Shown here piece after piece: positions 1-64,000 of a stretch of 64,000 bases of DNA. The notes beneath the pieces were generated by a model. It was not told the origin of the DNA and searched no databases. It saw nothing but the letters and a program-made list of their open reading frames with translations. Numbering within the stretch: position 1 is the first letter of the stretch; each line of letters begins with the position of its first letter. The stretch lies in contig JANQWC010000028.1 in the NCBI GenBank assembly GCA_030730025.1, positions 1 to 64,000 of the forward strand, in the 5' to 3' direction. The DNA comes from Crocinitomicaceae bacterium (GTDB lineage Bacteria > Bacteroidota > Bacteroidia > Flavobacteriales_D > Crocinitomicaceae). A program made the position numbers and the translations under genes.

Positions 1-76
1 GTGGTCCCACACGGGCTCGAACCGTGGACCCACAGATTATGAGTCTGTTGCTCTAACCAACTGAGCTATAGGACCG
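1..76 (-). tRNA. tRNA-Met (CAT anticodon)
   Basis: Reverse complement GGTCCTATAGCTCAGTTGGTTAGAGCAACAGACTCATAATCTGTGGGTCCACGGTTCGAGCCCGTGTGGGACCAC folds as a cloverleaf; anticodon loop CTCATAA gives CAT. Confidence 0.95.
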
Positions 77-181
77 GTTTGGACTGCAAAAGTAACGGTT
101 GTTAACTTTTGCCAAACATAGGCCGCAAATTTAATCATTTTAAGCAATATTTGGCGTAACTTAGAAGGAAAAACCAATATT

Positions 182-1147
182 ATGAAAATCAATTTGCTTG
201 AATTCTTGCCTTACATTGTTGTTGTTGTATTGTTGATCAGGGGAATCTTCTTTGTTGTCAAACAACAAACTGCGGCCATAATGGAACGCTTCGGAAAGTT
301 TACAGCAGTGCGCCAATCAGGACTACAAATGAAAATTCCACTCATCGATAAAGTAGCAGGGCGCTTGAGTTTGAAAATTCAGCAATTGGATGTGATTGTG
401 GAAACAAAAACCAAAGATGATGTATTTGTAAAGATCAAAGTGTCGGTTCAGTACAAGGTGTTAATGGAAAAAGTATACGACGCCTTCTATAAGCTAGACT
501 TTCCGCATGATCAAATTACGTCTTATGTTTTTGATGTGGTGCGTGCTGAAGTGCCAAAGCTGCGCCTAGACGACGTTTTTGAGCGCAAAGACGATATCGC
601 TAATGCGGTTAAGTCCGAGTTAAATGAGGCCATGTTAGAGTATGGTTATGACATCATCAAAACCCTTGTTACAGATATAGACCCTGATCAAGAGGTTAAG
701 AATGCCATGAATCAAATCAATGCTTCGGAGCGCAAAAAAGTTGCAGCACAATACGAAGGCGACGCACAGCGCATTTTAATCGTAGAAAAAGCAAAGGCCG
801 AGGCAGAAAGCAAGCGTTTACAAGGACAGGGTATAGCTGATCAGCGCAGAGAAATTGCTAGAGGTTTAGAAGAATCTGTAGAAGTTTTGAATCGGGTAGG
901 CATCAATTCTCAGGAAGCTTCTGCACTTATTGTAGTGACACAACACTACGATACCCTACAGTCTATTGGTGCACACACCAATTCTAATTTGATATTGCTG
1001 CCTAACTCACCTCAGGCAGGTTCGGACATGCTCAATCAAACAATCGCGTCGTTTACGGCATCTAATCAGGTGGGTGAAGCCATCAAAAGTGCCAACGCAA
1101 AAAAAGAAAAAGCAGCTGCTAAACCTAAGCCTTCCGACGAAGCGTAA
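182..1147 (+). CDS. SPFH/band 7 (stomatin-like) domain protein
   Basis: N-terminal TM followed by VVKQQTAAIMERFGKF...GLQMKIPLIDKV band-7 pattern and Ala/Glu-rich coiled coil. Confidence 0.85.
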   Translation: MKINLLEFLPYIVVVVLLIRGIFFVVKQQTAAIMERFGKFTAVRQSGLQMKIPLIDKVAGRLSLKIQQLDVIVETKTKDDVFVKIKVSVQYKVLMEKVYDAFYKLDFPHDQITSYVFDVVRAEVPKLRLDDVFERKDDIANAVKSELNEAMLEYGYDIIKTLVTDIDPDQEVKNAMNQINASERKKVAAQYEGDAQRILIVEKAKAEAESKRLQGQGIADQRREIARGLEESVEVLNRVGINSQEASALIVVTQHYDTLQSIGAHTNSNLILLPNSPQAGSDMLNQTIASFTASNQVGEAIKSANAKKEKAAAKPKPSDEA

Positions 1148-2264
1148 ACTCTGTAATTTCAGGATAAATTCCGACGCGGCCCGGAAATCCGAGGTAGCCA
1201 AAACCGCGGTTGACGTACAAGAACTGCTTGCCGACCTGATACAAACCAGCCCATTTGGGGTAGACGAAAGATACTGGGCTCCAGCGGATGCCGAAACGCT
1301 CAATACCGAATTGCATGCCGTGGGTGTGGCCGGAGAGCGTGAGGTCGATGTCTGTATGGATCACCTGTGCATCGAAATGGCTGGGGTCGTGGCTGAGGAG
1401 TAATTTGAATCCGTCGCCCGTTTGAGCGAGGGTTTCTTCGAGTTTGCCGCTTTGTCTGAACATCGAGCGCCCCCAGTTTTCGACGCCCAAGAGCCAGAAT
1501 TCTTTGTCGAGTTCGACCGCTTTATTAAGTAGGGGCGTCCAGCCCACGAGTTCGTGCATCCGGATGAGCTCTTGGAGGTTGGAGGCTTTTTCGTGGTCGT
1601 AGTCCCAGGAGATGTAGTCTCCGTAGTCGTGGTTACCCAAAATGCTGTATTTGCCTTTTTTGACTTGAATTTGTGAAAAGAGCGGCTCCCAACCCTTGAA
1701 TTCGTCGGCTTTGTTGTTGACTAAATCGCCGGTGAAGAGAAAGTAGTCGGCATTGCGCGAGTTGATCAGGTCAATGGCCTTTTGCACTTTGTGGATTTGG
1801 CCGTAAAAACTGCCGATGTGTACATCGGAAATTTGGATGAACGTGACGCCGTCCATGCTGGCGGGGAGGTGGTCAAAGAAGAGTTCAACGGGGCGAACTT
1901 TCCAGTTCCAGCGCCCAAAGAAGATACCGTACAAAATGGCGATAAAATGCAGGGCGGCCAGCAAAAAACCGATATTTCTGGCGAGTTCAAGTTGAAAAGT
2001 GAGGAAAAATAGTCCGGGAATGAGGTAGACGATGGCGGGTAGGGCCAGGGCTACAAATAAGCCGAAGATGGAAAAGCCCAAGCGGTAGTTGCTGCGCATT
2101 TTGACATTGCGAAAACCCCAGATAAAAAGCAAGATGCTGCCAATGATCAGACCTAAATGTAAAAAGCCAAAGGCGGCTAAATAAGCGTTGGGAATACTCC
2201 AAATGGCGAGCAGGAAAATCCATTCAGAAACAACAAGGAGCAGGAGAAATAAGAAGAAGAGCAT
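1125..2264 (-). CDS. membrane-anchored metallophosphoesterase
   Basis: QISDVHIGSF, FTGDLVNN, GNHDYGDY and LSGHTHGMQ calcineurin-like motifs after N-terminal TM helices. Confidence 0.92.
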   Translation of the reverse strand: MLFFLFLLLLVVSEWIFLLAIWSIPNAYLAAFGFLHLGLIIGSILLFIWGFRNVKMRSNYRLGFSIFGLFVALALPAIVYLIPGLFFLTFQLELARNIGFLLAALHFIAILYGIFFGRWNWKVRPVELFFDHLPASMDGVTFIQISDVHIGSFYGQIHKVQKAIDLINSRNADYFLFTGDLVNNKADEFKGWEPLFSQIQVKKGKYSILGNHDYGDYISWDYDHEKASNLQELIRMHELVGWTPLLNKAVELDKEFWLLGVENWGRSMFRQSGKLEETLAQTGDGFKLLLSHDPSHFDAQVIHTDIDLTLSGHTHGMQFGIERFGIRWSPVSFVYPKWAGLYQVGKQFLYVNRGFGYLGFPGRVGIYPEITEFTLRRKA

Positions 2265-2270
2265 AAGTGT

Positions 2271-2828
2271 TTACATCCAAGAACCGCCGACGGAGATGAT
2301 ATTCGAAAGCGCGAGGTAGTCAGGGTAGGTTTCTTCCGTGATGCCGCCTGTTGGGCAGAATTGAATGTTCGGAAACACTTGTCCGTAGGCTTTTAGCGCA
2401 CCAAGGCCACCAAATAGATTGGCCGGAAAGAACTTGAAGGTGTCCCAGCCGAATTGGATGCCTTCGATGATTTCACTGGGCGTAGCTACACCCGGAATGA
2501 AAGCAATTTTGCTTTGTTCAAAAAGTGGGGCTAATGTGGCGTTGAGGCCCGGGCTAACCATGAAATCGATGCCGAGTTCGATGGCTTTTTCGATTTGTTC
2601 GGCTTTCACGACCGTACCCATGCCAATCGCGCAGCGGTCGCCGTATAATTTTTTAGCAAGCGCAATGCAGTCGAAAGCTGCTGGTGTGCGCAGCGTAATT
2701 TCGATGCAAAAAATGCCGCGCGCAATGAGGGCGTCCATTTTTGGTACTACTTCGTCGGTACTATTGAAAGTCACGACCGGGATGGTGGGGTGCTGAGAAA
2801 GGACCGTGCGGATGTCGTTTTGAGCCAT
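2271..2828 (-). CDS. eda: 2-dehydro-3-deoxyphosphogluconate / 4-hydroxy-2-oxoglutarate aldolase, short C-terminus
   Basis: EITLRT, SPGLN, FKFFPANLFGG, FCPTGGI, GGSWM motifs; start trimmed to MAQNDIR. Confidence 0.88.
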   Translation of the reverse strand: MAQNDIRTVLSQHPTIPVVTFNSTDEVVPKMDALIARGIFCIEITLRTPAAFDCIALAKKLYGDRCAIGMGTVVKAEQIEKAIELGIDFMVSPGLNATLAPLFEQSKIAFIPGVATPSEIIEGIQFGWDTFKFFPANLFGGLGALKAYGQVFPNIQFCPTGGITEETYPDYLALSNIISVGGSWM

Positions 2829-2863
2829 ATTGTCAATTTGACACAAAGGTCGTTATTTTTCGT

Positions 2864-4312
2864 TTACGACACCACAAACCATTGTTTTTCTTGGTTGTAG
2901 GGGTCGAGTTGTTCATATATGCGCGCAATTCGCTCAGATAATGCGCCGTCTGGGCAAAAATTCAGGATGTTCGTGCTGCGCTCTTGGAGTTGGCCCTTGG
3001 GCTGAATTTTCTCTGACAGTTGTTCAATTTGCTTGAGTGCTTTGTCGAATTTGGCCTTGCGCATTTTTTCAAACCTTTCTTCAAGTGCGTCGCGTTGTTT
3101 TTGAATGCGGGTCAGTTCGGCTTCGATCATTCGTTTTTCTTGTGGTAATGCTGCGTCCGCAATTTTTAAAAAAGCGTCTTTGTAGCCAGTCCAAAATTCA
3201 TCCAAATGCGCATAATCGGGCTCTTGATCTCCAACTTGTTCGAGGTAGCGTTTTTTAAGCGCTGCTTTATCGGTCAGAAAATCTTGTTTTTCAAAACCAA
3301 AGTTTTCGATTTGTTCGAGGTCTTTGGCTTGTAATAAATAGCCCCCAGCGCGTTGTAGGGTCAATGGAAAGGGAAGCGCAAGCGTTTCAAATGCCAATGG
3401 AAGCTGTTGCCAATAAGCGATTTCACTCGGCCCACCAATGTATGCCAAATTTGGCAAAATCCATTCTTGATAAATTGGCCTCAAAACTACGTTTGGCGAT
3501 AGTTGGAAACTATGTTCCTTTTCGATTTGAATTGGTCCTGTTTTTTCAATTCTTTCTCTTTTCCCGATGTCGAGCATAAAAAGATTGGATTCTTTACTCT
3601 CAATTGGTGTATTGAGTCCTTGATCTTGAAGTGCTTGGGTTTGATCAATGACGGCATTATGGATATCGTTGGTGTACAAATCTTTTTGCCAAATAGGCCA
3701 TGCGCTTTCTTTCAATTGAGGGTTGTCTGCATCGATGATGACCAGCCCATAAACGGAGAAGAGTTCATGTACAAATTCAAAAAAGCCTAACCCGTAGTTT
3801 GGGGTCTTGAATTTTTCTATTAAACGATGAATCTCACCATCTGGTTGGTTTTGAAACTTTTCGGAAAGGGCTTGAAGTAAAGGTTGTAAATCGTTGGTGT
3901 CAAAGTGGCCCACAGCACCTTTTTGCGTGCTCTCCCAACTCCATTTTTGGCCAAAAAGCAGGAAACTTCTGATTTCTTCAAAATCGTGGTCCTCGGAAGC
4001 CATCCAGTATACCGGTACAAAATGTTGTTCGGGGAATTTTTCATTGAGGTCTGCACTGAGTTTAACGACGTGCAAAATCTTGTAAATAAAATACAAGGGG
4101 CCCGTCATGAAACAGAGCTGATGCCCAGTGGTGATGGTAAAAGTATTGGGTTCTTGTAGAAGTGCTAAATTGTTTTTAAGCTTTTCCGAAACCGAAATAC
4201 CCTTGTATTTTTCTTCCAATACTTGTGTCAAAAGCTTGCGCTGCTCAGCAGAGAAACTTTGCTTTTTGAGTGCAATTTGCTGGGCAAAGGAAGAAAATAG
4301 TGCGTCTGTCAT
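2864..4312 (-). CDS. bshC: bacillithiol biosynthesis cysteine-adding enzyme BshC
   Basis: TITTGHQLCFMTGPLYFIYKI, VPVYWMASEDHDFEEI, YIGGPSEIAYW; start trimmed to MTDALFSS. Confidence 0.9.
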   Translation of the reverse strand: MTDALFSSFAQQIALKKQSFSAEQRKLLTQVLEEKYKGISVSEKLKNNLALLQEPNTFTITTGHQLCFMTGPLYFIYKILHVVKLSADLNEKFPEQHFVPVYWMASEDHDFEEIRSFLLFGQKWSWESTQKGAVGHFDTNDLQPLLQALSEKFQNQPDGEIHRLIEKFKTPNYGLGFFEFVHELFSVYGLVIIDADNPQLKESAWPIWQKDLYTNDIHNAVIDQTQALQDQGLNTPIESKESNLFMLDIGKRERIEKTGPIQIEKEHSFQLSPNVVLRPIYQEWILPNLAYIGGPSEIAYWQQLPLAFETLALPFPLTLQRAGGYLLQAKDLEQIENFGFEKQDFLTDKAALKKRYLEQVGDQEPDYAHLDEFWTGYKDAFLKIADAALPQEKRMIEAELTRIQKQRDALEERFEKMRKAKFDKALKQIEQLSEKIQPKGQLQERSTNILNFCPDGALSERIARIYEQLDPYNQEKQWFVVS

Positions 4313-4313
4313 T

Positions 4314-7300
4314 TTACATATTGCGTCGGTACTGGCCGCCGACCTCAAATAAGGCGTTGGTGACCTGCCCCAATGAAGCGACTTTACAAGTTTCCATGAG
4401 CTCTGCGAAGATATTGAAGTTCTGTACAGCTGCTTCTTGCACTTTGGCAATGCCTTCGCTCGCCGCTTCTTGCTGCGCGCTTTGCAAGTTGGTGAGCATG
4501 CTGATTTGGTATTCTTTTTCTTCTTCGGTTGCACGGATGACTTCTTTTGGAAGCACAGTTGGTGAGCCTTTGGAGCTCAAGAAGGTATTGACGCCAATGA
4601 TCGGGAATTCGCCGGTGTGTTTGAGCGTTTCGTAGTACAAAGACTCTTCTTGAATTTTGGAGCGTTGGTACATAGTTTCCATGGCGCCCAAAACGCCGCC
4701 GCGCTCGGTGATGCGGTCAAATTCGGTGAGTACGGCTGCTTCTACGAGTTCGGTGAGCTCTTCGATGATGAACGCGCCTTGCAGCGGATTCTCGTTTTTA
4801 GCCAAGCCGAGTTCGCGGTTGATGATCAGCTGAATGGCCATGGCCCTGCGCACAGATTCTTCGGTAGGCGTGGTAATGGCTTCGTCGTAGGCGTTGGTGT
4901 GCAAAGAGTTGCAGTTGTCGTAGATGGCGTAAAGTGCCTGCAGGGTAGTGCGGATGTCGTTGAAGTCGATCTCTTGTGCGTGCAAAGAGCGCCCAGAGGT
5001 CTGGATGTGGTACTTGAGCATTTGCGCACGCGCATTGGCGCCGTACTTGCGCGCAAGGGCCTTCGCCCACACGCGGCGTGCCACGCGGCCAATGACAGCG
5101 TATTCGGGGTCAATACCATTTGAGAAGAAGAACGACAAGTTGGGGCCGAATTCGTTGATGTCCATGCCGCGGCTCAGGTAGTATTCTACGTAAGTGAAGC
5201 CGTTGGCTAAAGTAAAGGCCAATTGCGTAATCGGATTGGCGCCTGCTTCTGCGATGTGGTAGCCAGAAATAGAAACCGAATAGAAGTTGCGCACGCCGTT
5301 GGCAATAAAATACTCTTGTACGTCGCCCATGAGACGCAGTGCAAATTCGGTAGAGAAAATACAGGTGTTTTGTGCTTGGTCTTCTTTGAGGATATCTGCC
5401 TGAACCGTTCCGCGCACTTGCTTAAGTGTATCTGCTTTGATTTGCGCGTACACGTCGGCAGGCAAAACTTGATCACCGGTAACACCGAGTAGCATGAGGC
5501 CGAGGCCGTCGTTGCCTTCAGGAAGTTCGCCTTGATACGCTGGGCGCGCCGTTCCTTTGGCTTTGTAAATAGCCGCGATTTTGGCTTCTACTTCAGCTTC
5601 CAAACCGTTGGCCTTGATGTATTTTTCGCAGTTTTGGTCAATGGCGGCATTCATGAAGTAAGCTAAGAGCATCGGTGCAGGCCCATTGATGGTCATGGAT
5701 ACCGACGTCGCTGGATGGCTGAGGTCAAAACCTGAATATAATTTCTTAGCGTCGTCTAGGCAGCAAATAGATACACCAGAGTTGCCAATTTTGCCGTAGA
5801 TATCCGGACGCAAGTCGGGGTCGTTGCCGTAGAGCGTAACGGAGTCAAAAGCAGTAGAAAGGCGTTTGGCGGGCATCCCTAGCGACACATAATGGAAACG
5901 CTTGTTGGTGCGCTCAGGGCCACCTTCTCCGGCAAACATGCGCGTGGGGTCTTCGCCTTCGCGCTTGAAAGGGAACAAACCAGCCGTGTAAGGGAATTCA
6001 CCTGGTACGTTTTCTTGCAAGACCCAACGCAGGATATCACCCCAACTATGGTAGTTTGGCGTGGCTACTTTTGGAATCTGCAAATGAGATAAAGACTCAG
6101 TGTGCGTTTGGATGGTTAAGATTTTGTCGCGGACCTTGAATTGGTATTCAGGATTTTTGAAAGCCTGTTTTTTGGCATCCCAGTTTTGGAGGATCTCCCA
6201 GTTTTTGGGGTCGAAGTTGAGTTTTTCTTGCTCAAAAGCTTCTTGTAAGCCTTTTACCAAGCGGTCTTTGTCTTCTAGATTAGATGCCGTTAAGGTGTCT
6301 ATGGATACCTGTAAGCCGTGGAGTTTGGTCGCGACCACAACTTGCGTATCTACCCATTTGTCATAAGCGCGGTTGCTCTCAGAAATTTCTGACAGGTAGC
6401 GGGTGCGCTCCGGTGGAATCACATAAATTTTTTGCGACATCTCGCGGGTAATGGCGAAGGTAGATTGGAGGTCGCCACCGGTTTTTTTGACGACATGATC
6501 CATGATGACCTTATACAAGGTGTTCATGCCGGGGTCGTTGAACTGCGATGCAATGGTACCATACACAGGCATGTCGTCTACGGCGCTGTCCCATAAGTTG
6601 TGGTTGCGCTGGTATTGCTTTCTGACATCGCGCAGGGCATCGAGTGCGCCGCGTTTGTCGAATTTATTGAGTGCAATGACATCTGCGAAGTCGAGCATGT
6701 CGATTTTTTCAAGTTGGGTCGCGGCGCCGTATTCTGGCGTCATGACGTACAAGGACACATCGGAGTGGTCGAGGATTTCGGTGTCTGACTGGCCAATGCC
6801 GGAAGTCTCTAAGATGATGAGGTCGTAGCGAGCGGCTTTCAGAATGGAAATGGCTTCTGCAACGTGTTTAGACAACGCGAGGTTGGACTGTCGGGTGGCC
6901 AAAGAGCGCATGTAAACGCGTGGGCTCTTGATGGCGTTCATGCGGATGCGGTCGCCGAGTAGCGCGCCGCCTGTTTTTCTTTTCGAAGGGTCTACCGAAA
7001 CCACCGCGAGTTGTTTCTCAGGGAAGTCGAGTAGAAAACGGCGCACGAGCTCATCTACCAATGAAGATTTACCTGCTCCGCCCGTACCTGTGATGCCGAG
7101 TACAGGAACTGCATTTTTTGTACCTGAGTCGCGCAGTGCGTTCAAGAGTGCCGCGTTTTCTTCGGGGAAGTTCTCGGCTGCACTAATGCAATGCGCAATG
7201 TCTGGAACGCTTTTGGCTTCAACTTTTTCAAGTAGGGTGGAGGTAGCGTCTTGGGTTGGCACACCTACAGGGAAATCACATTTTTGAATCAGGTCGTTGA

Positions 7301-7706
7301 TCATGCCTTGAAGGCCCATAGAACGACCGTCGTCGGGGTGGTAAATGCGCGTGATGCCGTAGCCTTGGAGCTCAGCAATTTCGGAAGGCAAAATGGTGCC
7401 GCCGCCGCCGCCAAATATTTTGATGTGTGGCGCGCCTTTTTCTTGCAAAAGGTCGTGCATGTATTTGAAGTATTCCATGTGGCCACCTTGGTAGGAGGTC
7501 ATGGCAATGGCTTGTGCATCTTCTTGAATGGCGCAGTTAACGACTTCTTCTACAGAGCGGTCGTGGCCCAAGTGAATGACTTCGCAGCCCGTCGCTTGAA
7601 TGATGCGGCGCATGATGTTGATGGCGGCGTCGTGGCCATCGAATAGGGCCGCAGCAGTAACGATGCGGATTTTATGTTGTGGGATGTAGGCTTGAACGGG
7701 TTCCAT
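4314..7706 (-). CDS. icmF: fused isobutyryl-CoA mutase (B12 domain + MeaB-like GTPase + mutase)
   Basis: [15 protein letters not shown]12-binding segment, [18 protein letters not shown]-loop, [34 protein letters not shown] mutase segment in one 1130-aa ORF. Confidence 0.93.
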
Positions 7707-7751
7707 AAGGGATATTGATTGATGCGCAAATTTAGGTTTTTTTCAGCAATT

Positions 7752-8246
7752 TTAGCCATTCACGATTTTCTCCACGATGCTCGCCACCGCCGGGCAAATG
7801 AGCGTGTTTTGTGCCGTTAAATCCATGATTTGATACATGTTTTTGCGGTCGGTGTGGGGGTATTCTCGGCAAGCCAATGGGCGGTCTTCGTAGACAGCGC
7901 AGGTATTGTCTGGTAGCAGATTGAAGCAAGGAGAGGTTTTGAGAACGTAATCGTCGTCTTCATCTAGCTTCAAATACTGCGCAACCAATTGGCTTTCTTT
8001 CATGCGCAAGGCTTTGGCCATGCGGCGGATGTCGGGTTGTCTAAAAATCGGACTGGTCGTTTTGCAGCAATTGGCGCACTGCAGGCAGTCTCGCTTGGCA
8101 AAGTCTTTTTCGTGGGCCTTAGAGAAGCGCTGGTCTAAGTCTTTGGGTTTGGTTTTATTCCATTTGCGCAGCACAGCCTGATTGGCCTTGAAGTTGGTTT
8201 GGGCCAAGGCCAATATTTCTTTGTCTTTGTCAGAGAGCTCTTGCAT
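7752..8246 (-). CDS. YkgJ-family cysteine cluster protein
   Basis: CLQCANCCKTTSPIF...CFNLLPDNTCAVYEDRPLACREYPHTD. Confidence 0.85.
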   Translation of the reverse strand: MQELSDKDKEILALAQTNFKANQAVLRKWNKTKPKDLDQRFSKAHEKDFAKRDCLQCANCCKTTSPIFRQPDIRRMAKALRMKESQLVAQYLKLDEDDDYVLKTSPCFNLLPDNTCAVYEDRPLACREYPHTDRKNMYQIMDLTAQNTLICPAVASIVEKIVNG

Positions 8247-8279
8247 GTTTGTTTAACTTTGCACGAAGATACAATCAAA

Positions 8280-8507
8280 ATGGACTTTCCTCAATTTAGA
8301 AAACTCGAGAATGGTAAGTCGCTGTACCAAATTACCGGCCCGAATCAATTTACAGAACTCCAACAAATTGGCTCCAAATGGTTTGCGTACGCTTTTGAAG
8401 TGCAGCAATTCCCGGATTTACTGCGCATTCAAGACATGCTCCAAGCCAATCATTCCTTCGTAGTTATCGAAGCAGCGGAATACCACGCCATTTTTGCACA
8501 ACTTTAA
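8280..8507 (+). CDS. small conserved hypothetical protein (75 aa)
   Basis: Intact ORF from ATG at 8280, 18 nt downstream of an exact TAnnTTTG box. Confidence 0.65.
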   Translation: MDFPQFRKLENGKSLYQITGPNQFTELQQIGSKWFAYAFEVQQFPDLLRIQDMLQANHSFVVIEAAEYHAIFAQL

Positions 8508-8538
8508 ACAATAGACCCTTTCAAATCGTTACCATATC

Positions 8539-9312
8539 ATGAAAAACACCGCACTCATCACCGGCGCATCGTCCGGAATCGGAAAAGAACTCGCACGCAT
8601 CCATGCATCCAAAGGAGGCGATTTGATTTTAGTCGCGAGAAGAATCGAATTACTCAATAGCTTGAAAGAAGAGCTCGTTCAAAAATATAATGTCACGGTT
8701 GAAGTGATTCAAAAGGACCTCAGTGTACTTGGGTCTTCGCAAGCAGTCTACGACGAAGTGACGCAAAACGGTTGGCAAGTTGATTATTTGTTCAACAACG
8801 CTGGTTTTGGCGGCAAGGGTGCTTTTCTAGACCGCGACCTCGAAGCTGATGTCGAAATGGTGCGTCTCAACGTCATGGCCCTATTGAAATTGACGCATTT
8901 GTTTGGCAAGGACATGAAAGCCAGAGGAAAAGGCAAAATTTTGCAAACCGCAAGCACTGCCGGATTCTTACCTGGCCCGTATCAAAACACCTATTTTGCG
9001 ACCAAAGCATTTGTGGTTTCGCACACCCAAGGCTTGGCCCACGAGCTCAAAGGCACGGGCGTGAGTGTCACGGCGCTGTGTCCGGGCCCGGTCGAGACTG
9101 AATTTGCAAAGGTGGCCGGTTTTGGTGGCTCCAAAATGTTTGACGGTGCCGCAAGCGCTTTCAAAACAGCCCTCAAAGGTTACAACGCCATGGAAAAAGG
9201 AAAGGTCATTTGTATTTCCGATTTCAAATTCACCTTCCTGATCAAAGGAATGCTGCCCTTCATGCCGTCGCGCATCACCGCTGCGATCATCGCCAAAATG
9301 CAGCAATCTTAA
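8539..9312 (+). CDS. short-chain dehydrogenase/reductase (SDR)
   Basis: TGASSGIGKELA, NNAGFGGKG, YxxTK (YFATKAF) motifs. Confidence 0.93.
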   Translation: MKNTALITGASSGIGKELARIHASKGGDLILVARRIELLNSLKEELVQKYNVTVEVIQKDLSVLGSSQAVYDEVTQNGWQVDYLFNNAGFGGKGAFLDRDLEADVEMVRLNVMALLKLTHLFGKDMKARGKGKILQTASTAGFLPGPYQNTYFATKAFVVSHTQGLAHELKGTGVSVTALCPGPVETEFAKVAGFGGSKMFDGAASAFKTALKGYNAMEKGKVICISDFKFTFLIKGMLPFMPSRITAAIIAKMQQS

Positions 9313-9336
9313 TACTTTTCTTTGTAGCTTTGCACC

Positions 9337-9750
9337 ATGCATAGCATTCCACTCTTTTTAAGCGATGTAGCTGGCTCTGAAGTCATCGTCATCGTCTTGG
9401 TTGTGTTGTTGTTCTTTGGCTCAAAGAGTGTTCCGGGTATTGCCAAAACACTCGGTAAGGCGCTTTATCAAGTGCGCAATGCCTCCAACGACCTCCAGCA
9501 AGAAATCAGAAGGTCTGGACAAGAAATGAAAGCCGACCTCAATTTAGATGGCATTCTCAAAGAAACCGAAGAAGCGCTCGTGGCGCCTCTAGATCAAATG
9601 ACCACCGACATCGACAACACCATTCACTACGGCAGCCTACCCAAGCAAGTCAAGCAGCAAGTCACGGCCGGCAATCCTGTAGAAGAACCTTCCGATATCA
9701 CTGAAAACCAGGATATCCAAGAACAAGCACCTTCAAACCCCGAATCATGA
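9337..9750 (+). CDS. twin-arginine translocase TatA/TatB family subunit
   Basis: N-terminal TM then [26 protein letters not shown]. Confidence 0.88.
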
Positions 9751-10220
9751 CACAAGTCGGCATCATCATGGGCAGTAAGTCAGACTGGCCTATCATGCAA
9801 GAAGCAAAAATCATTTTGGAACAATTTGGCATCGCCGTAGAAGCAGAGGTTGTTTCTGCACACCGCACGCCAGATAAAATGTTTACTTACGCCAAATCTG
9901 CTGCCAGCAGAGGTTTGAAAGTCATCATTGCAGGTGCAGGGGGTGCAGCGCATCTGCCCGGCATGACTGCCTCCATGACTTCCTTGCCTGTTATTGGCGT
10001 GCCTATCAAGTCTTCGAATTCCATCGACGGCTGGGACTCCATCTTATCCATATTACAAATGCCCAACGGCATTCCCGTGGCTACTGTAGCGCTCAACGGC
10101 GCTAAAAATGCCGGTCTTTTGGCTGCGCGCATCATTGCTGCTTTTGATCCAGCGGTTCAAACCCAAATGGATGCCTACATGGCTGAGATGGCTCAGCAAG
10201 TGCTCGACGCTAAGTTGTAA
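9747..10220 (+). CDS. purE: 5-(carboxyamino)imidazole ribonucleotide mutase
   Basis: [34 protein letters not shown]. Confidence 0.96.
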
Positions 10221-10254
10221 TCCTTCATTTTTGTATTTGCTTGCCGCTTTGCGT

Positions 10255-11577
10255 TTATTCGTAGAGCAAGTATTTGCTACGCGTCACTAAAAACGCGTCT
10301 AGGCCTGGTTTCCAAGTGGCGCGTATTTCTTTGGCTGACCAACCTTTGTCGAGTTGTTCTTTGAGGCTGGCAGTGCCGGCGAGTCGGTTGAAAAAAGAGG
10401 GCTGATCGATAAAAGAAAGGGTGTCTCCGAGTAATTCTTTGGCCGTGATGAGGTAATTCAGGTTGAGTTGATAGCTTCTTTTGGCGGTATTGGGGCTCAG
10501 TTCGATGCCTTGGCAGATTTTGTTGAGGTGCAATGGGTTTTTGGCGCCAATAGTCGGGATCGGCATAAACTGGTAGCTAAGTGGCGGAAACTGCGGGTGT
10601 CCGTACATTTCGAAAGGTTTATCTGTGCCGCGCCCAACACTCACTGTGGTAGCTTCAAAGAGGCAGAGGCTCGGATACAGCGCAATGGCGGCGTCTGTAC
10701 GCAAGTTAGGAGAGGGCGCAACCGGAAGGCTGTACGGCAGCTTATGCTTGTAATTTTTACACGGAATGACCCATAACTGACAGCGCCTGCTGTTGTGTAG
10801 CCAGCCTTCTCCGTTGATCATCATGGCGTATTCGCCGATGGTCATGCCATAGACAATCGGCACTGGGTGCATGCCTACAAAAGATTTAAAAGCAGGTTCG
10901 AGCACAGGGCCATCGATGTAGTGTCCGTTCGGATTAGGTCGATCCAAAACCACCAATTGCTTGTTGTTTTCGGCGCAAGCCTCCATGACGTAATGCAGGG
11001 TAGAGATGTAGGTGTAAAAGCGCACGCCTACATCTTGGATGTCGTAAATGACGATATCTACATCGAGCAATTGTTGGTCGGTGGGCTTTTTGTTGGAGCC
11101 GTACAAGGAGACCAAAGGAAGGCCCGTTTTGTCGTCGGTGCTGTGGCCAATGTGCTGCCCCGCGTCGGCATCACCTCTGAATCCATGCTCAGGAGCAAAT
11201 ACTTTTACAACATTGAGCTTCAGTGCTAAAAGTGTATCTACTAAATGTACTCCTTTAACTACAGATGTTTGGTTGGCAACCACCGCAATGCGTTTTCCGG
11301 CAAGTGAATCGACGAAAAGATGCAGCCGATCGATGCCGAGTTGAGGAGCGGCAAGGCTTGGTTTTTGCTGTGCTTGGGCTGCCGGAAAACCCGCAAGTGA
11401 AATCGAATCTTCTTCGATCACGATGGTTTCGGCAAACTGAACTGGGTTAGGACTAAATGATTTGGCTGCAAAAAGACCGCAAGCAGTGAGCAAAAATAAG
11501 AGCAGCGCCAAAGATGCCAAAACCTTTGTGTATTTTTGGACTTGTAAAAAAACTATTTTGTCATTCGAGCGCTTCAT
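10255..11577 (-). CDS. DUF1343 / NamZ-like lipoprotein (putative exo-beta-N-acetylmuramidase)
   Basis: Lipobox LLTAC; GKRIAVVANQTSVV, FAPEHGFRGDADAGQ, YDIQDVGVRFYTYISTL. Confidence 0.85.
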   Translation of the reverse strand: MKRSNDKIVFLQVQKYTKVLASLALLLFLLTACGLFAAKSFSPNPVQFAETIVIEEDSISLAGFPAAQAQQKPSLAAPQLGIDRLHLFVDSLAGKRIAVVANQTSVVKGVHLVDTLLALKLNVVKVFAPEHGFRGDADAGQHIGHSTDDKTGLPLVSLYGSNKKPTDQQLLDVDIVIYDIQDVGVRFYTYISTLHYVMEACAENNKQLVVLDRPNPNGHYIDGPVLEPAFKSFVGMHPVPIVYGMTIGEYAMMINGEGWLHNSRRCQLWVIPCKNYKHKLPYSLPVAPSPNLRTDAAIALYPSLCLFEATTVSVGRGTDKPFEMYGHPQFPPLSYQFMPIPTIGAKNPLHLNKICQGIELSPNTAKRSYQLNLNYLITAKELLGDTLSFIDQPSFFNRLAGTASLKEQLDKGWSAKEIRATWKPGLDAFLVTRSKYLLYE

Positions 11578-13216
11578 ATCTTCTAGGCTGATTCGTCAAA
11601 AGCACCTCGGGCTTCGGGTTTCTCGGCCTGTGCTTCGGATTTCAGTACTGAGTATTGCTCTTGCTATTTTGGTCAATTCCTTGACGCTAGCAATTGTGCG
11701 CGGTTTTCAGCAAAAAATCAAAGACAAAATTACGGGTTTTAATGCTCCGCTTTTCATTTCAAAGGCGGGTTCTGCACATATTTTTGAAGCAGAAGCCCTC
11801 GATCGTCGCATTCCCTTCCTAAACGAACTACAGCAAATCCCGGGTGTGAGTAGCATTCAGGCCGTTGCCTTCAAGCCGCTTTTGTTGCAGTCTCCGCGCT
11901 TCAACGACACCATTCAAATGGCCAACGGGCAAGATTCGCTGGTGCAGCGCCAAGATATGCAAGGCCTCATGCTCAAGGGGGTAGATACGCAGTATGATTG
12001 GTCGTTTGTGCGTTCGCATCTGGTGAAAGGAAGACTTCCCAAAAAACAAAATATAAATGAAGTTTTACTTTCATTAGAGAATTCTAATAAATTGAATATC
12101 AATTTAAATGATGAGGTTTCTGCTTATCATATTAAGCAGCAGCCGATCCTTAAAAAATTAAAAGTTGTCGGTATTTACAACACCGGTTTTCTGGAGTACG
12201 ACCAAAAGCTCGTGTTCGGCAATCTCACTTTGGTGCAGCAAATGAGCGACAACGGCACCAAGATAGCGCTGCGACCTGAACTCGATGGAAAAGGGCAATT
12301 TTTAATTAAAGTAGAAGTTGAAGGAGATGCCTCTAATTTATTGTTTGATTGGGGTTTAGGTCAAGATGTCTATACAGCTCACCGCTTTACTTCTTTAAAA
12401 GATACCACCCTCACTGTCTATGCCTACCGCTACCAAAACGACGGCGGCCGTGCAGCGCTCATCGACAGCGCACAAATTCAGGTCAAGGCGCCTGGCGTTT
12501 TGTCTTACGCCGATTTAAAGCTAGAGAATGGTTCGCCAGTTTGTTTGATCGACGGCCTAGAAGAACAAGTGTTTGCAACGCAAAAAGGCCCGCTGCGTTT
12601 TGCCTTCAAAGACGGCACCGGAACCACCCGTCATTTTATATCGGGTTTTGAAGTAGGAGTCAGGGATTTTGCGCAACTCGCCCAAACCGAAAAAGCGCTC
12701 AAAGAGGCGGTAGAAATGCGGCCCGTCAATCAGCATTTATTGCAAGTCAGTAATATCCAAGATACCGAAGCGGATTTGTTTGCTTGGCTGCATTTTCTAG
12801 ATTTCAATGTCCTGATCATTATCTTTTTGATGTTGCTGATCGGCATCATCAATGTAGGTTCTGCTGTGCTGGTGCTCATTGTAGTGCGCACTTCTTTTGT
12901 GGGCTTGCTCAAGGCCTTGGGGGCCAATAACCGCTCCATTCGCCGCATCTTTTTGTGGCAGGCGGCCTATCTCTTGGGAAGAGGTTTGCTCATTGGTAAT
13001 TCCCTCGCGCTCGTTTTATGCTGGTTACAAGACCGTTTTGCGCTGCTGAAACTCGATCCAGCGGTGTATTATCTAGATGCCGTTCCGATCGATTTTAGCT
13101 TATGGAATTTCATTTTTATCAATGTCTTAACCTTTGGTACTTGCATGATCGCTTTACTCTTGCCAAGTAGGGTTGTGGCACGCATTTCACCCATTAAAGC
13201 CATCAAGTTTCAATGA
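11558..13216 (+). CDS. FtsX/LolC-type ABC transporter permease
   Basis: N-terminal TM, MacB-like periplasmic domain, three C-terminal TM helices (LLKALGANNRSIRRIFLWQ). ORF opens at 11462; TTG at 11558 is a likely start because the longer form overlaps the divergent gene. Confidence 0.85.
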   Translation: MSFERFISSRLIRQKHLGLRVSRPVLRISVLSIALAILVNSLTLAIVRGFQQKIKDKITGFNAPLFISKAGSAHIFEAEALDRRIPFLNELQQIPGVSSIQAVAFKPLLLQSPRFNDTIQMANGQDSLVQRQDMQGLMLKGVDTQYDWSFVRSHLVKGRLPKKQNINEVLLSLENSNKLNINLNDEVSAYHIKQQPILKKLKVVGIYNTGFLEYDQKLVFGNLTLVQQMSDNGTKIALRPELDGKGQFLIKVEVEGDASNLLFDWGLGQDVYTAHRFTSLKDTTLTVYAYRYQNDGGRAALIDSAQIQVKAPGVLSYADLKLENGSPVCLIDGLEEQVFATQKGPLRFAFKDGTGTTRHFISGFEVGVRDFAQLAQTEKALKEAVEMRPVNQHLLQVSNIQDTEADLFAWLHFLDFNVLIIIFLMLLIGIINVGSAVLVLIVVRTSFVGLLKALGANNRSIRRIFLWQAAYLLGRGLLIGNSLALVLCWLQDRFALLKLDPAVYYLDAVPIDFSLWNFIFINVLTFGTCMIALLLPSRVVARISPIKAIKFQ

Positions 13217-13743
13217 GTTGGTTTGTGGGGCAGCAGGTGAGTGTCCTGCATGAGTCCGGTATTTTTACCATCCAAGAAATTCTAAAAACGCAGTTGGTGC
13301 TCAGCGACGAATTTGGTTTTTCCTACACCTATACGCAGGATTTAGTCGTTGCGCGGCAAGCCATTGACGTTCAAAAAATCAAAAATAAGGACCAAATAAC
13401 CAGTGCGCGCACCCAGCGCCAAAAACCACCCAGCACCAAAGAAAACGCCCTGCCAAGCATTGATTTACATGCAGAAGAGCTCGGGTTGCCGTCCCAGCTT
13501 CCTGCCCACGACGTCTTGTTGGCTCAAATACACGCATTCAAGCATTTTTGTAATCGTCAAGTGCGTGCACGCCAGGCTAAATTTTTGGTGATTCACGGTG
13601 CAGGTGAAGGCCGGCTCAAGCAAGAAATCAAGCAATTGGTTTTGTCGCGCTCCGGGATTTCTATGCACGATGCGCAATGGAGTAACGGTGCGGTGGGCAC
13701 CTCCAGAATTGAGCTCATCTTGAGCGCTTTTGTTCCTTTTTAA
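13213..13743 (+). CDS. Smr-domain protein
   Basis: IDLHAEEL...FLVIHGAGEGRLKQEIKQLV...; 4-nt overlap with upstream permease. Confidence 0.82.
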   Translation: MSWFVGQQVSVLHESGIFTIQEILKTQLVLSDEFGFSYTYTQDLVVARQAIDVQKIKNKDQITSARTQRQKPPSTKENALPSIDLHAEELGLPSQLPAHDVLLAQIHAFKHFCNRQVRARQAKFLVIHGAGEGRLKQEIKQLVLSRSGISMHDAQWSNGAVGTSRIELILSAFVPF

Positions 13744-15401
13744 GGCAGCCCAATGTAGCCGGGCTTTCCTTTTGGGATCTCAAAAACCCAGGTGTAGTAG
13801 CCGATGTAATGCGAACTAAAATAGCCCAAGCGCGCGCGGAGTTCTTTGGGGAAACCTATTTGTTGGGCCGGAGGCAGCCCACTCATGCGCCACTGTGGCG
13901 CCACGCCATCTTGTTGGCAAGGCGCGTGTCGTTGCGGCCCGTAGAGTTTGGTGCCGTATTGGTACACAAACGGCCATTGCTTGCTGCGAATGGTCTTTCC
14001 TTTCGGGTTTTCTGGCGCAAATGCATAGTAGGCTCCAAACTGTATTTTTCCTTTTAAAACGCTAGACATCCCCAAGAAATAGGCGTGGCCCATGCTGTGG
14101 CTCACGGCAAAAAGGGTGTCGTTGTGCGTGTCGTTTCCATCTTTGGCGAGTTCTTGCAAGAGGTTGCGGCCTGCCTGCTTGCCTGCGCGGTAACGCCGCA
14201 AAAAGCCCTCCCGATTGGATTTTGTGGCCAAGAGATTGTAACTCCTGACTTCTTGTTGGTTGGCAATTTTGGTGGTTGAGCAAGTGTGCTCACCGGGGCA
14301 AGGTTTCGGATACAAAGACGCGCCACTCATAAATTGGAGTAAAGACCTGTGGTTAGAGGTGCTCACGCTGTGGTGGCCATCTGCATAGAACGTGCGCTCG
14401 GTTGACAGCCGCTGCTCAAACGTTGCGATGAAGTTTTCCTGCGGCCAATAAGCAAAGAGGTCGCTGCTGTAAATTAAATTCTTGGAGCGCGGATGCTCAA
14501 GACCTTTGTCGTTGATGGCTTGTAGCGCTTTTTCGGGGTCTTGACTCGAGGAGGTAGGTCTGTAGCCGTTAATCAATAAGAGTACGCGTTTGGGGCGCTC
14601 TGACTTGAGTTCAAAAGGCACGAGTTGTCTGTTGGACAACTGATAAATGAGCGCGGTGTCTTTGCCGTCGGGTTTTTTGTGGTGGAAAATAAATAATTGG
14701 TTGCTAGCCAAGACCCGAGCGGAGTCAGGATGGGGTTTGAAGTAGCGCTTGTCGTATTTAAAGTAGAGCTTGCCGCTTTTCTTGTGCTGAAAATGAAGTA
14801 CGGGCAAGGCGCGTTGGGTATGCCATTTTTGCTTCTTTTTGATGTAGAGTTGGTTGCCCAGTCGCTTGGCTTCTTTGGCCATGAAGAAAGTGCGGTCGTT
14901 GCGGCCGTTGTTTAGCTTTGAAACGGTGGCGTTTTTAAAATCGCTGAGTTGATGAAAGCGAAAATGGATTTGTGTGTTGTAAAAATCGATGGCCCAAATG
15001 GCGCCTGCATTGCCTGCCACCACCGCAGCCCATAAAACGAGCTTCAGCAAACGAAAAGACCAACGCTTGAAAAAACGACTTTCGGCCATGCGTCGATTGA
15101 TGCGTCGAAAAGTAAGTATTTGAAGAAATATGGTCAGGAGCAAGGCCAAAAAATGAACAGCAGTCCAGTCGATGCCTAACCAAGTATATCGGATCTTGAA
15201 AAACGGATTGTTGGGGTCTTTGTAGTTCAGAAATTGATTGCGCTGTTCAAAAACGACCAAACCTTGTTGTGGTGCGTGCGCGTGCTGGATGCTGCCATCG
15301 CGGTTTTCTGTCCAGGCGATATGCACAACTCTGCCGTTGTCGGCAAAAAGCGAGGGGGAACAAAAAAGAAAGAGAAGGGTAAAAAGGAGGTAGCGATACA
15401 C
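13740..15401 (-). CDS. uncharacterised membrane protein with alpha/beta-hydrolase-like domain
   Basis: Signal peptide, two further hydrophobic helices, then RVLLLINGYRP and nucleophile-elbow-like AVSHSMGHAY; GTG start. Confidence 0.65.
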   Translation of the reverse strand: MYRYLLFTLLFLFCSPSLFADNGRVVHIAWTENRDGSIQHAHAPQQGLVVFEQRNQFLNYKDPNNPFFKIRYTWLGIDWTAVHFLALLLTIFLQILTFRRINRRMAESRFFKRWSFRLLKLVLWAAVVAGNAGAIWAIDFYNTQIHFRFHQLSDFKNATVSKLNNGRNDRTFFMAKEAKRLGNQLYIKKKQKWHTQRALPVLHFQHKKSGKLYFKYDKRYFKPHPDSARVLASNQLFIFHHKKPDGKDTALIYQLSNRQLVPFELKSERPKRVLLLINGYRPTSSSQDPEKALQAINDKGLEHPRSKNLIYSSDLFAYWPQENFIATFEQRLSTERTFYADGHHSVSTSNHRSLLQFMSGASLYPKPCPGEHTCSTTKIANQQEVRSYNLLATKSNREGFLRRYRAGKQAGRNLLQELAKDGNDTHNDTLFAVSHSMGHAYFLGMSSVLKGKIQFGAYYAFAPENPKGKTIRSKQWPFVYQYGTKLYGPQRHAPCQQDGVAPQWRMSGLPPAQQIGFPKELRARLGYFSSHYIGYYTWVFEIPKGKPGYIGLP

Positions 15402-15402
15402 C

Positions 15403-15750
15403 TTACAAGTGCATGAAGTTCTTTTTGGCTAAAAGTTCGTCTTCGGATTCGCGGTAATCGGGGTCGTCTACGCAGCAGTCTACTGGGCAAACAGCAGCAC
15501 ACTGTGGTTCGTCGTGGAAACCTACACACTCGGTGCATTTTTCGTGAGCGATGAAGTAGACGTCCATGTTGACAGGTTCAAAAGCGTGGTCTGCCTCGAT
15601 TTCTTCTCCGTCTAGTGTTTGGATCAGGCCTTTAAGGGTAGTGCCGTCGGTAAATTTCCACTCGGCGCCGCCTTCGTAAATTGCATTATTAGGGCACTCG
15701 GGCTCGCAAGCTCCGCAGTTAATGCATTCGTCGGTGATCATGATGGCCAT
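15403..15750 (-). CDS. 4Fe-4S dicluster ferredoxin
   Basis: [16 protein letters not shown] and [22 protein letters not shown] clusters. Confidence 0.93.
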
Positions 15751-15840
15751 AAGTCAATATTTTGTGCAAATATAACAACGACTGAGCGAATCTTTTGTGC
15801 GTTCGCGAACAAAAAATTTAGAAAAGCGTACTTTTGCACC

Positions 15841-16878
15841 GTGGAAAGAAGCCAAATCACCTCCGCTTTTGCGGCTCTCGGAGCAATCCTAGCTGCAATT
15901 GCCAATGACCAACCGCGTCCAGCGACCTGTACAAACGAAGAATGGGACGCACTGCTCGAACTCATTCAAAGAGAACAACACCACAACGGCTGGTTTACCG
16001 AAGACGCCATCAAAATGGCTTTTCAAGAAATTTCCTTTTGGTTGCAAACCGAGCGGCTTGAAGAATGGCTCGCGCCTTATGCTTTTGCTAAAGAGCCTCA
16101 AACTGTTGCCTTGATTTTGCCTGGGAACCTGCCATTGGTTGGTTTTCATGACTTCCTTTGCGTGCTCTGCTCGGGCCACAAGGCGCTCGTGAAGCTTTCC
16201 AGTGAAGATGCGCGCTTGCTGCCGGCCTTGGCCAAAATGCTTATCCTTTTCGAGCCAGAACTAGCGTCTCGCATCACATTTTCCTCCGGAAAACTTTCCG
16301 GTTACAGCGCGGTCATTGCAACAGGGTCCAACAATAGCATGCTGCATTTCAAACAATATTTTTCTTCTGTACCACATGTGTTGCGCGGTCATCGCACTTC
16401 CATAGCAGTACTAGACGGCACAGAGACGACGGCAGAACTCACGCAGTTGGGCCATGATATCTTTCAGTACTATGGCAGAGGATGTCGCAACGTCACCCAA
16501 ATGCTGATCCCCGACACATTTGAACTCAATCGGTTTTTTGAAGCCATGGTTCCTCATGCCGAGGTGGTCAATCACAAAAAATACGGCAACAACTACGATT
16601 ACAACAAGGCCATTCACCTCATGAACCAAGTACCGATCCTCGACAACCATTTTTTGTTGCTCAAGGAAAGCCAAGAGCTCCATTCACCGCTCGGCATGCT
16701 GCACTATCACCGCTATGCATCCAAAACAGAGGTGGAGGCCTATCTCGATGCAAATCAGCACCAAATACAATGTGTAGTTGGAAATGGCTATTTACCTTTT
16801 GGTTCCGCGCAGTGTCCGCAACTCACCGATTACGCCGATGGCATCGACACCATGCATTTTCTTGGTAACTTTGCCTAA
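15841..16878 (+). CDS. acyl-CoA reductase (LuxC-like)
   Basis: VALILPGNLPLVGFHDFLCVL, GRGCRNVTQMLIP; GTG start 4 nt after a TAnnTTTG box. Confidence 0.85.
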   Translation: MERSQITSAFAALGAILAAIANDQPRPATCTNEEWDALLELIQREQHHNGWFTEDAIKMAFQEISFWLQTERLEEWLAPYAFAKEPQTVALILPGNLPLVGFHDFLCVLCSGHKALVKLSSEDARLLPALAKMLILFEPELASRITFSSGKLSGYSAVIATGSNNSMLHFKQYFSSVPHVLRGHRTSIAVLDGTETTAELTQLGHDIFQYYGRGCRNVTQMLIPDTFELNRFFEAMVPHAEVVNHKKYGNNYDYNKAIHLMNQVPILDNHFLLLKESQELHSPLGMLHYHRYASKTEVEAYLDANQHQIQCVVGNGYLPFGSAQCPQLTDYADGIDTMHFLGNFA

Positions 16879-17672
16879 TGTCTCTTTTAGATAAATTCAT
16901 GATCCGTTACAAAACGCCCCAAGAAATTGAAATCATGCGCGAAGCCGCGCAAGTAGTGAGCCGCACCCTTGGTTTGGTTGCCCAACACATGAAGCCAGGT
17001 GTAACGCCGCGTTTCTTGGATCAATTAGCCGAAGACTACATCCGCACCCAAAATTCCATCCCAGGTTTCAAGGGCCTATATGGTTGCCCGAGCACACTGC
17101 TCATTTCTGTCAACGAACAAGTCGTACACGGCCTGCCCACAGACAAACCGATCCAAGACGGCGATATCGTTTCTGTCGACTGCGGATCTATCTACAAAGG
17201 CTACTACGGAGACCACGCCTACACTTTTGAGGTAGGAAACGTGAGCGCGGAGAAAAAACAATTGTGCAAAGTCACCAAAGAATGCCTCTATTTAGGCATC
17301 GAACAAGCCAATATATCCAACCGAATTGAAGACATCGGCTTTGCCATTCAACAACACGCAGAAGCACACGGCTATGGCGTCGTTCGCGACCTCGTTGGCC
17401 ACGGCTTGGGCAAAGAACTCCACGAAGAACCACAAGTACCCAATTACGGGCGCCGAGGCCGCGGCAAGAAAATCCAAAACGGCCTCACCATCGCCATCGA
17501 ACCCATGATCAACATGGGCACCGAAAAAGTCGAAACCCTCGATGACAAATGGACCATCGTCACCGCCGACCGCCAACCCAGTGCCCACTTCGAGCACAAC
17601 ATCGCAGTCGTCGACGGCCAACCGGTCATTTTATCGACTTTTGATTTTATATATGAGGCTTTAGGGATGTAA
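16878..17672 (+). CDS. map: type I methionyl aminopeptidase
   Basis: IMREAAQVVSRTL, GLPTDKPIQDGDIVSVDCG, GHGLGKELHEEP, IEPMIN; MIRYKT at 16902 is an alternative start. Confidence 0.95.
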   Translation: MSLLDKFMIRYKTPQEIEIMREAAQVVSRTLGLVAQHMKPGVTPRFLDQLAEDYIRTQNSIPGFKGLYGCPSTLLISVNEQVVHGLPTDKPIQDGDIVSVDCGSIYKGYYGDHAYTFEVGNVSAEKKQLCKVTKECLYLGIEQANISNRIEDIGFAIQQHAEAHGYGVVRDLVGHGLGKELHEEPQVPNYGRRGRGKKIQNGLTIAIEPMINMGTEKVETLDDKWTIVTADRQPSAHFEHNIAVVDGQPVILSTFDFIYEALGM

Positions 17673-17713
17673 TTCAACTAGTGATTAAACTTCCTTATTC
17701 TAAAATATTCCAC

Positions 17714-17741
17714 AAAAAAAAGCGCCTTTTGGGCGCTTTTT
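17714..17741. terminator. bidirectional intrinsic terminator between map and lpdA
   Basis: AAAAGCGCC-TTTTG-GGCGCTTTT hairpin with flanking A and T tracts between convergent genes. Confidence 0.85.
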
Positions 17742-17762
17742 ACATTTATTCAAGATTTGATC

Positions 17763-19154
17763 TTACAAGTGGATCACTTCGCCGTAGGCTGCTGCTGCAG
17801 CTTCCATGATGGCTTCAGACATTGTAGGGTGCGGGTGAACTGTTTTGATGAGTTCTTCGCCCGTAGTTTCTAATTTGCGAACGGCAACGAGTTCTGCGAC
17901 CATTTCGGTGACGTTGGCACCAATCATGTGGCCGCCGAGGAGTTCGCCGTATTTGGCGTCGAAAATGAGCTTGACAAAACCGTCTTTGGCACCGGCAGCG
18001 CTCGCTTTACCAGAGGCAGAGAACGGGAATTTGCCGACTTTGATTTCGTAACCCGCTTCTTTGGCTGCTTTTTCGGTCATGCCGACGCTTGCCACTTCAG
18101 GAGAGCAGTAGGTACAACCCGGGATGTTGCCGTAGTTGAGTGGCTCTGGGTGGTGACCCGCGATTTTTTCGACACAAATGATGCCTTCTGCTGATGCAAC
18201 GTGTGCCAAAGCTGGGCCTGGAACGACATCGCCAATGGCGTAATAGCCTGGTAAATTGGTTTGGTAGTAGTCGTTGACTAAAATACGACCCTTGTCTACG
18301 ACAATACCGAGTTCTTCGAGGCCGATGTTTTCGATGTTGGTAACGACGCCAGCTGCTGAAAGCACGACATCACATTCGATTTTCTCTTCGCCTTTGGCTG
18401 TCTTGATGCTGACTACACAGCCATTTCCGCTGGTGTCCACTGATTCAACAGAAGCGTTGGTGAGGATATTGATGCCAGCCTTTTTGAAGGATTTTTCGAG
18501 TTGTTTTGAAACGTCTTCGTCTTCGACAGGGACGATATTAGGAAGGTATTCTACAACCGTTACTTCCGTGCCGATGGCATTATAGAAATAAGCAAATTCA
18601 ACGCCGATGGCGCCTGAGCCTACAACTACTAATTTTTTAGGTTGGGTAGGGAGGGTCATGGCTTGGCGGTAACCAATGATTTTGGTGCCGTCTTGTGGTA
18701 AATTAGGCAGTTGGCGTGAGCGCGAACCAGTTGCGATGATAACGCCTTTGGCTGCGGTGTAGGTGGTTTTGTTACCGCTTTCGTCGGTCACTTCTACCGC
18801 TTTACCAGCTTTTAAAACACCGTTGCCTTTGAGCACATCGATTTTGTTTTTCTTCATCAAGAATTGGATGCCGTTAGACATGCCGTTGGCTACATCGCGG
18901 CTGCGCTTGATCATGGCGCCGAAGTCAGCACTGCTTTCTTTGACGTTGATACCGTAGTCTGCGGCGTGCTGCAAGTATTCGTAAACATTGGCGCTCTTGA
19001 TGAGTGCTTTTGTTGGGATACAGCCCCAATTGAGGCAAACTCCGCCTAGCGATTCTTTTTCTACAATAGCAGTTTTTAGGCCTAACTGTGAGGCGCGAAT
19101 GGCGGTGACGTATCCGCCCGGGCCGCTACCCACAACAATGATGTCGTAACTCAT
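17763..19154 (-). CDS. lpdA: dihydrolipoyl dehydrogenase
   Basis: GSGPGGYVTAIRASQLG, GGVCLNWGCIPTKAL, C-terminal HPHPTMSE. Confidence 0.96.
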   Translation of the reverse strand: MSYDIIVVGSGPGGYVTAIRASQLGLKTAIVEKESLGGVCLNWGCIPTKALIKSANVYEYLQHAADYGINVKESSADFGAMIKRSRDVANGMSNGIQFLMKKNKIDVLKGNGVLKAGKAVEVTDESGNKTTYTAAKGVIIATGSRSRQLPNLPQDGTKIIGYRQAMTLPTQPKKLVVVGSGAIGVEFAYFYNAIGTEVTVVEYLPNIVPVEDEDVSKQLEKSFKKAGINILTNASVESVDTSGNGCVVSIKTAKGEEKIECDVVLSAAGVVTNIENIGLEELGIVVDKGRILVNDYYQTNLPGYYAIGDVVPGPALAHVASAEGIICVEKIAGHHPEPLNYGNIPGCTYCSPEVASVGMTEKAAKEAGYEIKVGKFPFSASGKASAAGAKDGFVKLIFDAKYGELLGGHMIGANVTEMVAELVAVRKLETTGEELIKTVHPHPTMSEAIMEAAAAAYGEVIHL

Positions 19155-19192
19155 TTTTTCAAAGTTTTAAGGGACAAATTTAAGGCGAAAAA

Positions 19193-19226
19193 TTGAAAGA
19201 TGCTATCCGATTAATCGTTACTTTTG
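19193..19226 (+). promoter_or_regulatory. candidate Bacteroidota promoter for purL
   Basis: TTG (19193-19195), N23, TACTTTTG (19219-19226). Confidence 0.6.
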
Positions 19227-19247
19227 TCTTTGAATTCTCAATACTGT

Positions 19248-21485
19248 ATGGAAACCAATCACCAAAAAGAAGCTACGCTAGAACAAGCCATCGATTTAGG
19301 CCTCCGCGCCGACGAATTTGAACACGTCAAAGAAATCCTTGGCCGCACTCCAAATTTTACCGAAACAGCTGTTTACTCCGTCATGTGGAGTGAGCACTGC
19401 TCGTACAAAAACTCCATTCTTTGGCTCAAAACACTGCCCAAAGATGGCCCGCATATGTTGGTCAAAGCTGGTGAAGAAAACGCTGGTTTGGTCGATATCG
19501 GCGATGGTTTGGGTTGTGTTTTTAAAATTGAATCTCACAATCACCCTAGTGCTCTAGAGCCTTACCAAGGCGCAGCAACCGGTGTGGGCGGCATCAACCG
19601 CGACATCTTTACGATGGGCGCACGTCCTATTGCCCAACTCAACTCCCTGCGTTTTGGCAATATTGAAGAAGCGCGCACCAAATGGTTGGTCAAAGGTGTA
19701 ACTAAAGGCATCGGCGACTACGGCAACGCTTTTGGTATTCCAATTGTGGGTGGCGAAGTCTTCTTCGACGAATCTTACAACACCAACCCGCTCGTCAATG
19801 CTTTCTCTGCGGGCATCATCGACACCAAAAAAATCATCTCAGCTACGGCAAAAGGTCCGGGCAACCCAGTTTTTATCGTTGGTTCTGCCACTGGTAAAGA
19901 CGGTATCGCCGGTGCTGCTTTTGCCTCTAAAGACATCACCGAAGAATCTGCCAACGACCTCCCATCGGTACAAGTAGGCGATCCATTTATGGAAAAACTA
20001 CTGCTCGAAGCCACCATGGAGCTCTCCATGACCGACGCCATCGTCGGGATGCAAGATATGGGCGCCGCTGGTATCACTTGTTCTACTTGTGAAATGAGCG
20101 CAGCGGGCAATGTCGGTATGGAAATTTTCCTCGACCGCGTACCAACCCGTCAAGAAAACATGTTGCCTTACGAAATCCTCTTGTCAGAGTCTCAAGAGCG
20201 CATGCTCGTGGTGGTTCAAAAAGGCAAAGAGCAAGTCGTGAAAGACATCTTTGACAAATGGGACCTCCATGCAGAAGAAATCGGTCACGTCACCGACACC
20301 GGCCGCATCCGTTACTACATGGGTGGTGAGCTCGTGGGCGATGTGCCTGCCGAATCACTCGTTTTAGGAGGCGGTGCGCCACAATACAAGCGCGAATACA
20401 CCGAGCCTGCTTATTACCAAGAATTCAAAAAATTCGACATCTCTCAGGTTGCCGAACCTCAAGACCTCAAAGTGGTGGCTGACGCCATGCTCGGCTTGCC
20501 AAATATCGCCTCTAAGCGTTGGGTTTACGAACAATACGACTCTATGGTCGGTACCCGCAACATGACCACCAATCGCCCGTCAGATGCAGGCATCGTCAAT
20601 ATCAAAGGCACCAACAAAGCCCTCGCCATGACCGTAGACTGCAACTCGCGCTACGTCAATGCCGATCCAGAAATTGGCACCATGATCGCCGTTTCTGAAG
20701 CGGCGCGCAACATCACCTGTGCCGGCGGAAACCCGAGTGCCATCACCAATTGCCTCAACTTCGGCAATCCTTACAATCCAGAATCTTACTGGCAATTTGT
20801 GGGCGCCATCAAAGGCATGTCTGCAGCTTGCTTGAAATTCGAAACACCCGTAACAGGCGGCAACGTCTCTTTTTACAACCAAACCGTCATGAACGGCAAA
20901 GAAGTGCCGGTTTTCCCGACTCCAACGATCGGCATGATCGGCATTGTCCCGGACAAAGACAAAATCATGACCCTCGATTTCAAGCAAAAAGGGGACCTCA
21001 TTTTCTTGATCGGCGACTACACCGAAGACATCTCCTCTTCCGAATACCTCGCCACTTACCACGGCGTCAAAGCTTCGCCAGCACCTTATTTTGATCTCGA
21101 CAAAGAATTTCAAATGCACCAAGCCCTCAAAGGCCTGATTGCAGAAGGTTTGGTCAATGCTGTACACGACGTCGCCGACGGTGGTCTTTACGTTTCGCTC
21201 GTCGAGATGTCTATGCCGAGAGGTTTAGGTTTTGATATCGTTTCCGATGCCGACATCCGCCTAGACGCCTTCTTATTTGGCGAAGGTCAGGGCCGAGCAG
21301 TGGTATCCGTTACCGAAGAACAAGAAGAAGCATTTGTAGAATACATGGTCGCTTCTGGCGTCAACATGACCCTACTTGGGCACGTCACCAAAGGCAAACT
21401 TCAAATTGACGAACAACATTATGGGTTCATTACCGAAGCCAAAGACATTTACGACAACGCCTTAGGCGCACACTTAGAAAAATAA
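19248..21485 (+). CDS. purL: phosphoribosylformylglycinamidine synthase, small-type PurL
   Basis: [47 protein letters not shown]. Confidence 0.96.
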
Positions 21486-21487
21486 AC

Positions 21488-22141
21488 ATGGAATACAACA
21501 CCACGCGTGGTCCGCTCATTTTGCCAGAATACGGTCGCAACGTCCAGAACATGATCGCTCATGCCATGGAACTCCCCAACCGCACTGAGCGCAACCTCGC
21601 TGCCAAAGCCATTATCGAAGTGATGGGACAGCTCAACCCGCACCTGCGCGATGTCGAGGACTACCGCCACAAGCTCTGGACACACTTATTCGTGATGTCT
21701 AATTTCGAGTTCGATGTAGATTCTCCATATGACAAACCAAAGCCAGAGGTGCTCAACGAGAAGCCACAGCGCATGACCTACCCCTCGAGCAAAATTCGCT
21801 TCGGTCATTACGGAAAGTATACGCAGGCGATTTTAGAGGCTTCCAAAGAGGTGACCATTCCAGAGGAAAAAGAATTCCTCAAAACCACCATGGCCAACTT
21901 CATGAAAAAACAGTTTTTGGCCTACAACAACGACACCGTCGAAAACAACGTTATTGCCCAGCAGCTCAAAGAACTTTCCAAAGGTGACCTCATTTTGGAA
22001 AACCCCGATGATTTAGTCCATACCAACACCCTGCTCAAAACCATGGGTATTGGTCAAAATCAGCAGAAAAACCAACGCTTTAACAAGCAAAAGAGCAACA
22101 ACAACAATAAGTACAAAAAGAAAAAATTCATCAAAAAATAA
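21488..22141 (+). CDS. DUF4290 family protein
   Basis: MEYNTTRGPLILPEYGRNVQNMIAHA...; Asn/Lys-rich tail; sits between purL and murA. Confidence 0.85.
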   Translation: MEYNTTRGPLILPEYGRNVQNMIAHAMELPNRTERNLAAKAIIEVMGQLNPHLRDVEDYRHKLWTHLFVMSNFEFDVDSPYDKPKPEVLNEKPQRMTYPSSKIRFGHYGKYTQAILEASKEVTIPEEKEFLKTTMANFMKKQFLAYNNDTVENNVIAQQLKELSKGDLILENPDDLVHTNTLLKTMGIGQNQQKNQRFNKQKSNNNNKYKKKKFIKK

Positions 22142-22144
22142 AGC

Positions 22145-23452
22145 ATGGCTTCTTTTGAAATTTACGGTGGCAAGCCACTCAAAGGTGAAATCATTCCGCA
22201 AGGCGCAAAAAACGAGGCGCTACAAGTGCTTTGTGCACCTTTACTGACCTCAGAAAAAGTCACGATATCCAATATTCCAGATATCGTCGATGTCAATAAA
22301 CTCATCGCTTTATTGCAAACGATGGGTGTGAAGGTCGAAAAAGTCGAGAAAGGCACTTATATCTTTCAAGCCAAAGAAATTGACCTCGCCTACCTAGAAA
22401 CGGAAGATTTCAAAAAGCGAGCTTCTTCTTTGCGCGGCTCCATCATGATTGTCGGGCCCTTGCTCGCACGTTACGGCCGAGGCTTTATCCCAAAGCCAGG
22501 CGGAGACAAAATTGGACGCCGTCGCCTAGACACCCACTTTGAAGGATTTGCGCTCTTAGGTGCCAAATTCAACTACGACGCCGGTGAGCATTTCTACTCT
22601 GTAGAAGCTGCCGACCTCAAAGGTACTTTTATTCACCTAGACGAAGCATCTGTGACCGGCACAGCCAATATCCTGATGGCGGCTGTCATGGCAGAAGGTG
22701 AAACCACATTTTACAACGCCGCTTGCGAGCCTTACATCCAGCAACTCTGTAAAATGCTCAATTCAATGGGTGCCCAAATCACCGGAATTGGCTCCAATAT
22801 GCTCAAAATTCAAGGTGTGAAGTCACTCGGTGGCTGTTTTCACCGCATTTTGCCCGACATGATCGAAATCGGGAGCTTCATTGGCTTGGCCGCCATGACC
22901 CAATCCGAAATCACCATCAAAGATGTCTCTTGGGAAAACCTCGGCATCATTCCAAATGTTTTCAGAAGACTCGGCATCAAATTAGAGCGCCGTGGAGACG
23001 ACATCTTTGTTCCGGCGCAAGAGAAATACGAAATCGAAACCTTCATCGATGGCTCGATCATGACCATCTACGATGCGCCATGGCCAGGTTTTACGCCTGA
23101 CCTCCTTTCTATTATCTTAGTGGTGGCCACACAAGCCAAAGGCTCTGTGCTCATTCATCAAAAAATGTTTGAATCTCGCCTATTCTTTGTCGATAAACTC
23201 ATCGACATGGGCGCCCAAATTATCCTTTGCGATCCGCACCGCGCTACTGTCATTGGCCTCAATCGCGAGCACGACCTCAAAGGCATTGAAATGACCTCTC
23301 CCGATATCCGTGCCGGTGTGTCGCTTTTGATTGCCGCTTTGTCTGCAAAAGGAAAAAGCGTGATCCACAACATCGAGCAAATTGACCGCGGCTACCAAGA
23401 CATCGAATACCGCCTCAACAACATCGGTGCCGACATCAGAAGAATCGGATGA
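22145..23452 (+). CDS. murA: UDP-N-acetylglucosamine 1-carboxyvinyltransferase
   Basis: GGKPLKGEIIPQGAKNEALQVL, RGSIMIVGPLLARYG, PDIRAGVSLLIAAL. Confidence 0.95.
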   Translation: MASFEIYGGKPLKGEIIPQGAKNEALQVLCAPLLTSEKVTISNIPDIVDVNKLIALLQTMGVKVEKVEKGTYIFQAKEIDLAYLETEDFKKRASSLRGSIMIVGPLLARYGRGFIPKPGGDKIGRRRLDTHFEGFALLGAKFNYDAGEHFYSVEAADLKGTFIHLDEASVTGTANILMAAVMAEGETTFYNAACEPYIQQLCKMLNSMGAQITGIGSNMLKIQGVKSLGGCFHRILPDMIEIGSFIGLAAMTQSEITIKDVSWENLGIIPNVFRRLGIKLERRGDDIFVPAQEKYEIETFIDGSIMTIYDAPWPGFTPDLLSIILVVATQAKGSVLIHQKMFESRLFFVDKLIDMGAQIILCDPHRATVIGLNREHDLKGIEMTSPDIRAGVSLLIAALSAKGKSVIHNIEQIDRGYQDIEYRLNNIGADIRRIG

Positions 23453-23973
23453 GAAAGTCGAGCATCCTCATTATAGCCCTTGTTGCCGCATTTGCTTGCT
23501 ATGCGCTGTGCTTTAGGCAAGAGGCAACTGCTATGGTGCCAACAGACGCCACCGCGCCAGAAATTGCATTGGTGTCGCCAAAAGGCAAAACCCTCAAACT
23601 ATCTAGCTTGCGTGGCAAAATGGTGTTGGTAGATTTCTGGGCTTCTTGGTGTGGTCCGTGCCGCAAAGAAAGCCCCAATGTGGTAGAGGCTTATCAAAAG
23701 TACCATCAAAAAGAATTCAAAGGCGCTAAAGGTTTTGAGGTTTTCAGTGTTTCTCTCGATCGCGATCAAGAGGCTTGGAAACAAGCTATTCTCGCAGACA
23801 AACTCGTCTGGAAATACCACGTACTCGACGCACAAGGTTTGGCTGCTGCCAATTACCAAGTTGCTACCATTCCAAATGCATTTTTGCTGGATGGCAACGG
23901 CGTTATTGTGGCAAGTGGTGCACAGCTGCGCGGTCTCAACCTGCACATTACCTTAGATAAATTCTTGAAGTAA
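23449..23973 (+). CDS. TlpA-like thioredoxin-fold protein
   Basis: DFWASWCGPCRKESPN. Confidence 0.93.
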   Translation: MRKSSILIIALVAAFACYALCFRQEATAMVPTDATAPEIALVSPKGKTLKLSSLRGKMVLVDFWASWCGPCRKESPNVVEAYQKYHQKEFKGAKGFEVFSVSLDRDQEAWKQAILADKLVWKYHVLDAQGLAAANYQVATIPNAFLLDGNGVIVASGAQLRGLNLHITLDKFLK

Positions 23974-23983
23974 GCGTTAAGCG

Positions 23984-24847
23984 CTAGATGCGCTCTAAAA
24001 CGTAAGTGATGAGCTCGTCCATTGCCGTCTCAATTCCGGTAGAAAAGATTTCCTGAGGCCTATTGGCTACGCCCAAACAAATACTCGTACAACGATGTCC
24101 GAGTGCTTTTCCGAGCGCAAAAATAGCCGAGCTTTCCATCTCAAAGTTGACAATCTGCTGCCCGTTGTCATTGAATTTTTCAAGGGCACGGTGGATGTCA
24201 GGCATTTTGCTTGCCAATCTCAAAGACCTACCTTGTGGGCCGTAAAACCCAGAGCTCGTTACCGTGATTCCCTTTCTGACCCGATCTGATGCCAGTTTTT
24301 GGACCATTTCCGAACTTGCTGCACTCAAGTAGGGTACAACGCCTCCGGGGAAGTGAACTTGCGTGTTGATTTGAGTCAATAGGTGTTGCTCCTCTTTACT
24401 GAAATCAATGGGGTAGAAGTGCGCGATGTTATCTAGACCCAGCGCGTGGGTAGAAAGCACAAATGAGTGCAGGGGCATGTCAGATTGGAGCATGCCGCAG
24501 GTGCCAATTCGAACGATTTCTAGACTGGTTTTTTCTTGTTTTTCTGCGCGCGCTGCCAGATTGATGTTCACCAATGCATCGAGCTCGGCCATGCAAATAT
24601 CGATGTTGTCGGTACCAATGCCAGTGGAAAGCACTGTAAGGCGCTTGCCTTGGAAGGTGCCCGTGTGGCTTACAAATTCGCGGTGCTGCACACGGCTTTC
24701 GGTGTGATCAAAAAAGCGGGAGATTTTAGCAACCCGATCTTGGTCGCCGACTAAAATGACTTTGGTGGCCAATTGATGGGGCTGCAGCCCGAGGTGATAA
24801 ACGGCTCCGTTTGCATCGAGAACCAATTCTGTTGCTGGAAACTGCAT
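23984..24847 (-). CDS. nucleoside (uridine) phosphorylase family protein
   Basis: VILVGDQDRVAKIS, VLSTGIGTDNIDI, NFEMESSAIFALG. Confidence 0.88.
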   Translation of the reverse strand: MQFPATELVLDANGAVYHLGLQPHQLATKVILVGDQDRVAKISRFFDHTESRVQHREFVSHTGTFQGKRLTVLSTGIGTDNIDICMAELDALVNINLAARAEKQEKTSLEIVRIGTCGMLQSDMPLHSFVLSTHALGLDNIAHFYPIDFSKEEQHLLTQINTQVHFPGGVVPYLSAASSEMVQKLASDRVRKGITVTSSGFYGPQGRSLRLASKMPDIHRALEKFNDNGQQIVNFEMESSAIFALGKALGHRCTSICLGVANRPQEIFSTGIETAMDELITYVLERI

Positions 24848-24872
24848 GCGTCAGTGGCTAGGGAAGATGAAT

Positions 24873-25610
24873 TTAAAGCGATCCGAAAACCTTAGCGAGG
24901 AGGTCTGTAACGCGTGCCGCAGGGTTGACACGGATTTTGTCTTCTTCTTGCTGAACCATCAAAAACAAGCCGTCTATGGCACGCTGTGTAACGAACGCGT
25001 CTAGGTCTGGGTTGATTTTTTCTCCGCCTGTGAGGGCCATGGCTTGGTTGTATTTGTTCATGAGTGGTGTCCACTTTGCAGTGAGGCTCACTTTAGCAGT
25101 AGCTTCCTTTACCTTTGGCAAGAAAGCATTGCAAAGTTGTTGGCTTGTTTGGTTTTTCAGAAAAGCAGTAGCTGCGCCGTTTCCACCTTTCAAAATGGCA
25201 AAACCATCTTGCACACTCATGTTGAGAATGGCCTGTGTAAAAATAGGTAGGGCTTCTTTAACTGCTTCTTCTGCCGCTCTATTGAGCGTAGTCTCGAATT
25301 GCTCGACTTGGTTGTTCATGCCAAGCTGTAAGGCTTTTTCTTTTACTTTAAGGGCGTCAGGAGGGAAGGGTAGTCTAATTTGTGCATTCCCCAAAAAGCC
25401 ATCCACTACAGCGCTTTGGTTCACTGCATTTTTGATGCCCACTTGTAACGCTTCTTTGAGGCCAGAAATGACTTCGGCGTTGGTGAGTTGTGGTGCTGTA
25501 GGAGGCGCCGTGGCACTCGTTACGCCGCTGGCCATGCTCATGAGTTCTAGTGAGATTTTGGAGCATTGCGCAACAAAGAGAGAAAGAAATGAAATCAGGA
25601 GTATTTTCAT
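24873..25610 (-). CDS. DUF4197 domain protein
   Basis: ISGLKEALQVGIKNAVNQ..., IRLPFPPDALKVKEKALQLG. Confidence 0.85.
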   Translation of the reverse strand: MKILLISFLSLFVAQCSKISLELMSMASGVTSATAPPTAPQLTNAEVISGLKEALQVGIKNAVNQSAVVDGFLGNAQIRLPFPPDALKVKEKALQLGMNNQVEQFETTLNRAAEEAVKEALPIFTQAILNMSVQDGFAILKGGNGAATAFLKNQTSQQLCNAFLPKVKEATAKVSLTAKWTPLMNKYNQAMALTGGEKINPDLDAFVTQRAIDGLFLMVQQEEDKIRVNPAARVTDLLAKVFGSL

Positions 25611-25616
25611 GGCAAC

Positions 25617-28349
25617 CTAGCGAATAACGTGGATCATGCCTGTTTTGACTGTTTTACCGTCGGTGTCTTTGTCTTTGAACCAAGCCTTCCAAGAATAGGT
25701 GCCCGGCTGCACTTTCATGCCGTTGTAATAGCCGTCCCAGAATCCTTTGGTGTCGTAGGTTTCCCAGATGACTTCGCCCCAGCGGTTAAAGATTTCTAAA
25801 TGGAAGTTTTCGAAGTCGATGCCCTCTACATAGAAAGACCAAACTTGGTTGTGTTCGTCGTCATCCGGTGTAAAAGCAGTTGGCGCATAGAAAATGACAT
25901 CAGCTACCACATCGATATCAATTGTAATGGAATCTGAACAGCCATCTACGGTGGTGACGGTAAGCATAATTGGATAAGAACCCATTACTCCTTCAGGGTA
26001 GGTAATCATGGCGCTAGAACCTGTACTTACAATGTTTGTAGAACCTGGAGAAGACCAGTTGTATTGCGCAATATTACCCATAGAGACGTCGTTGGTTTGT
26101 ACCGTTGTTTCAAACCAAGTAACAGGGTTTTTAGAGATGGTGAAGTTCGCCGTTGGGTTGTCGGTAACCGTGAGGAGGTCGTCGAAGAAGCCGTTGTAAA
26201 TACAGCCGTGTACTGAAGTCATGACAACAGATAAGTCGTAGACGCCGGGTTGTACAATGGTATGAAGGAGGTCGTCTTGGTTGGGAACCGTAAAGCTGTC
26301 GCCGTTAGAGAAGAGGTAAGACGTGCTAGAGATGTCTTGGCTGTTGCTAGACATATTGTGCAATTGAAAATCGCCTGGCGTACAAATTTGGTTGTCAACG
26401 GCTGTGATCACAGGGATGATTTCTAATGGGAAGATGATGGTCATGCACTCGGTAGTGGTTGGCGAACCACAAGCCTCGCTGAGGGTAACACAATAAACCG
26501 TACCGGAGTTGATTGGGTCTACGGTGATGCTTGTGCCATTGCCAACAGGAATGCCATCTTCAGTCCAAGAGAAGGTGTAGGCGCTAGAACCGCCTGCGCC
26601 GATTGCAGAAAGTAAAATACTGGCCTCAGAACAAATCATGGTGTCTTGGGTCAAGAAGGTGATGTCTAGTGGGCTCGGTTGGTTGATGTTCACTGAAATG
26701 GTTTGGATACAACCGTTGGCGTCTGTCACGGTACAAGTGTGCAGCCCAGCACCGAGGTCGAGCGCTGTGGCAGCCAAAGAGGCTGAGATGTCCCAATCAA
26801 AAGTGTAAGGCGCAGTACCCAATTGCACATCGATAGTGGCTTCGCCATTTGCAACGGTGTAGCAATCGGCGTCTGCAACGTTGATGGCGCTCAGTACCAT
26901 GGCAGGAACTTCGGCAATGGTGACGTAAATGGTATCTGAACATCCTGTGGTGTTAGAGGCATAGCACCAATAATTACCAGCACTCAGCCCTGTTGCGGTT
27001 TGGGATGTTTGACCGTTGCTCCATTCGTAGGTAATGACACCTGTGGCAGGTGTGACGTTAGCGGTGGCGGTGCCGTCGTTGCCGCCTATGCAAGAAACGA
27101 GGGTGGTGGTGGCGGTAAATGAGGCGGGTGTGTCGCTAATAACTGCTGTGGCAGTTGCGCTACAACCGTTGCCATCTATTTGGGTAACCGTGTAGGTGCC
27201 TGCAAAAAGGTTGTTGATCGGGTTGCCTACAATGGCACCTGGGTTCCAGGTGTAGGTACAAGGAGTGGGTGAGCCTGCGCCAGGAATAGCCGTTGCACTA
27301 CCAACACCCTGTGTACAGACATCTGGTAGGGTAGTGGTGGTGACGGATGGTGTGGCGCGTGTGATCCAGGTGGTGTCTTGGGTAATGGAGCCAATGCTGG
27401 TTCCGCATGCAGCACCAGATAAGAAGTAGCCAGTGGTGCCTGGAGGTACGATATTGACATTGAGGGTTCCGTTGTTGTACGGGAAGGTTTGACCGTTGGT
27501 GTTGGCCCAAACAAAATTACTTCCTGGGCTATTGACCATGACGTAAGGAATTTGAGACATTGTATAGGAAGCTGTATTGCTTGGCGAGGTCGGTAAGAAT
27601 CTGCGGCCATCTTGGTTGGCGCCCCAAACAGTGTTGTTGCGACCTGGCGTGATGTGTGCAGTAGGCATTGGCATGTTGTTCTCGGAGCCTTGGATGGCCA
27701 AACCGCTGTTCCATCCAGTACAAATGGGTTTGTTGCCAATGTGTAATTCGAAAATATTGGAGGTTTCGTACATGACAATAGCCATGTAGTTACACTGCGA
27801 CGTACAGCTAAACATCATGATGTTTTTGTACAAAACAACAAATTTTCTGTTTGGAGCTGTTCCAATGGTTTGGTATTGAATTTGGCCACCCAAAGACGGA
27901 TTGATGTCTTGGTAGGTGAGCATGATGGTATTTTTGGCAGCAGCAAACCCTGCATTGGGCAAGGTGCCTACGCCATTCAAGGCCCAAGGGCAGTAGCCGC
28001 CTGCATTGGCCAAGTTAAATGAAACGAGGCCGTTGGATCCGATCACACATTGTGTGTAGGTATTGCCATAAAAACTAAATGGAAAGCCAATTGCCACACT
28101 GCCCGACCAAGAGTCGTCTGAAAGCTGTACATTGGTTGGGGCGTTGAGGTAGAGGCCTGCAGCTGTTCCTGGGGTTGTACCGGCATTACAGTTGTTGATA
28201 ATGACAGCCTGCCCTGGGCAAACGGTTGCATCTTGCCCCAAACATAAGGTAACTGGCCCTTGGGCAAGTGTATTCGTGGCATTCAGTAATGAAAGGGCAA
28301 GAAATAAAATGCCTGAAAGCGTAGCGAGTAAAGTTGATTTTATTTTCAT
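25617..28349 (-). CDS. large secreted T9SS protein, SprB-like repeats and gliding-motility/CHU C-terminal domain
   Basis: Signal peptide MKIKSTLLATLSGILFLALSLL; C-terminus FYAPTAFTPDDDEHNQVW...NRWGEVIWETYDTKGFWDGYYNGMKVQPGTYSWKAWFKD. Confidence 0.9.
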   Translation of the reverse strand: MKIKSTLLATLSGILFLALSLLNATNTLAQGPVTLCLGQDATVCPGQAVIINNCNAGTTPGTAAGLYLNAPTNVQLSDDSWSGSVAIGFPFSFYGNTYTQCVIGSNGLVSFNLANAGGYCPWALNGVGTLPNAGFAAAKNTIMLTYQDINPSLGGQIQYQTIGTAPNRKFVVLYKNIMMFSCTSQCNYMAIVMYETSNIFELHIGNKPICTGWNSGLAIQGSENNMPMPTAHITPGRNNTVWGANQDGRRFLPTSPSNTASYTMSQIPYVMVNSPGSNFVWANTNGQTFPYNNGTLNVNIVPPGTTGYFLSGAACGTSIGSITQDTTWITRATPSVTTTTLPDVCTQGVGSATAIPGAGSPTPCTYTWNPGAIVGNPINNLFAGTYTVTQIDGNGCSATATAVISDTPASFTATTTLVSCIGGNDGTATANVTPATGVITYEWSNGQTSQTATGLSAGNYWCYASNTTGCSDTIYVTIAEVPAMVLSAINVADADCYTVANGEATIDVQLGTAPYTFDWDISASLAATALDLGAGLHTCTVTDANGCIQTISVNINQPSPLDITFLTQDTMICSEASILLSAIGAGGSSAYTFSWTEDGIPVGNGTSITVDPINSGTVYCVTLSEACGSPTTTECMTIIFPLEIIPVITAVDNQICTPGDFQLHNMSSNSQDISSTSYLFSNGDSFTVPNQDDLLHTIVQPGVYDLSVVMTSVHGCIYNGFFDDLLTVTDNPTANFTISKNPVTWFETTVQTNDVSMGNIAQYNWSSPGSTNIVSTGSSAMITYPEGVMGSYPIMLTVTTVDGCSDSITIDIDVVADVIFYAPTAFTPDDDEHNQVWSFYVEGIDFENFHLEIFNRWGEVIWETYDTKGFWDGYYNGMKVQPGTYSWKAWFKDKDTDGKTVKTGMIHVIR

Positions 28350-28484
28350 GTAGCTTTTGTTCTTGTTCGTAGGTACTCCCCTCAAACGCAAATGTGTGCG
28401 GTTGGGTTGCTTTGAGAGTTGTAAAAATAACTACTTTTTTGTCCAAGGTCAAATTTCCGCACCGGGTTTTTATTTACACTTCAA

Positions 28485-28507
28485 ATTAGTGTCATTTTGA
28501 CACTAAT
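28485..28507. promoter_or_regulatory. perfect interrupted palindrome, candidate operator
   Basis: ATTAGTGTCA-TTT-TGACACTAAT in the divergent intergenic region. Confidence 0.6.
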
Positions 28508-28529
28508 AAAATGTTGAAAAAAGATGGTC

Positions 28530-28556
28530 TTTGGACCTTATTTTGGATTATTTTTG
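28530..28556 (+). promoter_or_regulatory. candidate gdhA promoter
   Basis: TTTG (28530-28533), N15, TATTTTTG (28549-28556). Confidence 0.5.
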
Positions 28557-28574
28557 CCCAAGTTTACAAACTAA

Positions 28575-29945
<1,371 letters not shown>

Positions 29946-29967
29946 GACCAACAAATATATTTGAATG

Positions 29968-29996
29968 GAAAAGGCCTTCTCTCGAAGGCCTTTTTT
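29968..29996 (+). terminator. intrinsic terminator of gdhA
   Basis: GAAAAGGCCTTC-TCTC-GAAGGCCTTTTTT. Confidence 0.88.
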
Positions 29997-30008
29997 ATTT
30001 TTGCACGC

Positions 30009-30494
30009 ATGTGGTCTCGACTATTTCTTTTTTTATGCCTGTCTACTTTCATGAATCTCCGTGCACAACAGTTTGTTGGCATGGGCGCTTCTTTGCACCG
30101 TTATGATCAGGTGCTGAGTGTGAAAGTGCTGAAGGCATTCGAATTAGGTGGCTTAGGTCTAGATCTTGGTTTTGGAGTTGAACGCAGTTTGCAAGGCGCC
30201 TTGGCACCAGCGGTAGGTCTTTTTTGGATAGATGCGATTTCACAGTATGCATTTAAGAAAACCATGCCCTTTTATTCGTTTCGCTACCAATGCGATATGC
30301 AAAAAACTACTTTTTTAGACCTGCATCAGGGTATTTATGGTGGTGTAGGTTTGGCATTTGGTCCAAAATATGAATGGGGAGTGGCGCTTTTTGCAGGGCT
30401 GGCCATGGAAACCTTATCCGGACTCAGCTATCAAAATAAGCCCATCTTTTTTAATCCGCAGCTGCAGTTACATTACTTTTTATTCCGTGCGTAA
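30009..30494 (+). CDS. hypothetical exported protein
   Basis: Signal peptide MWSRLFLFLCLSTFMNLRAQ; exact TAnnTTTG box 5 nt upstream of ATG. Confidence 0.65.
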   Translation: MWSRLFLFLCLSTFMNLRAQQFVGMGASLHRYDQVLSVKVLKAFELGGLGLDLGFGVERSLQGALAPAVGLFWIDAISQYAFKKTMPFYSFRYQCDMQKTTFLDLHQGIYGGVGLAFGPKYEWGVALFAGLAMETLSGLSYQNKPIFFNPQLQLHYFLFRA

Positions 30495-31293
30495 ATACCC
30501 CAATCATTCGTTTCTTTTTGTGCTGTTGAGCTTTCTCATGTTGGCTTGTCGCAAACAGGAAAGTTATCCTGAAGTGCAGATTTTTGGCCATGCGGGTATG
30601 GGTATGGACATTGGCATGAGCGCTTTTCACGACAATTCCATAGAGTCGATACAATTGGCCTTGAGTTTACCAACCATGGATGGTGTCGAGGTGGATGTGC
30701 GCATGAGTGCAGATGGCACGCTTTGGTTGTATCATGAAAACAAGCTTGAAGCGCACACAGATGGAGCCGGTTGTATTTTTGAAACGAGCGATGCTGAACT
30801 CGAACATTTGCGCTACAAAAGTTTACACCGCGAAAAACTCGCGCGCCTCGATCAAATTTGGCCGTTTCTGCAGCCAGGGCACTTGCTCATTTTAGACCTC
30901 AAACACTGGAACGAATGTACAGCGGGTTATGTTGACATGGAACAATTTAAAGCGGCCCTCTACGAAATTCCCATTCAATATAGAACTCAAATTATTCTTG
31001 ATTCATCCAATCCAAATTGGTTGACCGCCTTGAGTCAAGATTTCAAGGTGGTGTTTTCTACCGTAACTTTTGATGAAGGGCTCAAGCAACTCGAAAAAGT
31101 ACCCGCACTAGCTGGTCTGATGATGCGCAGCAAGGACATCACGGCCGAGCAAATAGCCTATTTGAAAACGCAGGGCAAAGAAAGCTATCTTTTTGAAATG
31201 CGCTCGAGTAAAAAACAAAGGGCCGCTTTACAAAAGCAGCCCTCGGCGATATTAGCTGATGACCCGCGCGGTGCGTTGGTCATTAGGGATTGA
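30487..31293 (+). CDS. glycerophosphodiester phosphodiesterase-like lipoprotein
   Basis: Lipobox FLMLAC; FGHAGMGMDIGMSAFHDNSIESIQLAL...GVEVDVRMSADGTLWLYHE; GTG start overlaps upstream stop. Confidence 0.75.
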   Translation: MRKYPNHSFLFVLLSFLMLACRKQESYPEVQIFGHAGMGMDIGMSAFHDNSIESIQLALSLPTMDGVEVDVRMSADGTLWLYHENKLEAHTDGAGCIFETSDAELEHLRYKSLHREKLARLDQIWPFLQPGHLLILDLKHWNECTAGYVDMEQFKAALYEIPIQYRTQIILDSSNPNWLTALSQDFKVVFSTVTFDEGLKQLEKVPALAGLMMRSKDITAEQIAYLKTQGKESYLFEMRSSKKQRAALQKQPSAILADDPRGALVIRD

Positions 31294-31295
31294 AT

Positions 31296-32378
31296 TTAAG
31301 CCTTGTAAAAAGGCAGTTTTGTCACTTTTGCTTTGATTCCTTTTTCTCTGATTTCGATGAAAATTTCTGAATCGAGTGCGCTGTGTGAGGTGTGCACATA
31401 GCCTAGGCCAATTGCAATTTTCATACTTGGCGACATCGTGCCAGAAGTAACCTTGCCGATCACGGCTCCGCTCGCATCTAAAATAGGGTAGTCGTGGCGT
31501 GGAATACCGCGGTCGATCATTTCAAAAGCAACGAGTTTTCTAGTAACCCCAGCTTCTTTTTGGTCTTTTAAGAATTCGGAGTCTGTGAAATCTTTGGTGA
31601 ATTTGGTGATCCAGCCAAGGCCGGCCTCTAAAGGTGAGGTGCTGTCGTCGATGTCGTTGCCGTATAAGCAAAAGCCCATTTCCAAACGAAGGGTGTCGCG
31701 CGCAGCAAGGCCAATAGGCTTGATGCCCCAGTTGGCGCCGGCGTTAAATACGGCGTCCCAGAGTTTTTCGGCGTCTTCGTTTTTAACGTACACTTCAAAA
31801 CCGCCCGATCCAGTATAACCTGTAGCCGAAACCATCACGTTTTCAATGCCGGCAAAAGTACCGTATTGGAAAGTATAGTAGGTCATGTTGCTCAGGTCAA
31901 TAGCAGTGAGGCTTTGCATGGCTTCTGCAGCTTTCGGGCCTTGAATCGCGAGCAAAGAATAACCATCTGATAAATTTTCCATTTCTACACCGAGGTCGTT
32001 GTGGCTGGCAATCCAGTTCCAGTCTTTTTCGATGTTGGACGCATTGACGACAATAAAGTAAGTTTCGGCGTCGATGCGGTAAATAATGAGGTCGTCTACG
32101 ATACCGCCTTTGCCGTTGGGCATGCAGCTATACTGTGCTTTGCCGTCAAAAAGAACGGAAGCGTCGTTGGTGCATACTTTTTGGATGAGGTCGAGGGCTT
32201 TTGGCCCTTTTAACAAGAACTCACCCATGTGGGAAACATCAAAAACACCCACGCCATTGCGAACGGTGTCGTGTTCGGCATTGACGCCTTCGTACTGTAC
32301 GGGCATGTTATAACCAGCGAAAGGCACCATTTTGGCGCCGAGTTCGATGTGTTTGTGGCTGAGGGCTGTATTTTTCAT
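31296..32378 (-). CDS. gcvT: glycine cleavage system aminomethyltransferase
   Basis: [47 protein letters not shown]. Confidence 0.96.
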
Positions 32379-32379
32379 G

Positions 32380-32946
32380 TTATCCTTTGACGCGTTCTAC
32401 GTAAACGCCTGTGCGTGTATCAATTTTGATGACCTCACCATTGTCAATAAACAACGGAACGCGTACTTCTGCGCCGGTTGCGATGGTGGCTGGTTTCATC
32501 GAGTTGGTTGCGGTGTCTCCTTTGACGCCTGGCTCGGTGTAGGTTACCTCCGAAATGATATACATCGGAAGCTCCACAACAAGCGGCATTTCTTCTTCGG
32601 CATGGTAAAGGATGTTGACGGTCATTCCCTCTTGCAAGAAACCTGGTTTTTCGACCATTTTGAGCGGGATATTGACTTGCTCAAAAGATTCGTTGTTCAT
32701 GAAAATGTAATTGTCAGACTCTTGGTAGAGGTATTGGTATTCGCGGTTTTCGATGCGAACAGGTTCAATTTTGTGACCTGCCGAGAAGGTGTGGTCAAGG
32801 ACTTTTCCACTTTCAATTTGACGCATTTTGGTGCGTACGAACGCGGGGCCTTTACCGGGCTTCACGTGTTGAAATTCGATAATTTGAAAGAGTTTTTCGT
32901 TGTGCTTGATGCACAAACCGTTGCGGATATCTGCAGTATTTGCCAT
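32380..32946 (-). CDS. efp: elongation factor P
   Basis: [28 protein letters not shown]-like [11 protein letters not shown]. Confidence 0.95.
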
Positions 32947-33032
32947 AATTCTAATTCAATTTGAGGGCAAAGATAGCCGAATTCCTATTGTTATCAACAC
33001 ATTTAGTTTATAATTTCCGCCCATCAAGCGAC

Positions 33033-33060
33033 TTGCGAGCGCAATAGATTGTTATTTTTG
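33033..33060 (+). promoter_or_regulatory. candidate promoter for parE
   Basis: TTG (33033-33035), N17, TATTTTTG (33053-33060). Confidence 0.6.
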
Positions 33061-33085
33061 TTTGTTCCAAATTTTGTAAAGCTAC

Positions 33086-34978
33086 ATGGCTGAAAATCAA
33101 TACACCGAAGACAACATACGTTCCTTAGATTGGAAAGAACACATTCGTTTGCGTCCCGGAATGTACATTGGAAAGCTAGGCGATGGCGCTGCGGCTGACG
33201 ACGGTATTTATATCTTGGTCAAAGAAGTAGTCGATAACTGTATCGATGAATTCGTAATGGGCAACGGCAAGCGCATTGACATCAAAGTCAAAGACGGCAA
33301 AGTTTCTGTCCGAGATTATGGCCGCGGGATTCCACTTGGCAAAGTGGTCGAGGTTGTTTCCAAAATGAACACCGGCGGAAAGTACGACTCCAAAGCATTT
33401 AAAAAGTCAGTTGGTCTGAACGGTGTAGGTACAAAGGCAGTCAATGCGCTGTCTTCATATTTCATGCTTTATGCGGTTCGCGACGGCCAAAAAAAGACCG
33501 CTATTTTTGAGCGCGGTGAGCTCGTTTCAGAAACGGCCATAGAAGCCACCGAAGAAGGCAACGGTACCTATGTAGAATTTACCCCAGACGACACCATTTT
33601 CAAGAAGTACGCTTTCAAGACGGCCTACCTCGACAAAATGATGTGGAACTATTGCTACCTCAACAGAGGTTTGTCTATTTATTACAACGGCGAAAAGTTC
33701 AACTCCAAAGATGGTCTCAAAGATTTGCTTGAGAACAACATGGACGGCGATCCGCTTTATCCAATAATGCACCTCGAAGACGACGACATCGAAGTCGCTT
33801 TCACGCACGGCCGCACCTACGGCGAAGACTACTACTCTTTTGTCAATGGCCAGCACACCACACAAGGTGGTACGCACCAAAGCGCATTTAGAGAATCTGT
33901 CGCCAAAGTCATCCGAGATTTTTACAACAAAAACTACGAAGCCTCGGATATCCGTCAGTCTATTGTAGCGGCCATCGCCGTAAAGGTAGTGGAGCCTGTT
34001 TTTGAGTCCCAGACCAAAACCAAGTTGGGTTCTCAAGAAATTGAGCCGGGCGGAAAGTCCATGCGGGCATTCATCAACGACTTTCTCAAAGACAAACTCG
34101 ACAACTACCTGCACCGCAACCCAGATGTTGCCGAAATCATTGAAAAGAAAATCAAGCAATCTGAGCGCGAGCGCAAAGATTTAGCTGGCATCCGCAAATT
34201 AGCCCGCGACCGCTCCAAAAAAGCCAGCTTGCACAACAAAAAGCTGCGCGATTGCCGCACGCACCTCACCGACCTCAAAGACCAGCGCAGAGAAGACACC
34301 ACGCTGTTTATTACAGAAGGTGACTCCGCGAGTGGTTCGATCACGAAGTCTAGAGACGTAAACACGCAGGCGGTGTTCTCGCTGCGAGGTAAGCCGCTCA
34401 ACTGCTACGGCCTCACCAAAAAGGTTGTTTACGAAAACGAAGAGTTCAACCTCATTCAAGCGGCACTAGACATCGAAGAAGACATGGACAACCTGCGCTA
34501 CAACCGCATTGTCATTGCCACCGATGCCGATGTCGACGGTATGCACATCCGCATGCTCCTGCTTACGTTTTTCTTGCAGTTTTTCCCGGATCTTGTCAAG
34601 CGCAACCACGTTTATGTACTGCAAACACCACTTTTCAGGGTGCGCAACAAAAAGAAAACGATTTATTGCTACTCCGAAGACGAACGCCGCGCCGCAATGG
34701 CTGAACTCGGCAAAAATCCGGAAATCACGCGCTTTAAAGGCTTGGGTGAAATCTCGCCAGACGAATTCATTCACTTTATTGGCGAAGACATCCGTCTAGA
34801 GCCCGTGATCCTCACCAAAGACGCCTCCATTGATTCCATCTTGTCATATTTTATGGGTAAAAACACCCCAGAAAGACAAGATTTCATCATCGACAACCTG
34901 CGCGTCGAAAAAGACCTTCCCGAAACCCCAGCGGCCGACACTACAGAAGAAGCAACAACCACCGAATTAGCATCTTAA
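33086..34978 (+). CDS. parE: type IIA topoisomerase subunit B (ParE-like)
   Basis: [39 protein letters not shown]. Confidence 0.92.
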
Positions 34979-34979
34979 C

Positions 34980-37673
34980 ATGGCAGAAGACGAAATCGAA
35001 GACCAAATGCCACAAGAAGAAAGCGGGCATAATCCATTTGAAAAACAGCACGTGGACGACAAAATTGTCCCGCTCAATGGCTTGTACCAAAGTTGGTTCC
35101 TGGATTATGCAAGTTATGTCATCTTGGAGCGTGCCGTACCTAGTTTATACGATGGCCTCAAGCCCGTACAGCGCCGCATTTTGCACTCCATGCGCGAGAT
35201 GGAAGACGGCCGCTACAATAAGGTCGCCAATATCATCGGCAACACCATGAAGTACCACCCACACGGCGATGCCTCCATCGGCGACGCCTTGGTGCAAATT
35301 GGTCAAAAAGACCTCATGATCGACTGCCAAGGGAACTGGGGCAACACCCTCACCGGCGACGGCGCTGCGGCAGCCCGTTACATCGAGGCGCGTTTGAGCA
35401 AATTTGCCTTGCACGTGGCCTTCAACCCGAAAACCACCAACTGGTTGTCATCTTACGATGGCCGAAACAAAGAACCGCAACAACTGCCCATGAAGTTTCC
35501 TTTGCTGCTCGCACAAGGAGCTGAAGGAATTGCCGTCGGGATGGCCTGTAAGTTTTTGCCCCACAACTTCATCGAGCTCATCGAGCAGTCTATCAATCAT
35601 TTGCGCGGCAAAAAAGTAGAGATCTTGCCCGATTTCCCCAATGGCGGAATGGCCGACTTCTCGGGCTACAACGACGGCCTGCGCGGCGGACGTGTGCGCA
35701 TCCGTGCTAAAATCCGCAAGGTCGATAACAAAACGCTCATCATCAATGAAATTCCATACGGAACCACCACCACTTCATTGATAGAATCCGTGATCAAAGC
35801 CAACGACAAAGCCAAGATCAAGATCAAGAAAATCGAAGACAACACCTCTTCTGAGGCCGAAATTATCGTGCATTTGGCTCCGGGTGTCTCGCCAGACAAC
35901 ACCATCGACGCACTTTATGCCTTTACCGACTGCGAGGTTTCTGTTTCGCCCAATTCGTCTATCATCGACGGCGAGCGCCCGCGCTTTATGGGCATTACCG
36001 AAATCCTGAAGGTCAATACGGATCATACCGTAATGTTGCTCAAGCTCGAACTCGAAATCAAATTAGATGAGCTCGAGCGTCAGTGGCATTTCTCCACTTT
36101 AGAGAAGCTCTTCATCAACCACGAAATGTACATCGAGTTCAAGCATTACAGCGACCGCGAGGCCCTCTATGTTTATCTCTACGAGCGTTTCAAACCCTAC
36201 AAAAAGCAGCTCCTTCGCGAAATCCAAGACGAAGATTTACAAAAGCTGACGCAGATCCCCATGATCCGCATCACGCGCTTCGACGCCGACAAAGCCGACG
36301 AAGCCTTGCTCAAAATAGAGGAGGAGATGCAGCAGGTCAAGCATCATTTAGCCAATTTGGTTGAATACGCCATCGATTACTTCAAAGACCTCAAAAAGCG
36401 TTTTGGAGCAGGCCGCGAGCGCAAGACCGAAATCAAAACCTTCGATACCATTACGGCCAGCAAGGTCATTATTGCCAATCGCAAACTCTACGTAGACTAC
36501 GAAGAAGGCTTTATTGGTTATGGCCTCAAAAAGAACGAACCCGTATCCGATTGCTCTGAAATCGACGACGTCATTTGCTTTTTCTCTTCTGGCAAGCTGA
36601 TGATCACCAAAGTAGCCGATAAAAAGTTCATCGGCAAAGGCCTCATTTACGCCAACGTCTGGAAAAAAGGCGATACGCGCACCATTTACCATCTGTTCTA
36701 TCAAGACGGCACCGGCGGCCCTACCATGATGAAGCGTTTTTACGTCAATTCCATCACCCGAGACACCGAATACGACCTCACAAAAGGCACCAAAGGATCC
36801 AAAATGCTTTATTTCAGCGTGCATCCGAATGGCGAAAGAGAAGTCATTAGTGTTTTGCTGCGTCCGCGTCCGCATCTCAAGCGCCTGCGTTTTGACATCG
36901 ACCTCGGTGCGCTGCTCATCAAAGGCCGCAACTCTGCGGGTAACCGTGTCACCAAAGAAATCATTCAAAAAATTGTCCAAAAAGAGGTGGGAGGCTCTAC
37001 ACTTGCGGCCCGTAAAATTTGGTACGATACCGTTGTGGGGCGCCTAAACGACGAAGGCCGCGGCAAGTTTTTGGGTTCATTCAAAGGCGAAGACCGCATC
37101 TTGACACTCTACAAAAACGGCGAATACCGCCTCAGTACCTTTGATTTGGCCACGCACTTCGACGAAGACATGATCCACATCGAAAAATGGATCCAAGACC
37201 GCCCGATTTCAGCGGTTTACTACGACGCCGAGAAAGAACTGCACTACGTCAAGCGCTTTGTCTGTGAAGTAACCCAAGACAAACGCGTGAGTTACATTTC
37301 TGAAGCACAAGGCTCTTACCTAGATGTCGTTTCTACGGCATTCCGCCCCGAGGCCCGCATTGTCTTCAATAAATTGCTCAAAGAAACCAAGAACCTGCCA
37401 GATCAAGTCCTCCATTTAGCGGACCTCATCGATGTCAAAGGCATGAAAGCGCAGGGCAATCAAATGACCAAAATGAAGGTCAAAGAAATTGTCTTGACCC
37501 ATCCAATCGATGAGAGCCCAGAGCCTTGGCCAGTAGAAGAAGCGCTTGAAATCGAGGACCAACAAGCCGAAGAAGAAGCCGAACCAGCCAGCATGGAGTG
37601 GGACCTCTCCAAAAAAGAAGACGACAACCCGGATCAAATTCCACTATTCGACGAAGCGCCAGAGGCCGAATAA
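34980..37673 (+). CDS. parC: type IIA topoisomerase subunit A (ParC-like)
   Basis: YASYVILERAVPSLYDGLKPVQRRILHSM, KYHPHGDASIGDALV. Confidence 0.92.
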   Translation: MAEDEIEDQMPQEESGHNPFEKQHVDDKIVPLNGLYQSWFLDYASYVILERAVPSLYDGLKPVQRRILHSMREMEDGRYNKVANIIGNTMKYHPHGDASIGDALVQIGQKDLMIDCQGNWGNTLTGDGAAAARYIEARLSKFALHVAFNPKTTNWLSSYDGRNKEPQQLPMKFPLLLAQGAEGIAVGMACKFLPHNFIELIEQSINHLRGKKVEILPDFPNGGMADFSGYNDGLRGGRVRIRAKIRKVDNKTLIINEIPYGTTTTSLIESVIKANDKAKIKIKKIEDNTSSEAEIIVHLAPGVSPDNTIDALYAFTDCEVSVSPNSSIIDGERPRFMGITEILKVNTDHTVMLLKLELEIKLDELERQWHFSTLEKLFINHEMYIEFKHYSDREALYVYLYERFKPYKKQLLREIQDEDLQKLTQIPMIRITRFDADKADEALLKIEEEMQQVKHHLANLVEYAIDYFKDLKKRFGAGRERKTEIKTFDTITASKVIIANRKLYVDYEEGFIGYGLKKNEPVSDCSEIDDVICFFSSGKLMITKVADKKFIGKGLIYANVWKKGDTRTIYHLFYQDGTGGPTMMKRFYVNSITRDTEYDLTKGTKGSKMLYFSVHPNGEREVISVLLRPRPHLKRLRFDIDLGALLIKGRNSAGNRVTKEIIQKIVQKEVGGSTLAARKIWYDTVVGRLNDEGRGKFLGSFKGEDRILTLYKNGEYRLSTFDLATHFDEDMIHIEKWIQDRPISAVYYDAEKELHYVKRFVCEVTQDKRVSYISEAQGSYLDVVSTAFRPEARIVFNKLLKETKNLPDQVLHLADLIDVKGMKAQGNQMTKMKVKEIVLTHPIDESPEPWPVEEALEIEDQQAEEEAEPASMEWDLSKKEDDNPDQIPLFDEAPEAE

Positions 37674-37756
37674 ACATCCTTGAAATAAATGAGCAATATC
37701 ATTTTTTTGCCGAAAGTGCTTTGCTTATTTTTGTATGTATCTAAAAAAAGCAGCAA

Positions 37757-39124
37757 ATGAACGTGCTCAAAGCAGACCGCATCAACTACCTCAATATCGG
37801 CTTAATGCTCATCACCGCGGTGTTGGCGTATTATTTTCCATTTGAAACTTTTCTTTTGGCCTATGCATACTTAGGGCCTTTGCATTACCTCACCGAAATC
37901 AGTTGGCTACACGATCGCCAGTATTACGCAAAAGGCAAGTGGGACTTCCTCGTTCTGCTCATCGTTGGTGTTTTGCTATCCTATGCCGCCTTCGCCAAAG
38001 ATTTCGGCTTCAGTAAAGATGTCTACGACTACTTTGTCGAGATGAATCTCTTCGATAAACTCTTGGTTTTTGCCTTGTTTGCCTCTATTTTATTTGCCTT
38101 GGTCAAGAGTCTTTGGATCAAATTGGGCGCCATTTTCTTGCTCTACATCTTTGTGGGTGGCTGGCTCAGCCCCGAACGCGCGCAAGCAAACGCAGATAGC
38201 ACCACCATTTTTGCACTCACTGCACTCATCCCGACACTCATTCACGTCTATGTCTTTACCGGCTTGTTTATGCTTTACGGCGCGCTCAAAAGCCGCAGTG
38301 TTTCGGGCATGTGGCAAATGGTGGGTTTTGTCGCTATTCCGCTGTTGTTGGTCTTTAGCCTTCCGGTCGATACCAAAGACGCGTTCTTGTCTAACTACGG
38401 TAAAGATGCTTACTATGCAAAGGGCGACGGATTTTACAACACCAACTACCTCATTTTAGATCATTTTGACCTCATCGAGGAGCAGAAGCTCACCAATAAA
38501 GAATACCTCGACATCATCACCAAAGAGGGCAACAAAAGCTACTTTTTGCGCCAAGGGCTCATCGATACAGCTGCTTTTTATGCGCACACCGACTCACTCA
38601 CCAAAATTGCAGACCGCCCATTTGTGGTCAAGCCAATGGCGATCAACACCGCCAATTTAGCGCCGCAATTTCAATACGACCACCTGTTGTATTTCTTCGA
38701 TACCTCGAGTCGCTACATCAATAGCATCAATGAATACCGCTTTGAGCCTTTGCCGAGAAAGGTCATGAAATCGCGCACTAAAAAAGAAATCGATGGCCTC
38801 ATTTATTTCTCAGAGGTCGGCATCATGCTGATGCGCTTCATCGCCTTCGCATACCTTTATCACTACCTTAACTGGTTCAGCAAAACCGAAATCATTCGCT
38901 GGCACAAAGTTCCTAAAGTGCGCTTTATTTTGGTGCTTGTAACCTGGATTGCTTCTTCAGCTTTCTACGCCTACGACTACTCTTTAGGCCTCAGCTTGTT
39001 GTTTTTCTTGAGCTTTTCTCACGTCTTGCTCGAGTTTCCACTCAATATTGTTTCTATAGTTGGCATCGGGACCGAATCGCTTTCGATTTTCAAAAATGGC
39101 TTCAAAAAACCGCTCAAATCCTGA
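37757..39124 (+). CDS. uncharacterised polytopic membrane protein with HxxxE motifs
   Basis: 455 aa, many hydrophobic segments; GPLHYLTEISWLHDR and SFSHVLLEFPLN. Confidence 0.8.
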   Translation: MNVLKADRINYLNIGLMLITAVLAYYFPFETFLLAYAYLGPLHYLTEISWLHDRQYYAKGKWDFLVLLIVGVLLSYAAFAKDFGFSKDVYDYFVEMNLFDKLLVFALFASILFALVKSLWIKLGAIFLLYIFVGGWLSPERAQANADSTTIFALTALIPTLIHVYVFTGLFMLYGALKSRSVSGMWQMVGFVAIPLLLVFSLPVDTKDAFLSNYGKDAYYAKGDGFYNTNYLILDHFDLIEEQKLTNKEYLDIITKEGNKSYFLRQGLIDTAAFYAHTDSLTKIADRPFVVKPMAINTANLAPQFQYDHLLYFFDTSSRYINSINEYRFEPLPRKVMKSRTKKEIDGLIYFSEVGIMLMRFIAFAYLYHYLNWFSKTEIIRWHKVPKVRFILVLVTWIASSAFYAYDYSLGLSLLFFLSFSHVLLEFPLNIVSIVGIGTESLSIFKNGFKKPLKS

Positions 39125-39154
39125 TTTTTTTTAACAAATTTTACGCGTAATCCC

Positions 39155-40270
39155 ATGCTCAAACTCACTTCCTTTTTAGGCGCTTTTTTAAGCGTAAGCT
39201 TCTTGTTTGCCCAATTAGTCAATACTACTTCAGACGGTCGTTACACGCTGTCGTCAGAAGGCGCATCGTATTTTGCCAAACTTTCCTTGGATTGCACCTC
39301 TAAACCGACGCCTCACTACTACTACCAAGCATTGCGTCAGCCCGGAGATACCCAAACACCTACCGATATTTGGCCTTCTTTTTACGGTTGCTACGACTGG
39401 CACAGTGCTGTTCACAACCACTGGGCCTTGATCAAAATCCTCAAGACATATCCTGATATCCCTGAGGCTGCAGCTATTCGCGCCAAGTTAGACGAAAGCT
39501 TCAGCGTAGACAACATTCGCCAAGAGTACCAATACTTTGAAACCAACAAAGAGCGCTACGTATTTGAATTTCCTTATGGCCAAGGTTGGCTCTTGAAGGT
39601 GGCCGATGAATTGGCCAACTGGAATGACCCAGACGCCGAACGTTGGTTGCAAAACCTCGCGCCTTTGCACCATTTGTGTGCAGCCGCTGCACAAGTCATC
39701 TGGAAAGACATCAAAGAAGTGAAGTTATCAGGTTCGCACGACGCGCCTTCACTCAATCTTTCTTTTGCCATCGACTACGCCCGTACTTTTGGCGACGAAG
39801 ACCTCTTGAAAGTGGCGCTTAAAGCCAGCAAACGCTATTTTGGCAAAATGACCAACGCGCCTTTGCGTGCCGAGCCATTTGAATACGATTTCATGTCGGC
39901 TTCTTTGCTCGTTACCGACCTCATGCGCAAGGTATACGATACCGAAGATTACTTGGTGTGGTTGAAGAAATTTAGCCCGGGTTTATTTGCTGCGCAAACT
40001 GCAGGTAAAGATTTACAAATCAAAAAGACCGACAAACACGACGGCTATGAGTCTCACTGGGATGGCTATCACCTCAACCGCATTTGGTGTCTGAACGGCA
40101 TGCTCAAAACATTGCCTGCCGGAACGCTAGACGAAGCCACCAAAGCTGCATGGGTAACCAATATGAATGCCATGTGGGATTACGCACAAGAAAGCATCGG
40201 AAAAGGCAACTACGACATCGACCACTGGTTGTCGTCGTTCTCGGTATTTGCTTTAATCGGTTACGAGTAA
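39155..40270 (+). CDS. DUF2891 family protein
   Basis: HPxFYGCYDWHSAVHNHWAL-type motif (WPSFYGCYDWHSAVHNHWAL), signal peptide. Confidence 0.88.
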   Translation: MLKLTSFLGAFLSVSFLFAQLVNTTSDGRYTLSSEGASYFAKLSLDCTSKPTPHYYYQALRQPGDTQTPTDIWPSFYGCYDWHSAVHNHWALIKILKTYPDIPEAAAIRAKLDESFSVDNIRQEYQYFETNKERYVFEFPYGQGWLLKVADELANWNDPDAERWLQNLAPLHHLCAAAAQVIWKDIKEVKLSGSHDAPSLNLSFAIDYARTFGDEDLLKVALKASKRYFGKMTNAPLRAEPFEYDFMSASLLVTDLMRKVYDTEDYLVWLKKFSPGLFAAQTAGKDLQIKKTDKHDGYESHWDGYHLNRIWCLNGMLKTLPAGTLDEATKAAWVTNMNAMWDYAQESIGKGNYDIDHWLSSFSVFALIGYE

Positions 40271-40933
40271 AGCCACGCGCGAAAGCGCCCAATCTAATTG
40301 TTCTTCACGGCTCAGTGCGGAGGTGTCCAAGACCACCGCATCGGTTGCCTGCTTGAGTGGGCTTTCTGCTCGTGTACTGTCTTGGTGATCGCGGTCTAGG
40401 AGATTGTGTTGTACGGCCTCTTGATCGATGTCTTCACCTTTGGTCTTGAGTTCTGCTAAGCGCCGTTGGGTCCTGACTTCAATAGAAGCTGTTACAAATA
40501 TTTTGAGTTCAGCATTAGGGAAAACGACCGTCCCGATGTCTCTGCCATCCATTACAATGCCGCCACCAACGCTCATCTGCCGCTGGAGCTCTACTAATTT
40601 GGTACGCACGGCTTTGATTGCCGCAACCTTTGATACAACACGAGCCACTTTTGGTGAGCGAATGACCTCCGTGATGTCTTGGTTGTTGAGCCACACTTTT
40701 TGATCAGGGCTCAAGTTGATGGAGAGTTGATCAAGCTGCTTGAGCAACTGCGTGCTGTCTATTTCATCGTTTTCCGAAATAAATCCATTCTCTAAGCAAT
40801 AAAAGGCAACGGCGCGATACATCGCGCCGGAGTCTATAAAAGTATAATTGAGGGCTTTGGCGAGGGCTTTGGCAAGTGTACTTTTGCCGCAACCTGCATA
40901 GCCATCAATTGCTATGGTGATTTTCTTTTGCAT
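40253..40933 (-). CDS. cmk: (d)CMP kinase
   Basis: IAIDGYAGCGKSTLAKALA, DSGAMYRAVAFY, DGRDIGTVVFP. Confidence 0.95.
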   Translation of the reverse strand: MQKKITIAIDGYAGCGKSTLAKALAKALNYTFIDSGAMYRAVAFYCLENGFISENDEIDSTQLLKQLDQLSINLSPDQKVWLNNQDITEVIRSPKVARVVSKVAAIKAVRTKLVELQRQMSVGGGIVMDGRDIGTVVFPNAELKIFVTASIEVRTQRRLAELKTKGEDIDQEAVQHNLLDRDHQDSTRAESPLKQATDAVVLDTSALSREEQLDWALSRVALLVTD

Positions 40934-42378
40934 CAATAATAAATCGCTCTGCGTACTTGTGTAATGTATTTGGCCATGCGAATCACTTGCTTGGTGTAAC
41001 CAAATTCGTTGTCGTACCAAGCGTAAAGCACCACATTTTTGCCATCTAATGATACGATACTTGCGTTGGAGTCAAAAACACTACAACACGTATTGCCAAT
41101 GATGTCAGATGAAACCAATTCAGGGTCAAAAGAATAGTAGATCTGATTGACCAACTCGCCGTGTAAGGCGGCATCTTTAATGGCTGCATTGACTTGCTCT
41201 AACGTAACATGTTTGTCGAGTTCTAAACTCAAAATGGCGAGTGATCCGTTTGGTGTGGGTACGCGCACGGCGTTGGCGGTGAGTTTGTCTTTGAGCTCTG
41301 GAATCACTTTTGTAACTGCAGAACCTGCTCCTGTTGAGGTAATGACCATATTGACAGCTGCTGCACGGCCACGACGTGGTTTTTTGTGCATGTTGTCCAA
41401 AAGGTTTTGGTCGTTGGTGTAGGCGTGAACGGTTTCGATATGGCCTTTCACTACGCCAAAATGATCGTTGACCACTTTCAGAATAGGAGAGATGGCGTTG
41501 GTGGTACAAGAAGCTGCCGAGAAAATATTTTCGTTTTCGACATCGAGTGTTTCTTGATTGATGCCATAAACAACATTCGGGATTTCTTTACCTGGCGCCG
41601 TGAGCAGAACTTTGCCAACACCTTTGGCCTGGAGGTGACGAGAAAGTGCTTCGCGGTTGGTGAATACACCGGTGTTGTCGATGATGAGGGCGTTTTGAAT
41701 GCCGTAAGCGGTGTAGTCGATGTCTTCTGGGTTAGCGGCATCGATCATGTGTACAATTTGGCCGTTGATGATCAGGCTTTTGTTGCTGAGGTCTTCGATG
41801 ACAGATCCTTTGAAGGCGCCGTGAACGGAGTCGTTGCGCAATAAAGAAGCTCTTTTGATGATGTCTGCGTCCGATGCACCGCGCGTAACGATGGCGCGCA
41901 AACGCAATTGCTGGCCTTTTCCGGCTTGCTTGATGAGCTCGCGTGCAGCCAAACGGCCAATGCGCCCAAAACCATACAGCACGACATCGCGTGGTTCAAT
42001 GGCTTGTGGGATTTGCAAATCACCGAGTTTCTCCATGAGAAAACGCGCCATTCCGCTTTGCTCCGTTTGCCCAGCCAACCATTCGCTCGCCAAAAGACCA
42101 ATGTCTAATTTAGACGCAGGAATGTCGAGGGTCATGAGGGTTTCTGCTAAAGCTGCAGTCGTAAAAACGTCGATTGGTTTGTTGACGACTTGCTTGGCGT
42201 ATTCGTGAAGGTTCAGGATTTCTGAAATGGTGATGTCGGTGAGGTGATTTCTGAACAAGACCAACTCGATCCCTTTGTCGTAGAGGAGTTCTCCGACTTT
42301 GCTTTGCAATTTAACAGCTGCTCTTTCGCGCTCAATGTGTAGGTTGAGCTCTTTTTCATAACCGTCTTTGTTTTCCAT
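40933..42378 (-). CDS. gap: long-form glyceraldehyde-3-phosphate dehydrogenase
   Basis: VVLYGFGRIGRLAAR, SAASCTTNAISPILKVV, WYDNEFGYTKQV; start trimmed to MENKDGYEKEL. Confidence 0.92.
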   Translation of the reverse strand: MENKDGYEKELNLHIERERAAVKLQSKVGELLYDKGIELVLFRNHLTDITISEILNLHEYAKQVVNKPIDVFTTAALAETLMTLDIPASKLDIGLLASEWLAGQTEQSGMARFLMEKLGDLQIPQAIEPRDVVLYGFGRIGRLAARELIKQAGKGQQLRLRAIVTRGASDADIIKRASLLRNDSVHGAFKGSVIEDLSNKSLIINGQIVHMIDAANPEDIDYTAYGIQNALIIDNTGVFTNREALSRHLQAKGVGKVLLTAPGKEIPNVVYGINQETLDVENENIFSAASCTTNAISPILKVVNDHFGVVKGHIETVHAYTNDQNLLDNMHKKPRRGRAAAVNMVITSTGAGSAVTKVIPELKDKLTANAVRVPTPNGSLAILSLELDKHVTLEQVNAAIKDAALHGELVNQIYYSFDPELVSSDIIGNTCCSVFDSNASIVSLDGKNVVLYAWYDNEFGYTKQVIRMAKYITQVRRAIYY

Positions 42379-42423
42379 TTTGTTGTTGATTGATGTGGAT
42401 AATTGATTACTGATGAAAAGAAA

Positions 42424-42449
42424 AAGGCTACCCACATGTAGGTAGCCTT
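42424..42449 (-). terminator. intrinsic terminator downstream of rpoD
   Basis: Stem AAGGCTACC/GGTAGCCTT; minus-strand T tract TTTTTCTTTT. Confidence 0.85.
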
Positions 42450-42456
42450 GAATTTG

Positions 42457-43323
42457 TTAGCCTAAATAAGACTTCAAAAGTTTGTTTCGCGAGGTGTGTC
42501 GGAGTCGGCGAATGGCCTTCTCTTTGATTTGACGCACGCGCTCTCGGGTAAGATTAAATTTAGCACCGATTTCTTCTAAGGTGAGGCCGTGGTTCATGCC
42601 GATGCCGAAGAACAAACGAATGATTTCGCGCTCTTTGTCGGTGAGGGTGCTCAGTGAGCGCTCGATTTCTTTTTGTAAAGACTCTGCCATGAGCATGTGG
42701 TCGGTACGTGGAGAGTCTGGGTTAGACATCACGTCCATGAGGGTACCGCCGTCGTCGTTGGTGGTGAGGGGAGCGTCCATGGATACATGGCGACCCGACA
42801 CATTGAGACTTTCTTTGATTTTATCTTCTGGAACTTCGAGTGCTTCAGCTAATTCTTCTGCACTTGGCGGGCGCTCAAACTCTTGCTCTAGGCGAGAGAA
42901 AGCCTTGTTGATTTTGTTGAGTGAACCCACTTGGTTGAGTGGCAAACGAACGATACGCGCTTGCTCAGCCAAAGCTTGAAGAATGGATTGACGGATCCAC
43001 CAAACAGCGTAAGAGATGAATTTGAAACCACGGGTTTCGTCAAATTTTTGAGCTGCCTTGATGAGGCCCAAGTTGCCTTCGTTGATGAGGTCGGGAAGGG
43101 TAAGACCTTGGTTTTGGTATTGTTTGGCCACAGAAACCACAAAGCGAAGATTGGCTCTAGTGAGTTTTTCTAATGCTTTTTGGTCACCGGCTTTGATGCG
43201 GCGGGCTAATTCTACTTCTTCTTCTGCGGTGATGAGTTCTTCACGACCGATATCTTGAAGGTATTTATCGAGAGATTGGCTCTCGCGATTGGTGATGGAT
43301 TTGGTGATTTTTAACTGTCTCAT
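42457..43323 (-). CDS. rpoD: primary sigma factor RpoD/SigA (short Bacteroidota form)
   Basis: [36 protein letters not shown]-like [36 protein letters not shown]. Confidence 0.95.
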
Positions 43324-43484
43324 GCGCTTATCTATACTGAATTACAAGGTGAAGTTTGACTTCTGCTTATGAAGCAAAGTAACGCCGAAAATCAGGGATA
43401 AAAAAATCAGAACACGGCTTTTTTTGTGGAGTTATTAACGAGTTCTTAACTTTTTCAACGCTCCCTGATTTGGGCGTTAAGTGC

Positions 43485-44957
43485 TTATAAACCTAAGCCT
43501 CGGTAGTCTTTTTTACCCGTTTCATCCATGATTTCCAGCAAGACACCTCGATTCACACCGCTTAACTTTTCGGTGAGTTCTTCGACGGTTTCGATTGGCT
43601 CGTTGTTGATTTTGGTAATGATGATGCCCTCGCTCAAGCCGATTGCCTTGAGTTTGCCGGTGCTGATGGTCTTGATTTTGACCCCAAAGCTGATGTTGAG
43701 CTCTTTTTTCTCTTTGTCGGTGAGCGGGATGAAGGTGGCGCCGAGTGCGTAATTTTTGTTGATTTCTTCTTTGCTCAGCAATTCAGTTTCGCCGTCTTGG
43801 TTGCGCAGCACCAAATCTTTGGTGATGATGTCGCCGTCTTTTTGACGCACGCTGAGCGTGACTTTATCGCCGGGGCGGCGCTTGCCGATTTCTTCTTGCA
43901 AAGCAGCTACGGAGTTGACTTCTTTGCTGCCAATTTTGAGTATGACATCGCCGTCTTTGAGCCCAGCTTTGTCGGCAGATCCGCCCTCAACAACTTTTGC
44001 AATAAAGACGCCTTTGAGGTCGGTGAGCTTGTTTTTCTCCTTGATCTCTTGCGAAATATCTGAAATTTGCACACCTAAATAACCGCGCTGCACGATGCCA
44101 AAATCGATGAGGTCGCGCATCACTTTATCGACGAGGTTGACCGGAACGGCAAAGGAATACCCAGCATAAGAACCCGTTTGAGAAGCGATAGCGGTATTGA
44201 TGCCGATGAGCTCGCCGCGCGTATTGACCAACGCTCCGCCGCTGTTGCCTGGGTTGACTGCCGCGTCTGTTTGGATAAATGATTCGATCGGCACTACTTC
44301 TTTGGAATTGCGCTCCGAAAGCAAATTGATGTTGCGCGCTTTGGCCGATACAATGCCGGCAGTGACGGTAGAAGTCAGGTTAAAAGGGTTGCCCACAGCC
44401 AAAACCCATTCGCCAATTTTGAGTTCGTCGGAGTTGCCAATCGGAATAGCGGGGAAGTTCTCACCTTCAATTTTGAGTACGGCAATGTCTGTTGAGGGGT
44501 CTGTGCCCACCACTTTAGCAGCGTATTTGGAGTTGTCGTTGAGGATGACTTCAATTTCGCTGGCATTTTCAATGACGTGGTTGTTGGTCACTATATAGCC
44601 CTTGGACGAAACGATAACGCCCGAACCTGCCCCCGCGCCGTATTGTTTGAATTCACGGCCTCCGGCACCAGGGCCGTAGAAAAACTCCTGAAAAGGATCG
44701 CGCTGAAAAGTGGTTTGCACTACTTTGGTGGTGATGTGGACCACCGAATGCACCGTGCTTTCTGCTGCTGCAGTGAAGTCGAGGCCTTGTGGAGTGCCTT
44801 GGTAATCAACTTGATGGATGGGTGCTCTTCGGTTGCCATCTAGTACTTGGTCCGATAAGCGGCTACTGTTATGTTGAATAATGACGTAAGTAGCCAAAGG
44901 AAGGGTACCTCCTAAAATACCCAAGCCGAATAATTTGAGTGTGCTGGTTAGTGTCAT
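43485..44957 (-). CDS. DegP/HtrA serine protease
   Basis: NNHVIENASEI, TDAAVNPGNSGGALVNTRGELIG, two PDZ-like regions. Confidence 0.94.
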   Translation of the reverse strand: MTLTSTLKLFGLGILGGTLPLATYVIIQHNSSRLSDQVLDGNRRAPIHQVDYQGTPQGLDFTAAAESTVHSVVHITTKVVQTTFQRDPFQEFFYGPGAGGREFKQYGAGAGSGVIVSSKGYIVTNNHVIENASEIEVILNDNSKYAAKVVGTDPSTDIAVLKIEGENFPAIPIGNSDELKIGEWVLAVGNPFNLTSTVTAGIVSAKARNINLLSERNSKEVVPIESFIQTDAAVNPGNSGGALVNTRGELIGINTAIASQTGSYAGYSFAVPVNLVDKVMRDLIDFGIVQRGYLGVQISDISQEIKEKNKLTDLKGVFIAKVVEGGSADKAGLKDGDVILKIGSKEVNSVAALQEEIGKRRPGDKVTLSVRQKDGDIITKDLVLRNQDGETELLSKEEINKNYALGATFIPLTDKEKKELNISFGVKIKTISTGKLKAIGLSEGIIITKINNEPIETVEELTEKLSGVNRGVLLEIMDETGKKDYRGLGL

Positions 44958-45020
44958 ACTGTCAGATTTTAATTATTTGCTCCATAAACGCAAAGAGTGT
45001 TCCAAAAATTGCTTGAAAAA

Positions 45021-45050
45021 TGTTAAATTTTGTTAAGAATTGTTAAGGAT
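45021..45050. repeat. three TGTTAA boxes at 10-bp spacing, candidate regulator site
   Basis: TGTTAAATTT TGTTAAGAAT TGTTAAGGAT at 45021, 45031 and 45041. Confidence 0.7.
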
Positions 45051-45058
45051 TATTCAAC

Positions 45059-45066
45059 TATTTTTG
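45059..45066 (+). promoter_or_regulatory. -7 box of dapF promoter
   Basis: TATTTTTG, 10 nt upstream of ATG. Confidence 0.5.
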
Positions 45067-45076
45067 TTTGCTCGCA

Positions 45077-45862
45077 ATGACACTACAATTCGCCAAATAT
45101 CAGGGTACAGGCAATGATTTCATCCTGCTCGACAACACCTCAGGTGCACATGACAATTTGTCAATTACTGACATTCAGCTGCTCTGCAACCGCAAATTTG
45201 GCATAGGCGCTGACGGCCTTATTGCGCTGCAAACACATGCAAGCCTTGACTTTGAAGTGATTTATTACAATGCCGATGGCACGCAATCTTTTTGTGGTAA
45301 CGGCGCGCGCTGTGCGGTAGCTTTTGCACATACCCTTGGCCTTTTGAAAACGCCACACACCCATTTTTTAGCCATAGACGGCCCCCACGAAGCTTGGTTG
45401 TGCCAAGACGAAGTGCGCCTCAAGATGTCCGATGTGCCACCTATTTTAGCACTTGAAAACGGTTATGAAGTCCAGACGGGCTCGCCACACTTTATTTTAG
45501 AAGATGCCAATCACGACACCGCTCGTGTTGTCGAAGTAGGGCGCAGCATCCGCTACAACGACACTTATAGCAAAGAGGGTATCAACGTCAATTTAATGGC
45601 CATTCAAGACAACTCCATTCAAGTGGCTACCTATGAAAGAGGTGTGGAAGACGAAACACTATCTTGTGGTACAGGCGTTACTGCTGCGGCGCTGGTTTTT
45701 GCCCAACTTCAAAATTTAGCTTCGGGTAAAGTGAAGGTTCAGACCAAAGGCGGCGCCTTAATGGTTGAATGGCAACAGCTCGAAGATTTATCTTTTTGCG
45801 AGGTGTACCTTACCGGGCCAGCCAAACGCGTTTATAACGGAATTTATGAGCTTAAGGGGTAG
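45077..45862 (+). CDS. dapF: diaminopimelate epimerase
   Basis: FAKYQGTGNDFILLDN, FCGNGARCAVAFA, ETLSCGTGVTAAAL. Confidence 0.95.
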   Translation: MTLQFAKYQGTGNDFILLDNTSGAHDNLSITDIQLLCNRKFGIGADGLIALQTHASLDFEVIYYNADGTQSFCGNGARCAVAFAHTLGLLKTPHTHFLAIDGPHEAWLCQDEVRLKMSDVPPILALENGYEVQTGSPHFILEDANHDTARVVEVGRSIRYNDTYSKEGINVNLMAIQDNSIQVATYERGVEDETLSCGTGVTAAALVFAQLQNLASGKVKVQTKGGALMVEWQQLEDLSFCEVYLTGPAKRVYNGIYELKG

Positions 45863-46376
45863 TTTAATTACATTGAGAGCAGTCGAAAAGGACGACGCAG
45901 GCACTATTTTTCTCTGGGAAAACAATCCGGCTAACTGGAAGGTTTCCAATACCGAAGTGCCTTTTTCGATGTTCGACATCCATCAACTCATCGAGCAGCA
46001 GTCGGATATCCGCAAGTCGGGCCAAATGCGCTTGGTGCTGCAAACCAACGCCGAAGAACGCCCCGTTGGCGTCATTGACCTATACGACCTCAATTTCAAG
46101 CATGGCTATGCCGCGGTGGGTATCCTCATCGCCGAAGACCAAGACAAAGGCCAGGGTTTTGCCACCGATGCCCTTTCCTTACTCATTGCCTATTGCCGCG
46201 ACACCCTAGAACTCCGCAATTTATATTGCCAAATACACGGAGACAACCATGCCAGCGTTCATCTTTTCGAAAAAGCAGGTTTTGAACACGTGGGCACCCG
46301 TAAAAATTGGCTCCGTTATAAAAATCAATATTTCGACGAACTTACTTATCAATTATGTCTAGAAAACAAAAACTGA
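45846..46376 (+). CDS. GNAT family N-acetyltransferase
   Basis: ITLRAVEKDDAGTIFLWENN, GFATDALSLLIAYCRDTLELRNLYCQIHGDNHASVHLFEKAGF. Confidence 0.9.
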   Translation: MSLRGSLITLRAVEKDDAGTIFLWENNPANWKVSNTEVPFSMFDIHQLIEQQSDIRKSGQMRLVLQTNAEERPVGVIDLYDLNFKHGYAAVGILIAEDQDKGQGFATDALSLLIAYCRDTLELRNLYCQIHGDNHASVHLFEKAGFEHVGTRKNWLRYKNQYFDELTYQLCLENKN

Positions 46377-47434
46377 TTTTAATGGCAGGGGTCCTTATTT
46401 TGGGGGCTACTGTTTTACTTTTCCCCAAGTTAAAGTATGCTTATGCGGCTTTTCAGAAGTCGAGCAATGCATCGGCGGTCGTTATCTACCTTTCGGTTAA
46501 GGAGTCTGCTCTAGATGTAAAAAGTGTGGCGCGCTTGCTCCAAGCAAAAGGAGTGCTCTCTATTACTGAACTTTTTGAATTGGTCGGCACTCAAAAAGAA
46601 ATGACTGCGCGCAATATAGCGCCGGGCAAATACATCATTGAACCCGGGACGGCCTACCGCCATATCTGGAATGGTTTTACATTAAACAGCAAGCTCAATG
46701 GCAATGCCGAACAATCTGTGCAGGTGAGTATTGAAAATTGCCGTACCCTCCAAGACCTTGCCGGCAAGCTCCAAAAACAACTCGATCTAGATAGCACCGA
46801 GCTCATGGCTTACCTTCAAAACGGTACCACGCTTTCTAACTTGGGCTTTACCTTAGAGCAACTCCCTGCGCTGTTTATTCCGAACACCTATGAATTATAT
46901 TGGGACCAAACTCCTCAACAATTTGTTGACCGCATGGCCCAAGAATTCAAGAACTTCTGGACCTCTGCGCGCATAGATAAGTTAAAAACAGTGGGTTTAA
47001 ATGCACCCAGTGAGGCGGTAACACTAGCGAGTATTGTCTATTCAGAGCAGTCAAGAAGGGCTGAGGAATGGCCGGTCATCGCTGGGTTGTATCTCAACCG
47101 TATCAAGCAAGGTGTCAAATTGCAATCCGACCCGACTTTTAAATTTTGCTGGGGCGACCAACTCAAAGGAGTTCAACGCTTGCTGGCCGTTCACCGCGAC
47201 ATCGATTGCGCTTACAACACGTATAAAATAAAAGGCTTACCACCGGGCCCAATTTATTTACCGCCCGTTGGCGTTGTTGAAGCAGTGCTGAATCCTGACA
47301 AGAACGATTATATCTTTATGTGTGCCAAGCCAGACTACTCGGGTACCCACAATTTTACAGCCTCAGGAGCTGAACACGCAAAAAATGCCAAGACCTTTCA
47401 AAATTGGTTAGCGGCAGAACTCCGCAACAGATAA
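46355..47434 (+). CDS. mltG: endolytic transglycosylase MltG
   Basis: IPNTYELYWDQTPQQFVDRM, LASIVYSEQSRRAEEWPVIAGLYLNRIKQGVKLQSDPTF. Confidence 0.94.
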   Translation: MSRKQKLILMAGVLILGATVLLFPKLKYAYAAFQKSSNASAVVIYLSVKESALDVKSVARLLQAKGVLSITELFELVGTQKEMTARNIAPGKYIIEPGTAYRHIWNGFTLNSKLNGNAEQSVQVSIENCRTLQDLAGKLQKQLDLDSTELMAYLQNGTTLSNLGFTLEQLPALFIPNTYELYWDQTPQQFVDRMAQEFKNFWTSARIDKLKTVGLNAPSEAVTLASIVYSEQSRRAEEWPVIAGLYLNRIKQGVKLQSDPTFKFCWGDQLKGVQRLLAVHRDIDCAYNTYKIKGLPPGPIYLPPVGVVEAVLNPDKNDYIFMCAKPDYSGTHNFTASGAEHAKNAKTFQNWLAAELRNR

Positions 47435-47438
47435 CCCT

Positions 47439-48428
47439 ATGAAAAGAAGACAATTTATCCGCTTTGGCGCCATTTTAAGCGCACTCAGTTTAGTCGACAA
47501 ACCGAAGGCGAGTCAAACCTTTAGCCAATCTTTTTCTGGAAAGGCCGATGGCCCACTCGTGCTCTCTACTTGGAACCACGGCTTGGCAGCCAATGAAGGC
47601 GCCTGGCAGGTGCTTTCCAAAGGCGGCTCTGCGCTAGATGCGGTAGAAAAAGGCGTCATGGTGACCGAAGCCGACCTCACCAACCGCAGTGTAGGCGTTG
47701 GTGGTCGCCCAGACCGCGATGGCCACGTGACCCTAGATGCGTGTATCATGAGCGGTGATTCGCGCTGCGGCTCAGTGGCTTTCTTAGAAGGCTTGGCGCA
47801 CCCGATCAATGTGGCGCGTGCGGTCATGGAGCGCACCCAACACGTCATGCTCGTAGGGGCAGGCGCCAAGAAATTTGCAATTGAGCAAGGCTTTGAAACG
47901 GCCAAAATGCCCATACCTGAAGTCAAGAAAGACTACGAGCAGTGGCGCAAAGAGAACAAAGATCTATTTAAAAAACCCGAAATCAACCACGAAAACCACG
48001 ACACCATCGGCATGATCGCCATGGATGCAAATGGTCAGTTGGCGGGTGCTTGCACCACCAGTGGCTGGGCGTACAAAATGCATGGGCGCGTGGGCGATTC
48101 GCCGATTATTGGTGCAGGTTTATTTGTAGACGAAGAAGTGGGGGCCGCAACAGCCACCGGTTTGGGCGAAGCGATTGTCCGCGTAGCGGGCAGCCATACA
48201 GTAGTGGAGCTCATGCGCCAAGGCTTAGCACCCGAGGCGGCGTGCAAGGAAGCTTGTATGCGCATCATTCGCAAAAACAAAGACCTCACGGGCTTGCAAT
48301 GTGGCTTTATAGCCATTGATAAAAATGGCAACTACGGCGGCTATTCCATCTTTGCTGGCTTCAATTACGCTTTGCGCAACAACGCAGGCGAGGCCCTCAT
48401 CGACGCCAAATTCGACCGCAATTGGTAA
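47439..48428 (+). CDS. N4-(beta-N-acetylglucosaminyl)-L-asparaginase (glycosylasparaginase)
   Basis: GGSALDAVEKGVMVTE, NHDTIGMIAMDANGQLAGACTTSG (Ntn nucleophile region); Tat-like KRRQFIRFG. Confidence 0.93.
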   Translation: MKRRQFIRFGAILSALSLVDKPKASQTFSQSFSGKADGPLVLSTWNHGLAANEGAWQVLSKGGSALDAVEKGVMVTEADLTNRSVGVGGRPDRDGHVTLDACIMSGDSRCGSVAFLEGLAHPINVARAVMERTQHVMLVGAGAKKFAIEQGFETAKMPIPEVKKDYEQWRKENKDLFKKPEINHENHDTIGMIAMDANGQLAGACTTSGWAYKMHGRVGDSPIIGAGLFVDEEVGAATATGLGEAIVRVAGSHTVVELMRQGLAPEAACKEACMRIIRKNKDLTGLQCGFIAIDKNGNYGGYSIFAGFNYALRNNAGEALIDAKFDRNW

Positions 48429-48430
48429 GC

Positions 48431-50887
48431 ATGAAAAGGAGTATCGCTTGCTTATTTCTCCTGTTTTTTACGGTGTCTACAACTGCACAAACCACCCTAG
48501 ATTGGGAAGTATTTCATCCCGTCAAAAATACCTGGTTACCTTTTGGCGAGGCGGGCAGCGTGCAAGACTTTCTTTGGAAAAGCGGCGAGCTTCCCGATCC
48601 ATTTGTGGGTGAAAACGAAGCTTTGTATCAATGGATTGAAGAAGAGCAGTGGCATTTTAGGACCAAATTTTTCCTGCAAGAAAACTATTTTAATGCCGAT
48701 ACCCTCGTATTGGATATCCCGAATATGGATACCTATGCACAGCTTTATTTGAACGGTACGCTCGTAAAGCAAACAGCCAATTTTTTTGTGCATTACCGCA
48801 TTGCGCTAGCCGTCAAAGATTTATTGTGCGGCTACAATACACTTGAAATCAGAATTGAGTCGCCGGTGTGTCACCACCACGACAGCCGCGATAAATATGG
48901 CTTTGCTTTTCCGATGCCCAACGACACCGGTAAAGAAAAAGTCGCCTCGTTGAGCAGAAAGCCACAATACCATTTCGGTTGGGACTGGGCGCCTAGGTTG
49001 GTCACGATGGGTTTTGCGTATCCAATTACCTTATCTGTTCAACCAAAAGTAAGTCTAGATTACTTGTTGGTGAATACCCTTAGTATAGATACCGCAAGAG
49101 GAGCCGAACTACAATTGAAGTTTAAAATAGACGGTTCTGCAGGTGTTTTGGTGGGCAAGAGCCAATATTTTGGTGCATTCCAATGGAGTGGGCAAACGGA
49201 GTTGGTGCTCAATCAATATATCGAAAACCCTCAATTGTGGTGGCCCAACGGACAGGGAGAACAACAGCTATACCACGACACCTTGCGTTTTTATGATGCC
49301 AATGGTCAGTTGGTTTTGGCGCATCCTTTTCGTTTCGGCATTCGCCAAGCAACACTTGAACAAAATAAAGACGAGTGGGGCACACCGTTTGCTTTTTACA
49401 TAAATGGAAGGCCGGTTTTTGCCAAAGGAGCCAATGTCATTCCGCCAGGTATTTTTGCCGGGGCTCAGTTAGACAGCGCTTATTTGGCACTCGTGCCGCA
49501 AATGAAAGCGGCCAACTTTAATTTTGTGCGCATTTGGGGCGGAGGCATGTACGCGCCAGAAGTGTTTATGAGGGCTTGTGACGAAGCAGGCATAATGGTT
49601 TGGCACGATTTCATGTTTGCTTGCGCCATGTATCCAGGAGATGCCGATTTCATCAATTTGGTCATCGAAGAGGTGAGTCAACAAGTGCCGCGCTTGGCGG
49701 CGCATCCATCATTGGTTTACTTCAATGGCAACAACGAAGTAGAGGTGGCCTGGAAAAACTGGGGCTTTCAAGTTCAGTATCATTTACTAGAGAAAGAACA
49801 ACGTGAAATTGAAGCGGCCTATGTTGACTTATTTCAAAAGGTTTTGCCTTCGCAGGTCCAGACCATTACCAACTCGAGCATTCCGTATGTCCATACTTCT
49901 CCTCTGAGCAATTGGGGAAAAGACGAATATTTTGACCATGGCACCATGCATTATTGGGGCGTCTGGCACGGCAAAGACCCACTGACTGATTTCGCCACAA
50001 AAATTGGCCGCTTCAATGCCGAATACGGTTTTCAGAGCTTTCCTGAGCCAAGTGCCATTGCACGCTTTGCCAATGAAAAAGAGCAAACCCTGCATTCTGC
50101 GGTCATGAAGGCCCACCAGAAGTCTTATGTAGGCAACGGCATGATCGAAAAACACGCCAAAACGTATTACGGCAAGGCCAAAGACTTTGAAACCTTTATT
50201 TATTATTCGCAACTCACACAGCGCAAGGCCGTGAGCATGGCTATTGCAGGGCATCGGGCCAACGCACCCCGCAGCATGGGCACCATTTATTGGCAGCTCA
50301 ACGACTGCTGGCCGGCCCCAACTTGGTCTAGCCTAGACGATCACAACAACTGGAAAGCCTTGCATTATGCCGTTCGCGACGACTACCGGTCAGTTGCCGT
50401 CATGGAGTTACACAAAGACGAAGCCAGGTATATTGTGCTGCAAAGTGACCTGCCAACCGATACACTAGTGACGGTTCAGGTTGAGTTTTACAATGCGGCG
50501 GGTTTGCAAACCGATGTGCAAAGGCGCACATATCCACTGAGCACCTACCAAACCCAAGTTTTGTTCAATGTCAGCGAGGCGTATGTTGGTTTTGTGAAAG
50601 TGATTTTAGACGAACAATACACCAGAACCTTCACTTTCATTGACAAGAGAAAAAGCAAAGAACTCAGCCCTCAGATGCGCATTACTGAACAAGATGCCAG
50701 TTCCAAAAAAGGCTTGCTTACCATCGTCACTACCGAGCCTTTGGTCGATCTTTGGCTGTATAGCAAGACCCAAGAATTGCATTTTGAACGCAATTTTGAA
50801 ACGCTCTTGCCCGGCACACACGTCCTTGAATTCACCTACCAAGACCAGCTTCCAGTTCTAGGCGAAATCACTTATTTGTTGCGCTGA
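48431..50887 (+). CDS. beta-mannosidase, glycoside hydrolase family 2
   Basis: [51 protein letters not shown]; signal peptide. Confidence 0.93.
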
Positions 50888-51015
50888 GTCTTGCAGCGCT
50901 CAGAGCAATACTTCACTTGCTCCCAGTTTTTCTCCCACTTCTTGCGCCACGTAAATGGTTTTTGACAAGTAAGGCAGGTTTTTTCGGGTAAATGCTGCTT
51001 TTTGACTCCTTTCAT
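50872..51015 (-). CDS. DUF2256 family protein
   Basis: [47 protein letters not shown], four-Cys zinc-finger-like. Confidence 0.88.
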
Positions 51016-51054
51016 ATTCGAAAAACAAAAAGATGAGTATGTTGTTTCAAATAC

Positions 51055-51336
51055 ATGGACTTGAAGTTGCTTACCGACCAAGATATAGACCGCGTCATCG
51101 AGATGGCTTGGGAAGACCGCACGCCTTTTGACGCCATTCTATTGCAATTTGGCCTCAAAGAAGCCGAAGTGATTGCGCTCATGCGCAGAGAAATGAAGCC
51201 AAGCTCTTGGCGCATGTGGCGGGCTAGGGTACAAGGCAGAGCCACCAAACACAGCGCTTTGCGCGGTTTTGAAGCAGGCCGTCATAAATGCAACTTACAG
51301 CGCAACATCACCGGTAACAAGATTTCCAAGCGCTAA
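51055..51336 (+). CDS. TIGR03643/DUF2805 family protein
   Basis: [51 protein letters not shown]. Confidence 0.88.
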
Positions 51337-51399
51337 TTGCCTTTCATTGCGTATTTTTGCAGATATTGTGGATAATCCAGCAAATCGACTCATTACAAT

Positions 51400-53364
51400 A
51401 TGACACCATTTACGTTTTTCTTGAAACAAAAAAGATTGCTACTTTTTTTGTTCTTTTTCTTTCCTTTTACCCAACTTATTGCACAAGATCCAGCCAGATT
51501 ATCAATTGATTCACTCTTGGCGAGAATCCCACCTCGTGTCATGACCTACCAACAAATTGAACTCGTGGCCGGGCGCAACGGGGGCAACTTCTTCTCGCGC
51601 ATGCAGAGTATCGAAAAATTGAATCAGGCAACTCTCAATAACCTCCCAGCAAGGAGTATCGCTGATGCCTTGTCTTTTTCAGCAGGGGTAGACGTGCGGC
51701 AACGCGGTCTTAGTGGTACGCAAGCCGATATCGGTATCCGAGGCGGGAATTTTGAGCAAAGCCTTATTCTTGTCAATGGTTTCAAGATGACTGACCCACA
51801 AACAGGGCACCACGCGGCTAACTTGCCCATTCCACTCATTGCGGTTTCAGAAATACAAGTTTTCAAGAGCCCAACGGTGTTGCAATTTGGTCAAAGTGCC
51901 TTAACTGGTGCGGTGCACATTAGTGCCTATGCACAAGATGCCTTTGAGGTCAAGACAAGCGCTTACGGAGGTAGTTTCAATAGTTTTGGTACCCAGGCCA
52001 TGGTGCGCATGAAAATCAAAAAATACCAGCAAATGTTGGCGGTGGCTAGAGATCAATCGGACGGCCATTGGTACAACTCAGATTTCAAAAACCACCAGCT
52101 CTTTTACACGGGTTCACATTCTTTGGGTGTAAATCAAAGGCATCGGCTCACTTATACAGCAGCCTACACCGATAGAAATTTTGGCGCCAACGGGTTTTAT
52201 TCCAATAAGTTTCCCGACCAATGGGAGCGCACCACCATGGCAATGGCTGGTGTTAAACACAATTACGGCTGGACTACTCAAAAAGACGATCGATACACCT
52301 CCTATCAATTTCGCCAACAAGCCATGTTGCGCAGCCATGCCGATGAGTTTAGGCTCAAACGCTTCGACCCCGCGTTTTATACCAACACACACGTATCCAA
52401 CGTGCTGAGTTATGAGGCGCAATTGGCCGTGAGTAGATACAGGCAACAATTCCTTTTTGGTCTAGAACAGCGCCTAGAACAACTCAATAGCAGCAATTTA
52501 GGTTTGAGAGAACGGCACTATCAAAGTGCATTTGTGCAAGCGCTAGGCTCTATTAACGCCATGAACTATTCCGCGGGGCTTATGGTATTTGCTTATAATT
52601 TAGAAAATCCGCAATTGATGCCAAGCCTACAACTCGGTAGAGCGCTTTCTCATCAACATTATGTTTTTGCCAACTACAGCCGAGGTAACCGTGTGCCTAG
52701 CTGGACAGAAATGTACTATACTGACCCAGCTAATGTGGGCAATCCAAATTTGCTTCCGGAATATTCGCACGCAGCTGAACTTGGTTGGCGTTTAAACCAA
52801 AATGCATACAATAGCAAATTTCAAGGCAATGCGGCGTTGTTTTACCGTCAGCACACCAACATGATTGACTGGGTTCGTGATGTATCAGCGATTTCGCCCA
52901 ATCCAAATCCTTGGATGCCGGTTAATATTGCAACTGTATCTTTTACAGGCTTGGAGACAAGTCTGCAATTCAATGTCAAGAAAAGCGCAACCTGGGGTCC
53001 GAATAAGTTTAATTTGAATTACACGTACATCACGGCCTCGCACAATTTTACAAGTGAGCAAGAATCTCGCTATGCGATCACCAGCATGCGCCACCAGCTC
53101 AATGGGCAGGCCCTGTTTGATTTAAGTGAAAAAGTACAACTCAACCTCACCTACCGTTTGGTGCAACGCATCGCGCAACCTTTGTATCAGGTAGTGGATG
53201 CTAAAATGATGGTGCCGATCAAAAATAAATGGACTGTTTTTGCCGAAGGGAACAACCTCACCAATACGCAATACGTTGAGGCAGGCTTTGTACAGATGCC
53301 AGGGCGTTGGTTCAAGCTGGGCCTTACATTTGGCCACAGAGCAATCGACAACCCTAGACCTTAA
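51400..53364 (+). CDS. TonB-dependent receptor
   Basis: Plug RSIADALSFSAGVDVRQRGLSGTQADIGIRGGNFEQSLILVNGFKMTDPQTGHH; C-terminal beta-barrel pattern. Confidence 0.92.
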   Translation: MTPFTFFLKQKRLLLFLFFFFPFTQLIAQDPARLSIDSLLARIPPRVMTYQQIELVAGRNGGNFFSRMQSIEKLNQATLNNLPARSIADALSFSAGVDVRQRGLSGTQADIGIRGGNFEQSLILVNGFKMTDPQTGHHAANLPIPLIAVSEIQVFKSPTVLQFGQSALTGAVHISAYAQDAFEVKTSAYGGSFNSFGTQAMVRMKIKKYQQMLAVARDQSDGHWYNSDFKNHQLFYTGSHSLGVNQRHRLTYTAAYTDRNFGANGFYSNKFPDQWERTTMAMAGVKHNYGWTTQKDDRYTSYQFRQQAMLRSHADEFRLKRFDPAFYTNTHVSNVLSYEAQLAVSRYRQQFLFGLEQRLEQLNSSNLGLRERHYQSAFVQALGSINAMNYSAGLMVFAYNLENPQLMPSLQLGRALSHQHYVFANYSRGNRVPSWTEMYYTDPANVGNPNLLPEYSHAAELGWRLNQNAYNSKFQGNAALFYRQHTNMIDWVRDVSAISPNPNPWMPVNIATVSFTGLETSLQFNVKKSATWGPNKFNLNYTYITASHNFTSEQESRYAITSMRHQLNGQALFDLSEKVQLNLTYRLVQRIAQPLYQVVDAKMMVPIKNKWTVFAEGNNLTNTQYVEAGFVQMPGRWFKLGLTFGHRAIDNPRP

Positions 53365-53370
53365 GATTTT

Positions 53371-54339
53371 CTAATAACCAACTTTTGTTCGAGCGCGCTT
53401 GAGTACTTCTTGCGCCACGCTTCTCGCTTTTTGCGCACCAACAGAAAGCGCAGCTTCAATTTCAGAAGGGTTTTCTATCAAGTGGTTAAAGATGCCCCTT
53501 TCCTTAGCGAATCGGTCGAGAATGAGTTCGAAGAGCGCTTGTTTGGCATGCCCATAACCGTAATTTCCAGCGTTATAGTTGGCTGTCATTTGCTCAATTT
53601 GAGTTGGTGAGGCCAGTAATTTGTACAAGGCAAAGGTGTGGCAGGTTTCGGTGTTTTTAGGTTCTTCGAGTGGCGTGCTGTCAGAGACAATAGACATGAT
53701 TTGCTTGCGCAATTGCTTTTCGGGTAGGAAAATATCGATATAGTTGTTGCGCGACTTGCTCATCTTTTCGCCGTCGGTTCCTGGGATGAGCATGGTGTCT
53801 GGCTGGATTTGTTCTTCTGGCAATACGAAGGTGTCTCCGTAGGTGAGGTTGAAGCGATTGGCTACGTCTCTGGCCATTTCGATGTGCTGTTTTTGGTCTT
53901 TGCCAACCGGCACTATTTCGGCGTCGTAAAGCAGGATATCCGCAGCCATCAGGATAGGGTAGGTGAACAAGCCTCCATTGACGTCGTCTAGGCGGTCTGC
54001 TTTGTCTTTGAAAGAATGCGCAAGGGTGAGGCGCTGGTACGGGTATTGGCAGAGCAAATACCAAGTGAGTTCACTGACTTCAGGTACGTCAGATTGGCGG
54101 TAAAATACCGTTTGAGCAGGGTCTAGGCCAAAAGCCAACCACGTGGCAGCTGTGGCGTAGGTGTTGTTGCGCAAGGTGGCGCCATCTTTGATTTGCGTCA
54201 AGGAATGCATGTCGGCAATAAACAAAAAGGATTCGTTGGCGGGGTCTTGGGCCAAGCGTATCGCTGGTAAAATGGCGCCTAAGATATTGCCTAAGTGGGG
54301 TGTTCCTGTACTTTGAATTCCGGTTAAAATGCGAGACAT
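53371..54339 (-). CDS. trpS: tryptophan--tRNA ligase
   Basis: TGIQSTGTPHLGNILGA (HIGH-like), GEKMSKSRNN (KMSKS); start trimmed to MSRIL. Confidence 0.96.
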   Translation of the reverse strand: MSRILTGIQSTGTPHLGNILGAILPAIRLAQDPANESFLFIADMHSLTQIKDGATLRNNTYATAATWLAFGLDPAQTVFYRQSDVPEVSELTWYLLCQYPYQRLTLAHSFKDKADRLDDVNGGLFTYPILMAADILLYDAEIVPVGKDQKQHIEMARDVANRFNLTYGDTFVLPEEQIQPDTMLIPGTDGEKMSKSRNNYIDIFLPEKQLRKQIMSIVSDSTPLEEPKNTETCHTFALYKLLASPTQIEQMTANYNAGNYGYGHAKQALFELILDRFAKERGIFNHLIENPSEIEAALSVGAQKARSVAQEVLKRARTKVGY

Positions 54340-54344
54340 TGCGT

Positions 54345-54362
54345 TAATTTTGTTCAAAATTA
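54345..54362. promoter_or_regulatory. palindrome of two face-to-face TAnnTTTG boxes
   Basis: TAATTTTG-TT-CAAAATTA between trpS and plsC. Confidence 0.55.
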
Positions 54363-54408
54363 GTCATTTTAGAGCGTTTTTAAGTGGCTGTTGCGCTCTT
54401 GTAATTGC

Positions 54409-54416
54409 TAACTTTG
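54409..54416 (+). promoter_or_regulatory. -7 box 4 nt upstream of plsC-like ATG
   Basis: TAACTTTG then GAGG? no: TAACTTTG-AGGC-ATG. Confidence 0.55.
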
Positions 54417-54420
54417 AGGC

Positions 54421-55188
54421 ATGCAGAAAATCACAGGTGTGTTCGGTCTTATTTGGAAGCTCTACATCGCGGTTGTATTTTTTATTTTTGCGCTGTTGTT
54501 TTACCCGCTCTTCTGGGTGCTGCAACTCAAGTCTTCTTGGCGCAAACACGGCTTTCAAATCTTCATACTCTGGAGTTGGTTGTTGCGTATATTTTGCTTT
54601 TACCCTGTGCGCGTCAAGCTCAATTCCCCCTTGCCTCAGGCGCCGTTCATTATCGTTTCTAACCACAGCTCCTATTTAGACATCTTTTTGCTGCCCTCCA
54701 TTTTGCCGCAGCATCCTTTTGCTTTTTTGGGTAAAGCTGAAATCCTCAAATACCCAATTGTCAGAACTTATTTCAAGGCACTCAATATTCCAGTATATCG
54801 CAAAGATAAATCAAAGGCTGGGCAAGCGCTTGGGCAGGCCAAAAAAGCCATGGAAGGCGGTTGGTCTATCGTTATTTTTCCGGAAGGCACCATCCCCGAA
54901 GAAAACATTCCGCAAATGTATCCTTTCAAAAACGGCGCGTTTCGCCTGGCCAAAAACCTCAACGTACCGATTTTACCCTTGACGTTCACCCAAAACTTCC
55001 ATTTGTTCTCCGACCCAACGCACTTGTTTGGGCCAGCACATCCGGGCGTGGTAGAGGTGTATATCCATCCGTTTATTTCCGTTGAAGAAATTGCCCAAGC
55101 CAGTGCGGAGCAAATAAGTGAAAAATGCTTCCAAATTATTGAGGCACCCATTCAAGCGGCGCATCCCCATCTCTTCAAAAAATCGTAA
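54421..55188 (+). CDS. 1-acyl-sn-glycerol-3-phosphate acyltransferase (PlsC family)
   Basis: IIVSNHSSYLDIFLLPSIL, FPEGTIPEEN. Confidence 0.92.
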   Translation: MQKITGVFGLIWKLYIAVVFFIFALLFYPLFWVLQLKSSWRKHGFQIFILWSWLLRIFCFYPVRVKLNSPLPQAPFIIVSNHSSYLDIFLLPSILPQHPFAFLGKAEILKYPIVRTYFKALNIPVYRKDKSKAGQALGQAKKAMEGGWSIVIFPEGTIPEENIPQMYPFKNGAFRLAKNLNVPILPLTFTQNFHLFSDPTHLFGPAHPGVVEVYIHPFISVEEIAQASAEQISEKCFQIIEAPIQAAHPHLFKKS

Positions 55189-55193
55189 TTTTG
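55186..55193 (+). promoter_or_regulatory. -7 box 4 nt upstream of gatC ATG
   Basis: TAATTTTG-TCTC-ATG. Confidence 0.5.
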
Positions 55194-55197
55194 TCTC

Positions 55198-55488
55198 ATG
55201 GAAATCAACGAAGCTTTACTCGATCACATCGCTAACCTTTCTAAATTGTCTTTTGAAGGCTCAGAAAAGGAGGCAATTCGTCAAGATTTACAGCGCATGA
55301 TTGCCTTTGTAGACAAACTCTCCGAACTAGACACCACCGGTGTAGAGCCACTTATTTTTATGTCTAATGAAGTCAACCGACTCCGCGACGACAACACCGA
55401 ACAAAGCGTTAGCCACGAAGAAGCGCTTCGCAATGCACCCAAAAAAGACTCCGATTATTTCCGAATCCCGAAAGTTTTAGACAAATAG
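55198..55488 (+). CDS. gatC: Asp-tRNA(Asn)/Glu-tRNA(Gln) amidotransferase subunit C
   Basis: HIANLSKLSFEGSEKEAIRQDLQRMIAFVDKLSELDTTGVEPLI. Confidence 0.93.
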   Translation: MEINEALLDHIANLSKLSFEGSEKEAIRQDLQRMIAFVDKLSELDTTGVEPLIFMSNEVNRLRDDNTEQSVSHEEALRNAPKKDSDYFRIPKVLDK

Positions 55489-55490
55489 CC

Positions 55491-56360
55491 TTGAAGGTTA
55501 GCGGCTTTACATTCATCAGAAATGCCATTCTACTCGATTACCCGGTAGTGGCTTCCATACAATCCATTTTGCCTTTGTGCGATGAAGTGGTGGTAGCTGT
55601 TGGCAACTCAGACGACGACACCCTCGGCCTGATTCAAAACATAGATCCTAAAGTCAAGGTCATTCAAACCACCTGGGACGACTCCCTGCGCCAAAACGGC
55701 CGCGTACTCGCCGTCGAGACCGACAAAGCCCTTGCGGCCATTTCACCCGACGCCGATTGGGCCATTTACATTCAAGGCGATGAAGTCATGCACGAAGCAG
55801 ATCATGCCGCCATTCGCAGTGCCATGGAGCAGTATCAAAATGACCAAGAAGTTGACGGGCTTTTGTTCGATTACCTGCACTTTTACGGTTCTTACGACTA
55901 CATTGGTGTCTCTAACAATTGGTACAAAAAAGAAATCCGCATCATCAAGCCGCGCCGTGGCATTTATTCGTTTAGAGATGCGCAAGGATTTCGCAAAGCA
56001 CCTGATCAGAAGCTGAAAGTGGCTTTGGCCAATGCCAAGGTGCATCATTACGGTTGGGTCAAGGATCCGCAAGCCATGCAGCGCAAACAAGAGCGCTTCC
56101 ATCGGCTATGGCACGATGACGCTTGGCTCGAAAAAAACGTCAAGGTGGCTACTTCTTTTGATTACGAAGACCACATCCATGAGCTTGCGCGTTTTGAAGG
56201 CACGCATCCGCAGTGGATTGCCGAACGCATTGCCGCGCGCAACTGGACGTTTCAGACGGATATCGCCCGCAATAAAAAGACTTTAAAGAACAGGCTCAAA
56301 GACCTCCTCAAAGCAATTGGCATTGATACCAATTACGCGAATTATACGCGCATTCGTTAA
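55491..56360 (+). CDS. glycosyltransferase family 2-like protein
   Basis: FIRNAILLDYPVVASIQSILPLCDEVVVAVGNSDD...WAIYIQGDEVMHE; TTG start. Confidence 0.75.
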   Translation: MKVSGFTFIRNAILLDYPVVASIQSILPLCDEVVVAVGNSDDDTLGLIQNIDPKVKVIQTTWDDSLRQNGRVLAVETDKALAAISPDADWAIYIQGDEVMHEADHAAIRSAMEQYQNDQEVDGLLFDYLHFYGSYDYIGVSNNWYKKEIRIIKPRRGIYSFRDAQGFRKAPDQKLKVALANAKVHHYGWVKDPQAMQRKQERFHRLWHDDAWLEKNVKVATSFDYEDHIHELARFEGTHPQWIAERIAARNWTFQTDIARNKKTLKNRLKDLLKAIGIDTNYANYTRIR

Positions 56361-57034
56361 GCTTGATCAGCCAAACGAAACTTACAGTACTTAATGATGT
56401 GCCCGCGCTTGCTGAAGAATTCTTCGTAGTAAGTTTTGATGTGGAAGATTTCTTTGGTTTGGGCGTCTAAATCTTCGGGGAGGTTGGCGTACAGATTGGG
56501 GTAGCACTCGAGTATTTGGTGGCCGTGTTCTTCGATTTGCTCGAGGGTGTAGTCGAACAAGACGTCGGAGTCGGTTTTCATGTGAATGATGCCGCCCGGT
56601 TTGAGGATTTTTCGGTATCGCGCTGTAAAAATCGGCGATGACAACCTTTTGCGGGCTTTTTGGGGTTGTGGATCTGAAAAAGTAAGCCAAATTTCATCGA
56701 CTTCACCTTCTTCAAAATAATCCAAAATGAAATCGATGCGGGTGCGCAAAAACGCAACGTTGCTCAGGTTGGTTTCTAGTGCTTCTTTGGCGCCAATATA
56801 AATGCGGTTGCCCTTGAGGTCTACACCGATGAAGTTGCGGTCCGAAAACTGCCGACCCATGCCCACTGCGTATTCGCCTTTGCCGCAACCGAGCTCCAGA
56901 ATAATGGGGTTGTCGTTTTGGAAAACGCTGGTTCTCCAATTTCCTTTTGGCGCGAATGGTTCGCCCATAACGGGTTCGAATACATTGGCGAATGTTTTGA
57001 TCGCTGCAAAGCGTTTTAACTTATCTTTTCCCAC
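56357..57034 (-). CDS. trmB: tRNA (guanine-N7-)-methyltransferase
   Basis: PIILELGCGKGEYAVGMG, GVDLKGNRIYIGAKEA, LTFSDPQPQKARKRL; GTG start. Confidence 0.95.
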   Translation of the reverse strand: MGKDKLKRFAAIKTFANVFEPVMGEPFAPKGNWRTSVFQNDNPIILELGCGKGEYAVGMGRQFSDRNFIGVDLKGNRIYIGAKEALETNLSNVAFLRTRIDFILDYFEEGEVDEIWLTFSDPQPQKARKRLSSPIFTARYRKILKPGGIIHMKTDSDVLFDYTLEQIEEHGHQILECYPNLYANLPEDLDAQTKEIFHIKTYYEEFFSKRGHIIKYCKFRLADQA

Positions 57035-57038
57035 GCGG

Positions 57039-57046
57039 CAAAGTTA
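57039..57046 (-). promoter_or_regulatory. -7 box 4 nt upstream of trmB GTG
   Basis: Minus strand TAACTTTG-CCGC-GTG. Confidence 0.55.
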
Positions 57047-57058
57047 AGAGATTCCTTG

Positions 57059-57066
57059 TAATTTTG
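57059..57066 (+). promoter_or_regulatory. -7 box 4 nt upstream of ATG 57071
   Basis: TAATTTTG-CGCC-ATG. Confidence 0.55.
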
Positions 57067-57070
57067 CGCC

Positions 57071-57637
57071 ATGCATTTCGTTGAACCCTTTTATAATTGG
57101 CGCGGCTACTACATCGCCGACGAAGACCCGAGCTCTCCATTTTATGGCAGGGAATACAGCGAGTTTGCCTTCAGCAATACCATTTACAATTTTTACATCC
57201 ATCCGCAATGGGATGAATTTGGCTCGTCCACGCTTTTTTTGAAGGTGCTTTACGCAGACTACGACGAGCGTTATGCCATCATCGAACTCATTGGCGAATG
57301 GAACGACGCGATAGAAAACGACATCATGCTGCTCAAACGCGATGTCATTGACGTACTGATTGATTCCGGCATCCATGCCTTTATTTTAATCGGCGAAAAC
57401 GTCCTGAATTTTCATCATTCCGACGACTGCTATTACGAAGAATGGTTCGACGATGTCGAGGACGGCTGGATCTCCATGGTCAACTTCCACGACCACGTCA
57501 TCCGCGAATTTGAGCACGTCGGCATCGATCACTATTTTGTCATGGGCGGCGAACTCGAAGAAATTGAGTGGCGCACCTACCAGCCCCAACACTTTTATCA
57601 GAAGGTTGCGGCTTTGGTGCAGAAAAGAATTGGTTAG
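57071..57637 (+). CDS. conserved hypothetical acidic protein
   Basis: 188-aa intact ORF, HFVEPFYNWRGYYIADEDPSSPFYGREYSEF..., appropriately placed promoter box. Confidence 0.8.
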   Translation: MHFVEPFYNWRGYYIADEDPSSPFYGREYSEFAFSNTIYNFYIHPQWDEFGSSTLFLKVLYADYDERYAIIELIGEWNDAIENDIMLLKRDVIDVLIDSGIHAFILIGENVLNFHHSDDCYYEEWFDDVEDGWISMVNFHDHVIREFEHVGIDHYFVMGGELEEIEWRTYQPQHFYQKVAALVQKRIG

Positions 57638-59250
57638 TACTGACTAAAAACCTTATTGAGCTTGCGCAACATGCCAAAAAGCAAGAGTGCGGCCAAACCT
57701 AATAAGACGAAGTTCACATAGAAAAAGTTGGCTTTTTGATCGTAGCCATCCCACATTGAGCTCAATACGCCCGAAAGTTTATTCCCTATTGAGGTTGCCA
57801 AGAACCATCCGCCCATCATTAAGGAGGTGAGGCGTGCTGGACTGAGCTTAGATACCAAGGATAGCCCCATGGGGCTCAAAAAGAGCTCGCCAATGGTGAT
57901 CACAGCGTATGAACTGATGAACCACCAAGCCGAAGACTTTTCGGCTCCGTTATTGGATGCGTATACGGCACCAACCATCACCAAACAAGACAGTGCAGAA
58001 ATCAGTAGTCCGAAAGCAATTTTGGTTGGGGTAGAGGGTTCTTTTCCTTTTCTGTTTAAAAAGGCAAAAAATGCCACTACCAATGGGGTAAGTGCAATGA
58101 CCCAGAACGGATTCACGCTCTGAAACAAGTTGGTATTAAACACCTTGATGGTGGCACCTTGCTCAGGTAGTTTAGTTTGTGTTTGATTGTTGAAATAAGA
58201 TGGGTAATCAATCACTTTTTTATCCTTCTCTAGAACCCGAAACTGTTGATCAATAAACGGCACGCTGTCCTTGACAAAGTGAAGCTCTTCTGAAAGTTTC
58301 AGGCGTGTCGTGAGCGGTTCAACAACGGCAGGTACCTCGCGGTCAGTGTAGTTCATGGCCCAGGTATTCATGGTAGAGCCATTTTGCTTGAAGATGGCCC
58401 AAAAGGCAATTACCACCGCAAATATGGAAAGCATGGCGCCAATTTGTGGTTTTTCGTTTGCGGGCGACTTTCTATAGAGGTGAATATAAAAGAACACTAC
58501 AGGAATACAGCCAAACAAAAAGGCGTCTGTCGATTTAGAGCCTACCAAAGGGGTTTCAAAAGTCAGTGGAATGAGGCCAAAAACAATGGCTGGCAATAGA
58601 ATCGTACCCAATATTTTGAGTAAAGACAGGTCGCTTTCTGCTTTTGGCTTGATTTGGTCTGCGTGTTTGTAGTGCTTGGTGCCGATAATGAAAACCAAGA
58701 CGCCAATAAACATCCCGACGCCGGCAGCTAAAAATGCGGCATACCACCCATACATATTATAGAGCGCTGCGCCGAAGAAATTGCAGACAAACGCTCCGAT
58801 ATTGATCCCCATATAGAAGATGTTGTAACCTGCATCTTTGCGCGCCTTATAGCTTTCTTCATTGTAAACATTACCCAAAAGTGTTGAAATATTGGGCTTG
58901 AAAAAGCCATTTCCCAATATAATGAGCGTCATGGACAAATACAAAAAGTTGAGATCCTTGACGGACATCAGCATATAGCCTAGGCCCATTAATATACCGC
59001 CAATAATGATTGATTTGCGGTAGCCCAACACGCGGTCGGCAAGCAAGCCCCCGATAAATGGTGTCAAGAAAACCAGTGCAATAAACGTCCCGTACAGGTC
59101 GCTGGCTTGTGCTTCATTGAGTCCAAATCCACGCTCAGTATCTTTGAGATAAAGCGTGAAAATGCCAATCATGAGGTAATAACCGAAACGCTCCCACATT
59201 TCTGATAAAAAGAGAAAGGGAAGCGCTTTTGGATGTTTTGAACCGAACAT
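57634..59250 (-). CDS. POT/PTR2-family peptide MFS transporter with extended periplasmic loop
   Basis: LFLSEMWERFGYYLMIGIFTLYL (ExxER), NGFFKPNISTLLG, SPMGLSLVSKLSP. Confidence 0.93.
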   Translation of the reverse strand: MFGSKHPKALPFLFLSEMWERFGYYLMIGIFTLYLKDTERGFGLNEAQASDLYGTFIALVFLTPFIGGLLADRVLGYRKSIIIGGILMGLGYMLMSVKDLNFLYLSMTLIILGNGFFKPNISTLLGNVYNEESYKARKDAGYNIFYMGINIGAFVCNFFGAALYNMYGWYAAFLAAGVGMFIGVLVFIIGTKHYKHADQIKPKAESDLSLLKILGTILLPAIVFGLIPLTFETPLVGSKSTDAFLFGCIPVVFFYIHLYRKSPANEKPQIGAMLSIFAVVIAFWAIFKQNGSTMNTWAMNYTDREVPAVVEPLTTRLKLSEELHFVKDSVPFIDQQFRVLEKDKKVIDYPSYFNNQTQTKLPEQGATIKVFNTNLFQSVNPFWVIALTPLVVAFFAFLNRKGKEPSTPTKIAFGLLISALSCLVMVGAVYASNNGAEKSSAWWFISSYAVITIGELFLSPMGLSLVSKLSPARLTSLMMGGWFLATSIGNKLSGVLSSMWDGYDQKANFFYVNFVLLGLAALLLFGMLRKLNKVFSQY

Positions 59251-59274
59251 AGTTTTAATTTTTAGTCATAAAAA

Positions 59275-59294
59275 AACAGTTCCTAAGAACTGTT
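59275..59294 (-). terminator. intrinsic terminator between the two POT genes
   Basis: AACAGTTC-CTAA-GAACTGTT with minus-strand T tract. Confidence 0.8.
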
Positions 59295-59317
59295 CTTTCA
59301 ATAAATTTGAATAAAGT

Positions 59318-60733
59318 TTATTTAACGCCGTGCATCATTTTAGATAATTGTTTTGACAATAGTAACATCAAAACACCTAAAGCAATTACAAAGACAGCAA
59401 TCGATACAAAAATGGTTGCTGCACCAAGTTGTTCAACGTAGGCTGCAATAAAACCACCAATGATGTTCGCTGCAAATGAAGAGAGCATCCAGACACCCAT
59501 GAGCATAGAGGCTAGTTTGATTGGCGCAAGTTTAGTGACTACCGAAAGTCCAACTGGTGATAAGCAAAGCTCACCAACCGTATGGAAGAAGTAGGTCATC
59601 ACCAACCAAATGAGAGCAGCTTTTTTCATAACCACTTCTTGGTCTCCAGAGCCTTGGGTTTGTACGCCATAGGTAGCCATCAACATAAAGAGGAAGCCGA
59701 TGCCAAGTAAGATCATACCCAAAGACATTTTTGTGGGTGTGCTTAGTTTTTTACCGTATTTGGAAGTCCAAAACCAGGCAAATAAAGGGCCTAAAGCCAC
59801 AATAAACAGTGGGTTTACTGATTGGAAGTAGGTAGTTGGAATAACCCATCCAAATAAATTGCGATCGATGTATTTATCGGTATAGATGGTCATTGAGGAA
59901 CCAGCCTGTTCGAAACCTGCCCAGAAGAAGATGACAAAAAATGTAAGGATGACAATTACTGCAATGCGCTGCTTTTCAATTTTAGAAAGACTAGCTGCTT
60001 TAGTGGCGTCCGCGTTTTGAATAATGGTTGGTTCTGTTTTGGCTGGTGCTGTTCCAATTTCAAGTAAGTATTTGCTTGCATAAAGATTGAAAACTACTTG
60101 CCCTAGCGCCATACCGACTGCTGCAGCTAAGAAACCATATTTGAAACCGTATGAAATGATTTCACCAGATGCTGCTTTAACCGCAAACCATTCTTCTGCA
60201 AGTGTTCCGGCAATTAGTGGTGCTAAAAAAGCGCCTAAGTTGATTCCCATATAGAAAATAGAGAAAGCGGAGTCTCTTTTATCGTCACCTTCACGGTAGA
60301 GTTGTCCTACCATGGTAGAAATATTTGGTTTGAACATGCCGTTGCCGAGAATCAAAAGAACGAGACCGATGCCCAATCCTAAGTGAGAATGCATAGCGAA
60401 GAGTACCAGTTGCCCAAAAAACATGGTGATACCTCCAATGGTAATGGCTTTTCGCTGCCCGATGTAACGATCGGCAATCATGCCGCCTATAATTGGTGTA
60501 AAATACACAAATCCGGTGAAGAAGCCATAAATTAAAGAAGCTTTATCTTCGGCAATGCCAAGGCCGTTTTGTGACCACATTTTGATCATGTAGAGTGTGA
60601 GTAAGCCACGCATTCCGTAGTAGCTGAAGCGCTCCCACATTTCTGTGAAGAAAAGTAAATACAAACCTTTCGGATGACCAAATATGGCGCCTTGAGCCTC
60701 AATTCTTTCAATTAAATCGTTACTTTTTGTCAT
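59318..60733 (-). CDS. POT/PTR2-family peptide MFS transporter
   Basis: LFFTEMWERFSYYGMRGLLTLYM, GNGMFKPNISTMVGQLY. Confidence 0.94.
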   Translation of the reverse strand: MTKSNDLIERIEAQGAIFGHPKGLYLLFFTEMWERFSYYGMRGLLTLYMIKMWSQNGLGIAEDKASLIYGFFTGFVYFTPIIGGMIADRYIGQRKAITIGGITMFFGQLVLFAMHSHLGLGIGLVLLILGNGMFKPNISTMVGQLYREGDDKRDSAFSIFYMGINLGAFLAPLIAGTLAEEWFAVKAASGEIISYGFKYGFLAAAVGMALGQVVFNLYASKYLLEIGTAPAKTEPTIIQNADATKAASLSKIEKQRIAVIVILTFFVIFFWAGFEQAGSSMTIYTDKYIDRNLFGWVIPTTYFQSVNPLFIVALGPLFAWFWTSKYGKKLSTPTKMSLGMILLGIGFLFMLMATYGVQTQGSGDQEVVMKKAALIWLVMTYFFHTVGELCLSPVGLSVVTKLAPIKLASMLMGVWMLSSFAANIIGGFIAAYVEQLGAATIFVSIAVFVIALGVLMLLLSKQLSKMMHGVK

Positions 60734-60811
60734 TTTCTTTATGTGTTGTGAGGGGTGAAAATATAAATTATTTTTGTAAAACGAATCTTTCAAGCACTTT
60801 TTAGACATAAA

Positions 60812-61540
60812 ATGACAAACTGGTTAGAACGCACCGAACTTTTAATGAGTGCACAAAGTATGGAGCAACTCAAAAAAGCACACGTGCTGATTGTTGGGCT
60901 CGGCGGGATTGGCTCTTATGCGGCAGAGTTTATTGCCAGAGGTGGAGTAGGGCGCATGACGATTATTGATGGCGATGATTTTGACGCGACCAATAAAAAC
61001 AGACAGCTTACGGCGCTCGATTCTACTTTGGGTCGGAACAAAGCGGTGGTTTTCGCCGAGCGGATCAAAGAAATCAATCCGGATTGTCAGCTGACGGTGA
61101 TTGAAGAATTTGTCTTGCCAGCGCGTGTTTGGGAAATTTTGCAAGAAGACCGCCCCGATTATGTCATGGATTGTATCGACTCTGTAACGCCTAAACTCGA
61201 ATGGATTTTAGCCTGTAAGCGACTCAAGGTCAAAATAATTTCTCACATGGGTGCAGGTGGTAAAACCGACCCTGCGCAAGTTCGGGTTGGCAATATGGAA
61301 CAACTTTCCGGTTGCAAATTGGGTGCACACATCAAAAAACGCATGAAGCGCAAGAATGCGTCTTACCGCGGTGTGAAGGTCGTTTTCTCGACAGAAGTTC
61401 AGCAGCCACATTCCCTTAAGATGACCGACGGCACTCGCTACAAGAAGAGTTTTTATGGAACTGTGAGTTATATGCCAGCCCTTTTTGGCCTCATGGGCGC
61501 GTCGGAAGTATTGCGAAATTTATCGAAAGTAAAAGCATAA
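60812..61540 (+). CDS. tcdA: tRNA threonylcarbamoyladenosine dehydratase (TcdA/ThiF family)
   Basis: VLIVGLGGIGSYAAEFIARGGVGRMTIIDGDDFDATNKNRQL. Confidence 0.92.
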   Translation: MTNWLERTELLMSAQSMEQLKKAHVLIVGLGGIGSYAAEFIARGGVGRMTIIDGDDFDATNKNRQLTALDSTLGRNKAVVFAERIKEINPDCQLTVIEEFVLPARVWEILQEDRPDYVMDCIDSVTPKLEWILACKRLKVKIISHMGAGGKTDPAQVRVGNMEQLSGCKLGAHIKKRMKRKNASYRGVKVVFSTEVQQPHSLKMTDGTRYKKSFYGTVSYMPALFGLMGASEVLRNLSKVKA

Positions 61541-61594
61541 ATTAGTTTTATTGGTGTCATTTCATTAACTTTTGGCTCTAAAATCAGCTCAACT

Positions 61595-63598
61595 ATGAAA
61601 AGAAACGCCTTACTTTTAATGGGTTTACTCAGTACCCATCTGGTCTCAGCCCAGCTTTTTTCCGATAATTTTGACAGCTACGCATTAGGGTCTTTTATTG
61701 GTCCGCAATCCAATAACTGGACAACTTGGTCTGGTGCACAAGGAGGTGCAGAAGATGCCGCCACCACCAATAACCAAGCTGCAAGTGCGCCTCATTCTGT
61801 TTATTTCTCCTCTACAGCTGCTGGCGGAGGGCCGCAAGATGTCGTGCTCACCTTCGGACAACTTTACAATTCTGGAATTTTCACACTCAGTTCAGATTTC
61901 TACGTCAATAGCGGAAAAGGCGCTTATTACAATATACAAGGAGCCACCACCATCGGAAATTTATGGGCGCTCAACGTTCACATGGACGCTGGTGAATTGG
62001 CCATAGACGACGGCAACACGCCTAATCTATGCCTTACTACTTATCCGCAAGCTACTTGGTTCAATTTGAAAATCGAGGCAAACCTTACCCTTCATGTTTG
62101 GAAGGCTTATGTCAATAACGTTTTGGTTGGTACTTGGGTCAACGGCATCAATACCGTTGCTTCAGCAGATTATTTCCCGCTCCAAAACAACCAATTTTTC
62201 ATGGATAACGTAAGTTTTGATCACCAAAGTTACACGCTACCTGCGCTCAATGCCATGGTGGGTTCATTGGATATGGGTGGCAGCATCGCGGGCCAAAACG
62301 TGACACCAACGGTTTCTATCCTCAACGCAGGCCAAAACGCGCTCACTTCTTTTGATGTGAATCTCAACTACAACGGTCAGAACTACACACAAAACATCAC
62401 GGGCGTCAACGTCGCGAGCATTGCTAGCTATGAAGTGAGTATCCCGGCCTTTGATTTAGTGCCAGGCGCACAAAATGCGGTGGTCACCATTTCGAATATC
62501 AACGGCGGCAACGACGACAACGCTGCAGACAACACGCTTACCCAAGCAATTGATCCTGTTGTTCCGGCAGCGGGCAAAATTGTCGTTGGCGAAGAGGCAA
62601 CCGGCACGTGGTGTCAGTGGTGTCCGCGCGGAGCAGTATTTATGGACAAATTTGCTACTGATTACAATGGTTTCTGGGCCGGTATTGCCGTGCACAACGG
62701 CGACCCAATGGTGGTTGCCGATTACGACGCAGGTATTGGCGCGCTCATCGGTGGCTACCCAAGCTCGCTTGTAGACCGCGTTGGCGATGTAGACCCATCT
62801 CAAATGAGCTCAGATTTCTTTACCCGTTTGCAAACTGCTCCAAAAGGGGTGCTTACTAATGGCGCTACCTGGGATCCTGCAACGCGTGTGCTAAACGTTT
62901 CAGTAAGTACCGAAATGCTACAAGCAACTACTGGATCTTATAAAGTCGCTTGTGTCTTGACTGAAGACGGCGTTACGGGTACAGGTTCTGGCTACAACCA
63001 ATCGAATGCTTATGCGGGCGGTAACAACGGCGTCATGGGCGGCTTCGAAAGCTTGCCAAGCCCAGTGCCTGCTGCACAAATGGTTTATGATCATGTGGCG
63101 CGTGCCATTGCACCTAGCTTTACAGGTCAAACAGGCGTGATTGCTGCCACTACAACAGTAGGCGACAACTATACAGCTAACTTTAGCTTTACCTTACCAT
63201 CAACTTGGGACGAAACATCAATGCACATCGTTGGTATGCTCATCGATCCACAAGGTCAGATTGACAACGCTGGTTATACAAACATCAATGAAGCCGTTCA
63301 AAACGGATATGTTGGCGTACAAGAACAAATTGGAGCTGTCAATTTAGAGCAAATGCTTACAGTAGCGCCAAACCCAGCTACTGATTTTGCGAACATCACG
63401 CTGCATATTCCGACAGCTGCACCGGTTAGTGTGCGCGTACTCGATGCAAAAGGTGGAATTTTACAAGCGCGACAGTTTGGTAGCCTGCAAGGTGATTTCG
63501 AAATTGGCCTCAACACCAGTAACTATGCACCAGGTTTATATGTTGTAGAATTACAAATGAACGGTCAACGCACACAAAAGAAATTGGTGATCAGATAA
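61595..63598 (+). CDS. Omp28-related secreted protein with T9SS type A sorting domain
   Basis: EEATGTWCQWCPRGAVFMDKFATDY CxxC region; C-terminus LTVAPNPATDFANITLHIP...GLYVVELQMNGQRTQKKLVIR. Confidence 0.9.
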   Translation: MKRNALLLMGLLSTHLVSAQLFSDNFDSYALGSFIGPQSNNWTTWSGAQGGAEDAATTNNQAASAPHSVYFSSTAAGGGPQDVVLTFGQLYNSGIFTLSSDFYVNSGKGAYYNIQGATTIGNLWALNVHMDAGELAIDDGNTPNLCLTTYPQATWFNLKIEANLTLHVWKAYVNNVLVGTWVNGINTVASADYFPLQNNQFFMDNVSFDHQSYTLPALNAMVGSLDMGGSIAGQNVTPTVSILNAGQNALTSFDVNLNYNGQNYTQNITGVNVASIASYEVSIPAFDLVPGAQNAVVTISNINGGNDDNAADNTLTQAIDPVVPAAGKIVVGEEATGTWCQWCPRGAVFMDKFATDYNGFWAGIAVHNGDPMVVADYDAGIGALIGGYPSSLVDRVGDVDPSQMSSDFFTRLQTAPKGVLTNGATWDPATRVLNVSVSTEMLQATTGSYKVACVLTEDGVTGTGSGYNQSNAYAGGNNGVMGGFESLPSPVPAAQMVYDHVARAIAPSFTGQTGVIAATTTVGDNYTANFSFTLPSTWDETSMHIVGMLIDPQGQIDNAGYTNINEAVQNGYVGVQEQIGAVNLEQMLTVAPNPATDFANITLHIPTAAPVSVRVLDAKGGILQARQFGSLQGDFEIGLNTSNYAPGLYVVELQMNGQRTQKKLVIR

Positions 63599-63624
63599 GC
63601 AACTCACCAGTAAAGACATAAATG

Positions 63625-63651
63625 AAAAGAGCCGCAATTTGCGGCTCTTTT
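63625..63651. terminator. bidirectional intrinsic terminator
   Basis: AAAAGAGCCGCA-ATT-TGCGGCTCTTTT between convergent genes. Confidence 0.88.
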
Positions 63652-64000
63652 TTATTTGGTAGAAACGACCTTGATGCTTTCCTTTACGATTTGCGCTTTG
63701 GCCCTGACCTCTTGCATATCGGCGGCACTGATGGTGACGTGCCCCATTTTGCGAAATGGTTTGGTGTGTGTTTTTCCGTATAAATGTGGGTGCACACCCG
63801 GTAATTTCAAGATTTCTTCGAGCCCTTGGTAACGAACAGGCCCTTCATGGCCTTTTTCGCCAACGAGGTTCAACATCGCGCCCGCACTGTGTAGTTTGGT
63901 GTCGCCCAAAGGGAGGTTGAGAATGGCGCGCAAATGCTGTTCAAATTGAGAGCAACGCGCAATTTCTATGGTGTGGTGTCCGCTGTTGTGCGGTCTAGGG
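63652..64000 (-). CDS. purK: 5-(carboxyamino)imidazole ribonucleotide synthase, C-terminal part (runs off window)
   Basis: Continuous frame PRPHNSGHHTIEIARCSQFEQHLRAILNLPLGDTKLHSAGAMLNLVGE to window end. Confidence 0.94.
   Translation of the reverse strand, partial: PRPHNSGHHTIEIARCSQFEQHLRAILNLPLGDTKLHSAGAMLNLVGEKGHEGPVRYQGLEEILKLPGVHPHLYGKTHTKPFRKMGHVTISAADMQEVRAKAQIVKESIKVVSTK

Follow-up and report, generated by a model that had tools for sequence, protein, structure and literature searches.

A conserved 10-bp direct repeat upstream of htrA in Crocinitomicaceae, a probable operator for an RprY-family response regulator

Which gene is served by the phased TGTTAA boxes that lie between htrA and dapF in a Crocinitomicaceae genome, and what kind of regulator might bind them? 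We addressed these questions by computational analysis of a 64,000-nucleotide stretch of contig JANQWC010000028.1 (the window), for which a preliminary description had proposed an OmpR/PhoB-type response regulator site. To our knowledge, little is understood of the way in which Bacteroidota detect envelope stress and respond to it. In other phyla, the OmpR-type response regulators CpxR, CiaR and CssR act through a direct-repeat site to control an htrA protease. The window site would be of this kind, with different regulators and sequences.

Results

The htrA gene (43485..44957, minus strand) encodes a 490-residue DegP/Do-family serine protease (TIGR02037 above cut-off, with trypsin and PDZ domains) and is the most likely target of the site. 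Its neighbour dapF (45077..45862, plus strand, ATG at 45077) encodes a 261-residue diaminopimelate epimerase (TIGR00652 above cut-off); coordinates, strands and family matches confirm the divergent arrangement originally described. Within the intergenic region, TGTTAAATTTTGTTAAGAATTGTTAAGGAT (45021-45050) contains TGTTAA starting at 45021, 45031 and 45041, in the exact 10-bp steps that had been reported. Read on the htrA (minus) strand, these boxes comprise an htrA-proximal TTAACA (half-site 1, 45021..45026), a distal CTTAACA exactly 10 bp away (half-site 2, 45031..45037; box at 45031-45036) and a third TTAACA (45041..45046) that overlaps the expected position of the dapF -33 element. The dapF -7 element TATTTTTG (45059..45066, plus strand) begins 8 bp after 45050, also as described.

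Dinucleotide shuffles make a chance origin unlikely, with 0.01 triples (at two or fewer mismatches) and 0.01 exact doubles expected per window. The assembly spans 1.78 Mb and is 81% complete; in all of it the exact double occurs here, twice and overlapping, and at one other place only. That other copy is a tandem TTAACAGCA stretch located 7 bp before an ORF (L001 1480-1525; G000:C18:3374).

The conservation check upstream of htrA, which could have refuted the earlier proposal, was then run and did not do so. Within the genus the dapF/htrA divergent arrangement is kept, and TGTTAA-N4-TGTTAA(G) is retained in nearly all congeners, down to approximately 68% htrA identity. The conserved unit on the htrA strand is CTTAACA-N3-TTTAACA, which is found about once per congeneric genome, upstream of htrA; a reversed control pattern gave almost no matches. 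TTAACA-N4-TTAACA at exactly 10 bp was present upstream of htrA in 24 of 27 congeners and in 16 of 19 other genera of the family or order, with orientation fixed towards htrA and approximately 0.1 expected per spacing. The third position was not conserved: sister species read TGGTAA or worse there (TGGTAA on the plus strand in L005-L007), and the third box is perfect in this genome only. The exact triple was absent from the 149 other related genomes searched and was rejected as a conserved unit. The three boxes initially noted are present in the window, but the unit that evolution has kept consists of two.

Beyond the genus, the repeat was also seen in 11 genomes from other families, whose htrA genes share 46-57% identity; it has 0-2 mismatches there and points towards htrA. 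Even where another gene separates htrA from dapF, the repeat outside the genus remains with htrA. The site had been described within the htrA/dapF divergent region; conservation upholds its association with htrA and not that with dapF, and dapF as sole target is disfavoured. In putative Weeksellaceae (f33), the htrA repeat has a spacing of 10 in seven of 15 loci and 11 in four, and in putative Flavobacteriaceae (f65) a spacing of 11 in six of nine, both in the orientation opposite to that of the window's order (loci L310-L334). Both family names are assignments based on the Riemerella-like fragments described below, on genome size and on RNA families of Flavobacteria type. Among 75 named Bacteroidota loci, the 10-bp spacing was found 13 times in the TTAACA and 13 times in the TGTTAA orientation, and the 11-bp spacing eight times in the TGTTAA orientation, against approximately 0.45 expected in each case. 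Spacings of 20-22 bp were also raised in Flavobacteriaceae and in the named Bacteroidota set. Over all sets, the shuffled control (first-order resampling of dinucleotides) predicted between 0.04 and 0.46 occurrences in each spacing class, where as many as 24 were observed; these figures are to be read as counts and not as probabilities because related species are not independent. The shared feature is a direct repeat of two half-sites, 10-11 bp start to start, peaking at 10 in genus and order and at 10-11, in either orientation, elsewhere in Bacteroidota.

One further htrA locus (L286; G646:C1:1-20000) has TGTTAAATCGTCGTTAAA upstream at an 11-bp spacing. This 20-kb stretch also contains a GAPDH-like ORF, and a GAPDH gene is also found near htrA in the window.

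The repeat proved to hold a fixed position ahead of the target's core promoter. A second conserved htrA promoter element, CGTTTATG in the window and GTTAnnnTTG in most congeners, has its GTT (44987..44989, minus strand) 31 nt after half-site 1; 22 of 25 congeneric sequences (window included) and 14 of 16 from other genera have a GTT that follows the htrA-proximal box by 30-32 nt. Fourteen congeners, together with two further genera of the family, show a -7-like TAnnnTTG 32-33 nt after the box. The window's subclade combines CGTTTATG at this element with a conserved TTTG (44991..44994, minus strand) that is shifted by one helical turn towards the boxes relative to other congeners and is a possible alternative htrA -7 element. 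The CGTTA-like element holds its 30-32 nt distance order-wide, even where no TAnnTTTG box is visible.

Outside the genus, most copies of the repeat precede moxR or htrA; copies are also found next to a gene for a membrane histidine kinase followed by one for an OmpR-type response regulator. A set of 30 moxR loci was chosen by protein and not by motif; eight were left unscored as the start was not located. The 10-bp repeat was present in all 22 scorable loci, with TTG (TTTG) starting 36-38 nt downstream in 19, a fixed placement like that at htrA. Six loci of other families (L085, L086, L087, L089, L095 and L114) carry the repeat 55-86 bp upstream of an RprX-like kinase gene; among genus members no exact copy was found at that position. 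In L086 and L066 the product of the divergent neighbour of the kinase-side repeat carries a C-terminal sorting domain of type IX secretion, and this gene may be a further target. We propose from the distribution of these sites an order-wide regulon that would include, as a minimum, htrA, the moxR/Bat operon and the two-component operon encoding the regulator itself.

The response regulator paired with the RprX-like kinase scored 327 bits to the NCBIfam RprY model (NF051850) and 160 to the next family, below the equivalog cut-off of 370 bits. RprY was by far the best family for the regulators considered (259-339 bits, next approximately 160-174 where scanned), with all scores below that cut-off. 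As previously stated, the window itself yielded no OmpR-family regulator. Neither the main RprXY-like regulator nor a Bat-type MoxR was found in the window genome (G000) or in its nearest relations (G008, G011, G013, G020, G022, G002 and G015), of which G020 is 100% and G022, G011 and G015 are 99% complete; the htrA site is kept in these genomes. Since the main regulator is absent where the site persists, the regulator acting in the window's lineage is one that we infer. The sole RprY-family regulator seen in the window genome is a paralogue (G000:C12:59393-60067; 259 bits to RprY) with receiver and winged-helix domains. The recognition-helix region of this protein reads RSLDVFITKLRKYL, closely similar to RSMDVYIAKLRKYL in the main regulators and to RSMDVYIAKLRKLL in f33. 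This paralogue is the best candidate regulator here. Regions upstream of the paralogous regulator, that of the window genome included, contained no convincing copy of the repeat. One congener (L032) has the regulator in fragments and no site. Phylogenetic analysis placed Weeksellaceae regulators in a separate clade, joining the paralogue with weak support (80/95).

A published system offers direct comparison. In a Riemerella anatipestifer study (PMC9603813), DAP-seq and EMSA identified TTTAACA as the most conserved element and showed PhoP bound at the moxR promoter as well as at its own operon; moxR, batA and batC were lower in the phoP mutant. The Riemerella 'PhoPR' pair corresponds to RAYM_RS09735/RS09740, for which primers are given in PMC5399024. 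Peptides encoded by these primers (GEEGLK, GYQLGAD, KGMGMEP and KGQGLG) match f33 kinase-regulator pairs with small differences. Three pattern searches with the regulator fragment returned no exact match in that species and instead near-identical f33 fragments; the f33 regulator so matched scored 301 bits to RprY and 172 to the next family, below the 370-bit cut-off.

Discussion

The 10-bp phasing of the boxes and their link to htrA are well supported. We consider it likely that they form an htrA operator bound by an RprY-family OmpR-type response regulator, here probably the paralogue G000:C12:59393-60067. The earlier proposal of an OmpR/PhoB-type site serving htrA gains support from the conserved 10-bp repeat, from the sites at the RprXY-like operon and from the published Riemerella PhoP data. 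Binding by this particular regulator, the sign of regulation and the signal are matters that we infer from sequence comparison. Two TTAACA half-sites, separated by one helical turn, would be occupied by a head-to-tail dimer of an RprY-family regulator. Such a dimer would be placed approximately 30 nt ahead of the htrA core promoter and would most likely activate htrA under envelope stress. In the window's lineage, where neither the main RprXY-like system nor the Bat operon was found, the retained site would probably be used by the RprY-family paralogue. The third box would add a half-site, which might make binding stronger or might be incidental.

Against the RprY-operator reading, the orientation of the site relative to htrA varies between clades, and the reading is weakened because published work describes RprY of Porphyromonas gingivalis mainly as a repressor of chaperone genes. 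A site of the same kind could instead be served in this lineage by an OmpR-family regulator outside the RprY family, given that the nearest relatives are without the main RprXY-like system and that the window genome has three other OmpR-type regulators (126-138 bits to RprY). We judge this unlikely, as the motif is identical to the sites at the RprXY-like operon and at moxR/Bat and the recognition-helix region of the paralogue matches the RprY family. Control mainly of dapF, or of both genes from a shared divergent operator, appears rather improbable: although, of 22 congeneric sequences that include the window, about half place the dapF -7 box 22 nt beyond box 2 and the others approximately 11, 21, 24 or 30-33 nt beyond it, in roughly one-turn steps, the repeat outside the genus does not follow dapF when another gene comes between dapF and htrA. 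The intergenic region is A+T-rich, as chance repeats would require, but the low shuffle expectations given above and the persistence of the repeat at htrA identities of approximately 50% refute that reading, to which we give practically no weight.

The two-box operator is distinct from the question of the third box, on which we are evenly divided. It may have no role in regulator binding and represent a dapF -33 region turned into TGTTAA by one base change: the sisters have TGGTAA at the same place, with TTG/TTTG preceding the dapF -7 box by approximately 16 nt, and the restriction of the exact triple to this genome agrees with such an origin. On the other hand, extra half-sites are known elsewhere, L011 carrying another box on the htrA side, and the raised 20-22 bp spacings in other Bacteroidota would fit a role.

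Returning to the RprY-family operator, comparison with described systems reveals likenesses and differences. Riemerella 'PhoPR' shares the TTTAACA half-site, autoregulation and moxR/Bat activation, and its primer-encoded fragments match an RprY-family system. It differs in that htrA is unnamed among its targets in the passages of PMC9603813 and PMC5399024 consulted, and in that the htrA repeat of its Weeksellaceae relatives is reversed with respect to the window's order. RprXY of Bacteroides and RprY of P. gingivalis represent the response-regulator family that scores best by NCBIfam for the regulators considered here, though the latter stay below the equivalog cut-off. Their targets, like those proposed here, include stress genes. 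P. gingivalis has lost the sensor, a situation akin to that of the window's lineage, which is without the main RprXY-like system. The RprY papers that we searched give no binding motif.

More broadly, we tentatively put forward, at slightly under even likelihood, an ancient Bacteroidota envelope-stress regulon under RprY-family regulators, in which htrA and moxR/Bat would be core targets through a 10-11 bp TTAACA direct repeat and which would play a Cpx-like role; the window's lineage would have lost the main pair and the Bat operon, the htrA operator passing to the paralogue. The comparisons also suggest that the Riemerella 'PhoPR' is an RprXY relative. The lineage would then provide a case in which an operator has been kept after loss of its likely original regulator. 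A two-box operator with defined spacing, together with its putative targets (htrA and moxR/Bat) and a named regulator family, makes a direct test of envelope-stress control in Bacteroidota feasible.
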